DNA of 64,000 bases from Gelidibacter salicanalis. Its GTDB lineage: Bacteria > Bacteroidota > Bacteroidia > Flavobacteriales > Flavobacteriaceae. The stretch is taken from the NCBI RefSeq assembly GCF_007997285.1, contig NZ_VORX01000003.1, positions 1 through 64,000 of the forward strand, given 5' to 3'. The position numbers and the translations under genes are program-made. The notes under the pieces are model-generated. The model had not been told where the DNA came from. It did not search any database and saw only the letters and a list, made by a program, of their open reading frames with translations. Position 1 is the stretch's first letter; each line of letters opens with the position of its first letter. This document shows, piece after piece, positions 1 through 64,000 of this stretch.

Positions 1-317
1 GCGAGCAACATGTGACCATTGAAAAACAATAAGATTGAACACATGAATCGAGCTTGCTGAAAATTGTAAAACCTAGAGCAATGGTTATTAGCGAGCAACA
101 TGTGACCATTGAAAAACAATAAGATTGGACACATGAATCGAGCATGCTGAAAATTGTAAAACCTAGAGCAATGGTTATTAGCGAGCAACATGTGACCATT
201 GAAAAACAATAAGATTGAACACATGAATCGAGCTTGCTGAAAATTGTAAAACCTAGAGCAATGGTTATTAGCGAGCAACATGTGACCATTGAAAAACAAT
301 AAGATTGAACACATGAA
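1..317 (+). repeat. 90-bp tandem repeat in the pyrH leader, 3.5 copies
   Basis: Units begin at 1, 91, 181 and 271. The fourth is cut at 317, where it passes into the pyrH coding sequence. Units 1 and 3 are identical; unit 2 differs at 128 (A to G) and 144 (T to A). Each unit carries the pyrH initiation region: full units have an ATG at 43, 133 and 223 that opens a five-codon minigene (MNRAC, then TGA), and the partial unit supplies the real pyrH ATG at 313. A 7-bp hairpin (CAATGGT/ACCATTG, for example 79-85 with 105-111) recurs in front of each later ATG. All three plus frames contain stops. In related genomes tsf usually precedes pyrH; it lies outside this window. Confidence 0.93.
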
Positions 318-1020
318 ATACAAAAGAATCCTCCTGAAATTATCTGGCGAAGCATTAATGGGAGATCGTCAGTACGGGATTGACCCGCAACGATTAGAAG
401 AATATGCGGCAGATATTAGCGCCATCACCAAATTGGGTGTAGAAGTAGCCATAGTTATCGGTGGAGGAAATATTTTTAGAGGTGTTGCAGGCGCAAGTAA
501 CGGTATGGATCGCGTACAAGGCGACCATATGGGCATGCTGGCAACCGTAATTAACGGATTGGCTCTGCAAAGCGCTCTAGAAGATGCTGGCATCCCAACC
601 CGCTTACAGTCTGCAGTGCATATCAATCAGGTAGCAGAACCTTTTATCCGAAGAAAAGCGATGCGTCACCTAGAAAAAGGCCGAGTGGTCATTTTTGGTG
701 GTGGTACCGGAAATCCGTATTTTACTACAGATTCAGCAGCGGTATTGAGAGCTATAGAAATTGAAGCAGACGTAATTTTAAAAGGAACGCGTGTAGATGG
801 TATTTACAATACCGATCCTGAAAAAGACAACAGCGCGGTAAAATTTGACCACATTACTTTTGATGATGTATTGCGCAAAGGCCTTAAAGTTATGGATACT
901 ACTGCTTTTACCTTAAGTCAGGAAAATGAATTGCCAATTATTGTTTTTGATATGAACAAAAAAGGAAATCTCTTAAAAGTGGTTTTAGGCGAAAAAATCG
1001 GAACTAAAGTTAATTTATAA
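313..1020 (+). CDS. pyrH: UMP kinase (uridylate kinase)
   Basis: Phosphorylates UMP to UDP with ATP in de novo pyrimidine synthesis; a cytoplasmic, normally hexameric, amino acid kinase family enzyme. The protein has 235 residues, the usual length. Visible motifs are the N-terminal KLSGEALMG phosphate loop (about residues 9-17), GGGNIFRG (about 50-57), [12 protein letters not shown], and the C-terminal [12 protein letters not shown] and [14 protein letters not shown] segments that bind nucleotide. A TTG at 289 would extend the frame by eight residues, but family alignment and the repeat structure favour ATG 313. It is followed after 62 nt by frr, the usual pairing. The leader is unusual because it lies inside a tandem repeat. 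Confidence 0.97.
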
Positions 1021-1082
1021 CCCTAAAACAAAGCCATCTGGCTCATTTTTTGAACTGTTTTAGAATTTAAAATTTTTTAATG

Positions 1083-1640
1083 ATGAACGAAGACATTAAA
1101 TTTATATTGGATAGCACACAAGAAGCCATGGACAGCGCCATTAAGCATCTTGAAAAACAATTTACAAACATTAGGGCTGGGAAAGCTACACCGGCCATGT
1201 TGGGAAATGTAATGGTTAATTATTATGGGTCACAAACGCCCCTAGCGCAAGTAGCCAATGTGAACACGCCTGACGGAAGAACAATTTCTGTACAACCATG
1301 GGAGAAAAAGATGCTTCAAGAAATTGAAAAGGGGATTCAGATTGCAAACTTAGGGTTTAACCCAATGAATAATGGCGATTTGATTATCATCAATGTACCG
1401 CCACTAACTGAAGAACGTCGTCGTGAATTGGCCAAACAGGCTAAGGCTGAAGCTGAGGATGCTAAAATTGGGGTGCGTAGTGCTCGAAAGGATGCCAATA
1501 CTGAGATTAAAAAACTAGAAGATGTATCTGAAGATCTTCAAAAAGATGCTGAGCAAAGCGTACAACAACTTACCGATAAGTACGTTAAAAAAATTGACGA
1601 TTTCTTAGAAGCAAAAGAAAAAGAGATCATGACCGTATAA
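1083..1640 (+). CDS. frr: Ribosome-recycling factor
   Basis: Splits post-termination ribosomes together with EF-G in the cytoplasm. The protein is about 185 residues, the standard length, and all alpha/beta with the three-helix bundle pattern: N-terminal helix with the KQFTNIRAGKATPAML motif, a beta domain around GRTISVQPWEKKML and NVPPLTEERRRELAKQAK, and a charged C-terminal helix. ATG codons at 1080 and 1083 are adjacent; I chose the second because homologues start near MNEDIKF, but either is possible. It probably shares a transcript with pyrH and is closed by the hairpin at 1645. Confidence 0.97.
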   Translation: MNEDIKFILDSTQEAMDSAIKHLEKQFTNIRAGKATPAMLGNVMVNYYGSQTPLAQVANVNTPDGRTISVQPWEKKMLQEIEKGIQIANLGFNPMNNGDLIIINVPPLTEERRRELAKQAKAEAEDAKIGVRSARKDANTEIKKLEDVSEDLQKDAEQSVQQLTDKYVKKIDDFLEAKEKEIMTV

Positions 1641-1644
1641 CTAT

Positions 1645-1670
1645 AAAGCGATTTCCAAATCGCTTTTTTT
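1645..1670 (+). terminator. Intrinsic terminator after frr
   Basis: AAAGCGATTT pairs perfectly with AAATCGCTTT across a two-base loop, followed by a T run. It lies 5 nt after the frr stop. Confidence 0.9.
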
Positions 1671-1700
1671 AGCTTTACCTAATCCTTATAAAACCTCGCG

Positions 1701-2984
1701 ATGCAAAAATACTGTGCTTATCTTTTATTTATGGTTTGTTTATGGTCCGCACAGGCGCAAGTCCCAACAAAAGTTGGAGACACACTCACGGTCGTTCAAC
1801 AGGATTCCATTAAAAAAAGCAAATTTTTCAAGCAAATTGGCAATGGGTTTTTCCCAACAAAATTTATCGATATTGATTTGCGCTATCTGTTTAAATTCAA
1901 TCAATATGAAGGTGTACGGACTGGATTGGGCGGCCGTACCAATGAAAATCTTTCAGAGAAATACCGTGTAAATGGTTACGTGGTTTACGGATTTAAGGAC
2001 CATACTTTTAAATATAGTGTTGGCGGCGGATTCCGGGTTTCTGAACCTACCGACACTTGGATCAATTTAGATTATACCGATGATCTTCAAGAAACAGGCA
2101 GCTCCACTTTTTTGACGGACAAACGTTTCTTTTCATTTTTTGAGCCCCGGCTACTGAATATCAACCTCTTTCACCATCACATTACCAAGGCCATTTCAGT
2201 AGAACACAGAATTACGCCCTATTTGCTTTCTGAAACCGAATTCTCCAGAAGCAATGTGACCACTACATACGATTATACGTTTTTTGTTGATGACAAGGCA
2301 TTCAAGGAATTCAGATTGAGCACTGCACAAATGTCCTTACAATGGAATCCTTTTAATACGTTCGAAACTGTTGGGGATGTAGAGGTGGAGAAAGAAGGCT
2401 ACCCTAATTTCACCCTACAGATGACTCGGAGTTTTAAAGATGTGATTGGAGGCGATTTTAATTTTTTTAAGGCCGACTTTAGGACGATTTACAAATTAGA
2501 CCACACTGCCGATGGTAAATCTTTTACAGAAGCAACGCTCACCAGTGGGATTGCCACAGGTAAAACACCCTTGACGCATTTATACCACGCTTACCCTAAC
2601 AATATTGATAAAGAAACCATTCTACAACGGTTTTCTGTAGCCGGCATCAATAGTTTTGAAACCATGTATTTTAATGAGTTTTTCTCGGATAGGTTTGCTA
2701 CCCTTCAATTGAAACATTACTTAAAACCATTTAACATTGCAAAAAAAATGCAACCGCAAATGGTGCTCATTTCGCGTTTTGCCATTGGCGACATGCATGA
2801 TATTGACCGGCATCAACAGGTGACATTTGGCACGCTCGATAAAGGCTATTCTGAGGCAGGCTTTGAAATCAATAAAATATTATTCGGATTCGGACTGAGT
2901 TTTGCCTACCGCTATGGCGGGTACCATTTACCGGAATTTACTGATAACGTCGCGGCCAAGTTCACTTTTAATATTTCATTATAA
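1701..2984 (+). CDS. Outer-membrane beta-barrel protein, DUF5686-like (short form)
   Basis: The 427-residue protein has a signal peptide ending near AQAQ (about residue 20), then many alternating aromatic/polar strands and a C-terminal strand ending in FTFNISL, all typical of an outer-membrane barrel. The segment GVRTGLGGRTNENLS followed by NGYVVYGFKDHTFKYSVGG resembles the C-terminal barrel half of DUF5686 proteins of Bacteroidota. Those are usually about 800 residues with an N-terminal carboxypeptidase-regulatory-like domain, which is absent here. Function is unknown. It follows the frr terminator, so it probably has its own promoter. The family call comes from remembered sequence resemblance; the barrel call is firm. 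Confidence 0.72.
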   Translation: MQKYCAYLLFMVCLWSAQAQVPTKVGDTLTVVQQDSIKKSKFFKQIGNGFFPTKFIDIDLRYLFKFNQYEGVRTGLGGRTNENLSEKYRVNGYVVYGFKDHTFKYSVGGGFRVSEPTDTWINLDYTDDLQETGSSTFLTDKRFFSFFEPRLLNINLFHHHITKAISVEHRITPYLLSETEFSRSNVTTTYDYTFFVDDKAFKEFRLSTAQMSLQWNPFNTFETVGDVEVEKEGYPNFTLQMTRSFKDVIGGDFNFFKADFRTIYKLDHTADGKSFTEATLTSGIATGKTPLTHLYHAYPNNIDKETILQRFSVAGINSFETMYFNEFFSDRFATLQLKHYLKPFNIAKKMQPQMVLISRFAIGDMHDIDRHQQVTFGTLDKGYSEAGFEINKILFGFGLSFAYRYGGYHLPEFTDNVAAKFTFNISL

Positions 2985-3008
2985 ACGACCGGCAAATCTA
3001 TTTTTTCA

Positions 3009-3016
3009 TAAATTTG
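3009..3016 (+). promoter_or_regulatory. -7 box of the RND/MMPL exporter gene
   Basis: TAAATTTG matches the Bacteroidota -7 consensus TAnnTTTG and ends 17 nt before ATG 3034. No TTG was found at the expected -33 distance. Confidence 0.5.
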
Positions 3017-3033
3017 CTATTGTACAAAATGCC

Positions 3034-5424
3034 ATGTCTAAATTATCTACAAAAAGTTTTTGGGAAGCTGTAGCGCGATTGATACTGCGAAACAAGATCA
3101 TCATTCTGATCGGTATTGTATTGATAACGCTGCTTTTCAGCACCCAATGGAAAAACATGCGCTTCACATTTACAGAAGCCAATCTTTTGCCAAATGACCA
3201 CGAGGTCAATCTTACCTACAATAAGTTTTTGGATATTTTTGGAGAGGAAGGCAATCTTGTGGTGCTTGGCGTTAAGGATTCCTCACTTTATACGGTTGAA
3301 AAGTTAAACGCTTGGAACAGACTTTCAGAAAGCTTTAAGCAGTATGATGAAGTTGAGACCGTGCTCAGCATACAAGATTTACAGAAGCTCGTCAAGAATA
3401 CAGATCTGCAAAAGTTTGACTTGCAACCCTTCATAAAGGACTCGTTGACCTCCTTAGCGCAAATAGACACCTTGCAGCAAGAGCTGTTTCAACAATATCC
3501 ATTTTACGACAATTTCCTATTTAATAAAGAAACCCGTACCATAAGAACCGCTATCTACCTTAAAAAAGATATTGTCAACACTGCCGCCCGGAAAGATTTT
3601 ATTATTGACATCCTAGAAGCTAACGTAAAGACGTTTGAGGAAACTTATGATTTAGATGTCAGAGTTTCCGGAATGCCGTACATCCGAACGCTAAACTCCC
3701 AGAGCATTGTCGATGAGATTGGCCTGTTTATTGGCGCGGCCTTATTGGTTACGTCCTTTATCTTCTTTTTGTTCTTCAGATCCGTCAGAGCGACGCTCAT
3801 TGCGCTGTTGGTGGTTTCCGTAGGGGTGATGTGGACTTTCGGGATTATCGGACTTTTGGGCTACGAAATTACCGTACTCACTGCCTTAATTCCTCCATTA
3901 ATAATTGTCATAGGGATTCCTAACTGTATTTTCCTGATCAATAAGTATCAGCATGAGGTGAAATTGCACGGTAATAAGGTAAGATCATTACAACGGGTTA
4001 TCACCAAAATTGGGAACGCCACCTTAATGACCAACATGACTACGGCATCAGGTTTTGCAACGTTTATTTTAACTGAAAGCACTTTATTAAAAGAATTCGG
4101 TATTGTCGCCTCGTTGAGTATCATCTCCATATTCATTCTGTCCATACTGATCATCCCAATCATCTATACCTTTTTACCGTATCCTAAAGAGCGCCACCTA
4201 GACCACTTTAACCGACGTTGGACCACCGGATTTGTCAATTGGATGGCCCGCATGGTTAAAGAACGTCGCATCACCATATACATTACTGCGGTAAGTTTAT
4301 TGACCTTGAGTTTGGTCGGTATTTTCCAGATTAAAATTTCCGGAAGTTTGATTGAGGATATGCCGCAAAACACGGAATTCTTTAAGGACATCCGCTTTTT
4401 TGAAGACGAATTCAATGGGATCATGCCGTTGGAAATCATGATAGATACCAAACGCAAAAAAGGGGTCATGAAATTGAGCACGCTCAAACGCATGAACGAG
4501 CTGGAAGAGTATATTAATAACATTCCCCAACTCTCCCGCTCCGTATCTGTAGTCAGTTTGGTAAAATATTCCAAGCAGGCTTATTATAACGGAAATCCAA
4601 AATACTACCAACTTCCAACAAGCCAGGAAAACAGTTTTATATTGTCTTACGCTAAAAACTCAAGTACGGAAGCTGACCTTTTAAAGAGCTTTGTGGATAG
4701 TACGGGCCGTTATGCTCGGATCACTACCTTTATGAAAGATATTGGTACGGACAAAATGGAACGTATTGAAGAAGGCATTCAAACTGAAATTGATAAATTA
4801 TTTCCGGAAGAGCAGTATGAGGTCATCATGACCGGAAAGGCCTTAGTTTTCCAAAAAGGCACAAAATATTTAGTAAAAAATCTATTTATTTCCCTCTCAC
4901 TGGCCATTTTGTTAATTGCACTTTTTATGGCCTATTTGTTCCGATCGTTCAGAATGATTGTCGTGTCCTTAATCCCCAACCTATTGCCGCTCCTCATCAC
5001 GGCTGGTCTGATGGGATACTTGGGAGTACCTATAAAACCTTCTACTATTTTGGTGTTTAGTATAGCCTTTGGAATTTCAGTAGATGATACCATTCACTTT
5101 TTGGCCAAATACCGTCAGGAATTGCAGGCTAATAATTGGAGGATTAAGAAGTCCGTATACGGTGCATTACGTGAAACTGGCGTCAGTATGTTTTATACCT
5201 CGATTGTATTATTCTTCGGGTTTTCCGTATTTACACTGTCAAGTTTTGGAGGGACGGTTGCCTTAGGAGCATTAGTTTCAGCCACATTATTATTTGCCAT
5301 GCTCTCTAACCTACTGCTGCTACCATCCCTGCTGTTATCTTTAGAGAAAAGTATCGCCAACAAGCATACCTTAAAAGAACCTACAATAAACATCATTCCG
5401 GAAGAGGATGACACAGAAGCTTAA
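3034..5424 (+). CDS. RND/MMPL-family transporter (predicted exporter)
   Basis: A 796-residue inner-membrane protein with the duplicated RND layout: one N-terminal membrane span (about residues 20-40), a large periplasmic domain, five or six spans (about 230-390), a second periplasmic domain and a second span cluster (about 620-770). The segment SIAFGISVDDTIHFLAKYR is the sterol-sensing/RND-type motif of MMPL proteins. The substrate is unknown; relatives include lipid and hopanoid exporters. An in-frame start at 2902 would overlap the preceding gene, but ATG 3034 sits just after a -7 box and begins a natural N terminus (MSKLSTKSFWE). No adaptor or outer-membrane partner lies beside it. Confidence 0.85.
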   Translation: MSKLSTKSFWEAVARLILRNKIIILIGIVLITLLFSTQWKNMRFTFTEANLLPNDHEVNLTYNKFLDIFGEEGNLVVLGVKDSSLYTVEKLNAWNRLSESFKQYDEVETVLSIQDLQKLVKNTDLQKFDLQPFIKDSLTSLAQIDTLQQELFQQYPFYDNFLFNKETRTIRTAIYLKKDIVNTAARKDFIIDILEANVKTFEETYDLDVRVSGMPYIRTLNSQSIVDEIGLFIGAALLVTSFIFFLFFRSVRATLIALLVVSVGVMWTFGIIGLLGYEITVLTALIPPLIIVIGIPNCIFLINKYQHEVKLHGNKVRSLQRVITKIGNATLMTNMTTASGFATFILTESTLLKEFGIVASLSIISIFILSILIIPIIYTFLPYPKERHLDHFNRRWTTGFVNWMARMVKERRITIYITAVSLLTLSLVGIFQIKISGSLIEDMPQNTEFFKDIRFFEDEFNGIMPLEIMIDTKRKKGVMKLSTLKRMNELEEYINNIPQLSRSVSVVSLVKYSKQAYYNGNPKYYQLPTSQENSFILSYAKNSSTEADLLKSFVDSTGRYARITTFMKDIGTDKMERIEEGIQTEIDKLFPEEQYEVIMTGKALVFQKGTKYLVKNLFISLSLAILLIALFMAYLFRSFRMIVVSLIPNLLPLLITAGLMGYLGVPIKPSTILVFSIAFGISVDDTIHFLAKYRQELQANNWRIKKSVYGALRETGVSMFYTSIVLFFGFSVFTLSSFGGTVALGALVSATLLFAMLSNLLLLPSLLLSLEKSIANKHTLKEPTINIIPEEDDTEA

Positions 5425-5442
5425 ATTCTTCTATAAAACAGC

Positions 5443-5487
5443 CAAATTCCAAAAGAAGTACTTTCCATTTTGGAATTTGTTTTTTTA
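5443..5487 (+). terminator. Intrinsic terminator after the exporter gene
   Basis: CAAATTCCAAAA pairs with TTTTGGAATTTG (12 bp), followed by seven T. Confidence 0.88.
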
Positions 5488-5499
5488 AATCTTTGGGGC

Positions 5500-5529
5500 T
5501 TGAAAGCCGCTTGGCTTTTTTTATCTTTG
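5500..5529 (+). promoter_or_regulatory. asnS promoter (TTG-N19-TATCTTTG)
   Basis: TTG at 5500-5502 and TATCTTTG at 5522-5529 are separated by 19 nt, the ideal Bacteroidota layout, ending 19 nt before the asnS ATG. Confidence 0.8.
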
Positions 5530-5548
5530 CACACTTAAATTTATAACA

Positions 5549-6982
5549 ATGACATCAAAAACTGTTGCACAACTTTTAAAGGCCGATTTTAAATCGCAGG
5601 ACATTGACATCAAGGGGTGGGTTAGAACCTTTAGAGCGAACCGTTTTATTGCTTTAAATGATGGGTCTTCACTTCAAAATATACAGTGTGTTGTTGATTT
5701 TGAAAATACGGATGAAAAAACTTTAAAGCGTATCACTACTGGTGCTGCTGTTCATATTAAAGGCGAATTGATTGAAAGTCAAGGAAAAGGACAATCTGTT
5801 GAAATTAAAGTTAACAAGATTATAATTTTAGGCGATTCTGATCCAGAGACTTATCCAATTCAACCTAAAAAACATTCGTTTGAGTTTTTACGTGAAAATG
5901 CCCATTTACGCACCAGAACCAATACGTTTAGTGCGGTAATGCGTTTGCGTTCCACCTTATCATTTGCCATCCATAAATATTTCAATGATAACGGTTTTTA
6001 CTATATGCACACGCCAATCATTACCGGAAGTGATGCGGAAGGCGCAGGCGAAATGTTTCGTGTTACTGGATTAGATCCAAAAAACCCACCATTAACTGAA
6101 ACTGGTGCCGTTAATTATAAAGAAGATTTCTTTGGCAAGGAAACTAATCTAACCGTTTCTGGTCAGTTGGAAGCAGAGTCCTACGCCATGTCATTAGGTA
6201 AAGTTTATACTTTTGGACCAACTTTTAGAGCTGAAAACTCCAACACCTCTCGCCATTTGGCCGAATTTTGGATGATTGAGCCAGAAGTCGCTTTTATGGA
6301 CTTGGCTGGCAATATGGACTTGGCGGAAGATTTCCTGAAATCAGTATTAAGCTATATCCTTGAACACAATCGTGAAGATTTAGAGTTTTTGGAACAACGT
6401 TTACTTGACGAAGAAAAGACAAAGCCTCAGGCTGAACGTTCAGAAATGAGCTTAATTGATAAACTTAAATTTGTAGTGGATAATAACTTCAAACGCGTGA
6501 GTTATACAGAAGCTATTGATATCTTAAAGAATTCTAAGCCTAACAAAAAGAAGCAATTCAACTACATCATTGAAGAATGGGGTGCCGATCTTCAAAGTGA
6601 GCACGAACGCTTTTTAGTGGAGAAACACTTTAAATGTCCAGTCATTTTATTTGATTACCCAGCTAACATTAAAGCATTTTACATGCGCTTAAATGAAGAT
6701 GGCAAAACCGTTCGCGCAATGGACATTTTATTTCCAGGCATTGGCGAAATGGTGGGAGGTTCGCAACGTGAAGAGCGTTTAGAAGTTCTTAAAGAAAAAA
6801 TGAAAGCTTTAGAAATTGATGAAGAAGAACTGTGGTGGTATTTAGATTTGCGTAAATACGGAACCGCAGTGCATTCAGGCTTCGGACTAGGTTTTGAACG
6901 GTTGGTCATGTTTGTGACTGGCATGGGCAATATCCGTGACGTCATTCCATTCCCGAGAACACCGCACAACGCCGATTTTTAG
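5549..6982 (+). CDS. asnS: Asparaginyl-tRNA synthetase
   Basis: Class II aminoacyl-tRNA synthetase charging tRNA-Asn in the cytoplasm. The 477-residue protein has an N-terminal OB-fold anticodon-binding domain (DIDKGWVRTFR-like start, about residues 15-110) and a catalytic domain with class II motif 2 (FRAENSNTSRHLAEFW) and motif 3 (GFGLGFERLVMFVTG) near the C terminus. The GEMFRVTGLD segment and the insertion in the middle are typical of AsnRS rather than AspRS; the aspartyl enzyme is encoded separately at 62781. Its own promoter and a downstream terminator indicate a single-gene transcript. Confidence 0.97.
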   Translation: MTSKTVAQLLKADFKSQDIDIKGWVRTFRANRFIALNDGSSLQNIQCVVDFENTDEKTLKRITTGAAVHIKGELIESQGKGQSVEIKVNKIIILGDSDPETYPIQPKKHSFEFLRENAHLRTRTNTFSAVMRLRSTLSFAIHKYFNDNGFYYMHTPIITGSDAEGAGEMFRVTGLDPKNPPLTETGAVNYKEDFFGKETNLTVSGQLEAESYAMSLGKVYTFGPTFRAENSNTSRHLAEFWMIEPEVAFMDLAGNMDLAEDFLKSVLSYILEHNREDLEFLEQRLLDEEKTKPQAERSEMSLIDKLKFVVDNNFKRVSYTEAIDILKNSKPNKKKQFNYIIEEWGADLQSEHERFLVEKHFKCPVILFDYPANIKAFYMRLNEDGKTVRAMDILFPGIGEMVGGSQREERLEVLKEKMKALEIDEEELWWYLDLRKYGTAVHSGFGLGFERLVMFVTGMGNIRDVIPFPRTPHNADF

Positions 6983-7042
6983 TAAACCTTAAACCTTTTT
7001 TAGACCCTATTCAGAGCCGTCTCAAAAACGTAAATATTTCAC

Positions 7043-7082
7043 AAAACAATCTATATTTATTACATTTATAGATTGTTTTTTC
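7043..7082 (+). terminator. Intrinsic terminator after asnS
   Basis: AAAACAATCTATA pairs perfectly with TATAGATTGTTTT (13 bp, 11-nt loop), followed by T-rich sequence. Confidence 0.85.
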
Positions 7083-7110
7083 TATTTTAGACTAAAACCA
7101 TTTTAAACGT

Positions 7111-8571
7111 ATGCTAAAGCAGTATTTACAGTTCAAATTATCCCAAAAGTTGTCGCCGCAACAAATTCAGTTGATGAAGCTGATTCAATTGCCTACGCAA
7201 GCATTTGAGCAACGTTTAAAACAGGAAATGGAAGAGAATCCGGCTTTGGAATCGGGCAAGGAATCTGATGAACTGGATGATAGTTTTGATGAATTTGACA
7301 ACACCCAAGAGGAGTACGATGATTCTGACCAGATTGGAGAAGACATCAACGTTGATGAATATTTGAGCGATGACGATGTCCCCGACTATAGAACCCAAGC
7401 CAATAATTACAGCGCGGATGATGAAGACAAGGATATCCCGTTTGCCGCTGGAACTTCGTTTACCCAATATTTGACCAACCAGCTCAACACCTTCAGATTG
7501 ACCGATGACGAACGAGATATTGCAGAATTTTTGGTGGGCAGTGTCGATGAAAGTGGCTATATCAGACGTTCATTGGCTGATATTACAGACGATTTGGCTT
7601 TTACCCAAAATGTCTTTACGGACGAAAAATCGATAGAAAAAGTGCTTCATGTGGTCCATCAATTGGATCCTGCAGGAGTTGGTGCGCGTAATCTTCAGGA
7701 ATGCTTAAGTATTCAATTGCACCGCCGGGAAAAAAATCCGGATGTAGAATTGGCTATTGAGATTATTGACAATGCCTTTGACCAATTTACCAAAAAGCAT
7801 TACAAAAAATTAATCCAGAAGTTCGACATTACTGAGATGCAACTTAAAGATGCTATTGACGAGATTGAACGCTTGAATCCAAAACCAGGAGGTTCCTACT
7901 CTGGAAACAATAGAATTGTGGAGCATATCGTACCAGATTTTGCCATTAGAATTGTTGATGGCGAATTGGAATTGACCTTGAATGGTAGAAACGCTCCAGA
8001 ATTGCACGTGTCTAGAGAGTATAGCAATATGATGAAAGGCTATAAGGAGGCAAAAGACAAGTCGAAATCTCAAAAAGATGCGGTCATGTTCATCAAACAG
8101 AAGTTAGATGCGGCCAAGTGGTTTATAGAAGCCATTAAACAGCGTCAGCAGACCTTGTTTGTAACCATGAGTTCCATTATGCATTATCAGAAGGAATATT
8201 TCCTTTCGGGGGATGAGCGCAAACTTAAACCGATGATTTTAAAGGACATTGCCGATGAAATTGAAATGGATGTTTCCACCGTATCTCGCGTGGCCAACAG
8301 CAAATACGTAGATACACCTTATGGCACTAAATTGATTAAAGAATTCTTCTCAGAATCCATGACCAATGACCAGGGCGAAGAAGTCTCTACGCGTGAAATT
8401 AAAAAAATATTGGAGACAGTTATTGAAGATGAAAACAAACGCAAACCACTAACTGATGAAAAATTGGCTAGCATTTTATTAGAAAAAGGCTACCCAATTG
8501 CAAGACGTACAGTTGCCAAATACAGAGAACAGTTAGATATTCCTGTGGCGCGATTACGCAAAAAAATATGA
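7111..8571 (+). CDS. rpoN: RNA polymerase sigma-54 factor
   Basis: Alternative sigma factor recognising -24/-12 promoters and needing an AAA+ activator. The 486-residue protein has the Gln-rich activator-interacting region I (MLKQYLQFKLSQKLSPQQ to about residue 48), an acidic region II (about 48-110), the core-binding domain (about 115-320) and the C-terminal DNA-binding part ending in the RpoN box ARRTVAKYRE (about residues 465-474). No sigma-54 activator gene is visible nearby. It overlaps the next gene by 4 nt (ATGA), so the two are probably translationally coupled. Confidence 0.97.
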   Translation: MLKQYLQFKLSQKLSPQQIQLMKLIQLPTQAFEQRLKQEMEENPALESGKESDELDDSFDEFDNTQEEYDDSDQIGEDINVDEYLSDDDVPDYRTQANNYSADDEDKDIPFAAGTSFTQYLTNQLNTFRLTDDERDIAEFLVGSVDESGYIRRSLADITDDLAFTQNVFTDEKSIEKVLHVVHQLDPAGVGARNLQECLSIQLHRREKNPDVELAIEIIDNAFDQFTKKHYKKLIQKFDITEMQLKDAIDEIERLNPKPGGSYSGNNRIVEHIVPDFAIRIVDGELELTLNGRNAPELHVSREYSNMMKGYKEAKDKSKSQKDAVMFIKQKLDAAKWFIEAIKQRQQTLFVTMSSIMHYQKEYFLSGDERKLKPMILKDIADEIEMDVSTVSRVANSKYVDTPYGTKLIKEFFSESMTNDQGEEVSTREIKKILETVIEDENKRKPLTDEKLASILLEKGYPIARRTVAKYREQLDIPVARLRKKI

Positions 8572-9176
8572 TACACTATCTTTTAAAGAGTATCTCTTAT
8601 ATTTTCCACCCATTGATCATGCCCTTGCTTGGGGTGATTTTTTATTTTTCGAAAACACCACGATTTATTCCAGATCCTGTGATAAAGGCCAAACTGTTTT
8701 CAATTACCATATTAACACTGATACTTCCCATTCTACTCTATTTTTTGCTTAAAACCATAAAACAAGTCGAATCGCTACATCTTAAATCCACTAAAGAACG
8801 CCTTATCCCTCTGTTCTTAAATACGGTAATTATTGGATTAATTTTAAAGCGGGTGTTGCCTTATCACGAACTACCAGAATTGTATTACTTCTATTTGGGC
8901 ATTCTGTTTTCTACATTAGCCTGTCTCTTCTTAGCTGTTTTTAAAATCAAGGCGAGCATTCATATGATTGCAAGTGCCGGATTTTTCATGTTTGCCCTCG
9001 CATTAAGCATACATTTTAAAATTAATATCAATGGGACCATTGCCTTAATGTGCATCATCATCGGGGCTATAGCAACGTCGCGATTGCACTTAAAAGCACA
9101 TACTAATGTGGAGTTGATACTAGGCTTTTTTGTAGGCTTAGTACCACAACTCATTTTACTGAATTATTGGCTATAG
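8568..9176 (+). CDS. Multi-pass membrane protein of unknown function
   Basis: The 202-residue protein is highly hydrophobic with about six predicted membrane spans and few polar loops. The C-terminal segment SRLHLKAHTNVELILGFF recalls the SR-x-H-x5-D region of PAP2 phosphatases, but the preceding PAP2 motifs are not visible, so I do not call it a phosphatase. It starts inside the rpoN stop codon, and I recall a membrane protein in this position in other Flavobacteriia. Role unknown. Confidence 0.8.
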   Translation: MIHYLLKSISYIFHPLIMPLLGVIFYFSKTPRFIPDPVIKAKLFSITILTLILPILLYFLLKTIKQVESLHLKSTKERLIPLFLNTVIIGLILKRVLPYHELPELYYFYLGILFSTLACLFLAVFKIKASIHMIASAGFFMFALALSIHFKININGTIALMCIIIGAIATSRLHLKAHTNVELILGFFVGLVPQLILLNYWL

Positions 9177-9228
9177 TGCGCTTCAAACGAATTTTTATAA
9201 ATGGCCTGAAAAAAGGTTAGGCTTAAAA

Positions 9229-9927
9229 TTACAGCAGGTAAAACATCAATCCAATTTTAATACTATTCATGACGATAGACTTCCCATCAAGGCGTACAGT
9301 ATCTTTAAAAATAGGATTGAGACCATAATAGACATGAAAGTTCCAAGTGGAGTAGCCCGCGCTTAGTGTGAGTCCGTATTGAAGCGCATCAAAATCGTCA
9401 TTCGCATTCAATTTAATATCGGCCGCACTTCCAGTGAATTTGGACGTATTATGAAATACGTACCCCAATTTCACCCCAGAATAAATTCGCCAAAACTTAT
9501 AGTCCTTGGCGGTAGACGTTCGCCATCGGAATTCTATAGGTAGCTCGAGGGCATAAGTCGTAAACTTATTTCTTTTGATGGTAATAATGCTTTCATCAAT
9601 GATATCATAACTATACCCACCATCAGGCCCCTCTGAGATCAGGAGGTTCTGGTTATAGGAATTGGCTGAAAGCCCTAATCCTATCCCTATTGCGACGTTA
9701 CGACGCTCGTTAATAGGCATATCCCTTATGACCCCAAAATGGACCCCACTGGAAAAACCACTTTGTTTGAGATCATTGGGAACGTTACCTAAAAGATTGT
9801 AGGTAAGTGAAAAGTAAAACTGATCTTCTCTATAATTATGGTCAACGAAGGTCGTATCTGTAGCCTGTTGTGCCAACATGAGCTGCGTGAAGCAACAACT
9901 AAGAATAAAAAAGATAGCACTTCTCAT
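9229..9927 (-). CDS. PorT-like outer-membrane beta-barrel protein
   Basis: The 232-residue protein has a signal peptide (about residues 1-19, ending LMLAQQ) and an all-beta pattern ending in IKIGLMFYLL, a typical outer-membrane C-terminal strand. The strands around FTTYALELPIEFRWR and YSGVKLGYVF resemble the PorT/OmpA-like barrel family of Bacteroidota, one member of which acts in type IX secretion; I cannot say that this one does. It is transcribed alone, convergent with the gene at 8568. A -7 box ends only 4 nt before its ATG, so the mRNA may lack a leader. Confidence 0.7.
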   Translation of the reverse strand: MRSAIFFILSCCFTQLMLAQQATDTTFVDHNYREDQFYFSLTYNLLGNVPNDLKQSGFSSGVHFGVIRDMPINERRNVAIGIGLGLSANSYNQNLLISEGPDGGYSYDIIDESIITIKRNKFTTYALELPIEFRWRTSTAKDYKFWRIYSGVKLGYVFHNTSKFTGSAADIKLNANDDFDALQYGLTLSAGYSTWNFHVYYGLNPIFKDTVRLDGKSIVMNSIKIGLMFYLL

Positions 9928-9931
9928 AGCA

Positions 9932-9939
9932 CAAATATA
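9932..9939 (-). promoter_or_regulatory. -7 box of the barrel gene, leaderless spacing
   Basis: On the minus strand TATATTTG fits TAnnTTTG and is followed by 4 nt and then the ATG at 9927. Confidence 0.55.
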
Positions 9940-10067
9940 ATTGATAATATTGAGTATTTTGATATTGTAGTTAAAAGGAATGGTCTCCCAATTGATGATT
10001 TAATTAAATGAGAAGTCAGTCAGGATGGCGGGTAACATATCCAATACTATAAATGAAATGTAATCGC

Positions 10068-10099
10068 AAAAAAAAAGCATCCTACAGGAGTAGGATGCT
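10068..10099 (-). terminator. Intrinsic terminator of the exbB-exbD cluster
   Basis: On the minus strand AGCATCCTA pairs with TAGGATGCT around a 6-nt loop and is followed by nine T. It lies about 30 nt past the last exbD stop. Confidence 0.9.
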
Positions 10100-10127
10100 A
10101 ATACTATTTAACTAATACTTGTAGTTC

Positions 10128-10604
10128 TTAATTATCCGCTACATCACCTTTTTTAGTGGTGTAATTGATTTTCAACGCATTTTCTTTTCTAAGTTCCTGC
10201 TTAACATCACTTACCAGTCCCATATTGGCACCTTCGTCAACCTTAAGAGCAACGGTTAAAAATGGAATAAGTTCTTCTCTTTTAGAGGCTCTTTCAGAAG
10301 CAATAAAAGCTTTAATCTCAGAGAGATCTGCAAACTTATCATTTAATTGAATTCGTGATTCTTTACCATATTGAGCTTGGAAAGCTTCTTGAGGTTTTCC
10401 GATATAAATGTACATTACCAAATCCTTTTTATCTAGTTTTTCAACCTGATCAGCAAAAGGTAACTTGTTTTCAATCTTCAATGTCGTATCACGCATCGTC
10501 GTCGCCACCATAAAAAAGAACAGTAGCATAAATACAATATCAGGTAACGACGCTGTATTTATTGCCGGTAAATTGCCTGATTTCTTTTTATTAAATTTGG
10601 CCAT
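10128..10604 (-). CDS. exbD: ExbD/TolR-family protein (second copy)
   Basis: Part of a proton-motive-force-driven inner-membrane motor that energises outer-membrane processes. The 158-residue protein has a short cytoplasmic N terminus, one membrane span (about residues 22-42, LPDIVFMLLFFFMVATT) with the conserved Asp (PDIVF) that conducts protons, and a periplasmic domain. It is the last gene of a four-gene minus-strand cluster, 20 nt after the other exbD. No TonB gene is beside it. Confidence 0.9.
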   Translation of the reverse strand: MAKFNKKKSGNLPAINTASLPDIVFMLLFFFMVATTMRDTTLKIENKLPFADQVEKLDKKDLVMYIYIGKPQEAFQAQYGKESRIQLNDKFADLSEIKAFIASERASKREELIPFLTVALKVDEGANMGLVSDVKQELRKENALKINYTTKKGDVADN

Positions 10605-10624
10605 ATTGCTTTTTTTCTAAATTA

Positions 10625-11224
10625 TTATTGCACTTCTGATAGCTTCTGAGGATATTCAATTTTAACCTTTTCGATTTTCTCTTTTAGGTCATCCTTGTTT
10701 CCAATCCAATTAACGTCAGCATAATTTGCTTCCATTTCCTTCAAGGTTTTCCCGTAAAGCTCCATAGCACGTCTATCTCTCAACTGATTGTAAGCGGCTA
10801 CCAATTCATTTTGAACTGAAATATAGATCCCGTATTTAGTTTCTCTATCGTTCTTTAATGAAATGATGGCTTTATCAGGATTGTCAGATGATGCTGGATC
10901 TCTTTTACCTTTACAGTAAGTACAGCCATCAGTACCTGTTCCACCACCGTTATCTAAAAACTCGACAGCGGCTTTTCTCAAATCTTTAAGCTCCATCAAT
11001 TGTTCCTCAACTAATAGTTGGTTGTTTCTGTTCAATTGAACCGTAAAGATATTCTTTTGCTTAATGATAGGTGGTTCCGTTTCAGTATCATCAATAGGAG
11101 GTAATTTTCTGTTTAACCCTGTATCTGTCTCAATAGTCGTGGTGACCAAGAAAAAGATAAGAAGTAAGAATGCAATATCAGCCATGGATCCTGCATTAAC
11201 TTCGGGTGCTGATCTTTTTGCCAT
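10625..11224 (-). CDS. exbD: ExbD/TolR-family protein (first copy, with Cys insertion)
   Basis: Same motor family as its neighbour. The 199-residue protein has the membrane span near residues 15-35 (MADIAFLLLIFFLVTTT, with the conserved Asp) and a periplasmic domain longer than the usual 130-140-residue ExbD. The extra length includes a Gly-rich stretch with a CTYC pair (about residues 95-105) that could bind metal or form a disulfide, and a C-terminal helical extension. It starts 2 nt downstream of the preceding gene, so the cluster is one operon. Confidence 0.9.
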   Translation of the reverse strand: MAKRSAPEVNAGSMADIAFLLLIFFLVTTTIETDTGLNRKLPPIDDTETEPPIIKQKNIFTVQLNRNNQLLVEEQLMELKDLRKAAVEFLDNGGGTGTDGCTYCKGKRDPASSDNPDKAIISLKNDRETKYGIYISVQNELVAAYNQLRDRRAMELYGKTLKEMEANYADVNWIGNKDDLKEKIEKVKIEYPQKLSEVQ

Positions 11225-11226
11225 AA

Positions 11227-11679
11227 TTACTTAGTTATTTTTTTAATTCCTGCCAATGCCATTGCTGCCGCAGCACCAACGATTAAAATGTAGAACGCTA
11301 TTAAACCTGCACCTACCATATGCGCTTCGCCTTCAGTTGCTGGAGCTCCGTTATAGAGATATTTTCCTGCATCATCTCCGCTAGAGAATACGTATGCTAT
11401 TATTAAGACTGCTGCAAAAGCGCCCACACCTATTAATGTGCTTTTTAAAGAACCTGTATTTGTAAACAGGTTTTTCACTACAAAAAACAGAACGAAAGCT
11501 AAAGTCAGTGCAAAAATAATGTAAGTTACAAAAGCCATTGGATCTATGATAGCGCTATCGCCATCAAGAGCTGCAGCTTTGATTGCTTCATCACCTTTTG
11601 AGATAATCATCACTAAAAAGATGATCCCTGCAAGGCCTAGAAGCGCAGCTACTATTTTTAATATTTTGTGTAAATTCAT
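11227..11679 (-). CDS. Membrane protein between exbB and exbD, unknown function
   Basis: The 150-residue protein has four predicted membrane spans (about residues 8-28, 48-68, 80-100 and 125-145) separated by short loops. I do not recognise a named family. Its position between ExbB and the two ExbD genes is typical of Bacteroidota and suggests a subunit of the same energising complex. Gaps to both neighbours are very small (21 and 2 nt). Confidence 0.8.
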   Translation of the reverse strand: MNLHKILKIVAALLGLAGIIFLVMIISKGDEAIKAAALDGDSAIIDPMAFVTYIIFALTLAFVLFFVVKNLFTNTGSLKSTLIGVGAFAAVLIIAYVFSSGDDAGKYLYNGAPATEGEAHMVGAGLIAFYILIVGAAAAMALAGIKKITK

Positions 11680-11700
11680 AATTTTCTTAAATTGTTCGGT

Positions 11701-12477
11701 TTATCTTTTGTATCTCACAAGCATATCCATCAATGTGATAGAAGCATCTTCCATGTCATTTACAATACTATCAATCTTAGCAATGATATAGTTGTAAAAC
11801 ACTTGAAGGATAATTGCTACAATAAGACCAAATACCGTTGTTAAAAGTGCTACTTTAATACCACCTGCAACAAGTGAAGGTTGCATATCTCCAGCAGCTT
11901 CAATTTTATCAAAAGCTTGAATCATACCGATTACAGTACCCATAAACCCAAGCATTGGAGCTAAGGCGATAAACAATGAGATCCACGATACGTTTTTCTC
12001 TAATTGGCCCATTTGAACACCACCGTAAGCAATAACAGCTTTTTCAGCAGCATCTAAATCGCCGTCCGCTCTATCTAAACCTTGGTAATAAATAGAAGCA
12101 ACAGGACCTTTTGTATTTCTACAAACTTCCTTAGCAGCTTCGATACCACCTGATTGTAAAGCATCTTCTACATTTTGAACTAATTTCTTAGTGTTTGTAG
12201 TTGATAAATTTAAAAAGATAATTCTTTCAATGGCAATTGCAAGTCCTAAAATTAAACAAAGCAATACAATACCCATAAAGCCAGGGCCACCTTCAATAAA
12301 ACGTTTCTTTAATTCTTGATGAAACCCAAGTTCTTCAGCCTGAGCCGGTGTCTCGTCTTGAGTTACTGTTGCAACGGTTGTAGTCGCCATTGATGCTGTA
12401 GCCGCATAGTTATTTGCACTTACAGTTCCGAAAGCCATGATTCCTGCAATGGCTAGGATAGAAAATAGTCTTTTCAT
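11701..12477 (-). CDS. exbB: MotA/TolQ/ExbB proton channel family protein
   Basis: The 258-residue inner-membrane protein has a signal-peptide-like N terminus (about residues 1-22, then a Thr/Ala-rich linker), a span at about 55-75, a cytoplasmic segment, and two spans (about 155-175 and 200-225). The segment LAPMLGFMGTVIGMIQAF is the conserved TolQ/ExbB motif. It is the first gene of the exbB-membrane protein-exbD-exbD operon. The N-terminal leader ahead of the first channel span is common in Bacteroidota ExbB. Confidence 0.93.
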   Translation of the reverse strand: MKRLFSILAIAGIMAFGTVSANNYAATASMATTTVATVTQDETPAQAEELGFHQELKKRFIEGGPGFMGIVLLCLILGLAIAIERIIFLNLSTTNTKKLVQNVEDALQSGGIEAAKEVCRNTKGPVASIYYQGLDRADGDLDAAEKAVIAYGGVQMGQLEKNVSWISLFIALAPMLGFMGTVIGMIQAFDKIEAAGDMQPSLVAGGIKVALLTTVFGLIVAIILQVFYNYIIAKIDSIVNDMEDASITLMDMLVRYKR

Positions 12478-12619
12478 TGTTCTGATCTTAAATTTTATTA
12501 GTTAAAGTGTTAAAGATATAAAAAAATTGCAATTAAAAAATAAAAATGCGGGAGAGACTAAGAGATTTAATGATATCTCAATGCATTACTCCCATTACGG
12601 TAATGCAATATTGTTACAA

Positions 12620-12654
12620 TTTAAAAGGTTGACTTCTATCAGAATCGTCAACCT
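12620..12654 (-). terminator. Terminator downstream of tRNA-Ser
   Basis: On the minus strand AGGTTGAC pairs with GTCAACCT (8 bp) and is followed by TTTTAAATT, about 20 nt past the tRNA 3' end. Confidence 0.65.
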
Positions 12655-12672
12655 ATAAACTGAATTTAATTG

Positions 12673-12760
12673 CAGAGAGGAAGGGATTCGAACCCTCGAT
12701 ACCCTTTTGAGGTATACACGCTTTCCAGGCGTGCGCCTTCGACCGCTCGGCCACCACTCT
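12673..12760 (-). tRNA. tRNA-Ser (anticodon GGA)
   Basis: An 88-nt class II tRNA. Acceptor arms AGAGTGG/CCTCTCT, anticodon stem CACGC/GCGTG around a loop with GGA, a long variable arm (TATACCTC/GAGGGTTCGAA region) and a T arm with GGTTCGAATCC. Discriminator base G. CCA is not encoded, as usual in Bacteroidota. Confidence 0.96.
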
Positions 12761-12832
12761 AAAATTTAGAACTTAATTGCTGTGCCAAATAACGAAAAAA
12801 TCTTTTAGGGCAGAAAATTTTAAGCGTTAATT

Positions 12833-13864
12833 TTAAGACATTTCTCCTCTTAAGGAGGTTTCAAATATGGTTTTGAACGTTTTAGAGGAAATTTTTTCTC
12901 CCAACATGTACATTAATTTGGTCACTGCAGCTTCTGTTGTGATGTCTTTTCCTGAAATTACGCCCATTTTTTTCAATTGGGAACTCGTTTCATACTGTCC
13001 CATATGAACACTTCCACCCGAACATTGGGTTACATTAATTACAGGAATGCCATTTTTAATGGTCTTTTTAACCAGGTCAAGAAACCATTCTTCTGTCGTC
13101 GTATTTCCAGCACCATAAGTTTCTAAAATAATTCCTTTTATAGCGGTGGACGATAACATGCACTCCAAAACTGGCTTAGAAATGCCCGGAAACATTTTAA
13201 TTAAGGCAATATTATTTTCGAGTTTCTTGTGAATTTTAAAAGTTTTACGTGTATTAGGCTTAAAAAGATGGTCTTTAGACACCTTTAAATGCACGCCTGA
13301 TTCTGCCAAATCTGGATAATTTAAAGATTCGAACGCTTCAAAATGTTCAGCGTTGATCTTGGTGGTCCTATTGCCACGGTATAATTTGTACTCAAAATAA
13401 AGGCCCACTTCCCTAATAACAGGCTTGCCTTGATAGTGCAAAGAGGCCATTTGTATGGATGTAATCAGATTTTCTTTGGCATCTGTACGCAAATCGCCAA
13501 TAGGCAGTTGGGAGCCAGTTAAAATTACCGGTTTTGCCAAATTTTCGAGCATAAAGCTCAAGGCTGATGCTGTATAACTCATCGTATCACTGCCGTGCAA
13601 CACTACAAAACCGTCAAAAGAGGAATAATTATTCTCAATGACTTCCGCAATCTGTATCCAATATTGGGGGTTCATATTGGAAGAATCAATGGGCTCCTCA
13701 AAAGAATACGTGGTAATCTGACAGTCCAACAACTTCAATTCGGGTATTTTTTTAATCAAATTGCTGAAATCGAAGGCTTTTAAAGCTCCGGACTCAGCAT
13801 GTTTGATCATTCCGATGGTACCACCTGTATAGATTAATAAGATATCGGGCTGTAGGTTGGACAT
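12833..13864 (-). CDS. ansA: Type I L-asparaginase
   Basis: Hydrolyses L-asparagine to aspartate and ammonia. The 343-residue protein has no signal peptide, fitting a cytoplasmic type I enzyme. The first catalytic Thr lies in YTGGTIGM (about residues 12-19), and the second catalytic centre is VLHGSDTM (about 88-95, with the Thr-Asp-Lys triad) and GSQLPIGDLRTDAKENL further on. It lies 3 nt after the tatD stop, so both genes are probably co-transcribed. The two-gene order tatD-asparaginase recurs in Flavobacteriaceae as far as I remember. Confidence 0.95.
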   Translation of the reverse strand: MSNLQPDILLIYTGGTIGMIKHAESGALKAFDFSNLIKKIPELKLLDCQITTYSFEEPIDSSNMNPQYWIQIAEVIENNYSSFDGFVVLHGSDTMSYTASALSFMLENLAKPVILTGSQLPIGDLRTDAKENLITSIQMASLHYQGKPVIREVGLYFEYKLYRGNRTTKINAEHFEAFESLNYPDLAESGVHLKVSKDHLFKPNTRKTFKIHKKLENNIALIKMFPGISKPVLECMLSSTAIKGIILETYGAGNTTTEEWFLDLVKKTIKNGIPVINVTQCSGGSVHMGQYETSSQLKKMGVISGKDITTEAAVTKLMYMLGEKISSKTFKTIFETSLRGEMS

Positions 13865-13867
13865 AGA

Positions 13868-14638
13868 TTATAGTTTAAAAATAACTTTAGAGTTTTCTGT
13901 GGTAATTTCCGCAATCTGAGCTGCAGGCATTTGGTATAGTTCGGAAAGTTTTTCCAAGACCTTTATAATGTAGGCACTTTCATTGCGTTTTCCTCTATAA
14001 GGTGTAGGTGATAAATAAGGCGAATCTGTCTCAAGGACGATGTGCTTCAAGTCGATTTCATTCAGAAACTTATCAATGCCGCCATTCTTAAAGGTTACAA
14101 CGCCCCCAATGCCCAACTTCATATTAAAAGACAGCGCGCGTTTAGCTTGCTCAAAGGTACCAGTGAAACAATGGAAAATACCAAATAAATCGTTTGATTG
14201 CTCCGTTTCCAATACCTCAAATATCTCATCAAAAGCATCGCGGCAATGTATGACGATTGGCAACTGATACTGTTTAGCGAGTTTTATTTGATGTTTGAAT
14301 GCTTCTTTCTGGATTTCTAAGGTAGTCTGATCCCAATACAAGTCAATTCCGATTTCTCCAACAGCGACAAACTTTCGTTTTGCTAAGAGTGCTTCCACAT
14401 GGTGCAATTCGTCCTTATAAGTATCCTCTTTTACAGATGTGGGATGCAAGCCGGTCATCAAATGAACATGTTCTGGAAAATCGGCCTCCAACTGCAGCAT
14501 GGCCTCAGTATAAGTGGAATCAATAGCAGGAATAAAAAATCGGGTTACATTGGCTGCAAGGGCACGTTCAATCATTGCTTTACGATCCTCATCAAAAGCG
14601 TCACTGTATAAATGGGTGTGGGTATCTGTAATAATCAT
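13868..14638 (-). CDS. tatD: TatD-family metal-dependent deoxyribonuclease
   Basis: The 256-residue amidohydrolase-fold protein shows the full TatD metal ligand set: DTHTHLY (about residues 5-11), GEIGIDLYWD (about 92-101), VIHCRDAFDE (about 128-137), FHCFTG (about 156-161) and LETDSPYLSPTPYRG (about 205-219). Family members are 3'-5' exonucleases acting on DNA, in repair or DNA degradation, in the cytoplasm. It heads a two-gene operon with the asparaginase. A -7 box ends 4 nt before the ATG, predicting a leaderless mRNA. Confidence 0.94.
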   Translation of the reverse strand: MIITDTHTHLYSDAFDEDRKAMIERALAANVTRFFIPAIDSTYTEAMLQLEADFPEHVHLMTGLHPTSVKEDTYKDELHHVEALLAKRKFVAVGEIGIDLYWDQTTLEIQKEAFKHQIKLAKQYQLPIVIHCRDAFDEIFEVLETEQSNDLFGIFHCFTGTFEQAKRALSFNMKLGIGGVVTFKNGGIDKFLNEIDLKHIVLETDSPYLSPTPYRGKRNESAYIIKVLEKLSELYQMPAAQIAEITTENSKVIFKL

Positions 14639-14642
14639 GGTG

Positions 14643-14650
14643 CAAAAGTA
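14643..14650 (-). promoter_or_regulatory. -7 box of tatD, leaderless spacing
   Basis: On the minus strand TACTTTTG fits TAnnTTTG and is separated from the ATG at 14638 by 4 nt. Confidence 0.55.
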
Positions 14651-14871
14651 TAGGTTCTTTTACAAATAATTGCACTTCCTTCTCCGGAGAATTCAAAGTT
14701 AAAGTCCAAGTTTAGAGCATCACTCCGGGGAATCTTAAAAATCTCAAAAAAAATTATTTTTAGAGTTTTACCGAAAATACCATGGCGTTGGGGGCACTTC
14801 ATATTTATAATTTCCTTAGGAGGCTAGCGCGTATAATTATGCTATTTTTAATGTTTTAAATAAAAAAACAC

Positions 14872-15339
14872 ATGACTCTAAAAAATGATCAGATTCCCAC
14901 GTCTTTAAAAGACTTTCTTTTAGATAAAGGCTACATCAAGGTAAAACTTAAATTGACCAAGACCAATCATTTTGAAATTAAGGCGACCATAAATGGTGTC
15001 AAAGGCTTGTTCATTTTAGATACAGGCGCATCCTATTCGTGCGTGGGCTTTGAAGGTGTTGAAACCTTCAAATTGACTGCTAAAGATTCAGACGTTAAAG
15101 CTGCCGGTGCGGGCGCTACAGATATGCTCACCCAACTTTCCAAGAAAAATAAGATCAAAATCGGGAAATGGAAAAAAGATAAAGTCGCCTTGGTGCTTTT
15201 TAACCTCACCCACGTGAATACCGCCCTACTACATCATAATTCGCAACCCGTAGATGGCATTATAGGTGCTGACATTTTAAAAAAAGCAAAAGCTGTAATT
15301 GACTATGAGAAGAATAATGTGTATTTAAAAATGCCATAA
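14872..15339 (+). CDS. Retropepsin-like aspartic protease
   Basis: The 155-residue protein has a single pepsin-like lobe: the catalytic motif FILDTGASYSCVG (about residues 51-63) and the downstream DGIIGADILKKAKAVIDY segment (about 128-145) typical of clan AA retropepsin-like proteins. Such enzymes work as homodimers. There is no signal peptide or membrane span, so a cytoplasmic location is inferred, unlike periplasmic relatives. The target is unknown. It lies alone, 58 nt upstream of the response regulator. Confidence 0.82.
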   Translation: MTLKNDQIPTSLKDFLLDKGYIKVKLKLTKTNHFEIKATINGVKGLFILDTGASYSCVGFEGVETFKLTAKDSDVKAAGAGATDMLTQLSKKNKIKIGKWKKDKVALVLFNLTHVNTALLHHNSQPVDGIIGADILKKAKAVIDYEKNNVYLKMP

Positions 15340-15397
15340 GCGGGGTGTTTTTTTATGGCAAAGTACTACCTTTAAGATCCCTAACCATAAATAGCCA

Positions 15398-16021
15398 ATG
15401 CAAGCCTCTATACTCATAGCAGACGATCACCCTCTCATTCTTAAAGGTCTGACCGATTTTTTGGTGGAAAAAAATTACAATCTTGCTGGAAGTGCCACTA
15501 ATGGTAAGGAAGCGCTCGAAATGATTGTTTCACAACAACCGGACATTGCTATTCTCGATATTCAAATGCCCTATTTGACGGGTCTACAAATTGCTCAAAA
15601 ATGTAAAGATTTAAAACTACACACAAAAATTGTACTGATAACTTTTGAAAATGATGAAGCCGTCTACAATCAGGCAAAAGACTTAGAAATTTACGGCTAT
15701 GTACTGAAAGAATTTGCACTTGTAGAAATAGAAAATTGTATCGCTGCAGTTTTAAAAGGCAACTCCTATTTTAGTCCTGAACTGATCGAATATCTAGAGA
15801 TTAATGAAGTACCGGAAGCGTTAGAAACCCTCACCCCTATGGAGAGAGAGGTGCTCAGGCTGATTGCTCAGAATAAAACTGCTAAAGAAATTGGAAACAT
15901 TCTTTTTACCTCCAGCAGAACCGTTGAGAAACATAAAAGCCATCTCATTAAAAAACTCGACTTAGAGTCCAAGTCAAGCAGTTTGGCGCTTTATGCTAAA
16001 GAAAACGAAGCCTTCCTGTAA
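15398..16021 (+). CDS. Orphan NarL/FixJ-family response regulator
   Basis: The 207-residue protein has an N-terminal receiver domain with acidic pocket DD (residues 9-10), phosphoacceptor D54 (AILDIQMP) and the Thr/Lys switch (LITFEN, then LKEFA), and a C-terminal LuxR-type helix-turn-helix (about residues 143-195: LTPMEREVLRLIAQNKTAKEI, then SSRTVEKHKSHLIKKL). No histidine kinase gene adjoins it. The stop codon sits 1-2 nt before the first of three 7-2-7 inverted heptamers that overlap downstream promoters, the geometry bound by NarL-type regulators, so it is the natural candidate for controlling them. Confidence 0.93.
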   Translation: MQASILIADDHPLILKGLTDFLVEKNYNLAGSATNGKEALEMIVSQQPDIAILDIQMPYLTGLQIAQKCKDLKLHTKIVLITFENDEAVYNQAKDLEIYGYVLKEFALVEIENCIAAVLKGNSYFSPELIEYLEINEVPEALETLTPMEREVLRLIAQNKTAKEIGNILFTSSRTVEKHKSHLIKKLDLESKSSSLALYAKENEAFL

Positions 16022-16022
16022 A

Positions 16023-16071
16023 AATACGTAGTTCTACGTATTGTGGGTTACGCTCTTAATGGCGACCTTTA
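16023..16071 (+). promoter_or_regulatory. Box 1: TACGTAG-TT-CTACGTA operator overlapping a promoter
   Basis: The palindrome (16023-16042) holds two inverted 7-mers spaced by 2 nt. Its last bases give the TTG (16041-16043) of a -33 element, and GACCTTTA (16064-16071) stands at the -7 position after a 20-nt spacer. Boxes 2 and 3 have identical spacing. The predicted start is near 16076. Confidence 0.75.
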
Positions 16072-16156
16072 TGCTGCTATTAATCATTCTCATAAGAGAA
16101 CCAAGAAGAGCTCTATTTGCTTATTTCATCTAAAGCTTTTTAAAACAGACATACTC

Positions 16157-16258
16157 ATGAAATCGCAATCCAGCTTTACGAATATTTCTTTCGCCTTAGG
16201 ATTGATTCTGACTTCTATGTTGGTAATCTTATTAAATATTCTGGTTGCTTTTTTATAA
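16157..16258 (+). CDS. 33-residue single-span membrane microprotein
   Basis: ATG 16157 opens a 33-codon frame: a polar N terminus (MKSQSSFTN) followed by one continuous hydrophobic stretch of about 24 residues to the C terminus (ending ILVAFL). It lies about 80 nt downstream of the start predicted for box 1 and ends 20 nt before a strong terminator, so it fits a one-gene transcript. A longer in-frame start (16043) lies upstream of the predicted transcript start and is not credible. I do not recognise a family. Its pattern resembles the 36-residue protein behind box 3. Confidence 0.6.
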   Translation: MKSQSSFTNISFALGLILTSMLVILLNILVAFL

Positions 16259-16278
16259 TCAGATAATTTTCAGTCAAC

Positions 16279-16310
16279 AAGCGCATTCTCCATCAGAATG
16301 CGCTTTTTTT
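16279..16310 (+). terminator. Terminator of the box 1 transcript
   Basis: AAGCGCATTCT pairs perfectly with AGAATGCGCTT (11 bp) around CCATC, followed by seven T. Confidence 0.93.
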
Positions 16311-16338
16311 ACACTTAAATCTTACAAATACCCTTAAA

Positions 16339-16387
16339 AATACGTAGTTCTACGTATTGTATACCACCCAAATAATGACGAAATTTA
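16339..16387 (+). promoter_or_regulatory. Box 2: TACGTAG-TT-CTACGTA operator overlapping a promoter
   Basis: The palindrome (16339-16358) is identical to box 1. TTG at 16357-16359, a 20-nt spacer and GAAATTTA at 16380-16387 reproduce the same promoter geometry. After the -7 box both unit 1 and unit 2 carry TGCTATTAAT at the same distance. Confidence 0.75.
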
Positions 16388-16391
16388 CAAT

Positions 16392-16461
16392 GCTATTAAT
16401 TCTTAGGGGAATTATTTTATAGAGCTCTGGATTGTCATTGATTCAGGGCTCTATTTTTTTT
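16392..16461 (+). ncRNA. Predicted small RNA, about 70 nt
   Basis: Transcription from box 2 should start near 16392 and end at the hairpin 16421-16453 (TAGAGCTCTG paired with CAGGGCTCTA, one wobble) followed by eight T. The RNA would begin with a small hairpin (TAATTC/GAATTA) and has no credible start codon; the only ATG (16390) lies at or before the predicted 5' end and opens ten codons. This is a prediction from promoter and terminator signals only. Confidence 0.45.
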
Positions 16462-16479
16462 GCAGCTTGGCTACCTAAA

Positions 16480-16528
16480 AATACGTAATTCTACGTATTG
16501 TTCAGTGTCACTCTATGAGATAAATTTA
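16480..16528 (+). promoter_or_regulatory. Box 3: TACGTAA-TT-CTACGTA operator overlapping a promoter
   Basis: The palindrome (16480-16499) has one change from boxes 1 and 2 (G to A at 16488). TTG 16498-16500, a 20-nt spacer and TAAATTTA 16521-16528 keep the spacing exactly. Predicted start near 16533. Confidence 0.75.
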
Positions 16529-16623
16529 CGTCTTCAGCTCAACCAGGTCGATACTCATCAATTAGTTTATTACACTAGCCGCGTATGGACTAAAACACAC
16601 CAGTCATAAAAATTGCACTTATC

Positions 16624-16734
16624 ATGGAAAACCAAACTAAAAAAATCAACAGAACCCTCATCATTACGTTGATTGTTAGCGCTGTATTAATTATTACCGC
16701 CAATATAATAGTTACCTTCTTCTATACACCATAG
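16624..16734 (+). CDS. 36-residue single-span membrane microprotein
   Basis: ATG 16624 opens 36 codons: a polar, basic N terminus (MENQTKKINR) followed by one span of about 20 residues and a short tail (FFYTP). Positive charges before the span predict an N-in orientation. It is preceded by a leader of about 90 nt from box 3 and followed after 12 nt by a terminator. It is too short for usual gene callers and I recognise no family. It and the 33-residue protein probably belong to one regulon. Confidence 0.6.
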   Translation: MENQTKKINRTLIITLIVSAVLIITANIIVTFFYTP

Positions 16735-16745
16735 ACTACCAAGCA

Positions 16746-16778
16746 AAAAGGGGCGCTTTATTACAGAGCACCCCTTTT
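16746..16778. terminator. Bidirectional terminator between box 3 unit and sucB
   Basis: AAAAGGGG pairs with CCCCTTTT, with a further GCT/AGC inside, flanked by T-rich sequence on both sides. It can serve the plus-strand microprotein and the minus-strand sucAB genes. Confidence 0.8.
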
Positions 16779-16805
16779 ATGATTAAAATAGTTTATACTC
16801 TAAAC

Positions 16806-18077
16806 TTATAACTCTAAAGCTCTCTTTACATCATTATCCATAAGCAATTCTGTCGGATTTTCTAAAGCTTCCTTAATAACTACCAAGAATCCTACACTTT
16901 CCTTTCCATCAATAATTCTGTGGTCATAAGATACGGCCAGGTACATAATTGGTCTGATTTCAACATGTCCATCTATAGCTACTGGACGTTCCACAATATT
17001 GTGCATTCCTAAAATTGCACTTTGTGGTGGATTGATAATTGGGGTAGACAACATACTTCCAAATACACCACCATTGGAAATCGTAAATGTCCCACCTGTC
17101 ATTTCATCAACCGTAATTTGACCATCGCGTGCTCTAATTGCTAAACGCTTTACTTCAGACTCAACGCCTCTAAAGGTTAAGTTCTCAGCATTTCTGATGA
17201 CCGGAACCATCAAACCTTTAGGTCCTGATACCGCGATACTGATATCACAGAAATCGAAACTGATCATTTCCTGACCATCAATCATAGAGTTTACTGCAGG
17301 ATATTCTTTTAATGCTCTTACTGCTGCAAGAGTAAAGAAACTCATAAAGCCTAAACCAACGCCGTGCTTGCTTTTGAAGGTTTCCTTATATTCTTCACGT
17401 AATTTAAAAATTTCAGTCATGTCAACCTCATTAAACGTGGTCAACATAGCGGTTTCGTTTTTAGCTGATACCAAACGCTCTGCAACTTTACGACGCAACA
17501 TGGATAATCTGGAACGAGATTCACCACGTTTCCCACCCGTTGGCGTTCCCATTGATGGTACCGCTTTAACGGCATCCTCTTTTGTGATACGTCCATCTCT
17601 TCCTGAACCACTAACGTCTGAAGCAGACATGTTCTTTTCAGCTAATACTTTTTTAGCTGCGGGACTTGCCACACCTGAAGCGTACGTTTTTTGGGAAGGA
17701 TTTTCCTGTTTCTTAGAGTCTTCCTTATTTGGAGTTTCCTTTTGCTCTTTCGCTAATTCTTTTTCAACATCTTTATCTCCTGAACCTTCATCGCCTGTCG
17801 ACTCAGATTTTTTAGAATCTGAATCACCACCAGGTTTTTCAGCTGCAGTATCAATTAAACACACTACTTCACCAACGGCAACAGCATCACCTTCTTCTGC
17901 CTTTAAGGTTATAATTCCGCTGGCTTCAGCAGGAAGCTCTAAAGTTGCTTTATCACTATCTACCTCAGCAATAGCCTGATCTTTTTCTACATAATCGCCA
18001 TCTGCAACTAACCAAGCTGCAATTTCTACTTCTGTAATGGACTCTCCTGGTGAAGGAACTTTCATTTCTAAAATCAT
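16806..18077 (-). CDS. sucB: 2-oxoglutarate dehydrogenase E2, dihydrolipoamide succinyltransferase
   Basis: Core enzyme of the 2-oxoglutarate dehydrogenase complex of the TCA cycle, transferring the succinyl group from lipoamide to CoA. The 423-residue protein has one lipoyl domain with the modified Lys in [11 protein letters not shown] (about residues 41-51), a charged Glu/Lys/Ser linker (about 80-130), the peripheral subunit-binding domain ([11 protein letters not shown], then [11 protein letters not shown], about 138-170) and the acyltransferase domain with the active-site [12 protein letters not shown] near residue 390. It follows sucA by 71 nt on the same strand. Confidence 0.96.
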
Positions 18078-18148
18078 AGTTCTTATTGTTTTTTGTAACC
18101 TATTGGTTTGCGTTGTTGAATTCCCGCCTCAGCAGGAGTATTTTTTGT

Positions 18149-20911
18149 TTATCGTTGGTTATTTTTTGTTTTGTCAAAGACAAAGTCGATCACTTCTTTA
18201 TGACGACGTTTAGAACGGGTTGAACTTCCTGCCGCCGGCGCACCATAAGCACGTCTTGACGCAATTCTGAAAGATTTTGATTCCTCAAAATGCATCATCA
18301 GGAAACTATAAGCTCCCATGTTACGAGGCTCTTCCTGTGCCCAAACCACATCATCAGCATGCTCATATTTCTTTAATATTTCACGCATTTGCTTGGCTGG
18401 AAGTGGAAACAATTGCTCAATTCTTACTAAAGCAACATCATCTCTCTTTTGTTCTTCCTTGACCTCTAAAAGATCATAATAGAATTTTCCAGTTACAAAT
18501 ACTAACGTCTTTACTTTCTCTACGGCTGCTTGTTTATCATCGATGACCATTTGGAAACTTCCGTTTGCAAATTCATCTACCGTTGACACCACTAATGGAT
18601 GGCGCAATAAGCTCTTAGGGGTAAATATAATTAGCGGCTTTCTAAAGTTTGCCTTTACTTGCCGTCTTAACAAATGATACATGTTTGCCGGCGTTGTACA
18701 ATCTGCAACATACATATTGTCGCTAGCACACAACTGTAAATAGCGTTCCATACGCGCGGACGAGTGCTCTGCTCCTTGACCTTCATACCCATGCGGCAAT
18801 AGCATAACCAAGCCGTTTTGGAGCTTCCATTTATCTTCTGCGGCAGAAATGTATTGGTCCAACATGATTTGTGCACCGTTGCTGAAATCTCCAAACTGTG
18901 CTTCCCAAATGGTCAATGTTTTCGGGCTAGCCATAGCGTAACCATAATCAAAACCAACCACCCCGTACTCTGAAAGTAACGAGTTGTAAATATAAAATTT
19001 ACCTTGAGTATCGCTGATGTGATTCAACAATACAATTTCTTCTTCACTATCTTCTACTTTTACCACAGCGTGACGGTGGGAAAACGTACCACGTTCAATA
19101 TCTTGTCCTGACATGCGCACATCATGGCCCTCTTCTAACAAAGTTCCGTAGGCTAAATGCTCTGCCATTGCCCAATCCAGCTTATTGTCATCAAACGCTG
19201 TTTTACGAGATTTTACGAGACGCTCAATTTTACGGATGAACTTTTTATCTTCTGGAAGATTAGAAATAACATCGGCAATTTTTGTCAACTTATCTTCTGG
19301 ATAAGTGGTATCAACCGCTTCCATCATTTTATTCTCATCAGCACTTTCATACCCAGTCCATTCATCTTGCATAAATGGGGTAATAATTGTTTTTTCTTGC
19401 TTGCGAGAATCTTCCAATTCTTCTTCTAAGGTTGCTTTATAAGATTCTTCAAGTTTTTGAACAAAATCCTTATCTACAATACCTTCTTTTATTAATTTTT
19501 CAGCATAAATATCTCTCGGGTTTTCATGCTGCGCAATTGCTTTATATAATTTTGGCTGGGTAAAACGAGGCTCATCACCTTCATTATGTCCGTATTTTCT
19601 ATACCCTAAAAGATCAATAAACACATCGCGTTTAAAAGTCATTCTAAAATCTAATGCAAATGACATGGCGTGCACCACTGCCTCAACATCATCAGCATTA
19701 ACGTGTAACACTGGAGACAAAGTGACCTTGGCAATATCCGTACAATAGGTACTGGAGCGTGCGTCTAGGTAATTTGTGGTAAACCCTATTTGGTTATTAA
19801 TGACAATGTGTATAGTTCCATTGGTTTTGTAACCATCCAAATTCACCATTTGAATGACCTCGTACACGATACCTTGTCCTGCAATAGCTGCATCTCCGTG
19901 CACAATGATTGGCAATACTTGAGATGGGTTATCACTATATTTATCGTCTTGTTTTGCTCTGGCAATACCTTCAACCACCGCGCCTACAGTTTCTAAATGC
20001 GAAGGGTTTGGAGCAATATTTAAGTTTATTTTCTTCCCACCTTTAGACTCTCTATCACTCGTCCAACCTAAGTGGTACTTTACATCACCATCAAAAATTT
20101 CTTGCTCATAATCTTTCCCGTCAAATTCACTGAAAATATCTTTAGCAGATTTTCCGAAAATATTGATCAAGGTGCTCAAACGGCCACGGTGCGCCATGCC
20201 CATCACAAATTCCTTTACGCCAAGATCTGCCGCATTTTCAATAAGCGTATCCAAGGCTGGGATTAAGGACTCGCCGCCTTCTAAAGAGAAGCGCTTTTGT
20301 CCTACATATTTGGTATGCAAAAAGCTTTCAAATGAAACCGCTTCATTAAGTTTCGTGAGGATGTCTTTTTTCGATTCAGCTGAAAAATTTGGCTGATTAT
20401 CATTGATATTCAGCTTTTTCTGAATCCATTCAATTTCTTTAGGACTGCGGATGTACATATATTCCACACCAATTGAAGAGCAGTAAATTTTCTCCAAATG
20501 ATCAATAATACTTTGTAAGGTTTGAGGTCCGGTTCCTAAAATTTCTCCAGCAGAAAATAGTGTGTTCAGATCTTCTTTTAAAAGTCCGAAATTTTCAATT
20601 GCCAAAGTAGGCTCGTACTTGCGACGCTCTCTTACAGGGTTAGTTTTGGTGAATAAATGACCTCTATTTCTATATCCGTCAATTAAGCGTACCACATTGA
20701 ATTCCTTTTGCATGTGCTCAGGAACATCAGGTGAGATACATACGTCGCCATCATTATAAGTGGCTTCGCTGTTTTCTGAACCAAAATCAAAACCTTGAAA
20801 AAAGGCTCTCCAACTCGGTTCAACTGTATCGGGATTTTGTAAATATTGGTCGTATAATTCAGCAAAGTGAGCTGAGTGAGCGGCGTTTAAAAAGGAATAT
20901 TTATCCATCAT
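18149..20911 (-). CDS. sucA: 2-oxoglutarate dehydrogenase E1 component
   Basis: Thiamine-diphosphate-dependent decarboxylase that converts 2-oxoglutarate and passes the succinyl group to SucB lipoamide. The 920-residue protein begins with the short E2-binding N terminus (SFLNAAHSAHFAELYDQY), carries MGMAHRGRLSTL, the ThDP/Mg site GDAAIAGQGIVYE with INNQIGFTTN, and the C-terminal transketolase-like half (LLPHGYEGQGAEHSSAR). Length matches the family. It probably forms an operon with sucB; a -7 box lies about 36 nt upstream. Dihydrolipoamide dehydrogenase (E3) is not in the window. Confidence 0.97.
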   Translation of the reverse strand: MMDKYSFLNAAHSAHFAELYDQYLQNPDTVEPSWRAFFQGFDFGSENSEATYNDGDVCISPDVPEHMQKEFNVVRLIDGYRNRGHLFTKTNPVRERRKYEPTLAIENFGLLKEDLNTLFSAGEILGTGPQTLQSIIDHLEKIYCSSIGVEYMYIRSPKEIEWIQKKLNINDNQPNFSAESKKDILTKLNEAVSFESFLHTKYVGQKRFSLEGGESLIPALDTLIENAADLGVKEFVMGMAHRGRLSTLINIFGKSAKDIFSEFDGKDYEQEIFDGDVKYHLGWTSDRESKGGKKINLNIAPNPSHLETVGAVVEGIARAKQDDKYSDNPSQVLPIIVHGDAAIAGQGIVYEVIQMVNLDGYKTNGTIHIVINNQIGFTTNYLDARSSTYCTDIAKVTLSPVLHVNADDVEAVVHAMSFALDFRMTFKRDVFIDLLGYRKYGHNEGDEPRFTQPKLYKAIAQHENPRDIYAEKLIKEGIVDKDFVQKLEESYKATLEEELEDSRKQEKTIITPFMQDEWTGYESADENKMMEAVDTTYPEDKLTKIADVISNLPEDKKFIRKIERLVKSRKTAFDDNKLDWAMAEHLAYGTLLEEGHDVRMSGQDIERGTFSHRHAVVKVEDSEEEIVLLNHISDTQGKFYIYNSLLSEYGVVGFDYGYAMASPKTLTIWEAQFGDFSNGAQIMLDQYISAAEDKWKLQNGLVMLLPHGYEGQGAEHSSARMERYLQLCASDNMYVADCTTPANMYHLLRRQVKANFRKPLIIFTPKSLLRHPLVVSTVDEFANGSFQMVIDDKQAAVEKVKTLVFVTGKFYYDLLEVKEEQKRDDVALVRIEQLFPLPAKQMREILKKYEHADDVVWAQEEPRNMGAYSFLMMHFEESKSFRIASRRAYGAPAAGSSTRSKRRHKEVIDFVFDKTKNNQR

Positions 20912-20947
20912 TTTTTGTAAAACGTTCAGATGTTTTCAAATTTTAGT

Positions 20948-20955
20948 CAAAAATA
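20948..20955 (-). promoter_or_regulatory. -7 box of sucA
   Basis: On the minus strand TATTTTTG matches TAnnTTTG, 36 nt before the sucA start. No clear -33 TTG. Confidence 0.45.
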
Positions 20956-21032
20956 CAACTTTTACCAAAATAAGAATTGCTTTTAGTATATTTATATGAT
21001 ATAAGTGTATCGATAAACATAATACAAAATTT

Positions 21033-21566
21033 ATGAGATTTACTCTAAATAAAAAGCATTTTATTTCCGTTTTGACACTGCTCATTTACGTTAGCACTTT
21101 CGCACAGTTTCAAACGACTCCCCCGCCGGATGATTTCTGGAACCATGTCAGATTTGGTGGTGGCATTGGGTTGAGTTTTGGTGACGGCTTTTTCAGTGGC
21201 ACCCTAGCCCCAAGTGCCATTTACGAATTTAATGAGCAGGTGTCTTTGGGAGTAGGATTAAACGGCACCTATAACTCCCGGAAAGATTTTTATAAATCGA
21301 CCGTCTTTGGCGGTAGTTTGATTGGATTGTTCAACCCAATACAAGCCATACAATTATCGGCAGAATTTGAAGAATTGAACGTTAGCCGCAATTGGGATGA
21401 CCGATTAGGAGTTTCAGACGAGAATTATTGGTATCCCGCCTTGTTTTTAGGCGCTGGTTATAGAACCCGAAATGTGGCTGTGGGCATCAGATATGACGTG
21501 CTTTATGATAAGGATAAAAGCATTTATGCTGATCCGTGGGCACCTTTTGTAAGAGTGTATTTTTAA
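21033..21566 (+). CDS. Small outer-membrane beta-barrel protein
   Basis: The 177-residue protein has a signal peptide (about residues 1-24, ending STFAQ), then about eight amphipathic beta strands with Gly-rich turns and a C-terminal strand ending FVRVYF, which fits an OmpA/OmpX-like barrel. It is divergent from sucA. I recall similar small Flavobacteriaceae proteins carrying the name 'alpha-ketoglutarate decarboxylase' in databases; nothing in this sequence supports an enzyme, and the name probably spread from the neighbouring sucA. Confidence 0.75.
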   Translation: MRFTLNKKHFISVLTLLIYVSTFAQFQTTPPPDDFWNHVRFGGGIGLSFGDGFFSGTLAPSAIYEFNEQVSLGVGLNGTYNSRKDFYKSTVFGGSLIGLFNPIQAIQLSAEFEELNVSRNWDDRLGVSDENYWYPALFLGAGYRTRNVAVGIRYDVLYDKDKSIYADPWAPFVRVYF

Positions 21567-21596
21567 AATGAATTAAGCGAAATGTGAAGGATTAGC

Positions 21597-21950
21597 TTAA
21601 GAAGAATACTGGTTTTTAAAGTAGACTTTTTGCCATTCCCGTTTTAGAATCAAGAAAGCAACCTGTGCTGACATTTGGAGTATGTCATTGCCATCCAATT
21701 CCCTGATTTTTTCCTCAGCAACATCTACAATATACAACAGGTTCAAATAATCCATGAATCTATTCTGAACCAGTTCAAAAATTTTCTCATGAAGCATCAG
21801 CTTTAAGCTTGTGGGCAATACATCCGCATGAAATTCTAAATTGATGTTTGCTAAGGTGAGATCTTTATTGAGCTGTTCTACCAATTTGGCATACAGACGC
21901 AACTCATTGGCTTGCAAAACAACATCATCAAAACTTTGTAAGGTGTTCAT
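21597..21950 (-). CDS. Conserved small helical protein, unknown function
   Basis: The 117-residue protein is predicted almost wholly alpha-helical, acidic, without signal peptide or membrane span. It lies 5 nt downstream of the polyprenyl synthase gene on the same strand, so it is probably co-transcribed. I recognise no domain. Coding potential is supported by the length of the open frame, the tight junction and the lack of a competing frame. Confidence 0.65.
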   Translation of the reverse strand: MNTLQSFDDVVLQANELRLYAKLVEQLNKDLTLANINLEFHADVLPTSLKLMLHEKIFELVQNRFMDYLNLLYIVDVAEEKIRELDGNDILQMSAQVAFLILKREWQKVYFKNQYSS

Positions 21951-21955
21951 AGCAA

Positions 21956-22930
21956 TTAAACTCTTCTATTCATCAAATCATTCCCAAAATGCTTCAACAT
22001 GTCCTTTTTGTCCTCAGGGATGGAAAGTTCATCCAGTACTTCAAATGCCATTTTAGTATAATTTTCAATTTCCTGACGGGTGGCATCCGCTGAACCGCTG
22101 GTCTGGAATATTTGCTTAGCGGTTTCAATTTTATCCGTAGCATCGGAGGGATTGATGCCAAATAAATGTTCCAATTGCAATTGGTCGTCACCATTGGAAA
22201 ATTCGACTGCTTTCAAAAATAAATAGGTTTTCTTGTTTTCAATGATGTCTCCTCCCACCTGCTTGCCAAACGTTTCTGGATCGCCAAATGCGTCTAAATA
22301 ATCATCCTGAAGTTGAAATGCGATGCCTAACAATCTTCCAAATTCATAAACATGATCTTGATCTTCTTTAGAAGCTCCGGCCACAATAGCTCCCATTTTC
22401 ATGGCCGCACCTACCAAGACTGCCGTTTTACATTCGACCATTTTCAAATATTCGGGAATTGAAACATCATCGCGTGTTTCAAAATCCATGTCATATTGCT
22501 GACCTTCACAAACTTCTAACGCCGTTTTACTGAACAATTTTGCCAAGTCCTGAAACGTTTTGGGGTCATAAAATTCGAACAACTGATAGGCCATAATCAA
22601 CATCGCGTCTCCGGAAAGAATCCCGGTATTGACATCCCATTTTTCGTGCACCGTAGGTTTGCCGCGACGCAACGGCGCATCATCCATAATATCATCATGA
22701 ATGAGTGAAAAATTATGGAAAATCTCAATGCTCAGGGCGGCATTCATAGCATGCTTATAATCGCCATCAAAGGCATCAGCCGTCATTAAGGTTAGCAAGG
22801 GCCTCAGGCGTTTGCCCCCCAAATCGAGAATATAATGAATGGGATCATATAGGGAAGCCGGTTCCTTTACTTGAATTGTAGCTTCTAAATAGTTGACAAA
22901 GGCAGTGTGGTAAAACGAAATTTTTTGCAT
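21956..22930 (-). CDS. Polyprenyl diphosphate synthase (trans-isoprenyl, IspA/IdsA type)
   Basis: Condenses isopentenyl diphosphate with allylic diphosphates to make isoprenoid chains such as farnesyl to octaprenyl diphosphate. The 324-residue protein carries the first Asp-rich motif SLIHDDIMDDAPLRRGKPT (about residues 76-94) and the second, FQLQDDYLDAFGD (about 204-216). The product chain length cannot be read safely from sequence. An in-frame ATG at 22948 exists, but ATG 22930 gives the family N terminus and sits 4 nt behind a -7 box. Divergent from tetR. Confidence 0.92.
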   Translation of the reverse strand: MQKISFYHTAFVNYLEATIQVKEPASLYDPIHYILDLGGKRLRPLLTLMTADAFDGDYKHAMNAALSIEIFHNFSLIHDDIMDDAPLRRGKPTVHEKWDVNTGILSGDAMLIMAYQLFEFYDPKTFQDLAKLFSKTALEVCEGQQYDMDFETRDDVSIPEYLKMVECKTAVLVGAAMKMGAIVAGASKEDQDHVYEFGRLLGIAFQLQDDYLDAFGDPETFGKQVGGDIIENKKTYLFLKAVEFSNGDDQLQLEHLFGINPSDATDKIETAKQIFQTSGSADATRQEIENYTKMAFEVLDELSIPEDKKDMLKHFGNDLMNRRV

Positions 22931-22934
22931 ATCA

Positions 22935-22942
22935 CAAAAATA
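22935..22942 (-). promoter_or_regulatory. -7 box of the polyprenyl synthase gene, leaderless spacing
   Basis: On the minus strand TATTTTTG is followed by 4 nt and ATG 22930. The distal ATG at 22948 would lie upstream of the transcript start, which supports the start chosen. Confidence 0.55.
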
Positions 22943-23000
22943 AGGCAAATACCGTTAGCAAAACAACACTCAAAATCAATATTAAAAAATATTAAACTTT

Positions 23001-23041
23001 GGAAACTATTTTTGTTTTTAAAGTTTCCTGTTGTACATTTG
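23001..23041 (+). promoter_or_regulatory. tetR promoter with candidate autoregulatory operator
   Basis: TTG 23012-23014 and TACATTTG 23034-23041 are 19 nt apart. An inverted repeat, GGAAACT (23001-23007) and AGTTTCC (23022-23028), straddles the -33 element, a usual place for a TetR-type operator. Confidence 0.65.
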
Positions 23042-23050
23042 CAGCCTATT

Positions 23051-23668
23051 ATGAGAGAAAAAATTATACATAGAGCTACGGAGCTCTTTTTGACCCTTGG
23101 TTTTAAAAGTGTGACGATGGATGATATCGCCAATGAATTAGGCATTTCCAAAAAAACGATCTACGTACATTTTGAAAATAAAACCCGTCTGATTGAAGCG
23201 GCAACCTTCTCAGTGTTAGATAATGTATGTAGCGGAATTGATCATATTTCAGAGTCGGCGGTCAACTCTATTGAAGAATTGTACGAGATTAAAATGTACG
23301 TCATGACCTATTTAAGGAATGAAAAAACGTCACCCCAGCACCAACTGAAAAAATACTACCCACAAATCTACCAACGGTTACAGGTTAAGCAATTCGAAAA
23401 AATGCAAGCATCCGTACAGGACAGCATCCAAAGAGGTGTTAATGAGGGGCTTTTTAGAAGCACTATTGACGTCGATTTTATTTCGCGCATGTATTTTAAC
23501 GGGATGTCAGGTATTCGCGACGAACATATTTTTCCACAGGATCAATTCACCATCGAATATTTGATGGAAAGTTATCTCGAATATCATTTGAGGGCCATTA
23601 CCACGGAGAGTGGCTTATCAGTCTTAAAACAATTTATCAACAATCAATTAGAGCCTAATGACATATAA
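23051..23668 (+). CDS. TetR-family transcriptional regulator of the efflux operon
   Basis: The 205-residue protein begins with a TetR helix-turn-helix: REKIIHRATELFLTLGFKSV, then TMDDIANELGISKKTIYVHF (about residues 20-42), and has a variable helical ligand domain. It overlaps the tolC gene by 11 nt and so leads the pump operon, which it probably represses until a toxic compound binds. A longer frame begins at 22907 but lies upstream of the promoter; ATG 23051 is 9 nt behind the -7 box. Confidence 0.92.
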   Translation: MREKIIHRATELFLTLGFKSVTMDDIANELGISKKTIYVHFENKTRLIEAATFSVLDNVCSGIDHISESAVNSIEELYEIKMYVMTYLRNEKTSPQHQLKKYYPQIYQRLQVKQFEKMQASVQDSIQRGVNEGLFRSTIDVDFISRMYFNGMSGIRDEHIFPQDQFTIEYLMESYLEYHLRAITTESGLSVLKQFINNQLEPNDI

Positions 23669-25001
23669 ATTTTACATCTTTTTACTTTTGCTTTGCCCGT
23701 TTGTAGGGATGTCGCAAGAGACACCAACCCTGTTCAGTTTGCAAGAAGCCATTGATTTTGCCTTAAAAAACAATCGCAATTCGATAAATGCACAATTTGA
23801 TATTGAAGCCGCCAAAGCACAAAAATGGGAAACCACGGCTAGCGGTCTACCACAAATTAACGCTTCCGTAGATTACCAAAATTTCTTAAAACAGCAAGTT
23901 CAGGTGTTGCCCGCAGAATTTTTTGGAGGACAACCAGGAGAATTTACAGAGGTTATTTTTGGTACCAAACAAAACATGAATGCTACGGCCACGTTGAGTC
24001 AGCAAATTTTTGACGGCTCTTACATTGTAGGGTTACAATCTGCCAAAGTATTTTTAGATATTTCCAAAAACGCAAAAACCAAAACTGATTTGGAAGTGCG
24101 CAAAGGTGTGATCAATGCCTATGGCAATGTTTTATTGGCTGAAGAGAGCGTAGAGATTTTAGAGCGTAACTTGGAAGTACTTCAAAAAAACCTCGACGAA
24201 ACGACTAAAATTTTTGAAAACGGTTTGGCTGAAGAAGAAAGTGTGGAGCAATTAAAAATCACCCTTTCGGGGATTAAAAGCCAATTGAGTAATGCCACAC
24301 GCATGTCAACTTTAGCACATCAAATGTTAAATATGACGCTAGGCTTGGAGATCAATCAGCCTACTGTATTAACTGACAATTTGGAGCAACTTACCCAAGA
24401 CCATATGTCGTTAGGTCTATTAATGACGGAGGTACCAATAGAACAAACCATTGATTACAAAATAGCGGAAAACAATAAAGTTTCAAAAGAACTGATGCTG
24501 AAACTGGAAAAAAGCAAAGCGCTCCCAACGCTAAACGCTTTTATAAATGGTGGCTATTCAGCCTTTACTGACGAATTTACGTTTCTTAACAAGGATCAGA
24601 AATGGTTTGGCTCCTCTCTATTTGGTGCTAGCCTTTATATTCCTATTTTCAGTTCAGGCATGCGCAGTGCTGCCACGCAACGCGCTCGAATCAACTTAGA
24701 AAAAGCAGAAATTGATCTAATCGATAAGGAAGAAAATATAAAATTTGAAATTGCTTCCGCTAAAAGTGATTACCAATTTGCTATTGAAGATTATCAAAAT
24801 AAAAAAGAGAATTTAAGATTGGCGGAGCGCATTGAAGAAAAAAATGAAACCAAATTTTTTGAAGGTATTTCGTCAAGTTTCGATTTACGTCAGGCGCAAA
24901 CCCAATTGTATGCCGCACAACAAGACTATCTTAAGGCAATGCTAGAGGTCATTAGTGCGAAAACCGATTTGGAAACGGCATTAAATATCGTTACGGAGTA
25001 G
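23658..25001 (+). CDS. TolC-family outer-membrane efflux protein
   Basis: Outer-membrane exit duct of a tripartite pump. The 447-residue protein has a signal peptide (about residues 1-19, ending GMSQE) and two repeats of long coiled-coil helices with the OEP pattern, for example the AALLAEESVEILERNLEVLQKNL-like helix about 165-190 and the C-terminal SSSFDLRQAQTQLYAAQQDY. The start overlaps tetR. The next gene follows after a 208-nt gap in which I see no terminator. Confidence 0.92.
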   Translation: MTYKFYIFLLLLCPFVGMSQETPTLFSLQEAIDFALKNNRNSINAQFDIEAAKAQKWETTASGLPQINASVDYQNFLKQQVQVLPAEFFGGQPGEFTEVIFGTKQNMNATATLSQQIFDGSYIVGLQSAKVFLDISKNAKTKTDLEVRKGVINAYGNVLLAEESVEILERNLEVLQKNLDETTKIFENGLAEEESVEQLKITLSGIKSQLSNATRMSTLAHQMLNMTLGLEINQPTVLTDNLEQLTQDHMSLGLLMTEVPIEQTIDYKIAENNKVSKELMLKLEKSKALPTLNAFINGGYSAFTDEFTFLNKDQKWFGSSLFGASLYIPIFSSGMRSAATQRARINLEKAEIDLIDKEENIKFEIASAKSDYQFAIEDYQNKKENLRLAERIEEKNETKFFEGISSSFDLRQAQTQLYAAQQDYLKAMLEVISAKTDLETALNIVTE

Positions 25002-25209
25002 AAGACGTTGAGGGATTTAACAACGCCTAAGGAACCTTGAATCTGAGAATGCGTTGATTCAAATTAATTAAGATATAAGAGTTTATAAATCGCAATTAAA
25101 AGCATAACCATGAATCCCAAGCGTAAAAATTAACATGTAAAACCAATCCTTCTAAAGACATAAAGTTATTTATAATCTCATAAACACAACACCAAGCAAA
25201 CCAAAACAA

Positions 25210-26397
25210 ATGAAAAATATAATCACCCTCTTAATAGTAGCGCTCATGTTCACCTCTTGTGGTGATGACAGCAATAATACTGTTGAAAACACCTTAAAAA
25301 GCAACAATCTGGAAACCATACGCAAAAAAAGAGCGGAATTGGTAGATGAACAGCAAGTGCTACACGATAAAATTAAACAGCTTGATGAGAAGATTTCCGT
25401 ATTGGATACCACTAAAAACGTCCCGTTGATCACTACCTTTAAAGCGGCTACGGAAGAGTTTAATCACGTGTTAGACTTACAAGGGAACGTTACCACCAAA
25501 AATTTAATGGTCTTAAAACCGGAATACAATGGCATTCTTACCAATGTGTACGTCAAGGAAGGGCAAGCGGTGCGCAAGGGTCAAACCTTAGGTAAAATTG
25601 ATGATGGCGGCTTAAGTCAACAATTGGCCCAACAACAAATTCAAGCGGATTTGGCCAAAACCACTTTTGAGCGCCAAAAACGTTTATGGGATCAGAAAAT
25701 TGGCAGTGAAATTCAATACTTGCAAGCTAAATCCACATACGAAGGGCAAGCGGAAGCCGTCAATCAAATCAGACAACAAATCGCAAAAACAATCATTAAA
25801 GCGCCATTTTCAGGAACTATTGATGATATTATGACAGAACAGGGCAACGTTGTTGCTGCCGGGCAAACAGAGGTCATGCGCATTGTTAACCTGGATGATA
25901 TGTATATAGAAACTGAAGTGCCTGAGCGCTATGTCAACGCCATTACAAAGGGTAAAGCTGTTGAAGTTAACTTTCCGGTACTAGGCAAAACCATCGCCAC
26001 TACAGTGCGTCAGACCAGTAGCGTTATCAATCCCGCCAACCGTACTTTTAGAGCTGAAGTAGCCATTCCAAACAAGGATAAAACAATTAAACCCAATCTT
26101 ACAGCACGTTTAAAAATCAACGATTACACTAATGAAAGTGCCCTGTTGATTCCCCAAAGCATCATTTCTGAAAATGCACAGGGTGAGCAATATGTTTATG
26201 TGGTTAAAGATAAGGACAATAAAAACCAAGGTACAGCGACACGCGTGGTCATTAAAACCGGGAGAACCCAAGGTGATCAAATTGAAGTGCTAGAAGGCAT
26301 TGAAAACAATGCTGAACTGATTCAAGAAGGCGCTAGAAGTGTAAAAGACGGGCAAACGGTAGAAGTATTAATAAATGAGAACAACCAGAATGGCTAA
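25210..26397 (+). CDS. RND efflux periplasmic adaptor lipoprotein (HlyD/MFP family)
   Basis: Joins the inner-membrane pump to TolC. The 395-residue protein starts with a lipoprotein signal (lipobox LMFTSC, Cys about residue 17), a short coiled coil (about 35-70), the lipoyl half KPEYNGILTNVYVKEGQAV (about 95-115), an alpha hairpin (about 120-190), then APFSGTIDDIMTEQGNVV and a beta-barrel domain. It overlaps the pump gene. Confidence 0.93.
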   Translation: MKNIITLLIVALMFTSCGDDSNNTVENTLKSNNLETIRKKRAELVDEQQVLHDKIKQLDEKISVLDTTKNVPLITTFKAATEEFNHVLDLQGNVTTKNLMVLKPEYNGILTNVYVKEGQAVRKGQTLGKIDDGGLSQQLAQQQIQADLAKTTFERQKRLWDQKIGSEIQYLQAKSTYEGQAEAVNQIRQQIAKTIIKAPFSGTIDDIMTEQGNVVAAGQTEVMRIVNLDDMYIETEVPERYVNAITKGKAVEVNFPVLGKTIATTVRQTSSVINPANRTFRAEVAIPNKDKTIKPNLTARLKINDYTNESALLIPQSIISENAQGEQYVYVVKDKDNKNQGTATRVVIKTGRTQGDQIEVLEGIENNAELIQEGARSVKDGQTVEVLINENNQNG

Positions 26398-29300
26398 GAA
26401 GAAGAAACAAAAACAAAAGAGGTTTGGCTTGTCTTCATGGGCCATCAACAATAAGACCACAATGTATGTGCTTATTGCGGTGATTTTTTATTTAGGGATT
26501 GCGGCGTTTTTTAATATGCCGAGAGAAAGCTTTCCTGAAGTTAACGAGACCAAAATTTATATTAGCTCAGTGTTTCCCGGAAATACGGCTGAAGACATTG
26601 AAAAACTGATTACAGATCCTTTAGAGGACAAGTTAAAAACGGTGAGCAATGTGGTTGACATCACCTCCACTTCCCAAGAAGATTTTTCTATGGTGGTGGT
26701 AGAATTTGATGAAAATATTACCGTTGAGCAAGCCAAACAGAAAGTAAAAGATGAAATAGAGAGTGAAACGTCCAGCGAAGATTGGCCGACATTTAATGAT
26801 GCCAAAGTTGAACCTGATGTTTTTGAATTAAGTCTTTCAGAAGAAATGCCAATTCTGAACATCAATATTTCTGGGGATTACACCGTTGAAAAACTCAAGG
26901 AATTTGCCGAGTACCTTCAAGATGAAATTGAAGACATTCAGGAAATCAAAAAAGCCGATATCCGTGGCGCCCAAGAAAAAGAAGTCGAAATAGCGGTGGA
27001 CATCTATAAAATGATGGCCTCAGAAGTCACCTTTAACGACATCATTGGGGCCATTAAAAACGGGAACGTCACCATGTCAGCGGGGAATCTGATTGCCAGC
27101 GGACAACGCCGTACCATTCGCATCTTGGGTGAAATTCAATCGCCTAAAGAGTTGGAAAATTTTGTGGTAAAAGCAGAAGATGGCAATGCCATTTACTTAA
27201 AAGATGTCGCAACGGTAACCTTTCACGAAGAGGACAAAACCACCTTTGCGCGCGAATTTGGCGAGCCTGTGGTCATGCTGGACGTTAAAAAACGTGCCGG
27301 AAAAAACATGGTGGCGGCCGTAGAACAAATTAAAGTGGTGGTTGAAAAAGCAAAAGCCGATGTTTTTCCTCCAAACCTTAAAGTAACAATTACCAATGAC
27401 CAATCCTCCGTAACTATTGGTCAGGTGGACGATTTGGTTAATAATATCATTTTTGGGGTTATTTTGGTTGTAACTGTATTGATGTTCTTCCTAGGCTTTA
27501 AAAACGCCATTTTTGTGGGATTTGCCATTCCGATGTCCATGTTTATGTCCTTGATGATTTTGAATCTATTGGGGCAAAGTTTAAACACGATGGTACTTTT
27601 CGGACTTATCATGGGTCTTGGGATGCTCGTAGATAACGGGATTGTAGTTGTGGAAAACGTGTACCGTTTAATGGATGAAGAAGGCATGAGTCGCATTGAA
27701 GCGGCTAAAGAAGGGATTGGAGAGATTGCCTTCCCTATCATCATCTCTACTGCCACAACTGTGGCCGCATTTATTCCGCTAGGGCTATGGCCCGGAATTA
27801 TGGGCGAATTCATGATGATTTTACCAATCACCTTATCCGTCGTGCTAGGATCATCCTTATTTGTTGCGATTTTCTTTAACTCGGTATTGGTATCCCAGTT
27901 TATGAGCATCGAAGATAAAAATATGCCTTTAAAACGCATCATCATCACCACTAGTGTGATGGCAGTAATCGGCCTAATCATATTTTTTACGGCCGGGGAA
28001 TTCCGTGGCCTTGGGACGCTGATGATTTTTACCGCCATCATGTTATGGGTGTACCGCATTTTCTTACGCAAATGGGCCAACAGTTTTCAAAACAATACTC
28101 TGGTTAAATTAGAAAACTGGTACGAACGTCAATTGCGAAGTGCGCTCTCAGGTAAAATGCCTTATATCTTGAGTATTGGAACATTTGTGTTATTGATATT
28201 AGCCTTTGTGGCCTTTGGAATTTCCTTGTCGGCGCAACGGACCAAGGTGGAATTTTTCCCAGACAATAAACCCAATCAGATTATTGTATATATCGAGTAT
28301 CCGCAAGGAACCGCTATTGAAAAAACCAATGCTATTACCAATCAGATCGAAAAACGTGTATATGCGGTTTTAAACGATAAGCAGTATATGGACGGCGACT
28401 ATAACTTTTTGGTAGAAAGTGCCGTTTCCCAAGTTGGTGAAGGTGCCGGAAATCCGCAGACAGATATGGGTTCTGCCGCTGAAATGCCGCATAAAGCTAA
28501 GATTACGGCGTCCATGCGCGAATATAAATTCAGACAAAAGGCCGACAGTGAGTTGCTGCGTCAAAAAGTTCAGGAAGCTTTAGTAGGCATTTATCCGGGC
28601 GTGCTCATTTCGGTTGAAAAGGATGCTAACGGACCGCCAGCAGGATCGCCAATTAATATTGAAATTGAAGGCGATGATTATAATGAATTGATTGCCACTG
28701 CAGAAAACATGCGTGAGTTTATAAATACCAAAAATATTCCTGGTATTGACGAATTGAAGATTGACGTTAATAAAGACAAGCCAACCATGCGCGTGACCGT
28801 CGATCGTGAAAAGGCCGGAGAGCTGGGCGTAAGCGCCACTCAGGTTGGGCAGCAGTTACGTAATTCCATCTTCGGGTCTAAAGCAGGCATTTATAAAGAA
28901 GGTGGTGATGATTTTGATATCAACGTTCGTTTTAACGAGGAAAATCGCTACAACACCAGTGCGCTGTTCAATCAGAACATCACCTTCAGGGATAACAAAG
29001 GACAAATTAAAAACATTCCGTTATCTACCCTGATCAAATACGAGAATAACTCCGGGTTTAGTGCCATTAAACACAAAGGTACCAACCGCGTGGTTACCGT
29101 ATATTCTGCATTATCACCAGGGTACACTGACGCGGGTGCTATTGTAACGCAAATTCAGAATGAAATGAAGAGTTACGAAGGTTTGGCTGATAACATTAAA
29201 ATTGACTATACTGGTCAAATTGAAGAGCAGAACAAGCAAATGACCTTCCTCATGGGTGCGTTCTTTACCGGTCTGGGATTGATCTTTTTCATTTTGATCT

Positions 29301-29890
29301 TCCAGTTCAATTCCATTTCCAAACCAGCCATTATTATGCTAGCCATCTTTTTAAGTTTAATTGGCGTATTCGGTGGTATTGTGGTTACAGGAAGCGCTTT
29401 TGTGATCATGATGACCATGGTAGGAATTATTGCCTTGGCGGGAATTGTGGTAAATAATGGTGTGGTGCTTTTAGATTATGCCGAATTATTGATTGAGCGT
29501 AAAAAGAACGAATTGGATCTAGCAAAAGAAGATTATCTCGAAACAAAAGATTTATTTGAAACGATCGTTAAGGCAGGAAAAGCCCGTTTACGCCCTGTTT
29601 TGCTGACTGCTATTACCACTATTTTTGGTTTGGTGCCGTTAGCGATTGGCTTAAATATTAACTTCTTTACCTTATTCAGAGACTTTGATGCCAATATTTA
29701 TATGGGTGGAGACAACGTAGTGTTCTGGGGGCCTTTGGCTTGGACCGTAATTTACGGCTTACTGATTGCGACCTTCCTAACACTTATAGTTGTACCAATT
29801 TTATTCTTTTTGGTGACCAAATTAAAAATGTGGTTGCGTTCTAAAGTAAAATCGGTTAACGAGCAGATGGATCAGGAAATCGCCGAGTAA
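26390..29890 (+). CDS. RND-family efflux pump permease (AcrB/HAE1 type)
   Basis: Proton-driven inner-membrane transporter. The protein has about 1166 residues, somewhat longer than the 1030-1050 of AcrB. It has one N-terminal span, two large periplasmic porter loops and two clusters of spans. FGLIMGLGMLVDNGIVVVENV is the TM4 region with the proton-relay Asp; TGQIEEQNKQ and GIIALAGIVVNNGVVLLDY mark the second half. An upstream ATG (26375) in the same frame exists; ATG 26390 gives a Lys-rich cytoplasmic start and overlaps the adaptor gene by 8 nt. Substrates unknown. Confidence 0.93.
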   Translation: MAKKKKQKQKRFGLSSWAINNKTTMYVLIAVIFYLGIAAFFNMPRESFPEVNETKIYISSVFPGNTAEDIEKLITDPLEDKLKTVSNVVDITSTSQEDFSMVVVEFDENITVEQAKQKVKDEIESETSSEDWPTFNDAKVEPDVFELSLSEEMPILNINISGDYTVEKLKEFAEYLQDEIEDIQEIKKADIRGAQEKEVEIAVDIYKMMASEVTFNDIIGAIKNGNVTMSAGNLIASGQRRTIRILGEIQSPKELENFVVKAEDGNAIYLKDVATVTFHEEDKTTFAREFGEPVVMLDVKKRAGKNMVAAVEQIKVVVEKAKADVFPPNLKVTITNDQSSVTIGQVDDLVNNIIFGVILVVTVLMFFLGFKNAIFVGFAIPMSMFMSLMILNLLGQSLNTMVLFGLIMGLGMLVDNGIVVVENVYRLMDEEGMSRIEAAKEGIGEIAFPIIISTATTVAAFIPLGLWPGIMGEFMMILPITLSVVLGSSLFVAIFFNSVLVSQFMSIEDKNMPLKRIIITTSVMAVIGLIIFFTAGEFRGLGTLMIFTAIMLWVYRIFLRKWANSFQNNTLVKLENWYERQLRSALSGKMPYILSIGTFVLLILAFVAFGISLSAQRTKVEFFPDNKPNQIIVYIEYPQGTAIEKTNAITNQIEKRVYAVLNDKQYMDGDYNFLVESAVSQVGEGAGNPQTDMGSAAEMPHKAKITASMREYKFRQKADSELLRQKVQEALVGIYPGVLISVEKDANGPPAGSPINIEIEGDDYNELIATAENMREFINTKNIPGIDELKIDVNKDKPTMRVTVDREKAGELGVSATQVGQQLRNSIFGSKAGIYKEGGDDFDINVRFNEENRYNTSALFNQNITFRDNKGQIKNIPLSTLIKYENNSGFSAIKHKGTNRVVTVYSALSPGYTDAGAIVTQIQNEMKSYEGLADNIKIDYTGQIEEQNKQMTFLMGAFFTGLGLIFFILIFQFNSISKPAIIMLAIFLSLIGVFGGIVVTGSAFVIMMTMVGIIALAGIVVNNGVVLLDYAELLIERKKNELDLAKEDYLETKDLFETIVKAGKARLRPVLLTAITTIFGLVPLAIGLNINFFTLFRDFDANIYMGGDNVVFWGPLAWTVIYGLLIATFLTLIVVPILFFLVTKLKMWLRSKVKSVNEQMDQEIAE

Positions 29891-29912
29891 TTCACTCCTT
29901 CATTTAAATTTT

Positions 29913-29950
29913 AAAAGGCTAGATGACCAGGTGTCTCTAGCCTTTTTTTT
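29913..29950 (+). terminator. Terminator of the efflux operon
   Basis: AAAAGGCTAGA pairs with TCTAGCCTTTT (11 bp, 12-nt loop), followed by a T run. Confidence 0.9.
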
Positions 29951-30162
29951 ATGATAAGGTCTCTTATCCAAAATGCGGCAGAAAAATTCTTTAAAGCGGT
30001 TTAAAAGCTTAATATCGCAAAAGAGCATCTCATTTTTAAAAGATGTTATCCTTAGCCTGATAGATAATGCTACCAGACCAGAGTCGTCTTTTAAGGTATT
30101 GCTCCGTGAAGACATATTTACAAATGAATGCTTAGTCCCAGAAATGTCAGGATAGGACTAAA
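29951..30162. other. Intergenic stretch between efflux and phosphate genes
   Basis: Open frames of 60-71 codons exist on both strands but overlap each other, lack promoters and recall no family. I see no convincing gene or repeat here. Confidence 0.6.
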
Positions 30163-30198
30163 AAAAACACCCTAACGTTGTGGAATTAGGGTGTTTTT
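30163..30198. terminator. Bidirectional terminator downstream of the PiT gene
   Basis: AAAAACACCCTAA pairs with TTAGGGTGTTTTT (13 bp, 10-nt loop), with A and T runs on the two sides; it can end the minus-strand phosphate genes. Confidence 0.88.
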
Positions 30199-30220
30199 GT
30201 TTTGTATAAATAATCTGAAC

Positions 30221-32539
30221 TTACTTTTTTAGTTTATCCGGGAACGGGATAGGTTTTACCGAGCTGTCGTGGGCGAGGTAATATTCTTCCAACAAATTCA
30301 TGGTGGCGACTAACAAATCCTTGGTTTCCAAAAGAATGCTGAAGTACAAGGTCGTGTTTTTAGGGCTTGACTCCTCAGTACGCGTCCGTTCTACTTGTTT
30401 CTGTATTTTATCCGTTACCAGGCTAATGATTTCTTTTTTCCTGCCCAAAATGATACCGATTTCCTCAAAAGAATGCGACTCAAAAGCATTTCTACTATTG
30501 TTGAACAAACGCTCAAAACGCTCATCCACTTCCTTAAGCTCTTTAATCTGACTGAATTTCAGTTTCTTATGATTATTATGAATGTGTTTATGACTCACTT
30601 TGGAGATGTATTCCAAGGATTGGGTCATATCCTGCAAGTATCCTAATATATTAATGTAGAAGTTACTCGCACCCACACTCGAATCATCTAAATTCTTGAT
30701 AAAATAAAAGATGTTGTCACGCAATTCTTCAACCTCTTCAGAAAGTTTCCGAACTTGCTTTTTATTCTTCTTCAATAAGGATAAATCTTGTAAAGCAAGA
30801 CCGTTGATGGCATTGGTGTAAATTTTATTACCACGCTTAATCACATTGGCAATATTATTCGCACTTTCATGAATAACGCCTTGAACAGAGCTGCTTTCGG
30901 TTTTATTTAAACGGTCTTCTGCTTTGGTTTCCTTCATTTTTTTAGTGTGGGCCATCGAGCTTTTAATCAGCAATCCGAAAGCCACCAACAATAAAATTGG
31001 AAACATCACCTTAATGTTCAAATTCAATAAGTAGGCTACTAAAGCCGCAGCGAAAAACGCACTGATTGCGGTAAAGAACCAACCACCAATCACATTGATT
31101 ACCCCTGCTACACGATATACCGCACTTTCTGCACCCCAAGCTCTATCTGCTAGAGAAGATCCCATCGCTACCATAAAAGTAACGTAAGTGGTGGATAACG
31201 GTAGTTTATAGGAAGTCGCAATGGCAATCAATACCGCCGCAACCATTAAATTCACTGCCGCGCGAACCAAATCAAAAGAAGGCAATTCGTGTACCTTATC
31301 TTTTGCGAGTTTAATTACTGGGGCCTCAAACTGTTTATCAATTTTAGCTTCTAACGATTTTGGTAAGATGTAGGATGTGACATAAGAAATGCCCATAGCC
31401 ATTCTTACAAAGCTTCGGGATAGAAAGTTAGGTTGAAAACGTTCTTTAGTTTCGCCTTGACTTGCCAAATCGAGAGATGTTTTAACGACAGCTTTTGCTT
31501 TTGAGGAAAACCACAGCGTTAATACCATAACAATACCGGCTGCAAGTAGCAATAAAGTAGGCGTAGTAGCCTTTTCACTTAAGCTGTTCATAGGAAATTC
31601 AGAAGCTGATAATCCAAGGGTGTTTATTGCCGGATTGGTAAAATCTGAATACGCCTGAAAAGCGCCCATGGAAGGTCCGATAAAGTTCACCAAATCGTTA
31701 CCCGCAAAAGCCAAGGCCAATGCGAAGGTACCCACTAATATGATTAATTTATATATGTTAGCTTTTAGCAGGGCAATTACGGCATATGATATTATCGTCC
31801 ATAACACAAAGCTAATCGCTACAATATAGACCGCTTGATGCTCTAAGAAATCCTTAATGGTTTCACCATTGATAATATCATAAGTTTGGTTAGCAATGTT
31901 AGTCCCTCCAATACCTTTTAGAAATATAAAATAGGTGATAGAAGTAAGAGCAAATCCTCCAAATAAGGCGCCAACCCAGTCCGCTTTTCTTTCAAAATCA
32001 TAAGAGAGTAATAATCGTGCGACCCACTGTACCAAGGCTCCCACGGTAAAGGCAATGACTACTGACAGCAAAATTCCGGAAATAATTTCGGTCACTTTGG
32101 CTGTATTGATGTAGTCTATAACATCCGAAAGATTACCACCGTCATGGCTAATTTTAATCAAGGTCATTGCAACCGATGCACCAAGCAACTCAAATACAAT
32201 GGATACTGTGGTGGACGTTGGTAGGCCGATGGAATTAAAAAAATCGAGCAGTAGAATGTCCGTTATCATTACCGCCATGAATATGATCATGATTTCATTA
32301 AACATGAACTGTTCTGGATTGAAAATGCCTTTCCGGGCAATTTCCATCATCCCGCTTGAAAAAATGGCACCGATACCAATCCCAAGACTCGCCACAATCA
32401 TTAAGGTTCTAAACGAGACCGCTTTTGAACCAATTGCAGAATTTAGGAAGTTGACCGCATCATTACTCACCCCAACTACCAAATCAGCAACCGCCAAAAT
32501 GGCCAAAGCAATGATCATGTATAAATAAAAATTCTCCAT
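30221..32539 (-). CDS. PiT-family inorganic phosphate transporter fused to a PhoU-like domain
   Basis: Low-affinity, ion-coupled phosphate uptake across the inner membrane. The 772-residue protein has two PiT halves: an N-terminal one with GVSNDAVNFLNSAIGS (about residues 23-38) and a second with ATSYKLPLSTTYVTF and MGSSLADRAWG (about 440-475), with ten or more spans. Residues about 545-760 are soluble, helical and charged, like PhoU, which may tie transport to phosphate signalling. This fusion is common in Bacteroidota. It follows the porin gene by 69 nt, so both form a two-step phosphate uptake unit. Confidence 0.93.
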   Translation of the reverse strand: MENFYLYMIIALAILAVADLVVGVSNDAVNFLNSAIGSKAVSFRTLMIVASLGIGIGAIFSSGMMEIARKGIFNPEQFMFNEIMIIFMAVMITDILLLDFFNSIGLPTSTTVSIVFELLGASVAMTLIKISHDGGNLSDVIDYINTAKVTEIISGILLSVVIAFTVGALVQWVARLLLSYDFERKADWVGALFGGFALTSITYFIFLKGIGGTNIANQTYDIINGETIKDFLEHQAVYIVAISFVLWTIISYAVIALLKANIYKLIILVGTFALALAFAGNDLVNFIGPSMGAFQAYSDFTNPAINTLGLSASEFPMNSLSEKATTPTLLLLAAGIVMVLTLWFSSKAKAVVKTSLDLASQGETKERFQPNFLSRSFVRMAMGISYVTSYILPKSLEAKIDKQFEAPVIKLAKDKVHELPSFDLVRAAVNLMVAAVLIAIATSYKLPLSTTYVTFMVAMGSSLADRAWGAESAVYRVAGVINVIGGWFFTAISAFFAAALVAYLLNLNIKVMFPILLLVAFGLLIKSSMAHTKKMKETKAEDRLNKTESSSVQGVIHESANNIANVIKRGNKIYTNAINGLALQDLSLLKKNKKQVRKLSEEVEELRDNIFYFIKNLDDSSVGASNFYINILGYLQDMTQSLEYISKVSHKHIHNNHKKLKFSQIKELKEVDERFERLFNNSRNAFESHSFEEIGIILGRKKEIISLVTDKIQKQVERTRTEESSPKNTTLYFSILLETKDLLVATMNLLEEYYLAHDSSVKPIPFPDKLKK

Positions 32540-32608
32540 AATTTAGTTTCTAATAGTTTGCAAATATCCTTAGTGTTTTTAAAGGGTATGTTACCTAATT
32601 GTTATGTT

Positions 32609-33814
32609 TTAAAATTGCACGGCAAATTGCAGCCTGTACATGAGCTGATCCGCTGAGTCTTCGACATTTAAATAACTTAAATCCGACTGTACTTTTAATT
32701 TATGCCCAAAGATGTATTTTGATACTCCAAGTGTGTATTGATTTTCGATGTTTTTTGCGGTTAAAGGGGTGTCAAGATTGAGATTGGTATACCGTCCGGA
32801 AACTTCCCAATTCGATTTAAAAAGGTAGCCGGATTGTACATTAAATCCTGATCCGACGTTTACCACATCACCCGTGGGTAGTCCTTCAGAATTTATAGCC
32901 ACCGGAGCATCTGCAGCTCTATCGGTGTATTGTGCCAATAATGAAAAACCTTGGTATTTAAATACGGCATCAACAAATACAGTTGAAATATCAGTTTCAT
33001 GAAACCCTGAATCCGTAAACATATAATCACCTTGATTCCCGCCCGTTTTCACCGCATTATCGTTAAAATCATATGCTACCCCAAGTGCCAGTTTCGGAGT
33101 TGGTTCTCTATCCAAATCGCCACCAATGAACGCTCCATCCTTTGTGAAATCTCCAAAAGGATACACTTCCAAACGGGAAGTAAACTGAAATCCACCCAAA
33201 TTTTTTGAAGTAACGTTACGACCTTCACCTTGCGAAACTGCAAAGGCCTCTTTTATCAACAAATGCTCAGAAAACTGTAATTGATGTCGTAATTGCAGCC
33301 CCAAATCGCGATCAATACCAAAGGATTTACTAAGCTTGGAGCGATCAACAAACTGGAGATTGGCTGAAGATATCAGTGTTTCAAAATCGCCAGGAAGTTT
33401 TGCCTGACCGAACCACAGTTCAAAATTTTCATAAAAGTTCCATTTCACCACCGCATCCACAATGTAGCGTGGCGCATTATTGGTAAATTCAGAAGCGCCG
33501 GACATGTCTCTGTTAGAGAGTCCTAAAGCAATTTTGTATGTTAATTTTGGAGAGTAAATAAAACCGTCAAACTTTAATCGAGCACGACGGATTAAAAATT
33601 GAGTTTCTAAATCTGAAAAGGAATTGTTGTGCTCTTCCCATTCTGCAGATCCTTGAAACTGCAGCTGCAGCCCCATTTTCATAGCCCAAGTGCTATCTTT
33701 AGCAACACTTTTAAAAATGCCATTACCTAAACTAGGACCTTCAATATTTTGAGCATTCATAACTTCGCTTACTCCAAATAGAAGCACCAACAGTGCATAA
33801 GAGAACTTCATCAT
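32609..33814 (-). CDS. Phosphate-selective porin O/P-like outer-membrane protein
   Basis: The 401-residue protein has a signal peptide (about residues 1-21, ending VMNAQN), the OprO/OprP-like opening MKMGLQLQFQGSAEW, and repeated barrel strands such as IRRARLKFDGFIYSPKLTYKI and YTLGVSKYIFGHKLKVQSDLSYL; the C terminus (YRLQFAVQF) is a barrel end strand. It is the first gene of the unit with the PiT transporter. ATG 33814 and ATG 33811 are adjacent and equally possible. The leader carries a terminator-like hairpin and a second hairpin abutting the start codon. Confidence 0.9.
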   Translation of the reverse strand: MMKFSYALLVLLFGVSEVMNAQNIEGPSLGNGIFKSVAKDSTWAMKMGLQLQFQGSAEWEEHNNSFSDLETQFLIRRARLKFDGFIYSPKLTYKIALGLSNRDMSGASEFTNNAPRYIVDAVVKWNFYENFELWFGQAKLPGDFETLISSANLQFVDRSKLSKSFGIDRDLGLQLRHQLQFSEHLLIKEAFAVSQGEGRNVTSKNLGGFQFTSRLEVYPFGDFTKDGAFIGGDLDREPTPKLALGVAYDFNDNAVKTGGNQGDYMFTDSGFHETDISTVFVDAVFKYQGFSLLAQYTDRAADAPVAINSEGLPTGDVVNVGSGFNVQSGYLFKSNWEVSGRYTNLNLDTPLTAKNIENQYTLGVSKYIFGHKLKVQSDLSYLNVEDSADQLMYRLQFAVQF

Positions 33815-33815
33815 C

Positions 33816-33850
33816 AGTATTAGTTTTTGTCACTGCAAAGAACTAATACT
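33816..33850 (-). promoter_or_regulatory. Inverted repeat abutting the porin start codon
   Basis: AGTATTAGTT (33816-33825) and AACTAATACT (33841-33850) form a perfect 10-bp inverted repeat with a 15-nt loop. It ends 1 nt before the porin ATG, so as RNA it could mask initiation, or as DNA it could bind a regulator. Confidence 0.55.
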
Positions 33851-33890
33851 TATTTGAATATAATGTTTCCTTATGATTAAATTTTTAAAC

Positions 33891-33918
33891 AAAAAAAGCT
33901 GCCTTGGCCGAAGGCAGC
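33891..33918 (-). terminator. Terminator-like hairpin upstream of the porin gene
   Basis: On the minus strand GCTGCCTT pairs with AAGGCAGC (8 bp, 5-nt loop) and is followed by seven T, 77 nt before the porin start. Either an attenuator in the porin leader or the end of a small upstream transcript. Confidence 0.65.
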
Positions 33919-34193
33919 CCTTAGAATTCATGATACTACAGTCGACAAAAACCAATAGCTAATTATGAAACCCTAATGATAGTGGTCTTAAGACACAAGC
34001 AAAGATCACTCATAATGCGCAGTTGCGTGTCAAGCTAGTATTAAATCCTCTAAAAAACCATAAAGTAATTCATCTAACTGATTAATAACACTTTAGACTA
34101 TCAATGTTAAGTTAATGTAAAATTGAGATTACCGAATTGTTAACACTTCTTTACGCTTATGTTTCCTATTTCTATATCAGCCGTTTTTAAACG
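33919..34193. other. Intergenic stretch between porin and pth
   Basis: No open frame of note and no TAnnTTTG box on the minus strand. It must hold the porin promoter or the source of the transcript that ends at 33891, but I could not place it. Confidence 0.5.
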
Positions 34194-34220
34194 AAAAAGC
34201 ATCCTTCAAAGATGCTTTTT
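34194..34220. terminator. Bidirectional terminator after pth
   Basis: AAAAAGCATC pairs perfectly with GATGCTTTTT around a 7-nt loop, about 27 nt past the minus-strand pth stop. Confidence 0.88.
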
Positions 34221-34246
34221 CAATGTATCATCATATGATGATTGTA

Positions 34247-34879
34247 TTATTGACCATTAAAAGTATTCATAGTGATATTGACTCCGGCCATTCCAAATGA
34301 TTTAATAAGTTCTACCGCTACATCTAAGCGCTCGCCTAATTTAGCTTCTTCTTCAGCGGTCCATTCTCCCAAGACATAATCTACTTGTCTGCCTTCACCA
34401 AAAGCGTCACTAATCCCGAAACGGAAACGGTTATAATTGGTAGTTTGTAATTTATCTTGAGTGTCCTTTAATCCGTTATGGCCTCCGGCGCTGCCTTTTG
34501 TTTTTAAGCGAATGGTCCCAAATGGCAAATTTAAATCATCAGTAATGACCAATACATTTTCTAAAGGTATATTTTCTTTGGTCATCCAGTATACAATGGC
34601 TTTCCCACTTAAATTCATATAGGTATTTGGTTTCAGTAAAATAAATTGTCGCCCTTTAAACTTATATACAGTAATGTCTCCTAATTTCTGGGTTTGAAAA
34701 CTTAAGTCCTCCTTTTTGGCCAAATGATCCAAGACTTTAAAACCAATATTGTGTCTTGTATTTGCATAATCACTGCCAATATTACCTAAACCTACAATAA
34801 GATATTTTTTCATAGTATGCTTTTCAACTGAGGTTGGAGAGGTTGATGATTTAAAAATATGTTTAAAAAAATTCAGCAT
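34247..34879 (-). CDS. pth: Peptidyl-tRNA hydrolase
   Basis: Releases tRNA from peptidyl-tRNA that drops off the ribosome. The core shows YLIVGLGNIGSDYANTRHNIGF (catalytic His in TRHN), KPNTYMNLSGKA and VITDDLNLPFGTIRLKTKGSAGGHNGLKD, all hallmark motifs. The open frame gives 210 residues with an N-terminal extension of 22 residues ahead of MKKYLIVGLGN; the usual start would be ATG 34813. I recall similar extensions in Flavobacteriaceae, so I keep the longer form with the start uncertain. Confidence 0.95.
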   Translation of the reverse strand: MLNFFKHIFKSSTSPTSVEKHTMKKYLIVGLGNIGSDYANTRHNIGFKVLDHLAKKEDLSFQTQKLGDITVYKFKGRQFILLKPNTYMNLSGKAIVYWMTKENIPLENVLVITDDLNLPFGTIRLKTKGSAGGHNGLKDTQDKLQTTNYNRFRFGISDAFGEGRQVDYVLGEWTAEEEAKLGERLDVAVELIKSFGMAGVNITMNTFNGQ

Positions 34880-34954
34880 ATGCTCGCCTCAGGCTAAATG
34901 TTAGTATCATTTTCAGATCGGATGGTGAACTCCTTTTCTGAATATTGACAAAAA

Positions 34955-34987
34955 TAAAAAAAGCATCCTGAATAAACAGGATGCTTT
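34955..34987 (-). terminator. Terminator after rplY
   Basis: AAAGCATCCTG pairs perfectly with CAGGATGCTTT (11 bp, 6-nt loop), followed on the minus strand by T-rich sequence; 22 nt past the rplY stop. Confidence 0.9.
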
Positions 34988-35009
34988 ATAATATGTTGTG
35001 AAACAAGAT

Positions 35010-35657
35010 TTATTCTTGACCTTCAGCTGGAGTTTCAGTAGCTTCTGCTGCTGTCCCTTCTGCTCCTTCTTCAAGTTCTTCTTCATCATCGCCTTCAAAC
35101 TCAGCAACACTTGCTCTAGAACGTCTCACTTGACAAACTACAGTGTTATCTGGGTGTAAGAATTTGTAATCAGGATTTTCCAAAGAAGTGATGTATAATT
35201 TACTTCCAATTTTTAAAGGTGTAATGTCTGCCTCGATAAAATCTGGCAAGTTAGCTGGTAAAGCTTTAACTCTAAGTTTACGTTGGTTTCTACGTAAAAC
35301 ACCACCATTTAATACACCTTTAGAAGTTCCGATAATATGTACCGGAATTTCCATTGCAATTTCTTTATCCTCAAATAATTGATAGAAATCGATGTGTAAA
35401 ATTCTGTCTGTTACAGGGTGAAGTTGGATGTCTTGCATGATTGCATTGTAAGACGCTCCGTTTTCTATGGCAATCACAACTGTATGCGCATTAGGCGTAT
35501 AAACCAGTTTAGAGAAAGCCAATTCAGGTGCTGAGAAATGCACTGGTTTGTCTCCTCCGTATAATACGCAAGGAACCTGACCAGCATTACGTAAGGCTTT
35601 TGTTACTTTTTTGCCCACGCTTTCTCTTTGAGATCCGTTGATTGTAATTGATTTCAT
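35010..35657 (-). CDS. rplY: 50S ribosomal protein L25, Ctc form
   Basis: Binds 5S rRNA in the large subunit. The 215-residue protein has the L25 N-terminal beta-barrel ([37 protein letters not shown]), the longer Ctc-type C-terminal domain (about 100-185) and a low-complexity acidic Glu/Ala tail (about residues 186-215) common in Bacteroidota. It lies 62 nt after prs on the same strand; prs-rplY-pth is a familiar gene order, though terminators separate rplY from pth. Confidence 0.95.
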
Positions 35658-35719
35658 TTTGAAAATTTATAGTTAATTATTAATACTCTAATATAAGATG
35701 TAGCCAAATTTAACAGCGA

Positions 35720-36661
35720 CTACATTAAAAATTTTGAACTAATTGATCTGTTGTAGTGTACGTTATGCATCACCTCAGCAAATAAATTAGCGCAACTGAT
35801 TACTCTAATCTTGTTGCTCTGTTGCTTTAAAGGAATTGAATCTGTAACAATCAATTCTTCTAATTTTGAATTTTCCAGGCGCTCATAAGCATTACCTGAT
35901 AAAATTGGATGTGTACAAATGGCTCTAACACTTAGAGCGCCACGCTCCATCATTAAATCGGCCGCTTTAGTCAATGTTCCCGCGGTATCCACCATATCAT
36001 CTACTAAGACGACATTTTTACCGGTAACATCACCAATCAATTCCATATGCGAAATGACATTAGCCTTTTCGCGCTGTTTGTAACATATAACCACATCACT
36101 TTCTAAAGCTTTAGAATAAGCATAAGCTCTTTTAGACCCCCCCATATCCGGCGAAGCAATGGTTAAATTGTCAAGATTTAAACTTCTTAAATACGGTAAA
36201 AACACTGTGGATGCGAATAAATGATCAACCGGTTTTTCAAAAAAGCCCTGAATTTGATCAGCATGTAAATCCATCGTGATAATTCGGGTTGCACCCGCAG
36301 CTTCCAACATTTTCGCTACTAATTTAGCTGCAATTGGCACGCGAGGCTTGTCTTTTCTATCCTGTCTTGCCCAACCAAAGTATGGCAATACTGCGGTGAT
36401 GTGTCTTGCTGAAGCACGCTTTGCGGCGTCAATCATCAATAACATTTCCATTAAATTTTTAGGCCCAGGATGTGTTGATCCAATGATAAACAATCTTGTT
36501 CCTCTGATTGATTCTTCATAAGATGGCTGAAACTCACCATCACTATAAGTTGATGTAATCACCTTACCAAGCGGCTCCCCAAAGGTAGCGGCTATTTTCT
36601 CTGCAAGTTCTGTACTCTGTGAACAAGCAAAAATTTTGGCTTTTGTAGCAACGTTAGGCAT
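35720..36661 (-). CDS. prs: Ribose-phosphate pyrophosphokinase
   Basis: Makes PRPP from ribose 5-phosphate and ATP for nucleotide, histidine and tryptophan synthesis. The 313-residue protein shows the class I hallmarks: STYSDGEFQ (about residues 38-46), ARQDRKDKPRVPIAAK (about 103-118), TMDLHADQIQGFF (about 135-147), and the PRPP-binding loop VLVDDMVDTAGTLTKAA (about 221-237). Confidence 0.97.
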   Translation of the reverse strand: MPNVATKAKIFACSQSTELAEKIAATFGEPLGKVITSTYSDGEFQPSYEESIRGTRLFIIGSTHPGPKNLMEMLLMIDAAKRASARHITAVLPYFGWARQDRKDKPRVPIAAKLVAKMLEAAGATRIITMDLHADQIQGFFEKPVDHLFASTVFLPYLRSLNLDNLTIASPDMGGSKRAYAYSKALESDVVICYKQREKANVISHMELIGDVTGKNVVLVDDMVDTAGTLTKAADLMMERGALSVRAICTHPILSGNAYERLENSKLEELIVTDSIPLKQQSNKIRVISCANLFAEVMHNVHYNRSISSKFLM

Positions 36662-37026
36662 CTGTAATGAAGTGTTTTATAACAACTAAAGTGTCGTTCT
36701 GTTTAACAGGCTGCAAATTTAGGAATTTATTTGGACAGAAATGGATAAATGGAAGATATTTTTAGGTGTATTTGATTAATGGTTGAAATTAGAATCAAGA
36801 TCGCTTCGCTGTAAGAACCAAGAATCAAGACATTAAATTCTGATCGGGATAATTCGTGGGAAGATTTAGCATTCAGCTAGTTGGGTTTTAAAACGGCAAA
36901 ACCATGAGATTGAAAATCATTTTGAAGAAGCTAACGAATCCTGCTTAAGACTATTTTTCTATATAAATTTATAATTTCCCTTAAATTTAATCCGCCAACA
37001 ATGATTGTTTATAATAAAATATTCTA
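36662..37026. other. Intergenic region between prs and tRNA-Leu
   Basis: Holds the prs -7 box (minus-strand TAAATTTG at 36714-36721, 52 nt before the ATG). Beyond that I see AT-rich sequence without an open frame, repeat or hairpin of note. Confidence 0.6.
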
Positions 37027-37034
37027 TAATTTTG
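37027..37034 (+). promoter_or_regulatory. -7 box of tRNA-Leu
   Basis: TAATTTTG fits TAnnTTTG and ends 11 nt before the mature tRNA 5' end. Confidence 0.6.
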
Positions 37035-37045
37035 CAGTCCTAATT

Positions 37046-37125
37046 GCTCAAGTGGCGGAATTGGTAGACGCGCTGGATTCAAAATCCAGTTCTTCGGAGT
37101 GCGGGTTCGATTCCCGCCTTGAGTA
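37046..37125 (+). tRNA. tRNA-Leu (anticodon CAA)
   Basis: Acceptor arms GCTCAAG/CTTGAGT, D arm with GGTAGAC, anticodon stem CTGGA/TCCAG around TTCAAAA, a short variable arm (TTCTTCGGA) and T arm GCGGGTTCGATTCCCGC. No encoded CCA. Reads UUG codons. Confidence 0.96.
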
Positions 37126-37129
37126 CTGC

Positions 37130-37163
37130 AAAGGCTTCAACAGAAATGTTGGAGCCTTTTTTA
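37130..37163 (+). terminator. Terminator after tRNA-Leu
   Basis: AAAGGCTTCAAC pairs with GTTGGAGCCTTT with one G-T wobble, followed by T-rich sequence. Confidence 0.85.
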
Positions 37164-37271
37164 TTTTATAACATTAACTTTTGAAGTTGTTTTATTATCT
37201 TTTCTGCAAATTGCAATTCCTGTCATTAATCTACTTTAAAGAATGTTGATTGTAATAAATACGAGAATATT

Positions 37272-38234
37272 ATGAATGCAGGAACGTATTCCGCAGATCT
37301 ATTAGGTGAAGGTTTTGAGCACATGTGTTTGCCCTTAAAAGACGATTACGAAGGACGTGTCATTGCAACATTAGTACGAAAAAAACCCGAACGCCAATCG
37401 ACCAAAGCCATTTTATACATTCACGGGTTTAATGACTATTTCTTTCAAACGGAGCTCGCGAAAAAATTTAATGATAAAGGTTTCAATTTTTATGCCTTAG
37501 ACTTAAGAAAATACGGTCGTTCTTTTTTAGAACATCAAAAGTTAAATAATGTTCGGTCTCTAGAAGAATATGACGAGGAGATACATATGTCTTTACAAAT
37601 ACTAAAAAGAGAACACAATGCGCAGGTCATTTTAATGGGACATTCTACTGGTGGGCTGATTGTCACTAATTATGCAGGAAGAAATCTAAACAGCAATTTC
37701 TTTCACGGGGTCATCTGCAATAGTCCGTTTTATGAGTTTAATCTCAATGCATTTGAGAGAAAAATTGGAATTCCTCTCCTATCTGCTTTGAGCACCTATT
37801 TCCCAAATAAAAAGATTTCAGCAGGACTCTCAGAATTATATGGCTATAGCCTTCACAAGGACAACTTTGGCGAGTGGAACTACGTGTTGGCTTGGAAACC
37901 TCATACTATTAAAGATGTTAATTTGAGCTTTATTGATGCCATTCACAAAGGGCATAAAAACATTCAGAACAATCTAAAAATCGATGTGCCGTTACTTGTC
38001 ATGTATAGCAGCCAATCGGCTTTTGATAAAAAGTGGTCGGATAAATTTTTGGAAGCTGATGCTGTATTAAACGTCAAGCATATTAAACATTATGCCCACA
38101 AAATTGATGGGAATGTCACCACTTGCGAGATCAAAAACGGGATGCACGATTTAATTTTATCTAAAAAATCTGTTAGAGCCCAGGTGTATAAAACCATGTT
38201 CGAATGGATTGATAAACATTTTGCCCTCCAATAA
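37272..38234 (+). CDS. Alpha/beta hydrolase, monoacylglycerol lipase/lysophospholipase-like
   Basis: The 320-residue protein has the oxyanion region LYIHGFNDYF (about residues 49-58), the nucleophile elbow GHSTGG (about 122-127) and the catalytic His in NGMHDLILSK near residue 295; an acidic residue in LLVMYSSQSAFDKKW probably completes the triad. It is a serine hydrolase of the Hydrolase_4 type. There is no signal peptide, so a cytoplasmic location is inferred. Substrate unknown. It is a single gene downstream of tRNA-Leu. Confidence 0.87.
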   Translation: MNAGTYSADLLGEGFEHMCLPLKDDYEGRVIATLVRKKPERQSTKAILYIHGFNDYFFQTELAKKFNDKGFNFYALDLRKYGRSFLEHQKLNNVRSLEEYDEEIHMSLQILKREHNAQVILMGHSTGGLIVTNYAGRNLNSNFFHGVICNSPFYEFNLNAFERKIGIPLLSALSTYFPNKKISAGLSELYGYSLHKDNFGEWNYVLAWKPHTIKDVNLSFIDAIHKGHKNIQNNLKIDVPLLVMYSSQSAFDKKWSDKFLEADAVLNVKHIKHYAHKIDGNVTTCEIKNGMHDLILSKKSVRAQVYKTMFEWIDKHFALQ

Positions 38235-38315
38235 CCTTTTAGGTCAAAATACTGAGCTGGAATATGTTTACGCCTCCAAAAATGCGATACACTCAACAAA
38301 GATTGAATATTCAAA

Positions 38316-38633
38316 TTAGAGCTTGTCATACCCATCAAATTTCGGACTTACAATACGTTTCCATTCGGGATATTTCTTGATGTAGGCAAATACGTAAGGA
38401 CAGTAAGGAAGTAAGGTGATATTGTTTTCGTCTAAATACTGCAAGGTTTTCTCCACTACGGCCGATGCTGCACCCTTACCCGCTAATTCCGGATCTGTTT
38501 CAGTATGGATCAACGCTATTTTATCGCTAGGCGCTTTATAATCAATAAAGGCAAAGTGACCATCAATTTCAATTTCAAAACGCTTTTTTTCTTCGTTTTT
38601 AACTAATGGAATGTCAATATATTCTGATTTCAT
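38316..38633 (-). CDS. Small GNAT-like N-acetyltransferase (YjdJ type)
   Basis: The 105-residue protein has the acetyl-CoA loop region HTETDPELAGKGAASAVVEKTL (about residues 45-66, with the GKGAA core), preceded by the beta strands FAFIDYK and KIALIHT, and ends with PYCPYVFAYIKKYPEW, the pattern of the short YjdJ/Gcn5-related family. Substrate unknown. Single gene, convergent with the hydrolase. Confidence 0.88.
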   Translation of the reverse strand: MKSEYIDIPLVKNEEKKRFEIEIDGHFAFIDYKAPSDKIALIHTETDPELAGKGAASAVVEKTLQYLDENNITLLPYCPYVFAYIKKYPEWKRIVSPKFDGYDKL

Positions 38634-39036
38634 AGTTTCAATTTTTTAGTATAAAAAATTTATAAGATGCCTATTATATTCTTAGACTTCCTTGGGTATT
38701 GTCTTATAATTCCGACAGATCCCTAAAAACTTACATGGTCTCAGATTTGATAGCTAAACGAACCAATACCTGTAAATTTAATAAATCCTTTGATTTTTTA
38801 GGTGAAATACTTCTAAAAGTATACACGACAATTTCCCATTCGGCCTTTACCAATGCTGTCTATAGTGTAGCCTATCCTAGTGGTCCATATATGGCATTCC
38901 TATCTAAAAAGATTATGTTTTAAACCTAGACACCTTATTAGTAAGCTTTTCAATCCGCATAACCCATAACATCTTCAAAATACTCCTCCTTTTAGCCCAA
39001 ATTTCCCCCATCGGAACTCCCATAAATTCATTTTCT
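38634..39036. other. Intergenic region before the GMC oxidoreductase gene
   Basis: One open frame of 74 codons (38699-38923) has no recognisable domain and no promoter; I regard it as chance. No clear hairpin or repeat seen. Confidence 0.5.
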
Positions 39037-39068
39037 TTGTGAGTTCGCTGATGTAAAGATTAAATTTG
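39037..39068 (+). promoter_or_regulatory. Promoter of the GMC oxidoreductase operon
   Basis: TTG 39037-39039 and TAAATTTG 39061-39068, spacer 21 nt; 28 nt before the TTG start codon. Confidence 0.65.
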
Positions 39069-39096
39069 CACAGATCCAAATTAAAAGTACAACACA

Positions 39097-40782
39097 TTGA
39101 ATAAGGCGTATGATGCCATCGTTATCGGAACCGGAATTTCGGGAGGATGGGCGGCAAAAGAATTATGTGAACACGGACTCAAAACCTTGGTCCTTGAGCG
39201 TGGACGAATGGTTAACCATGGTGATTATCCGACAGCAACAAAAGACATTTGGGATTTTGAATTCCGTGGTAAGCCTAGCGCCGCTGCTACAGCTAATCAA
39301 GAAACACAAAGTCGCACGGGTTTTGTGACCCAAGAAACCACTGCCCATTGGTTTGTTAACGATTTAGAACACCCTTATAATGAAACCAAACGCTTTGATT
39401 GGATTAGAGGCTACCATGTTGGCGGACGCTCCCTCACTTGGGGGCGACAGGCTTTAAGAATGAGCGACCTCGATTTTGAAGCAAACAAACTGGAAGGGAT
39501 TGCGGTAGATTGGCCAATTCGTTATAAAGACATTGCGCCTTGGTATACCAAAGTGGAACAGTTTATTGGCGTGTGTGGTGAAAATTTAGGTTTACCACAT
39601 TTGCCCGATAGTCATTTATCGCCCGCCATGCCTTTAAATGAAGTGGAGAAAGATTTTAAAGATCAAATTTCCAAGCATTATAAGAATCGGCATTTAACTA
39701 TGGGGCGCTTCGCTAATCTTACGGGAGATGCCCAACATACTGGCAGAGCTAATTGCGCGTATCGAAATAGATGCATGCGTGGTTGCCCATTAGGTGCCTA
39801 CTTCAGTAGTAATTCGTCCACTTTACCTGCTGCAGAACGTACCGGAAATATGACCTTAAGACCATATTCCATAGTTTCTGAGATTGTTTATGACGACATA
39901 AGCAAAAAAGCAACAGGCGTGAAAATTATAGATGCGCAAACTCATGAAACTTTAGAGTTTTCAGCTAAAATCATCTTTTGTTGCGCCTCTACGGTTGGCA
40001 CAACAAGTATTTTACTACAATCCAAATCAGAACGATTTCCAAATGGATTGGGTAATGATAGTGGCGAATTGGGCCACAACTTAATGGACCACCACTTTCG
40101 AGTAGGTGCTACCGGCACCACCACCAAATTCAAACAGGTGCCTTACATTAATAATCGCCCTGCAAGTTTTCATATTCCACGTTTTAGAAATTTAAAAGAC
40201 GGAGAACCTCAATCTAACTTTTTAAGAGGCTATTCCTTTCAAGGCAGTGCAAGCCGAACTGACTGGCGCCGCGCCATTAAAGAGTTGAGCTATGGAGAAG
40301 CGCTTAAAGACAAGCTTTTAAAACCTGGGCCTTGGCGCATCGGCATGACTGGTTTTGGTGAATGTCTACCCTATCATGAGAATAAAATGACGCTCGATGA
40401 TACTAAAAAAGACCAATGGGGACTTCCAACAGTCACTTTTGATGCGGAATTTAAAAAAAATGAGTTGGAGATGCGTAAAGACATGCAGCAAGAAGCCATA
40501 AAAATGTTAAAGCTAGCAGGTTTTGAAGACGTTAAAGGTTTTGATACCGCGCTCTATTTAGGGCACGCCATTCATGAAATGGGAACTGCACGAATGGGCC
40601 ATGACCCTAAAACATCCGTGCTCAATAAATTTAATCAAATCCACGCCGTTTCCAACGTATATGTCACGGATGGCTCGTGTATGACCTCTTCCGGAAATCA
40701 AAATCCGTCGCTAACTTATATGGCACTTACGGCGCGAGCGGTAGACCATGCGGTAAAACTGTTAAAACAAAATCTATTGTAA
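39097..40782 (+). CDS. GMC-family FAD-dependent oxidoreductase
   Basis: The 561-residue protein has the N-terminal FAD site AIVIGTGISGGWAAKE (about residues 7-22), a Cys-containing segment CAYRNRCMRGCP (about 227-238) and the GMC C-terminal signature HEMGTARMGHDP, then VYVTDGSCMTSSGNQNPSLT (His and Asn pair). It resembles the large subunit of gluconate/sugar dehydrogenases that oxidise sugars or polyols. The start is TTG 39097: a stop lies upstream in frame and no ATG comes before the FAD motif. It overlaps the small-subunit gene (TAATG), which supports a complex. Confidence 0.9.
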   Translation: MNKAYDAIVIGTGISGGWAAKELCEHGLKTLVLERGRMVNHGDYPTATKDIWDFEFRGKPSAAATANQETQSRTGFVTQETTAHWFVNDLEHPYNETKRFDWIRGYHVGGRSLTWGRQALRMSDLDFEANKLEGIAVDWPIRYKDIAPWYTKVEQFIGVCGENLGLPHLPDSHLSPAMPLNEVEKDFKDQISKHYKNRHLTMGRFANLTGDAQHTGRANCAYRNRCMRGCPLGAYFSSNSSTLPAAERTGNMTLRPYSIVSEIVYDDISKKATGVKIIDAQTHETLEFSAKIIFCCASTVGTTSILLQSKSERFPNGLGNDSGELGHNLMDHHFRVGATGTTTKFKQVPYINNRPASFHIPRFRNLKDGEPQSNFLRGYSFQGSASRTDWRRAIKELSYGEALKDKLLKPGPWRIGMTGFGECLPYHENKMTLDDTKKDQWGLPTVTFDAEFKKNELEMRKDMQQEAIKMLKLAGFEDVKGFDTALYLGHAIHEMGTARMGHDPKTSVLNKFNQIHAVSNVYVTDGSCMTSSGNQNPSLTYMALTARAVDHAVKLLKQNLL

Positions 40783-41336
40783 TGATGGATAGAAGAACGG
40801 CTCTTAAAAACATGGCGCTTTCCTTTGGTTTTGCGGTTTCAGGGACTACCATCATAAGTGTGTTTAATTCCTGCAGCGATGCAAAAACGACGGTAATCTC
40901 TGAATTTTTTAAGGCTAGTGAAATGTATAGCATCTCGCAGTTAGTAGACCTTTTGCTGCCTACGACAACTACTATAGGAGCGAAAGACCTCAATATTGCC
41001 CGCTTCATTGACAAGATGTGCCAGCACGTTTTAAACGCCGAACAACAGATGGAGATGAAATTAGGCACCGAAGAGTTTTCAAAAAGATTTAACAATATTA
41101 CTGGAAAAGTCCCTGTAGACGGGAATGTGGAAGATTACCAAAAAATGTTAACCACTTATTTTCATATTTCAGAAGCTCAACAGGATGCGGTTTTTGAATT
41201 ATTAGATTCAGATTATCAGTTGCTTGCACATGATTTAAAACCAGACTATCGCTTGTATACGTTTTTAACTACCGTGCGAGAGTTAAGTTTATTGGGCTTC
41301 TTTACCTCCCAAACCATCATGGAATTGGAAGCCTAA
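40782..41336 (+). CDS. Gluconate 2-dehydrogenase subunit 3-like protein, Tat-exported
   Basis: The 184-residue protein begins MMDRRTALKNMALSFGFAVSG, a twin-arginine signal, with a lipobox-like SVFNSC near residue 29, so export by Tat and possible lipid attachment are likely. The remainder (MYSISQLVDLLLPTT, then ARFIDKMCQHVLN) matches the subunit 3 family, which accompanies GMC dehydrogenases and probably carries the large subunit across the membrane by hitch-hiking. It starts in the stop of the GMC gene. Confidence 0.87.
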   Translation: MMDRRTALKNMALSFGFAVSGTTIISVFNSCSDAKTTVISEFFKASEMYSISQLVDLLLPTTTTIGAKDLNIARFIDKMCQHVLNAEQQMEMKLGTEEFSKRFNNITGKVPVDGNVEDYQKMLTTYFHISEAQQDAVFELLDSDYQLLAHDLKPDYRLYTFLTTVRELSLLGFFTSQTIMELEA

Positions 41337-41467
41337 CGTTAAACATTCTTAAAAAGATACCAATAGTTTCTGAGCAGTTTCCATCGTTCAATCCCTTTTT
41401 TAAATTTATGTGTCATAATCATAATTTTTGTAAATTATACCCTGCTTACAAACCATACCGCATACTT

Positions 41468-42397
41468 ATGAAAACGAAAATCTTACTTTCTTTTGTGTTT
41501 ATTTTTTCATGTCAATTTTTTATGTCGGCACAAGACACTGATAAAATACTGGAAAACGGGCTGGCTGAACTCGCCCAAGGTTTTGAAGGCGATGTAGGTA
41601 TTTATGTGTACAATCTCAAAACCCAAAAAGAAGCGGCTATCAATGCAGATACTATTTTTCCGACGGCGAGTATTGTTAAAGTGCCAATTTTAATTGAAGT
41701 GTTCAATCAGATAAAAGCAGGGAAACTTCATCTTAAGGACACCCTTATTTATGATGCAAAACGTGTTTATGGCGGGTCAGGATTAATGCAGTTTTATAAA
41801 GATAGCACCGTTACTGACCTGCGTACTTTGGTGTCTTTAATGATAACGATGAGCGATAATACCACGTCATTGTGGTGTCAAGAACTTGTAGGCGGCGGCC
41901 TGGCCATCAATAAAACTATGGCCGACTTAGGCTTAAAACATACACGCGTGAACAGCCGAACTGAAGGTAGAACCGAAGATTGGGAAACTTATGGTTGGGG
42001 ACAAACCACACCTCGTGAAATGGCATCCTTACTTATACAAATGAGAGAAAGAACTTTGGTTGATGAAGCTGCGAGTGATGAGATGTACCGTATTATGGGC
42101 AACTCTTTTTATACCGATTATTCACTTTCTCAAATTCCACCATACGTTCAAACTGCTGCGAAACAAGGGATGGTTAATAAATCGCGTTCAGAGCTGGTCA
42201 TGGTGAATGCGCCAAGTGGCGATTACGTATTTTACATTGCTACTAAAAATAATGCCGATGAATCTTGGGGATTTAATAATAAAGCTTGGGAATTACAGAG
42301 AGCAATTTCCGCCTATTTATGGAATTATTTTGAACCAGAATCGGACTGGAAACATGCTGCAGGTTTTGTGGATTTGGTGACTGGATTAAAATATTAA
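41468..42397 (+). CDS. Class A beta-lactamase-like serine hydrolase
   Basis: The 309-residue protein has a signal peptide (about residues 1-21, ending FMSAQD). Active-site elements of the fold are visible: TASIVKVPI (SxxK), TMSDNTT (SDN) and AAKQGMVNKS (KxG). The omega-loop Glu context typical of true class A enzymes (ExxLN) is not apparent; the region reads RTEDWETYGWGQTTP. It may be a divergent beta-lactamase or a peptidoglycan-active relative. An upstream in-frame ATG (41408) would precede a non-signal sequence, so ATG 41468 is chosen. No regulator gene is adjacent. Confidence 0.8.
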   Translation: MKTKILLSFVFIFSCQFFMSAQDTDKILENGLAELAQGFEGDVGIYVYNLKTQKEAAINADTIFPTASIVKVPILIEVFNQIKAGKLHLKDTLIYDAKRVYGGSGLMQFYKDSTVTDLRTLVSLMITMSDNTTSLWCQELVGGGLAINKTMADLGLKHTRVNSRTEGRTEDWETYGWGQTTPREMASLLIQMRERTLVDEAASDEMYRIMGNSFYTDYSLSQIPPYVQTAAKQGMVNKSRSELVMVNAPSGDYVFYIATKNNADESWGFNNKAWELQRAISAYLWNYFEPESDWKHAAGFVDLVTGLKY

Positions 42398-42413
42398 TTC
42401 TTGTGCGAAACTT

Positions 42414-42450
42414 TTAAAAAAGGCCTCAAAAGAATAATTGAGGCCTCCCT
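42414..42450. terminator. Terminator between the beta-lactamase-like gene and galT
   Basis: AGGCCTCA pairs with TGAGGCCT (8 bp, 10-nt loop) with A and T runs on the two sides; it can end both convergent units. Confidence 0.85.
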
Positions 42451-42471
42451 ATTTTTACTATAAGTTTATTA

Positions 42472-43494
42472 TTACACAACCAAAGCCCTTAGCCTATCCG
42501 CTGCTTGCTCCGCAGTAATATCACGTTGTGGTGAGCCAAACATCTCATAGCCTACCATAAATTTCTTAACCGTCGCACTTCTCAATAATGGCGGATAAAA
42601 ACTCATATGCCAATGCCAATGGGTATTATCTTCTCCGTTGGTTGGGGCTTGATGAATCCCGCTAGAATACGGAAATGACACTTGAAACAGTGCATCATAA
42701 GCTTTGGTGATTTTAGAAATTGCATCCGCAAAAGCGATACTTTCAGCATCTGATAATTCTGAAATATTTGTGTAGTTATACTTTGGAACGATCATAGTTT
42801 CAAATGGCCAAACCGCCCAAAATGGCGTCAGCACTACAAAGTGATCATTCTCATAAATGATACGTTCTTTTGCTTCAAGTTCCTGTTTTAAATAATCACC
42901 CAAAAGACTGCTTTTATGCGTATCATAATAGGTTTTTTGATGTACATCTTTTTTCTCTACCTCATTTGGCAGCGTGGACTGACTCCAAATTTGACCGTGT
43001 GGATGTGGATTGCTACAGCCCATTACAGCACCCTTGTTTTCGAAAATTTGCACGTAATTAATCGCTTCATTAGAGCCTAATAATTCATATTCAGCTTGCC
43101 AAGTTTTCACCACTTTCGTAATGTCTTCAATCGCCATATCCGCCAAACTTTTGGAGTGGTCAGGGCTAAAACAAATCACCTTGCAAATACCTTGCTCACT
43201 TTCTGCTTTAAACAAGCCTTCATCTATTGAGAACACAGGTGATGTGGTTTGTAAAGCCGCAAAGTCATTGGTAAAAACAAAGACATCTTTATAATCGGGA
43301 TTTACTTCGCCATTAATTCGTGTATTCCCAGCACACAAATAACAATCGGGGTCATGAGATGGACGATTTTCATTAGCCACCGCTTCATTTTGTCCTTGCC
43401 AGGGGCGCTTTGCTCTATGTGGCGATACCAATACCCATTCGCCAGTTAATATATTGAATCGTTTATGTGAGTACTCTTGTAAATTTGAATTCAT
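42472..43494 (-). CDS. galT: Galactose-1-phosphate uridylyltransferase
   Basis: Exchanges UMP between UDP-glucose and galactose 1-phosphate in the Leloir pathway. The protein (340 residues from ATG 43494) has the zinc site CYLCAGN (about residues 51-57), the active-site NPHPHGQIWSQ with the nucleotidyl His (about 160-170) and HWHWHMSFYPP near residue 290. A longer start at 43512 in the same frame overlaps the galK stop; which is used is open. Last gene of the galactose operon. Confidence 0.95.
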   Translation of the reverse strand: MNSNLQEYSHKRFNILTGEWVLVSPHRAKRPWQGQNEAVANENRPSHDPDCYLCAGNTRINGEVNPDYKDVFVFTNDFAALQTTSPVFSIDEGLFKAESEQGICKVICFSPDHSKSLADMAIEDITKVVKTWQAEYELLGSNEAINYVQIFENKGAVMGCSNPHPHGQIWSQSTLPNEVEKKDVHQKTYYDTHKSSLLGDYLKQELEAKERIIYENDHFVVLTPFWAVWPFETMIVPKYNYTNISELSDAESIAFADAISKITKAYDALFQVSFPYSSGIHQAPTNGEDNTHWHWHMSFYPPLLRSATVKKFMVGYEMFGSPQRDITAEQAADRLRALVV

Positions 43495-43508
43495 CGTCTT
43501 ATAATATT

Positions 43509-44660
43509 TCATTTAATAATATGTGTTCCCTGCGACAGTTTCACCTTGTAGACAGAGCACTCATTACCAAATTGCTTTTTAAACTGTTTAGAAACTTTTC
43601 TTTTAAAAGTTTTAAATTCGCTCTTCAGTACCAAATTGATGGTACAGCCACCAAATCCACCACCCATCATTCGGGCACCAGCAACGTTGGGACTAACTCT
43701 AGCCCGATCGACTAAAAAATCGAGCTCAGCGCAACTTACTTTGTACTGCGTGCTCAAACCCTCATGAGATTGATAGAGCAAATGTCCTAAAATTTCGACA
43801 TCATTTGCTTCTATTACTTCCGCAAAATGCAATACGCGGTTATTCTCTTCAATGACATAGAGTGCTTTTTGATAATCAGCTTCACTAATTTCAGTTTTCA
43901 AACCATCCAAATCCTCCTTTGTGGCATCCCTTAATGCGGCCACGTTCAAAAGTCTTGAAATGTTCTCACATACGGCGCGGCGGTCATTATAGGCGCTTTC
44001 AGACAAATCATGTTTCACGTTGGTATTGATCAGCATCAATTCATAATCTTTAAAATCGATGGTATAAGGTTTTGCTTCCACAGTTCTACAGTCTAAAAGC
44101 AAGGCACTGTCTGTAACACCAAACATGCTGGCATACTGGTCCATGATACCGCATTGTACGCCTACAAAATTGTGTTCGGCTTTTTGAGACACCAAAATCA
44201 TCTCTTCCTTAGTCAAACCAAGATTAAATAGCGTATTTAAGCCATACACAAAACTGTTTTCTAGAGCTGCTGATGAGGACATGCCGGCACCACCCGGAAT
44301 GTTTCCCGCAAATACACTATTAAAGTTTCCAGGAGACTTGCCTAACTTCTGTAATTCTGCAACCACCCCCAAAATGTAATTTTGCCAGCCACCATCATTC
44401 AAGGGTTTTATACCATCCAGCCCAAATTCATATAATTCTTCCTTGTTTAAGGCAACAATTTGACTGGTGGAGGCGTCACTCTTTTGAATGGCAAGTACAA
44501 TGCCCTTATTAATTGCAGCAGGAAACACAAAGCCTTCGTTGTAATCAGTATGTTCTCCTATCAGATTAATTCTTCCCGGAGAATAGACCAGTAAGGGTTT
44601 GGTTTTAAACTGTTCTTTAAAACGTTTTTTAACGTCTTTAACTAATTTCTTATTCTTCAT
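43509..44660 (-). CDS. galK: Galactokinase
   Basis: Phosphorylates galactose at C1. The 383-residue GHMP kinase has the galactokinase signature PGRINLIGEHTDYNEGFVFP (about residues 25-44), the ATP loop GNIPGGAGMSSSAALE (about 123-138) and the C-terminal GARMMGGGFGGCT. An in-frame ATG at 44702 lies inside the transporter gene; ATG 44660, just 2 nt past the transporter stop, fits homologues. Central gene of the operon. Confidence 0.96.
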   Translation of the reverse strand: MKNKKLVKDVKKRFKEQFKTKPLLVYSPGRINLIGEHTDYNEGFVFPAAINKGIVLAIQKSDASTSQIVALNKEELYEFGLDGIKPLNDGGWQNYILGVVAELQKLGKSPGNFNSVFAGNIPGGAGMSSSAALENSFVYGLNTLFNLGLTKEEMILVSQKAEHNFVGVQCGIMDQYASMFGVTDSALLLDCRTVEAKPYTIDFKDYELMLINTNVKHDLSESAYNDRRAVCENISRLLNVAALRDATKEDLDGLKTEISEADYQKALYVIEENNRVLHFAEVIEANDVEILGHLLYQSHEGLSTQYKVSCAELDFLVDRARVSPNVAGARMMGGGFGGCTINLVLKSEFKTFKRKVSKQFKKQFGNECSVYKVKLSQGTHIIK

Positions 44661-44662
44661 AA

Positions 44663-46309
44663 TTAAGCAAAATAAATATAGACACCAATGACCAACAAAC
44701 AAATAACCAGACCCACTGACTTCACATGCTTGTAAGGGGTAATATCGACTTGTTTGGTATATTCCTGTACAAAAGGTGTGTCTCTAGGTCTTAATTTCCC
44801 GATGATTAGCATGATGACAATGTTCAAAACAAATAAAATAGCCATGATATCTAAAAAGTGAGGATATGCTTGCGCTTCAACAAACGCTAACGCTGCTTTA
44901 TCCGTAACTCCTGAAGCAGATGCCTCAGCAAGTGCCTTCCCAATGAAGTAGTCCTTCATAAAGAATTGACTTATGATGTAAAGCACACACCCAGATACCA
45001 ATCCTACTTTTGCAGCAATGGCAGGAACATATTTAGTGGTATAGCCCACCACAATAATGGTCAATATTGGAATACTATAAATCCCATTAATTTCTTGTAA
45101 ATAAGCGAATAAACTGCCGGCATTAGCAATCAAAGGCGCAATGAACATTGCTGCGATCGCTAAAACGACTCCAAAAGTCTTCCCGTATTTTACCACCGTT
45201 TTTTCATCGGCATCTTTGTTAATGTGTTGTTTATAGATGTCAATCCCAAATAATGTTACCGAACTGTTTAATACACTATTAAATGAGCTTAAGATGGCAC
45301 CAAATACTACTGCAGCAAAAAAGCCAACAAAAGCCGTGGGTAGAACTTTCTTAACCAACAACGGGTAGGCACTATCCGCATTTTCTAGAGTACCTTGAAA
45401 CATATGAAAAGCAATCAATCCTGGTAATACTACAATGATTGGCCCCAATATTTTGATAAACCCGGCCAGTAACAGGCCTTTTTGTCCTTCTTTTAAATTT
45501 TTAGCCCCAAGTGCTCTTTGGATGATTTGTTGGTTGGTTCCCCAATAAAATAAATTTACCAACATCATACCTGTAAATATGGTATAGAATGGTACGGGAT
45601 CCGTAGGGCCGCCCATCGACTTAAATTTTTCAGGATTCTCAGTAGTTAAGATGGATAAACCATCTAAAAGACTCCCATCACCAATCATCAACAACCCAAA
45701 AATTGGTATTAACACACCACCAATTAGCAATCCAATCGCGTTGATGGAATCAGACACTGCAACGGCCTTAAGTCCACCAAATACGGCATAAATAGATCCG
45801 ATGATACCAATACCCCACACACAAATCCAAATAGATTGGGTCTGGGTGACGCCTAACAATTCAGGCACATCAAACATACCACTAATCGCCAAGGAGCCAG
45901 AGTATAAAATAACCGGAAGCAACACCACAACATAACCAGAAAGAAATAATACAGAGGTTAAGGTTTTAGTAGTGACGTCAAAACGCTCCGCCAGAAACCC
46001 CGGGATCGTGGTTAACCCACCTTTTAAATAGCGCGGTAATAAGAAAATTGCGGTTAAGACCATTGCCACGGCGGCTACGGTTTCCCAAACCATTACGGAC
46101 AATCCACTTTGGTAGGCTGATCCATTAAGGCCCACCAACTGTTCCGTAGATAAATTGGTCAATAATAATGATCCCGCCACAACGCCGGCAGTTAAACTAC
46201 GTCCACCCAAGAAATACCCATCTGAAGTGCCTTCATCTGTTTTTCTGGTTTTTAAATATGAGATTACGGCGACGATTACCGTAAACCCAATAAAGGTTAA
46301 AAATTGCAT
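44663..46309 (-). CDS. SSS-family sodium/sugar symporter
   Basis: The 548-residue inner-membrane protein has about 13-14 spans and the solute:sodium symporter pattern: GGRSLTAGVVAGSLLLTNLSTEQLVGLNG (about residues 35-63), TTIPGFLAERFDV and the GLKAVAVSDSINAIG segment. The gene context (galM, galK, galT and regulator) makes galactose or a related hexose the probable substrate, taken up with sodium. It starts 2 nt after galM. Confidence 0.93.
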   Translation of the reverse strand: MQFLTFIGFTVIVAVISYLKTRKTDEGTSDGYFLGGRSLTAGVVAGSLLLTNLSTEQLVGLNGSAYQSGLSVMVWETVAAVAMVLTAIFLLPRYLKGGLTTIPGFLAERFDVTTKTLTSVLFLSGYVVVLLPVILYSGSLAISGMFDVPELLGVTQTQSIWICVWGIGIIGSIYAVFGGLKAVAVSDSINAIGLLIGGVLIPIFGLLMIGDGSLLDGLSILTTENPEKFKSMGGPTDPVPFYTIFTGMMLVNLFYWGTNQQIIQRALGAKNLKEGQKGLLLAGFIKILGPIIVVLPGLIAFHMFQGTLENADSAYPLLVKKVLPTAFVGFFAAVVFGAILSSFNSVLNSSVTLFGIDIYKQHINKDADEKTVVKYGKTFGVVLAIAAMFIAPLIANAGSLFAYLQEINGIYSIPILTIIVVGYTTKYVPAIAAKVGLVSGCVLYIISQFFMKDYFIGKALAEASASGVTDKAALAFVEAQAYPHFLDIMAILFVLNIVIMLIIGKLRPRDTPFVQEYTKQVDITPYKHVKSVGLVICLLVIGVYIYFA

Positions 46310-46311
46310 AA

Positions 46312-47241
46312 TTATCTGATTAGTGTGTTAGTATGTATTGGTTGTTTTTGATCTGTAAAAGCGATGCTCCAAGTTACGTCATAAGACGCTTTGGATTTCA
46401 AAATTTGTAGGCCAATCGTATTGTTAAAACTATCAGCGGCGCCCGTCATGGGTTCAATGGCGATCACATTTGGCGTTTTGGGGGTGTACAATTGTAAATA
46501 ATTTTCTTTGGATGTGCTGTCTATGTTTAGAATATATTCCGGCGTATGGAATTCTACTTTAGGCTTTTGGAGTTCATAGCCATCATCTAAAATGACGCCT
46601 TTTAAATTATAAGGCATGCTTATATCAAACGAACAAGACCCTGAAATAATTTGTTGAGTATCGCACAAAAAGCGCGTGTCACTTTCAAATACCAAACTAC
46701 TTTGCTCTAGGTCTTTGCTTATAAAGTATGGATGCCATCCTAGCGTAAATGGAAAGGCTTTAGTGTCTGTATTTATAACTGTAATGGACAGGCTTAAATT
46801 ATTGTCAGTTAATTTGTAAGTCAGCGCCATGTCAAACTTAAACGGGAATCCCTTACTTAAACCATCGTGGTTATAGGTTATGGTAACCACGGCCTGATCT
46901 GCTTGCAGATTAGAATCACTTAACACAAAATGTTTGTCGTAAACCAAGCCATGCAAGGCATTGTTTTTCTCTACTTCATTACATTCAAGATCATGATTTT
47001 GCCCCTCAAAAGCGTAGGCACCATCCTTTACGCGGTTGGCAAAGGGAAATAAAATGGAGGATGCATAATTGTCTTTATAAGTTGATGGCGCATAATTGGC
47101 CAGCACTTTTATGGTATTGAACTGCAAATCGCTCAATCGTCCGCCTTGAGTAAGACAAAGTGTTGCTTTCGTACTTTGGTCCGCATTGCTCAGCTCTATA
47201 AACTGTAACCCTTGTGCTTCTGATGTTGTGAGTGTATACAC
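46312..47241 (-). CDS. galM: Aldose 1-epimerase
   Basis: Interconverts the anomers of galactose so that GalK can use it. The 309-residue protein shows the mutarotase motifs: FPFANRVKDGAY (about residues 65-76), NALHGLVY with the catalytic-region His (about 93-100), LGWHPYF (about 167-173), and IAIEPMTGAADSFNN near residue 272. It lies 4 nt after the regulator gene and 2 nt before the symporter. Confidence 0.92.
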   Translation of the reverse strand: MYTLTTSEAQGLQFIELSNADQSTKATLCLTQGGRLSDLQFNTIKVLANYAPSTYKDNYASSILFPFANRVKDGAYAFEGQNHDLECNEVEKNNALHGLVYDKHFVLSDSNLQADQAVVTITYNHDGLSKGFPFKFDMALTYKLTDNNLSLSITVINTDTKAFPFTLGWHPYFISKDLEQSSLVFESDTRFLCDTQQIISGSCSFDISMPYNLKGVILDDGYELQKPKVEFHTPEYILNIDSTSKENYLQLYTPKTPNVIAIEPMTGAADSFNNTIGLQILKSKASYDVTWSIAFTDQKQPIHTNTLIR

Positions 47242-47245
47242 GTGA

Positions 47246-48244
47246 TTATAATGATTTTCTAATAATTAAACGGTTCGGGTTTTCAACTTGTGCAAATTCT
47301 TTATTTAAAATCATTTCTGCCAGTCGTTCGCCCATGAGATTAAAATCAGTAGATATGGTGGTAATGCCACCTTCAACAATTTCCTTTAATAAAGTGTCAT
47401 TATAGGAGATGATCCCGATGTCTTTGGCGAGGGTTAAGCCGCGCTCTTTAATATGTTTTATAATCCGAATTAGATTTTTATCATCTAATACGATATATAA
47501 CTCTCCTACTGACACGATTCTGTTGGTAAAACTGTCAATCACTTCATTTTCCAATTGATGATCCCTGCAAAACAACTTAAATCCATCTTTAATGCCCTGC
47601 GGCTGTCGTGCCGGCTGATAGAGCAACACCAATTTTTTATACCGCTTTATGTTGTCTATAGCCACCTCTAGACCTTGGTAAATATCTTTCTTGAAATTTT
47701 GAAAAATGGCAGGATAGTGCTTGAGCTTGGGGTGGGTCTGATCTAATATATATACCTTTTCTTCTGGCAATCGTTTTATAATGTGCGCAGTATCCTTGAG
47801 GTTTGCTGGCATAATGACGTAGGCACTGTAATCTCCTGCATTGTCATTAATTAGTTTAGCAAACATGTCTTGATTGAAATGATGGAAGAAAATATCAACT
47901 TGGATATGGTCTCCCAAACTGGTCAGGAAAGAGTTGTATAAATCTTCCTTAAAGGAATTGAATTCGTCAAAGAGCAAGAATATTTTGTGATTGACTTCAA
48001 CGTCTTCACTGTTTACATAATACCCTTTTCCGACAATGGACTGAATGATGCCCCGCGTCTTTAACTCATTGAATGCCGTGAGCACCGTATCCCTAGACAA
48101 GGAATGTTGCGTTTTAATGGTATTTAACGACGGTAACCGATCTCCTTTTTTTAGACTTCCCGCGACAATAGCCGCCTCAATGGACGCTACAATTTGTTTG
48201 TACTTAGGAATGCTAGAATCGGCTTTTATGGTCACAATACTCAT
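47246..48244 (-). CDS. GntR-type regulator with LacI-like sugar-binding domain
   Basis: The 332-residue protein has an N-terminal GntR winged helix (PKYKQIVASIEAAIVAGSL, GDRLPSLNTI, SRDTVLTAFNELKTRGII, about residues 13-72) fused to a periplasmic-binding-protein-like domain of the LacI/RbsB type (about 88-325, ending GITTISTDFNLMGERLAEMIL), which would bind the inducer sugar. It heads the galactose operon and is probably autoregulatory, because inverted repeats overlap its promoter. A -7 box ends 4 nt before ATG, so the mRNA may be leaderless. Confidence 0.92.
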   Translation of the reverse strand: MSIVTIKADSSIPKYKQIVASIEAAIVAGSLKKGDRLPSLNTIKTQHSLSRDTVLTAFNELKTRGIIQSIVGKGYYVNSEDVEVNHKIFLLFDEFNSFKEDLYNSFLTSLGDHIQVDIFFHHFNQDMFAKLINDNAGDYSAYVIMPANLKDTAHIIKRLPEEKVYILDQTHPKLKHYPAIFQNFKKDIYQGLEVAIDNIKRYKKLVLLYQPARQPQGIKDGFKLFCRDHQLENEVIDSFTNRIVSVGELYIVLDDKNLIRIIKHIKERGLTLAKDIGIISYNDTLLKEIVEGGITTISTDFNLMGERLAEMILNKEFAQVENPNRLIIRKSL

Positions 48245-48248
48245 GTAA

Positions 48249-48298
48249 CAAATTTAGAATAAAATTCCACATATACAAACTGGTAGGTACTAGTAGTT
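48249..48298 (-). promoter_or_regulatory. Galactose operon promoter with operator 1
   Basis: On the minus strand TTG (48276-48278), a 19-nt spacer and TAAATTTG (48249-48256), then 4 nt to the ATG. An imperfect inverted repeat with arms AACTGGTA and TAGTAGTT (48278-48298) abuts the -33 element. Confidence 0.7.
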
Positions 48299-48330
48299 AT
48301 TTTTTGATTTTCGGTGATTTTTAAATGAAA

Positions 48331-48349
48331 ACTACTGAAATTTAGTAGT
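48331..48349. promoter_or_regulatory. Candidate operator 2 of the GntR-type regulator
   Basis: ACTACT-N7-AGTAGT is a perfect inverted repeat whose half-site (AACTACT) matches the right arm of operator 1, about 50 bp farther upstream. Confidence 0.5.
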
Positions 48350-48551
48350 CTGGATGACACACATTTACTATTGAATTTTAGCAATAGCTGAGCGTTTTCA
48401 GCCTAATGATGTTAATTTCATTCATTGTCAAATCGCAATTTCTTTTGAAAAATTTCTCTTTAAAAAATCTAAAAAAATGAAACCATCCCAATTACCTGTA
48501 TCTGAGTCATTTCGTTTGAAACACTGGATTTAACCCCACTATCATGTTTGA

Positions 48552-48600
48552 TATGCGTCAGAATAAAACGCATAACAGTATTTTATTCTGTGTAACTTTA
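48552..48600 (+). promoter_or_regulatory. Inverted repeat and -7 box upstream of the barrel gene
   Basis: TATGCGT-N9-ACGCATA (48552-48574) stands 18 nt before TAACTTTA (48593-48600), a variant -7 box. No TTG at -33, so the palindrome may be an activator site there. Confidence 0.45.
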
Positions 48601-48669
48601 CATGTGGTAAACGGGATTTATGTTCTTAACCACATCCAAATCAAATACTAAAATTTAAACACAAGACTT

Positions 48670-49605
48670 ATGAAAATGATATCAAAAACTTTAATGGCCT
48701 GTGTGCTGGCAGCGACAACTTACGTTACACAAGCTCAAAATGACATGACTCCTGTTGAAGACTCTAACTTTTACATCCGTGTGGGTACGGGTTACAGTTT
48801 TCAATCTGGAAAAACGGAATTCAATAATGCCGATCCAAATGAACTTACAGGAATCAGACAATCGACAGACATCACTGTCAATGCTGACGGCTCTTCTCTT
48901 AATGTAAAATCATTGACGGGCACAGCAGGCGCTGGGATAAAAGCAAATGTTACCGGTGGGTATATGTTTAACCCTTATATTGGTGTGGAATTAGGAATCA
49001 GTTATTTTCATGGTGATAAAACCATGATTGGACGTTTAAGAAGTCCGCAAGTCAATTCTGAAGCCAACACCTATTTGAGAGGTTTTGATGTGGCTCCGGG
49101 AATTTTCTTAACTCCAAATTTTAAAACCGTTAGTCCTTATGCACGTTTAGGTTTAATTGTTCCTGTGGCTGGAGATTTAACTATTGAAACAGTAGCCAGA
49201 CAAAAAAATGGCGGTGGTGAAGGCACAGATATTTTGGTACAAGCTACCAGTGAAGTGCAAGCTAAATTTAGCGTCGGCTATTTTGGAGCTATGGGTATTT
49301 CATATCCTATCAGTGATAACTTAAGTATTTTTGGAGAGGTAGAACTTAAGAACTTAAGCATCAAAAGCAAGTCCGCGAAAATTAAAGAATACTCTACCAC
49401 AGCAATAACTGGTGGACAATCACAATTAATTCCAGGACAACAATTGGCCGATTTACCAGTTTACGAAAAGGAATTTGAATTTTCTGACGAATTTGATCAA
49501 AGCACCACCACACCCCCTAACCAAAACGCTCCTAGAAAAATCCCAACCCAGTTCGTTAATGCGAGTGGAACAGGATTTAATGTAGGTGTCAGGTTTACAC
49601 TATAA
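48670..49605 (+). CDS. Outer-membrane beta-barrel protein (OmpA/OmpW-like barrel)
   Basis: The 311-residue protein has a signal peptide (about residues 1-22, ending VTQAQN), then barrel strands with Gly and aromatic residues (FYIRVGTGYSFQSG, IKANVTGGYMFNPYIGVELGISYFHG, FGAMGISYPISDNLSIFGEVELKN) and the end strand FNVGVRFTL. A polar, Thr/Asn/Pro-rich loop lies at about 265-290. Function unknown. It is followed after 9 nt by the DUF2147 gene, so they are co-transcribed. Confidence 0.8.
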   Translation: MKMISKTLMACVLAATTYVTQAQNDMTPVEDSNFYIRVGTGYSFQSGKTEFNNADPNELTGIRQSTDITVNADGSSLNVKSLTGTAGAGIKANVTGGYMFNPYIGVELGISYFHGDKTMIGRLRSPQVNSEANTYLRGFDVAPGIFLTPNFKTVSPYARLGLIVPVAGDLTIETVARQKNGGGEGTDILVQATSEVQAKFSVGYFGAMGISYPISDNLSIFGEVELKNLSIKSKSAKIKEYSTTAITGGQSQLIPGQQLADLPVYEKEFEFSDEFDQSTTTPPNQNAPRKIPTQFVNASGTGFNVGVRFTL

Positions 49606-49614
49606 TCTTAGCTT

Positions 49615-50055
49615 ATGAAAACGCTCACCACATTTTTAGTGTGCCTCGGATTGATTTTAAGCATCCCGTTGGCGCAAGCACAGCAGCTTACCGGCAAATG
49701 GAAAACCGTCGATGATGAAACAGGTAAAACCAAATCAATCGTTGAATTGTATAAGCAAAATGGGAAAATCTACGGTAAGGTTTCCAAATTATTGCTGCCA
49801 GAAGATCAGGGTAAACCTTGCATTAAATGCGAAGGAGACGATTACAATCAGCCAATTGAAGGGTTAGTCATCGTTAAAGGTTTATCTAAAAATAGTGCTA
49901 ATGAATATGAAGGCGGTACAATCTTCGATCCGCAGAAAGGCAAAGAATACAAATGTAAAATGTGGATTGATAAAGACAGTCCAAACACATTAAACGTTCG
50001 AGGCTACGTAGCCTTTTTCTACAGAACCCAAAAATGGTATCGGGTGACGGAATAA
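49615..50055 (+). CDS. DUF2147 domain-containing secreted protein
   Basis: The 146-residue protein has a signal peptide (about residues 1-22, ending AQAQQ) and the DUF2147 pattern: LTGKWKTVDDETGKTKSIVE, then LLPEDQGKPCIKCEGDD with a CxxC, and the C-terminal RGYVAFFYRTQKWYRV. Probably periplasmic. Role unknown; family members resemble lipocalin-like beta folds. Last gene of a two-gene unit. Confidence 0.9.
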   Translation: MKTLTTFLVCLGLILSIPLAQAQQLTGKWKTVDDETGKTKSIVELYKQNGKIYGKVSKLLLPEDQGKPCIKCEGDDYNQPIEGLVIVKGLSKNSANEYEGGTIFDPQKGKEYKCKMWIDKDSPNTLNVRGYVAFFYRTQKWYRVTE

Positions 50056-50075
50056 CAAGGATAACATGAAAAACG

Positions 50076-50107
50076 AAAAGCACTTAAGAAATTAAGTGCT
50101 TTTTTTT
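50076..50107 (+). terminator. Terminator after the DUF2147 gene
   Basis: AAAAGCACTTAA pairs perfectly with TTAAGTGCTTTT (12 bp, GAAA tetraloop), followed by T. On the minus strand it may also serve the exonuclease gene. Confidence 0.92.
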
Positions 50108-50123
50108 GTTGAAAATTTTAAAA

Positions 50124-51503
50124 TTAGTGCAGTTCTAAAGTTTCAATAGTTGACGACTGCAACAGCAATTTTCTTAAAATTCCCTGGATTTCCATGGTTT
50201 CCTTTTGCGGAATGAGGAAGGTTTCAAACTCGTCTGTATGTACAATTTGCGCTGATTTGTCTACGAAACCATAGCCGAGATAGAGTCCGTTTTTTATCAA
50301 TATGAATGCTTCCTCTTCCTGATGCCGTCCTTTTTCCTTTAAAAGGATATTTTGATTGGACGTTGCCATGTATTCAATAGCCAGATTCGCCCGTTCGTTA
50401 TATTCCACCACCGATTCTTCATCTTTACAAACGCCCTTACAAGTGGTCAATCTGTAATGTGAACAGGTCCAGACACTCTCTTGTAAATGACAGTATTTTG
50501 GGCATAATTCAAATTTCTCGCACACTTGCTCTAAATACAATCGGCAATCGCGAATGCTGTGAAAAATTTGCAACGGAAATGGTGTTGCTTTAAGCGTGTT
50601 AAATGCCAAATGCTGAATGCCCCGACGGTCTTCATAACTAAAAACCGCATAAGGTTTTGGCACCCGTTTGGCGGCTTGATTATAGAGCGGAAAATGATGT
50701 TTGATGGCTGCATCTTCCATTAATCGCGCCACTACATCACTACCCGACAGTTCGTAATCAATGTGGGCCGTTTCTCTACAAAGGTTCAGTTCCTTTTCTT
50801 TCTTATCATAAAAATGTCCTAAAACACGCTTCTTCAAATTGATGGCCTTGCCAACATATATGATTTTACCTTTTTTATTTTTGAAAAAATAGATGCCCGG
50901 ACCATTGGGGATGCTTTCAAAAATAGCGCTTGGCAAATGTGAAGGCAAGGTCGCTTCTTTCGAGCCTTTTTTCAAAAAGTTCGCAAAAACAGTTTCCGAA
51001 TGTTTATGAGCCAATAGTTTTTTAAACAAGGTTACGGTGGCTTCAGCGTCACCCCGTGCACGGTGCCTGTCTACCAAATCAATCTCCATGCTAACACACA
51101 ATTTCCCCAAACTATACGATCGGAACCCGGGGAACAGGGTACGTGACAACCGCACCGTACATAATTTACGTCGTCTGAAATCGCCACCAATGGCTTTGAA
51201 TTCATTCCGAATCACATTATAGTCAAAATTGACATTATGAGCCACAAAAATTGTGTCTTCAGTAATGGCAAGAATGGCTTCTGAAATTTCTGCAAAAGTT
51301 GGGGCAATTGCCACCATCGCATTATCAATACCAGTTAATGCTGTAATATAATCAGGTATTGCAGACTCCGGATTGACCAGCGACGTAAATTCATCAACCA
51401 CCTTGTCACCATCATATTTAAAGATGGAGATCTCAGTGATTTTGTTGCCACGTCCGGTGGTTTCAACGTCAATAATTGTATAGGTTGTTTTGGTTTTTCC
51501 CAT
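50124..51503 (-). CDS. DEDDh exonuclease/GIY-YIG endonuclease fusion
   Basis: The 459-residue protein joins two nuclease domains. Residues about 5-165 are a DnaQ-like 3'-5' exonuclease with IIDVETTG, the FVAHNVNFDYNVI segment and HRARGDAEAT (DEDDh His). Residues about 195-280 are a UvrC-like GIY-YIG domain (GPGIYFFKNKKGKIIYVGKA, then NLKKRVLGHF). A Cys-rich stretch follows (CEKFELCPKYCHLQ, CSHYRLTTCKGVC). It is the Cho/UvrC-like fusion found in Bacteroidota and Actinobacteria, probably acting in DNA repair. It starts in the stop of the S24 regulator gene, so both are one operon. Confidence 0.92.
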   Translation of the reverse strand: MGKTKTTYTIIDVETTGRGNKITEISIFKYDGDKVVDEFTSLVNPESAIPDYITALTGIDNAMVAIAPTFAEISEAILAITEDTIFVAHNVNFDYNVIRNEFKAIGGDFRRRKLCTVRLSRTLFPGFRSYSLGKLCVSMEIDLVDRHRARGDAEATVTLFKKLLAHKHSETVFANFLKKGSKEATLPSHLPSAIFESIPNGPGIYFFKNKKGKIIYVGKAINLKKRVLGHFYDKKEKELNLCRETAHIDYELSGSDVVARLMEDAAIKHHFPLYNQAAKRVPKPYAVFSYEDRRGIQHLAFNTLKATPFPLQIFHSIRDCRLYLEQVCEKFELCPKYCHLQESVWTCSHYRLTTCKGVCKDEESVVEYNERANLAIEYMATSNQNILLKEKGRHQEEEAFILIKNGLYLGYGFVDKSAQIVHTDEFETFLIPQKETMEIQGILRKLLLQSSTIETLELH

Positions 51504-52282
51504 TAGGCCATTTTTTGAACCGCTTCCAGTTCTACTTTTAATTCTTGGAACATTGCCATGATACTACTCATTTTTAATTCTTTTTCATCGTATTCCTGAG
51601 TGTTGATACAGCAGGTAAATTCCCAAAGCTCCAATATGTTTTCAATAGGAACTTCGTAAGGTTGATAGGATTTATTATCACTACTGAGCATCAACGTCTG
51701 TTTCTCTTCAATAAGATTATACACGCGCTTATAAACCAAGCCATCATCTTTAGTCAGCACAATATAAGTGCGTCCATTTTTCACATCCTGAATATCCTCC
51801 ACATACTTTGCCACCACAAAAGCGCCGTCTTTTACGGGCAGCATGGAATCGCCTTTAATCGGAAAGGCACGGTGGGTTCCTGTAGGAAGAAAAGGCAACT
51901 TAATTTTTTGAAGCTGTTCAATATATTCCGGATCATCATAACCTGCCAAATAGCCCGCAGAGGCTTTTGCCGGCACAATTTCAATGAGATCTTCGTTGTT
52001 TTCATTCACGGTTATGGGGAACAGCACACGCTTGCTCCCAATATCAATAAATGAGGTGTCTTTGGCCATACGCAAATCGTTTTTGACCAAGATATCAATG
52101 GGAATCATAAAGTAATTGGATAAATCGATCAATCGGTCAATCGGCGGCTCAGAACGCCCTTCTTCATACGATCCCACAATTGAGCGCGACCACCCCAACT
52201 CATCTGCAAAACGCTCTTGAGAGAGCTGTTTTAAGGACCGAAGGTGTTTTATATTTGCTTGGATGTTTTTCATTTTATTCAT
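51503..52282 (-). CDS. XRE-family regulator with S24 (LexA-like) peptidase domain
   Basis: The 259-residue protein has a Cro/CI-type helix-turn-helix (IKHLRSLKQLSQERFADELGWSRSIVGSYEEG, about residues 7-40) and an S24 domain with an Ala-Gly cleavage site (KASAGYLAG), the catalytic Ser in KGDSMLP and Lys in VYKRVY. This is the layout of self-cleaving SOS-type repressors. Start choice: an in-frame ATG at 52294 lies inside the palindrome; ATG 52282 or 52273 is more likely. With the downstream nuclease it suggests a damage-inducible repair operon. Confidence 0.9.
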   Translation of the reverse strand: MNKMKNIQANIKHLRSLKQLSQERFADELGWSRSIVGSYEEGRSEPPIDRLIDLSNYFMIPIDILVKNDLRMAKDTSFIDIGSKRVLFPITVNENNEDLIEIVPAKASAGYLAGYDDPEYIEQLQKIKLPFLPTGTHRAFPIKGDSMLPVKDGAFVVAKYVEDIQDVKNGRTYIVLTKDDGLVYKRVYNLIEEKQTLMLSSDNKSYQPYEVPIENILELWEFTCCINTQEYDEKELKMSSIMAMFQELKVELEAVQKMA

Positions 52283-52302
52283 AATACTACACATACAGTA
52301 TT
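52283..52302. promoter_or_regulatory. Palindromic operator at the S24 regulator start
   Basis: AATACT-N8-AGTATT is a perfect inverted repeat next to the start codon, a fit for autoregulation by the XRE/S24 repressor. Confidence 0.6.
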
Positions 52303-52427
52303 GAAACTAAATTTTATTTCCTAATTCCAAGTTGTTGTTTCTTGTTTCTTGTTTCTACAACTTGCTACAAATATAAGCAAGATACACTACATATAATAGT
52401 TAATTTTATGAAATGATGATGTAGTCC

Positions 52428-52500
52428 GTTCGAGTGTTTTTTAATACCGTCAAAAAACGGTATTAAAAAATGTATCGAGAACCGAGTGTTTTTTTATACC
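52428..52500 (-). repeat. Inverted hairpin element and truncated copy
   Basis: 52428-52482 is a reverse-oriented copy of the hairpin element of the array: GTTCGAGTG, T run, stem AATACCG/CGGTATT, A run, TGTATCGAGAAC. 52483-52500 repeats the start of another reverse copy (CGAGTG, T run, ATACC) and stops. The stem sequence differs fully from array copies, yet it still pairs. Confidence 0.8.
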
Positions 52501-52553
52501 TCACTAAAATGTAAATGAAAATATGTGGAAACAAACAAATTGTTTTTTGAAAC

Positions 52554-53235
52554 TGTTCTCGATACATTTTTTACCACACAGGAAAACTGTGTGGCAAAAA
52601 ACACTCGAACTGACAAACCAAGCGAAAACATAGAACGGTCTGATAAAGAATTTAGGATGGTGTTAAAATCTGAAATCGGTTCTCGATACATTTTTTGCAA
52701 CACAGTAAAACTGTGTCACAAAAACACTCGAACTGACAAACCAAGCGAAAACATCGAACGGTCTGACAAGAGAATTTAGGACTGTATTTAAATCTGAAAT
52801 CAGTTCTCGATACATTTTTTGCAACCCAGTAAAACTGTGCTGCAAAAAACACTCGAACTGACAAACCAAGCGAAAACATAGAACGGTCTGATAAAGAATT
52901 TAGGATGGTGTTAAAATCTGAAATCGGTTCTCGATACATTTTATACAACACCGTAAAACTGTGTTACAAAAAACACTCGAACTGACAAAACAAACGAAAA
53001 CATAGAACGGTCTGATAAAGAATTTAGGACTGTATTTAAATCTGAAATCGGTTCTCGATACATTTTTTACCACACAGGAAAACTGTGTGGCAAAAAACAC
53101 TCGAACTGACAAACCAAGCGAAAACATAGAACGGTCTGATAAAGAATTTAGGATGGTGTTAAAATCTGAACTCAGTTCTCGATACATTTTTTACAACACA
53201 ATAAAGACTGTGTTACAAAAAACACTCGAACTGAC
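52554..53235. repeat. Tandem array of six hairpin elements, about 124-bp period
   Basis: Units start at GTTCTCGATACA, positions 52554, 52679, 52803, 52927, 53051 and 53175 (steps 125, 124, 124, 124, 124). Each has a T run, a hairpin with TAAAA or GAAAA loop (such as CCACACAG/CTGTGTGG), an A run, CACTCGAACTGAC and a spacer of about 66 bp. Spacers alternate between two types (GGATGGTGTTAAAA and GGACTGTATTTAAA). Frames open on the minus strand across the array are repeat products, not genes. Confidence 0.93.
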
Positions 53236-53287
53236 AAGCAATTGAAAATTTCGAATAGTTATTTGAATGTCTCTTCTCTATTCTCTT

Positions 53288-53314
53288 TTTTCTATTTTCT
53301 ATTTTCTATTTTCT
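53288..53314 (+). repeat. Microsatellite (TTTTCTA), 3.9 copies
   Basis: Four consecutive 7-mers TTTTCTA inside a pyrimidine-rich tract 53265-53335, between the hairpin array and the HupE gene promoter. Confidence 0.85.
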
Positions 53315-53373
53315 CTTCTCTATAATCTCAAATTCCCAACCATTCCTCAACCTCCCATAATCCAAAATATATT

Positions 53374-53403
53374 TTGCCACTCATAGCAATCATCGTACCT
53401 TTG
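53374..53403 (+). promoter_or_regulatory. Promoter of the HupE/UreJ gene (TTG-N19-TACCTTTG)
   Basis: TTG 53374-53376 and TACCTTTG 53396-53403 have a 19-nt spacer; the ATG follows after 22 nt. Confidence 0.75.
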
Positions 53404-53425
53404 AGACTATCCAAAGAACAATTTT

Positions 53426-54016
53426 ATGGTAGACGACTTTTGGTTTAACGTGCAATACGGCATGAACCATGTATTGGACATCAATGCCTATGATCATGTC
53501 CTGTTCTTATTGGTACTTACAGTACCTTATATGTTTAAGGACTGGAAACGGGTATTGCTATTGGTCACCATGTTTACGTTTGGCCATACGTTAAGTTTAG
53601 TGCTGGCGGTTTACGGAGTGGTGAGCGTCAGCTCCAAACTGGTGGAATTTTTAATTCCCATCTCCATTTTAGTAGTTGCGCTCTACAATATTTTTACCTC
53701 AGGCAAAAAAGCACCAAGCGAAAAAATTGGGGTGCTCTTTTTCTCGACTTTGTTTTTTGGATTGATTCACGGCCTTGGTTTTGCGGGCGAATTTAGGATG
53801 TTTGTAGGCAGAGCAGAAAGCAAATTACTCCCTTTAGTTGAGTTTGCACTGGGCATTGAATTGGCACAGCTCATCGTCGTATTTATAGTACTCATCTTAG
53901 GGTTTATCTGCCAGACCATGTTCAGAATCACAAAACGCGATTGGATTGTGGTGCTTTCTGCAGTGGTTGTAGGATTAGTCATCCCTATGTTAATAAACAG
54001 TGAGTTATTTGCATAA
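53426..54016 (+). CDS. HupE/UreJ-family membrane protein
   Basis: The 196-residue protein has about six membrane spans and the HupE/UreJ_2 pattern: YGMNHVLDINAYDHVLFLLVL (about residues 11-31, with His and Asp in the first spans), TFGHTLSLVLA (about 51-61) and GLIHGLGFAGEF (about 112-123), whose His residues suggest metal binding. Family members are linked to nickel or cobalt supply, but no hydrogenase or urease gene is nearby. Single-gene unit. Confidence 0.87.
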   Translation: MVDDFWFNVQYGMNHVLDINAYDHVLFLLVLTVPYMFKDWKRVLLLVTMFTFGHTLSLVLAVYGVVSVSSKLVEFLIPISILVVALYNIFTSGKKAPSEKIGVLFFSTLFFGLIHGLGFAGEFRMFVGRAESKLLPLVEFALGIELAQLIVVFIVLILGFICQTMFRITKRDWIVVLSAVVVGLVIPMLINSELFA

Positions 54017-54139
54017 ACCTGTAAAGTTTAACTCTAAATTATACAAATTAAAATACGAAGCATTTATATTCGTACTAGGTTTTAATCAATTAATTTACCC
54101 ACATTTTTACACCATACTTCAACATCGTAAACACTATAA

Positions 54140-54571
54140 ATGCCAAATAAAAAACAGTTGCGCTATGATAAAGCGTATTTAAGAATTGCAAAAGAATGGG
54201 GCAAATTATCACATTGCCAACGCAAACAAGTGGGCGCCGTCATCGTTAAAGATCGCATGATTATTTCTGATGGCTATAATGGTACCCCAACCGGTTTTGA
54301 AAATTATTGCGAAGATGATGAAGGCTACACCAAATGGTACGTGCTACACGCGGAAGCCAATGCCATTTTAAAAGTAGCAGCTTCCACTCAATCCTGTAAA
54401 GGGGCTACCTTATACATCACCCTATCTCCTTGTAAAGAATGTAGTAAGTTAATTCATCAAGCTGGCATTATTCGTGTGGTATATCACGATGGTTATAAAG
54501 ATGAATCCGGCCTAGAATTCTTGTCCAAAGCGGGCATTGAATTACAACATATAGACGATTTAAGCTCCTAA
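54140..54571 (+). CDS. dCMP deaminase family protein (ComEB-like)
   Basis: The 143-residue zinc enzyme converts dCMP to dUMP for dTMP synthesis. Zinc motifs: HAEANAILKVA (about residues 72-82) with the catalytic Glu, and SPCKECSKLI (about 97-106) with two Cys ligands; the N terminus has YLRIAKEWGKLSHCQRKQVGAVIV. Length is normal. It shares the TAATG junction with the S41 protease gene, so translation is coupled. Confidence 0.94.
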   Translation: MPNKKQLRYDKAYLRIAKEWGKLSHCQRKQVGAVIVKDRMIISDGYNGTPTGFENYCEDDEGYTKWYVLHAEANAILKVAASTQSCKGATLYITLSPCKECSKLIHQAGIIRVVYHDGYKDESGLEFLSKAGIELQHIDDLSS

Positions 54572-56166
54572 TGGCTTTTAAAAAAAAATATATTCCATTG
54601 ATTATTGGCGTTGCGGTAGCGACAGGCGTCTTTATTGGTGGAAAGCTTAATTTTACGGATAATTCTGATCGATTATTTACTTCAAATAGTAAGAAAGACA
54701 AACTGAATCGTCTTATTGACTACATTGATTACGAGTATGTTGACGACGTAAATACCGATAGCATCGTAGATGTGACGGTAAACGGCATTTTAGACAAACT
54801 TGATCCACATTCCACCTACATTTCTAAACGCGACTTACAGCGCGTAACTGAAAACATGAAGGGCGATTTTGTGGGTATTGGTGTCAGCTTTTATACCTAC
54901 AAAGACACCATTACGGTTATCAGGCCGCTTGCCGGAGGCCCTAGTGAAAAAGCAGGCATCAAAAGTGGTGACCGCATCATCATGGCGGATGGGGATTCGA
55001 TTTTTGGCCGAGAGTGGAGCAATGATCAAATCATTCAGAAGTTAAAAGGTGATAAAAACAGCAAAATAAGTTTAAAAATATATCGCAAAAGTGAAGACCG
55101 TTTCATCGACTTTAAGGTGAAGCGCTCAAGCATTCCCATCACCAGTGTGGATGCAGCATATATGCTCACTCCAGAATTAGCCTATATTAAAATTAACCGA
55201 TTTGCGGAATCGACCTACAAAGAATTTAAAAGTGCCTTAGACAACTTACAAGACCAAGGTGCCACGAAATTAGTGTTGGATCTACGTGATAATCCCGGAG
55301 GCTTTTTAGCCATTGCGGAACAGATTGCGGATGAGTTTTTAGAAGATGATAAATTGATTCTTTTTACCAAGAATAAGTCTGGTCGTGTTGAGAAAAGTTT
55401 CGCCACTAAACGCGGCGATTTTGAAGAAGGTGAAGTGTTTATTTTGATTAATGAAAACTCAGCTTCTGCCAGTGAGATTGTTGCTGGTGCATTACAAGAT
55501 AACGATAAGGGCACCATCATTGGGCGTCGTAGTTACGGCAAAGGCTTGGTGCAACGCGAAATGTCATTAGGCGACGGGAGTGCTGTACGTTTAACGGTGT
55601 CTCGCTACTACACACCAACCGGTCGATCTATTCAGCGTCCGTACGACAATGGCCACAACCAAGAATATTATAACGACTATTACAAACGCAGAAGCAGTGG
55701 CGAATTTAATGATGAAATTAATATCAGGGTAGCGGATTCACTTAAATTCACCACCCCAAAAGGCAAGATCGTTTACGGCGGCGGCGGCATTATACCTGAT
55801 ATTTTTGTACCTATAGATCCTAGTACTCAAAACGAAACCCTAAATTTTATAAAATATAGCGGACTTATAAATTACTTTGTTTTTGAGGAATTGGATAAGG
55901 ATCGCAAAAATTATGTAAATGTTGCCAAAAACGACTTTATTGCCAATTTTGAAGTGAGCGACGATATTGTGCTCCGTTTTCAGGATTATATCAACAAAAA
56001 ACAGAGAGAACGCATCACTTTTGTGGCCTATCATCAAGAAATGAAAACCTTAATTAAAGCAGCCTTAGCAGATCAACTTTATGGATCTAACGCGTCTGAA
56101 GAAATATTGAATGCTACGGATGATATGATTGAGGAAGTCTTAAAATTGGTACAGCCTAAGAAGTAA
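54571..56166 (+). CDS. C-terminal processing peptidase, S41 family
   Basis: Periplasmic serine protease. The 531-residue protein has an N-terminal signal anchor (about residues 5-23), a helical linker with LDPHSTYIS, a PDZ domain (about 90-170: GDFVGIGVSFY, AGIKSGDRIIMADGD), and the tail-specific protease core with LDLRDNPGGFL, NENSASASEIVAGALQDN (catalytic Ser) and GRRSYGKGLVQ (catalytic Lys). A C-terminal extension of about 110 residues follows the GGGIIPDIFV motif. Target proteins unknown. Confidence 0.95.
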   Translation: MAFKKKYIPLIIGVAVATGVFIGGKLNFTDNSDRLFTSNSKKDKLNRLIDYIDYEYVDDVNTDSIVDVTVNGILDKLDPHSTYISKRDLQRVTENMKGDFVGIGVSFYTYKDTITVIRPLAGGPSEKAGIKSGDRIIMADGDSIFGREWSNDQIIQKLKGDKNSKISLKIYRKSEDRFIDFKVKRSSIPITSVDAAYMLTPELAYIKINRFAESTYKEFKSALDNLQDQGATKLVLDLRDNPGGFLAIAEQIADEFLEDDKLILFTKNKSGRVEKSFATKRGDFEEGEVFILINENSASASEIVAGALQDNDKGTIIGRRSYGKGLVQREMSLGDGSAVRLTVSRYYTPTGRSIQRPYDNGHNQEYYNDYYKRRSSGEFNDEINIRVADSLKFTTPKGKIVYGGGGIIPDIFVPIDPSTQNETLNFIKYSGLINYFVFEELDKDRKNYVNVAKNDFIANFEVSDDIVLRFQDYINKKQRERITFVAYHQEMKTLIKAALADQLYGSNASEEILNATDDMIEEVLKLVQPKK

Positions 56167-56209
56167 CTGATAAAGTGCACTCAACTGCTAGAGCTCTAAT
56201 AAACACTAT

Positions 56210-56812
56210 TTAGATTTTATCGTGGACATGGGTATCTTTCCCATCATTCCATAGCGTCAAAATATCCGTGGCCACTTGCGCCCCACTTCCACATGCAATA
56301 GCATATTGACTTCTCAAACCTGCAAGAGTGCCCGCAACAAACAGTCCCGGTGCAACCAAATGATTCTCATTTTTTAGCCAAATACGCTCCTTTGCAGGTG
56401 CAGCCTTTGGATGGGCTTCAATATAAGGCTCTAAGCCTTCAATGGTAATCAAATTAGTATAGCCAACCGCAATAACCACAAGCTTTGAACTGTAGGTCGC
56501 TTTGTTGGTCGTCACCGTATATCCTTCAGAAGATTCAATTACGGACTTAACTTTCTCATGCATTATCTGATCAACGTGCGGATACAAGGCGGCCAATTGC
56601 GCCTTCCCTTGGCTCAAAAGATCTGCCCCTAGAGTTCCAGCCTCCAAGCCCAAAACATTGTTAAATAAAGCATTCTGCAAATGAGAAGTTCTTTGATGCG
56701 CAATCAACCCAATTCGCTTATCCGCAGCAAAAGGTTTCGGTTTAGCGGAGCCCAAAACTAAGGCACAAGATAGGCCTGCGGCTCCAGCTCCCACAATCAA
56801 TACATCATGCAT
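56210..56812 (-). CDS. Short FAD-dependent oxidoreductase, thioredoxin reductase-like
   Basis: The 200-residue protein has DVLIVGAGAAGLSCALVLG (FAD site, residues about 3-21) and the C-terminal FAD motif APGLFVAGTLAGLRSQYAIACGSGAQVA. It lacks the CxxC redox pair and a separate NAD(P)H domain, so it is about two-thirds the length of thioredoxin reductase, a form found among 'NAD(P)/FAD-dependent oxidoreductase' entries. Reaction unknown. A longer open start (56881) lies inside the upstream small gene; ATG 56812 is the natural N terminus and overlaps that gene by 8 nt. Confidence 0.85.
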   Translation of the reverse strand: MHDVLIVGAGAAGLSCALVLGSAKPKPFAADKRIGLIAHQRTSHLQNALFNNVLGLEAGTLGADLLSQGKAQLAALYPHVDQIMHEKVKSVIESSEGYTVTTNKATYSSKLVVIAVGYTNLITIEGLEPYIEAHPKAAPAKERIWLKNENHLVAPGLFVAGTLAGLRSQYAIACGSGAQVATDILTLWNDGKDTHVHDKI

Positions 56813-57014
56813 TGCCCTTATGCTTAGAAAGTTTCTCAATTCGTTTTGAAATTCTGAGAATCTGCAAGAGAACAGTCGCACAAAGCGCAGTCAATATCGT
56901 AATTAGTGCTACCATACTGTCGCCATGAAAAAGATTATTGAAGTCCAGTTTAGTGACATTAAAACCAATAAACACTAATGCAATAAGAGATAGAATGATG
57001 GATGCTATTTTCAT
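56805..57014 (-). CDS. Small two-span membrane protein, unknown function
   Basis: The 69-residue protein has two hydrophobic stretches (about residues 3-20 and 33-52) and a basic C terminus (RISKRIEKLSKHKGNA). It lies 10 nt after marC and overlaps the FAD oxidoreductase gene, so the three form one operon. No family recognised; coupling on both sides is the main support that it is real. Confidence 0.6.
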   Translation of the reverse strand: MKIASIILSLIALVFIGFNVTKLDFNNLFHGDSMVALITILTALCATVLLQILRISKRIEKLSKHKGNA

Positions 57015-57024
57015 AGTTTAGATA

Positions 57025-57612
57025 TTATACAAGTTCAAACAAGGTCTTGATATTAGCGGCAAATAATTTTACGGCAATAGCCAATAAGATAACTCCAAAG
57101 ATTTTTCGGATGATATTGATACCACTCGGACCCAGAAATCGCTCAATTTTTGATGATGTTTTTAATACGATAAAGATAACAACAACATTCATTAAAACCG
57201 CAACTATGATGTTTTCTACCGCATATTCCGCTCGTAGAGATAATAACGTGGTCAAACTACCAGGCCCGGCAATTAATGGGAAAGCCAGCGGAAAGACCGT
57301 TGCCGTCATACTACTACTTTCATCATTTTTATACAGGGTAATACCCAATGTCATTTCTATAGCGATAAAAAACAGGATAAATGCACCAGCCACAGCAAAC
57401 GAGTTGATATCAATCCCAATTAATGACAAAATATTCTGACCAATAAATAGAAAAATAATCAAAATAATACCTGCGATAATAGAGGCCTTACCACTTTCAA
57501 TATGTCCAAATTTCTTACGCAAATCGATTACAATTGGAATATTTCCAATAATATCAATTACGGCGAAAAGAATCATAAATGCTGTAAAAATTTCCTTAAA
57601 ATCAAGTTGCAT
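57025..57612 (-). CDS. MarC family membrane protein
   Basis: The 195-residue inner-membrane protein has six spans and the MarC-type motifs: FAVIDIIGNIPI (about residues 16-27), FILFFIAIEMTLGI (about 78-91) and PLAFPLIAGPGSLTTL (about 108-123). Function of the family is unknown, despite its old link to antibiotic resistance. First gene of a three-gene operon; a -7 box (minus-strand TACTTTTG, 57635-57642) lies 22 nt upstream. Confidence 0.92.
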   Translation of the reverse strand: MQLDFKEIFTAFMILFAVIDIIGNIPIVIDLRKKFGHIESGKASIIAGIILIIFLFIGQNILSLIGIDINSFAVAGAFILFFIAIEMTLGITLYKNDESSSMTATVFPLAFPLIAGPGSLTTLLSLRAEYAVENIIVAVLMNVVVIFIVLKTSSKIERFLGPSGINIIRKIFGVILLAIAVKLFAANIKTLFELV

Positions 57613-57634
57613 ATGCTTAAGCTTTAATTTTTTG

Positions 57635-57642
57635 CAAAAGTA
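57635..57642 (-). promoter_or_regulatory. -7 box of the marC operon
   Basis: TACTTTTG on the minus strand, 22 nt before the marC ATG. Confidence 0.5.
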
Positions 57643-57688
57643 GAAGTTTAATATCGATTTATAATACTAAATAACTCTAAATTTTGGT

Positions 57689-57696
57689 TACTTTTG
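57689..57696 (+). promoter_or_regulatory. -7 box of the DUF3109 gene
   Basis: TACTTTTG on the plus strand, 47 nt before ATG 57744; marC and this gene are divergent from adjoining promoters. Confidence 0.5.
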
Positions 57697-57743
57697 TCAG
57701 CCATTTTTAAACAAAAATCACCTCATTTTTAAGCCAATACATT

Positions 57744-58310
57744 ATGTTTCAGTTAGGAAAAACCATTGTTTCAGAAGACATCATCGAGAAGGATTTTGTC
57801 TGTAATTTGTCTGCTTGTAAGGGCGCTTGTTGCATTGATGGTGATGCTGGTGCACCTGTAGAATTGGCAGAAACTAAGATTTTACAGGACATTTATCCCA
57901 AAGTTAAACCGTTTATGCGCCAGGCAGGAATTGATGCCGTTGAAGCGCAAGGCACATTTACTACAAATGAAGATGGCGAGTTTGAAACGCCACTAATCAA
58001 TGGGGCTGACTGTGCTTATGTGATGTTTGACACTAAAGGAACCGCACTCTGTGCTATAGAAGAAGCGCACAATCAAGGAGAAATTGATTGGAAAAAACCT
58101 GTATCCTGCCATTTATACCCGGTCCGTGTGAAAGACTACACTGAATTTTCTGCCGTAAATTATCATAAATGGGAAATTTGCGACGACGCCTGTACCTTGG
58201 GCAAGGAACTTCAAGTGCCAGTCTATAAATTTGTGAAGCAAGCGCTGATCAGAAAATTTGGAGAAGATTGGTATATGGAACTCGAAAAGGTGGCCGAAAA
58301 TCGGAAATAA
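57744..58310 (+). CDS. DUF3109 family Cys-rich protein
   Basis: The 188-residue protein carries the YkgJ-like Cys pattern: FVCNLSACKGACCIDGDAG (about residues 20-38, four Cys), CAYVMFD and CAIEEAH in the centre, SCHLYPVRV and CDDACTLG near 135-150. Such Cys sets probably bind zinc or an iron-sulfur cluster. No signal peptide. Function unknown. It is divergent from marC. Confidence 0.9.
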   Translation: MFQLGKTIVSEDIIEKDFVCNLSACKGACCIDGDAGAPVELAETKILQDIYPKVKPFMRQAGIDAVEAQGTFTTNEDGEFETPLINGADCAYVMFDTKGTALCAIEEAHNQGEIDWKKPVSCHLYPVRVKDYTEFSAVNYHKWEICDDACTLGKELQVPVYKFVKQALIRKFGEDWYMELEKVAENRK

Positions 58311-58430
58311 GACCACTTCCTCACCAAGCACACAAAATTCACTACTGACCATACAATCTTACATCTCTATCATTCTTATTTTTGTAAATTAAAAATTAGC
58401 AACACGTTAACCCTTTAAATTTAAAAATAA

Positions 58431-59135
58431 ATGAAACAGTCACTTTTTATTAGGTTTTTTATAAGCCTCAGTTTTCTATGCTCTTCCGCAATTGTTTTCG
58501 CTCAAGGCGATTCGCAAGGATTAAGAAACGCATACGATTTTGATTACATCTACAAGCTCAAAATGACCCATAAAAAAGATGATATTATTTTTGATTATTA
58601 CCTAAAGAAAGACGCGGATTATTTTGGTTTTGATATCGCTTCCATGACCCAAAGTCAAGAAGGCATGAAGATGTTCACCATTATGGATAACGCGAATGCT
58701 ATAACCGGCGTGTTTATGGAGGTGATGGGCAAAAAAATCGTGAAGTCTTCCAAAATAAAGTTGGACGATTTCACAGATGAAGCCGAAAATTCAGATTACA
58801 GTTTTACCAAAACCGATTCTAAAACTATTTTAGGCTACCATTGTGATGGGTTCATTGGCGAAAACAAGGATGCTAAAGTAACATTTTACGTCACCAATGA
58901 AGCTCCTGTAAGTTTCAGTAAAATGTGGGACAATGGAAAAACAAAGCTTCCCAAAGGATTTAATCCCGCTTGGATGACAAAATTTAGCGAAAACGCATTG
59001 ATGATGGAAATGCATTATGTGGACAAAAAGAAAGACAAAAACAACATGACTATGGAATGTATTGGTGTAGAAGAAACAAATTTCTCACTCCAAACATCAG
59101 AATACGGGTCTATGTTTGGCGGCTTGGGCAACTAA
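58431..59135 (+). CDS. DUF4412-like secreted protein
   Basis: The 234-residue protein has a signal peptide (about residues 1-24, ending IVFAQG), a Lys/Asp-rich beta domain and the segment ILGYHCDGFIGENKDAKVTFYVT (about residues 137-159) that resembles DUF4412. Met-rich stretches lie at about 65-105 and near the C terminus. A -7 box TATTTTTG (58377-58384) lies 46 nt upstream. Role unknown. Confidence 0.72.
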   Translation: MKQSLFIRFFISLSFLCSSAIVFAQGDSQGLRNAYDFDYIYKLKMTHKKDDIIFDYYLKKDADYFGFDIASMTQSQEGMKMFTIMDNANAITGVFMEVMGKKIVKSSKIKLDDFTDEAENSDYSFTKTDSKTILGYHCDGFIGENKDAKVTFYVTNEAPVSFSKMWDNGKTKLPKGFNPAWMTKFSENALMMEMHYVDKKKDKNNMTMECIGVEETNFSLQTSEYGSMFGGLGN

Positions 59136-59291
59136 TAAATCAACCATACTCCACAATTTCACAAGGCTTATCTTTTAGTGGATGGGCCTTAGTTTTAAGG
59201 AGAAATTAGGAAGTTTCAGAAAATCCATATAATTTAGACAGAGACGAATACAAACGTCCATTCTAAAATCACGGGATAGGAATGCCGCCAA

Positions 59292-61280
59292 TTAAGCACT
59301 CTTTAAATTAGTGGCCCGTATGGGAATATTTACCACAACACGAGTTCCTGACGGTTGTTGCTGCTCATCGTACAAATCTACAATGTCCATTTTGTAATCT
59401 GTCGTAAACCCTTTGGAGAAATTGGTCAAACGCGCTTTAGTGATGGCTAAACCCACTGACTTTCTTTTGAGCACTCTATTGTGGTTGATTAAACCTGACG
59501 CTTTTCTACCAATTCCATTATCGGTAATGGATATTGTCACAAAGTCCTGACGCTCTTGATAGACTTTCATTTCAATTTGCTTATCTTCTTTTTTAGAGGA
59601 CAGTCCATGCCACAAAGCATTTTCAAGAAATGGCTGCAAAATAAGTGAAGGTACCCTGATGTATGCGGTATTGATACCTTCGGCCACATCTATAGTAAAC
59701 TGGATTTCATTTGAAAAACGGATGTTTTCAATATTCATATACAATTTCATGGTCTCCAATTCATCTTCCAAAGGGATTTCTTTTTCAGTAGAGGCAATCA
59801 ATATTTTCCTGATAAATTTCGAAAATTTATTCAAATAGTAAACAGCGTTTTCCTTTTCGTTATTAATAATGTAAAGTTTTATAGAGTTTAAGGAATTGAA
59901 GATAAAATGCGGATTCATTTGACTTCTTAACATGTCCTGCTCTAAAGTCAGAATTTGCTTTTCATGACGCAGCTGCCTATTTCTGTTGATCACGATCATG
60001 GTCGCTGCCGTAATGACCAGCGCTAAAATCGCAAACCAAAAGATAGTTTGGTTGCGTTGCATCAAAGATTTGACCAACTCGTTTTCATTGGCCAACTGCT
60101 GTATTTGGACGTTTTTTGCCTCATTTTCATATTGAATAATGATATCACTTACATATTGCATGTTACGCTCCGTGTAGATGGTCTTTTCCAGTTCTACAGC
60201 CTGATTGTAATGAAACAACGCTTTTTGATAGGCTTTCTGCTTTTCGTATAAACTGGACAGGTGCTTATGGGCATCAACGATAGAAGTTTTTAGCCCGTAT
60301 TTTTCAGAGATTTCCAAGCCTTTTTGCAGATTGGCTTCGGCAAGCGCATTTAAATTCAATTCATTCTGAGCCCATCCTAAATTGATATAGGCATATGAAA
60401 TATAAAATTGATCCTCAAGTTGCAGCGCTTTTTCCAGCGCCTTTTCAATGATAATTTTGGCTTCCGTAAATTTACCCTGTTTAATATAAATTTGTCCAAT
60501 ACTGTTAAAACAGATCACTCGGCCAACTTCAGAATCAATTTGTTCATTGTACTCTAAAGAGCGCTTATAATTTTGCAAGGCAACGTCCAGCAGTCCTTTG
60601 GCCTCATCGGCATAGCCTAAATTATGATAGTTAATGGCAAGACCTAATTTATTATCCAATTGCTGCTCAATAAATAAGGATTTTTCAAATTGTGCAATGG
60701 CTAAATCGTACTGTTTTAAGGTCAGATAAATATTGCCCATACTGTTTTGTGACACTGCAATACTGGCTCTTAATTGAGGTGTAGGATCGGCAATGGAATT
60801 GGCAATATCCAAGGCTTTTTTATGATAATCTAAGGCAGGTTTTATAACATCCATCCGACGGTACACCACGCCAATCATGTTGAGACTGATCACTTCTAAT
60901 TGCACATTACGAGCTTCAATGGCCAAATTTTCCGCCTTAGCGTGCATCTTCAAAGCCGCGTCATACTGAGATAGGTTGCGGTACAACTCGCCTAATTTAT
61001 TGCAAGCATAACTTTCAACTTCTAGGGCATGCTTAGCTTCGGCCTTTTTGATCAATGTCTTTAAGACCACACTATCATTTTTGAATTTCAGAAATACAGA
61101 ATCTATCGTTTCATACTGTTTTGGCCAAGTTCCCTGCAACTTTTGCAAGGTCTGCTCCAAATTAATCGACGCTTCATTTTGAGCTTGTCCTGAAGGCATC
61201 GCACAAAAAATTAGCAATCCCATTAAAATTTTGAGGGACCATTGCAGATGATATTTATATGGTGTAGGTAAGAATTTCAT
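59292..61280 (-). CDS. TPR-containing sensor histidine kinase, LytS/YehU (His_kinase) type
   Basis: The 662-residue protein has a signal peptide (about residues 1-33), seven or so tetratricopeptide repeats (about 70-380: for example QLRASIAVSQNSMGNIYLTLKQYDLA), one membrane span (about 415-435), a coiled linker and the kinase part: MNPHFIFNSLNSIKLYI (phospho-His, about 460-476) and an HATPase with LILQPFLENALWHGL and ITDNGIGRKASG. TPRs lie outside the membrane and may bind proteins or peptides. It lies 4 nt after the LytTR regulator, its likely partner. Confidence 0.94.
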   Translation of the reverse strand: MKFLPTPYKYHLQWSLKILMGLLIFCAMPSGQAQNEASINLEQTLQKLQGTWPKQYETIDSVFLKFKNDSVVLKTLIKKAEAKHALEVESYACNKLGELYRNLSQYDAALKMHAKAENLAIEARNVQLEVISLNMIGVVYRRMDVIKPALDYHKKALDIANSIADPTPQLRASIAVSQNSMGNIYLTLKQYDLAIAQFEKSLFIEQQLDNKLGLAINYHNLGYADEAKGLLDVALQNYKRSLEYNEQIDSEVGRVICFNSIGQIYIKQGKFTEAKIIIEKALEKALQLEDQFYISYAYINLGWAQNELNLNALAEANLQKGLEISEKYGLKTSIVDAHKHLSSLYEKQKAYQKALFHYNQAVELEKTIYTERNMQYVSDIIIQYENEAKNVQIQQLANENELVKSLMQRNQTIFWFAILALVITAATMIVINRNRQLRHEKQILTLEQDMLRSQMNPHFIFNSLNSIKLYIINNEKENAVYYLNKFSKFIRKILIASTEKEIPLEDELETMKLYMNIENIRFSNEIQFTIDVAEGINTAYIRVPSLILQPFLENALWHGLSSKKEDKQIEMKVYQERQDFVTISITDNGIGRKASGLINHNRVLKRKSVGLAITKARLTNFSKGFTTDYKMDIVDLYDEQQQPSGTRVVVNIPIRATNLKSA

Positions 61281-61284
61281 TGGA

Positions 61285-62019
61285 TTACAACTTCTCTAAA
61301 AAGTCCGATTTACGTTGGCGGGCTACCGGAATTCTATGGTTTGATTCCATAATCACGTAACCTTCGCTTTTTATAAACTCTTTTATCTTCTTTAGATTAA
61401 TGATATAAGAATTATGAATTCTAAAAAATTGATTGGCAGGCAAAATGGCATTCATTTCTTTCAATTTTTTAGTAATAACAATCTTTTGGGCATTTTCCAT
61501 AATGATGGTGCAATAATTTCCATCAGACTCCACAAATAAAATTTCTTCTGCTTCCAAAAAAATCAACTTGCCATCCGTATTAATGGTGATTTTTTTATGA
61601 TCAAATTTCGCATTAAAATTAAGCAGCACCTCTTCTATTTTACTGGAATTGGCCAACTTAAAATTATATTTTTTAATCTTTTTTATAGTTTCCTGCAAAT
61701 CATCAGAATCAATCGGCTTCAACAAATAATCTATAGCCTCATGTTTTAAGGCTTTAATTGCAAACTCATTATAGGCCGTAGTTATGACCACCGCAAAATC
61801 TCTATTGGTAAGTTTTTCCAAAAACTGGAATCCGTCCATGGTGGGCATTTGAATGTCTAAAAACAGACAATCAAAGGCACTATTGTCTATATAGTCTATA
61901 GCATCTTCCGGACTAGTGAAGGTCTTGACCACTTTAATGTCATCACTAAAGTTTGAAAGCTCCCAAGACAGGCTCTGTATGGCCTTAGGTTCGTCGTCAA
62001 CAATTATAGCTTTAATCAT
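61285..62019 (-). CDS. LytTR-family response regulator
   Basis: The 244-residue protein has a receiver domain with DDE (residues 8-10), phospho-Asp about 55 in FLDIQMPTMDG, and Lys in LLKPID; and a C-terminal LytTR DNA-binding domain (about 140-240: EEILFVESDGNYCTI, FFRIHNSYIINLKKI). Partner of the downstream LytS-type kinase (two-gene operon). Target genes are not evident in the window. Confidence 0.95.
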   Translation of the reverse strand: MIKAIIVDDEPKAIQSLSWELSNFSDDIKVVKTFTSPEDAIDYIDNSAFDCLFLDIQMPTMDGFQFLEKLTNRDFAVVITTAYNEFAIKALKHEAIDYLLKPIDSDDLQETIKKIKKYNFKLANSSKIEEVLLNFNAKFDHKKITINTDGKLIFLEAEEILFVESDGNYCTIIMENAQKIVITKKLKEMNAILPANQFFRIHNSYIINLKKIKEFIKSEGYVIMESNHRIPVARQRKSDFLEKL

Positions 62020-62261
62020 ATTTTAAATATAATACTTATACCATTGGAAGTTAAACAAATATGTACGATTAGCAGTATTTAATGTATAACGCGTTACGTT
62101 GTAAAGTATTTCAATCATTGATTAGTGTCCAACTTAAAATGAAAGCTCACATAATCACCATTTATACATTTTTTAATACCAACTATACAAAGGGCCATTA
62201 TTATGTGGAGATTAATTTGGATATTCGATTAGGGATTTATGTACCTAAAACAAAAAAAAGT
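62020..62261. other. Intergenic region upstream of the LytTR operon
   Basis: One open frame of 66 codons (62082-62282, plus) without recognisable domain. No further feature seen apart from the two hairpins that follow. Confidence 0.5.
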
Positions 62262-62290
62262 GATCGTGGGGATTCACTTTAGATTAAATG
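62262..62290 (-). terminator. Terminator-like hairpin (minus strand)
   Basis: On the minus strand AAAGTGA pairs with TCACTTT (7 bp, 10-nt loop) and is followed by a T run. It would end a minus-strand transcript from 62390-62700, where overlapping frames of 83 and 70 codons exist that I do not recognise. Confidence 0.5.
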
Positions 62291-62302
62291 CTATTAATCA
62301 CT

Positions 62303-62333
62303 AAAAGTCAGAGTTTGTATCTGACTTTTTTTT
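62303..62333 (+). terminator. Intrinsic terminator (plus strand)
   Basis: AAAAGTCAGA pairs perfectly with TCTGACTTTT (10 bp, 7-nt loop), followed by seven T. The transcript it ends is not clear; no credible plus-strand gene precedes it. Confidence 0.75.
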
Positions 62334-62732
62334 ATCAACCTATAATTTATTAGCTTTTAATTCAGCAAAGACAAGAGTCTTTTATTTAATCATTTGCATA
62401 GGAAGGAGCATTTAAATGGTGCTCCCTTTTGCATCTCACTTATACGCTGACGCATCCTCATCAAACTACAAATTAATCCCAGACCTTTCCAAGGTTGCCA
62501 TTGCAGCCAATAACTGTATAAACAAAGCAACATGCTGCCAGAGTTAAGGATGAATTTGCTCGATAAAGTTTTGAGGCAGAATTGATAAATTCCAATGATT
62601 GACAGTGTTTCCGCAATCCAATAAAAAGGAATAAAAAGCACAACATTTTATAGTTTTTGAGGGCCATTATATCGAAGTTCAGCACCTATAAATCTAAAAT
62701 ATAATACTCTATAATTGTTAAGCCTTTTTTAT

Positions 62733-62761
62733 TTGATACTCATAGAACTTCATTAAATTTG
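62733..62761 (+). promoter_or_regulatory. aspS promoter (TTG-N18-TAAATTTG)
   Basis: TTG 62733-62735 and TAAATTTG 62754-62761; 19 nt before the aspS ATG. Confidence 0.7.
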
Positions 62762-62780
62762 CACTTCAATTTTTCATACT

Positions 62781-64000
62781 ATGTACAGAAGTCACAACTG
62801 TGGTGAGTTAAGAGCATCACATATCAATACCGAGGTTACCTTATCCGGATGGGTTCAAAAAAGCCGCGACAAAGGCTTTGTGCTTTGGGTCGATTTACGC
62901 GATCGTTACGGCATTACCCAACTTGTTTTTGACGAGGAGCGCACGCCAAAATCTCTAATGGAGCAAGCCCAAAACTTAGGTCGTGAATTTGTGATTCAAG
63001 TGAAAGGAACCGTCATTGAGCGCACGTCTAAAAATCCGAATATGGTGACGGGCGATATCGAGATTTTGGTGTCTGAATTAACAGTTTTGAACGCAGCGCT
63101 TCTGCCTCCATTTACCATTGAAGATGACACTGACGGCGGTGAAGAATTACGTATGAAATACCGTTACTTAGACATCCGAAGAAATCCTGTAAAAAACAGT
63201 TTGATCTTTAGAGCAAAAGTAGCCCAAGAAGTCCGCAATTACCTCTCCAACGAAGGTTTTATAGAGGTTGAAACGCCTTACTTAATCAAGTCCACCCCAG
63301 AAGGTGCTCGTGATTTTGTGGTGCCTAGCCGTATGAATGAGGGGCAGTTTTATGCGCTTCCGCAGAGTCCACAAACCTTTAAACAATTGTTGATGGTAGG
63401 TGGCATGGATAAATATTTCCAAATTGTGAAATGTTTTAGAGATGAAGATTTACGTGCCGACAGACAGCCAGAATTTACGCAAATTGACTGCGAAATGGCA
63501 TTTGTGGAGCAAGAAGATATTTTAAATGCTTTTGAAGGCTTGACCCGTCATTTATTAAAAGAAGTGAACGGTGTGGAAATTGAAAAATTCCCACGTATGA
63601 CCTATGACGAAGCAATGCAAAAGTATGGAAATGACAAGCCAGATATTAGATTTGGGATGGAATTTGGCGAGTTAAACAACGTCACACAACATAAAGATTT
63701 TGGTGTTTTCAATGCTGCTGAATTGGTAGTGGGAATTGCCATACCGGGCGGAAACGCTTATACACGTAAAGAAATTGACCAATTGATTGATTGGGTAAAG
63801 CGTCCGCAAATTGGTGCTTTAGGCATGATTTACGCACGTTATAATGACGATGGCACTTTCAAATCGTCTGTTGATAAATTCTATGATCAAGAAGATTTAG
63901 CCAAATGGGCTGAAATAACAGGCGCAAAACCGGGAGATTTGATTTGTGTGCTATCAGGAAACACCCATAAAGTAAGAACACAGTTGAGTGCCTTACGTAT
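62781..64000 (+). CDS. aspS: Aspartyl-tRNA synthetase (5' part, cut by window end)
   Basis: 406 codons are visible of a family of about 580. The N-terminal OB-fold anticodon domain ([20 protein letters not shown], then [19 protein letters not shown]) is followed by class II motif 1 ([20 protein letters not shown]) and motif 2 with [18 protein letters not shown] (about residues 210-230), and the [11 protein letters not shown] segment. The bacterial-type GAD insertion begins near residue 285. Charges tRNA-Asp. Start ATG 62781 is fixed by the promoter and the family N terminus. The end lies beyond 64000. Confidence 0.97.

Follow-up and report, generated by a model that had tools for sequence, protein, structure and literature searches.

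The three promoters behind an orphan NarL-type response regulator gene of Gelidibacter salicanalis are probably the output of a circuit in which a kinase-less activator drives sibling small RNAs (sRNAs) together with small membrane proteins, working like streptococcal CiaR and its csRNAs. The array lies in a 64,000-nt stretch of contig NZ_VORX01000003.1 (the window), and the genome it comes from, here called the own genome (G000), comprises 3.78 Mb in 24 contigs. The proposal is built on sequence comparison, which establishes the box palindrome, its fixed spacing to the promoter, its linkage to the regulator, an RNA family with a conserved terminator, and coding conservation of the small protein S3. 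In the proposed circuit, a regulator dimer would bind TACGT-N6-ACGTA boxes centred ~41-44 nt upstream of the transcription starts, over the -33 region, which would be a class II activator position, and would switch on the three promoters directly behind its own gene, with starts predicted at ~16076, 16392 and 16533. Unit 1 would yield a divergent sRNA whose transcription continues into the gene of a one-helix membrane protein of 33 aa, unit 2 an sRNA of ~70 nt, and unit 3 a related 36-aa membrane protein. The regulator might be phosphorylated by a non-cognate donor. As to function, we infer that the sRNA acts in trans, base-pairing via its 5' region, and that the small proteins feed back at the membrane. 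The ancestral circuit was likely kinase, regulator, one box and one small membrane protein; the kinase would have been lost in place and the boxes multiplied together with the RNAs.

The regulator gene (15398..16021, + strand) encodes a 207-aa NarL/FixJ-type response regulator with Response_reg (2.5e-24) and GerE (2.4e-13) domains and no kinase beside it, as an earlier reading made from the sequence only had stated. The closest solved structure is DesR, with NarL among the matches, and the nearest named regulator, from Gelidibacter algens, is 82% identical. The stop codon occupies 16019-16021; the heptamer of box 1 begins 3 nt on, and the extended AATACGTAG 1 nt on. The 16-bp palindrome is present three times within 480 bp in near-identical copies on the + strand. 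Box 1 (16025..16040), which overlaps the -33 region of promoter 1, and box 2 (16341..16356) both read TACGTAGTTCTACGTA, and box 3 (16482..16497) reads TACGTAATTCTACGTA, with a single change, so that the three palindromes described by the sequence-only reading were confirmed at 16025, 16341 and 16482. Directly 3' of each box stands TTG (16041-43, 16357-59 and 16498-500), followed after 20 nt by the -7 box: GACCTTTA at 16064..16071, 23 nt 3' of box 1, GAAATTTA at 16380..16387, and TAAATTTA at 16521..16528, all on the + strand. The identical spacing and gap-free alignment that had been claimed hold at all three promoters. With up to three mismatches allowed, the 64 kb contained 5 box matches against 0.90 expected, a number reached by 0/100 shuffles; these are the three boxes, one match overlapping box 3, and one at 23067. 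Genome-wide, TACGTANNNNTACGTA occurs at four places, the three window boxes and a site on contig 15 of the own genome that lacks a -7 box at the required distance. A whole-genome search for the box joined to its promoter, a check proposed along with the first description of the array, found three exact matches, all in 0.5 kb of the window, and no exact site beyond them. At up to two mismatches, the own genome gave 12+7 matches against 14+15 for the reversed-pattern control, with no further regulon site above the control.

Spacing was then counted at 88 regulator loci (45 unnamed, 40 of the 80 named, and 3 added later), which became 85 when duplicates were removed, close relatives remaining. 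Where a -7-like octamer lay within 48 nt of a box, the distance was exactly 23 nt for 141/163 octamers at the 85 distinct loci. At least one box-promoter was present in 79/85 loci and, by the rule used, absent from 6/85; the pairing of regulator and box thus extends to relatives, and the comparison of sequences gives strong support to the regulator-box link. Orphan-type loci, defined by the lack of a kinase motif within 1.5 kb upstream, a rule that may misplace L168 and one of L093, L096 and L166, carried one (15 loci), two (25), three (18) or four (2) box-promoters. Kinase loci with a box-promoter carried exactly one each (19 loci).

Conservation was counted at a fixed spacing of 23 and with another overlap rule, giving 132 orphan-type promoters as against 127 in the spacing count. 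The -33 TTG was T in 132/132, T in 116/132 and G in 75/132 of these, and the G was present in 4/19 kinase loci. The claim that the palindrome ends in the TTG of a -33 element therefore stands for the three window promoters and does not carry over to relatives: because conservation of the TTG is partial, and the palindrome runs on into its two T's, the box is better described as lying over the -33 region than as ending in a fixed TTG. Perfect 7-2-7 palindromes accounted for 80/132 orphan-type and 6/19 kinase-locus boxes; the consensus is AaATACGTAgaa.TACGTATTg at orphan-type loci and AtTTACGTGTtt.cACGTATTt at kinase loci, with the outer TAC and GTA almost invariant in both groups. This comparison supports the 7-2-7 layout first seen in the window, and in length and outer TAC...GTA the putative box agrees with the 7-2-7 NarL site TACCCCTAAAGGGGTA given in a passage of PMC4549865. 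At L087 and L173 both arms have changed together (TACGCA...TGCGTA). The inner six bases were identical in 54/100 within-locus pairs as against 798/6921 between-locus pairs, and this higher agreement indicates that boxes within a locus were duplicated or homogenised. Box position 6, which is A at orphan-type and G at kinase loci, was also compared with the regulator residues for covariation, and no clear pairing was seen on inspecting the alignment by eye.

Might the palindrome instead be an RNA hairpin, the terminator of the upstream gene, and no protein site at all? Algibacter-type loci do have a T run after the box, and a wobble pair survives the frequent change of A12 to G12. However, terminator hairpins already precede boxes 2 and 3, the window boxes have no T run after them, and the spacing to the -7 box is fixed at 23 nt; we regard this explanation as extremely improbable. 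For a protein-binding box, the centre falls at -43.5 if the start is the G of GCTATTAAT, and at -41.5 if the start is two bases earlier; -41.5 is the usual class II activator position. From the position of the box, and from nothing else, we infer activation rather than repression. It is unlikely that the regulator represses the three promoters. A dimer bound over the -33 region could block RNA polymerase, and the window's promoters do have the TTG, but the -33 G is often absent (counts above) while the box and the -7 box are kept, as for activator-dependent promoters, and the spacing between the two is rigid. Nor does it seem at all probable that some other regulator binds the boxes, the neighbouring one being incidental: the box-promoter sits behind the regulator in 79/85 loci and all three exact sites of the own genome are found here. 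The boxes of genome G047 are kept without the regulator, as would fit another binder, but G327, from the same genus, keeps it. Paralogous regulators elsewhere (L121, L124, L195) have the same box nearby, which would also fit.

The regulon was initially pictured as compact, a regulator plus three short transcription units. The three promoters and the absence of a further exact genomic site agree with that picture; the units are not just short ones, however, since they encode members of a conserved small-RNA family as well as one-helix membrane proteins that are homologous to each other. The canonical RNA, ~70 nt, is that of unit 2 (16392..16461, +), scored at 69.1 bits (E 2.8e-8) by R1, our model of the small RNA, whose E-values are rough because of a short calibration. 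Its predicted fold has an unpaired 5' GCUAU, a UAGG-loop hairpin, a terminator hairpin and a U run, with a z of -5.3 (0/200 shuffles as stable); of the nine constant bases, it leaves only the first five unpaired. The divergent copy of unit 1 (16076..16145, +; locus L065) has a GCUAUUAAU start, a small hairpin and a weak terminator, and was scored by R1 at 34.6 bits (E 0.0013); its fold was no better than those of shuffles (z -0.52). Relatives often show, downstream of the -7 box, GCTATTAAT and then a short hairpin, an A-rich region and a terminator. Alignment A1 holds 31/33 RNAs, selected on GCTATTAAT with window unit 1 and L029 left out, and in these 31 copies 10/13 pairs of the terminator stem had both sides changed in at least one copy. 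A set of 97 distinct copies was picked by GCTATTAAT, a choice that makes the first nine bases constant. These bases were unpaired in the predicted fold of 65/97, CTTAGGG was present in the first 30 nt of 45/97, and 92/97 had a terminator-like end; the hairpin region averaged -2.9 kcal/mol against -0.9 for shuffles, and no conserved ORF was noted by eye. The unpaired 5' bases may act as a pairing seed. Several similar RNAs from promoters sharing one site were found in relatives, the window having one canonical and one divergent copy.

At E <= 0.01, R1 had a single match in the own genome, unit 2 at 16392-16456, and matched 47/148 genomes, own included; 6 of the 47 lie outside Flavobacteriaceae, and their weak matches (E 1.1e-4 to 3.6e-3) may be false. 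At E <= 1e-4, 76/299 Flavobacteriaceae genomes and 63/236 genera were positive. About a quarter of the family's sampled genomes thus have the small RNA, and its link to a regulator whose DNA site can be read makes it a tractable entry to RNA regulation in Flavobacteriaceae, in which promoter code, RNA and regulator are each open to deletion and direct measurement. Locus searches with R1 covered 50/114 loci in one round and 58/80 named loci in another; the 58 named regulator loci gave 50 matches at E <= 1e-3, every one of them on the same strand as the regulator. In a count not selected for the RNA, GCTATTAAT came within 16 nt downstream of the box-promoter in 92/127 orphan-type cases and 0/19 at kinase loci. 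The regulator was present at E <= 1e-45 in 32/47 R1-positive genomes; among the other 15, the RNA match was weak (1.1e-4 or worse) in 12 and strong in three. Every Rfam match listed for window positions 15300-17000 and six related loci was below its gathering score, sau-6072, which overlaps unit 2, reaching 20 bits against 50. A search for targets of the RNA hairpin brought up none that is conserved: its 12-nt complement was found at the RNA itself in 9/9 genus genomes, with 3 stray matches against 2 for the control. An extra copy with a box-like promoter was observed at L097 (10897-10967, genome G079), ~8 kb from the main array, and at the kinase-type locus L084 (2387-2454, genome G084) an R1 match of 44.1 bits lies behind the small ORF with no box before it.

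We also weighed the view that the RNA is a 5' leader with a transcription attenuator that sets the level of read-through into the gene for the small membrane protein, with no free sRNA being made. The arrangement of unit 1, and of the last unit of many arrays, where an RNA with a terminator precedes a same-strand small ORF, is what such a leader would look like, but no such ORF stands between the unit 2 RNA and the next promoter, the RNA copy at L111 ends 8 nt before a convergent gene, and at kinase loci no RNA element intervenes between the box-promoter and the small ORF that it leads to. A leader of this kind is quite unlikely, and a free sRNA is preferred.

Several known systems resemble the array. 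Sibling sRNAs are the subject of PMC6262261. CiaR of streptococci drives several short terminator-ended csRNAs, two to six genes per genome, with comC as a known csRNA target (PMC3091779, PMC4507080, PMC4295557), and CiaR can be highly active without its kinase (PMC4295557), a precedent for regulator activity without a cognate kinase. In those descriptions, as in the circuit proposed here, one response regulator serves several short terminator-ended sRNAs, a likeness of arrangement. The array here differs in having a palindrome, in standing directly behind the regulator gene, and in encoding small membrane proteins in its units as well. CiaR belongs to the OmpR type, and its sites are direct repeats. 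LuxO, a sigma-54 activator, drives sibling Qrr sRNAs that add up and depend on Hfq; one regulator and sibling sRNAs are in common with our case, unlike the sigma-54 mode of activation and Hfq, for which the own genome has no match. GacA, which is NarL/FixJ-type, activates the sibling sRNAs RsmX/Y/Z and CsrB via an upstream palindrome, and these RNAs titrate CsrA. Regulator type, sibling sRNAs and upstream palindrome are all shared with the present array; the own genome, in contrast, has no CsrA match (PF02599, E <= 0.001; found in 3/14 control genomes). It is decidedly unlikely that the RNAs here titrate an RNA-binding protein as RsmX/Y/Z do CsrA, with each copy adding to dosage. Several copies per locus and a recurrent purine-rich hairpin (CTTAGGG, 45/97 copies) would suit titration, but each RNA has a single such hairpin, and the own genome has no match to any of the RNA-binding partners searched (Hfq, CsrA and RRM_1). 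In Bacteroides, the multicopy FopS sRNAs have an unpaired 5' stretch and a terminator and associate with RbpB (passages of PMC11697453). FopS is thus, on that description, a multicopy Bacteroidota sRNA of similar build; the same passages do not tie it to a single response regulator, unlike the RNA here. The FopS model RF04319 matched at 16271-16343 on the minus strand alone, with 25 bits against a gathering score of 56, and had no match in six related loci at E <= 0.1. The partner of FopS is RbpB, whereas the own genome gave no RRM_1 match. Rfp18 of Flavobacterium psychrophilum is a conserved sRNA thought to act in trans, with pairing predicted for its third stem-loop (a passage of PMC9723704); the RNA here has two hairpins. 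No report of a regulator-RNA array like this one was found in the literature, leaving aside most subscription papers and all bioRxiv preprints.

Small one-helix membrane proteins are encoded in units 1 and 3. S1 (33 aa; 16157..16258, +) has tblastn homologues in relatives and is followed by an intrinsic terminator (16271..16312, +) with a hairpin and U run (z -7.0). S3 (36 aa; 16624..16734, +), which is similar and apparently homologous to S1, has a counterpart in 9/9 genus members and is also followed by an intrinsic terminator (16746..16780, +; z -4.5). In the 24-codon core of S3, the nine genus members showed 330 synonymous against 218 non-synonymous changes, compared with 74 against 464 in the +1 frame, and third codon positions changed most; the synonymous excess in frame and the variable third positions support translation of S3. 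The small proteins matched no Pfam family, and no NCBIfam model above cut-off. A small one-helix ORF was listed behind the regulator in 36/45 loci; the listing is a selected one, requiring length, hydropathy and an N[IL] motif, and its row for L071 at 908 is spurious, lying within the opposite odhB gene. Pairing between the RNA and the leader of the small ORF, a feature of type I toxin-antitoxin systems, reached a z of -2 or lower in 7/71 pairs, among them the unit-2 RNA with the S3 leader in 3/9 genus members, the rest being near shuffles. The window pairs gave z -1.9 (unit 1 RNA with S1), 0.3, 1.2 and 1.7. Control of the small ORFs by RNA pairing is thus not supported in the window and is inconsistent across relatives (71 pairs).

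The orphan state of the regulator looks like a derived one, since in relatives a TPR-histidine kinase gene still separates the regulator from the same upstream neighbour. In the window the upstream neighbour is a retropepsin-like aspartyl protease gene (14872..15339, +; Asp_protease_2 1.4e-11), which is conserved at that place in 33/45 regulator loci. In 12/45 loci a TPR-HisKA_3-HATPase kinase ends just before the regulator instead; domain scans of such neighbours were made on one kinase and one retropepsin-like protein. Exactly one box-promoter was found in 10/12 of these kinase loci, and 7/12 appear in the small-ORF listing. The downstream gene was named odhB (sucB) by eye in 41/45. Genomes that retain the kinase show the order retropepsin, kinase, regulator (G020, G034, G046, G048, G049). 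The kinase profile, run on 88 genomes, matched nothing in the own genome at E <= 1e-55; it scored 1e-187 to 1e-242 for regulator-paired kinases, four of the five scored being rows of the profile itself, and ~1e-104 to 1e-121 for full-length paralogues. In the unrooted regulator tree one branch parts the kinase and orphan-type groups with support of 100/97. Gene order, absence of the profile from the own genome and the split in the tree are most simply read as loss of the kinase in place. That a protease was exchanged for the kinase was considered and rejected, as the retropepsin-like gene occurs in 55/88 genomes and, in those kinase genomes that were seen, stands upstream of the kinase. The receiver residues D9, D10, D54, T82 and K104 are invariant in 10 regulators and kept, on inspection, in 45, which suggests that phosphorylation still matters. 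A regulator retained after loss of its kinase is a testable case of two-component system rewiring. At L100 (3359-4996) a CHAT-domain protein is encoded upstream of the retropepsin-like gene, with relatives in 8/45 loci.

Regulator and RNA do not always occur together. In the complete genome G047 (L113, 4450-4563) the regulator is missing from between the retropepsin-like gene and box 1, and none was found at E <= 1e-45 in that genome; boxes, RNA and small ORF are kept. The regulator is kept in G327 (L238). Strong RNA matches without a regulator at E <= 1e-45 were also seen in G055 (82% complete) and G058 (88% complete), the regulator ORF of G058 ending at 111 aa. Other regulators, too, are accompanied by the RNA. 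G013 (L110) has two RNA copies with the palindrome TACGG-N4-CCGTA, located behind a pair of near-identical regulator-like genes, and a TPR/HATPase protein is encoded ahead of the first gene; Pfam found no Response_reg in these genes and one weak DUF5932 match below cut-off. In G024 (L111) a copy follows a PAS-GerE (PAS-LuxR) protein and has the palindrome TACTCAATTTGAGTA. The palindromes of L110 and L111 end 34-35 nt before GCTATTAAT, the distance in the window being 35. At L112 (G041) a copy has no adjacent regulator recognised by eye. One RNA family may thus be a common output of several LuxR/NarL-type regulators, each using a palindrome of its own placed equally far ahead of the RNA, so that different signals would feed one RNA regulon; on the main branch the RNA output would have expanded where the kinase was lost, turning a kinase-gated switch for a small membrane protein into a kinase-less RNA array. 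We offer this wider scheme tentatively, its chances being somewhat below even.

The box itself is found more widely. It also lies no more than 90 nt behind deeper regulator paralogues in Algoriphagus, Aquimarina, Flagellimonas, Membranihabitans, Flavobacterium, Lutibacter and Portibacter; R1 had no match at E <= 1e-3 at these loci, and other genes follow the box there. In Aquimarina (L184, 137-409; L185, 88-357 after the regulator stop), the box behind a paralogous regulator precedes a ~90-aa ORF that by eye resembles a bare type IX secretion C-terminal domain. At loci L187, L190 and L192 of Flagellimonas/Muricauda, inspection by eye showed a box, or a palindrome like it, ahead of an uncharacterised ORF, with a sigma-factor-like gene and a larger ORF further on. 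A paralogous kinase/NarL-type regulator pair with TACGTAG boxes downstream of the regulator was seen at L121 and L124 (genomes G036 and G035), and at L124 one TACGTAG box precedes what by eye is a secreted-protein-like gene.
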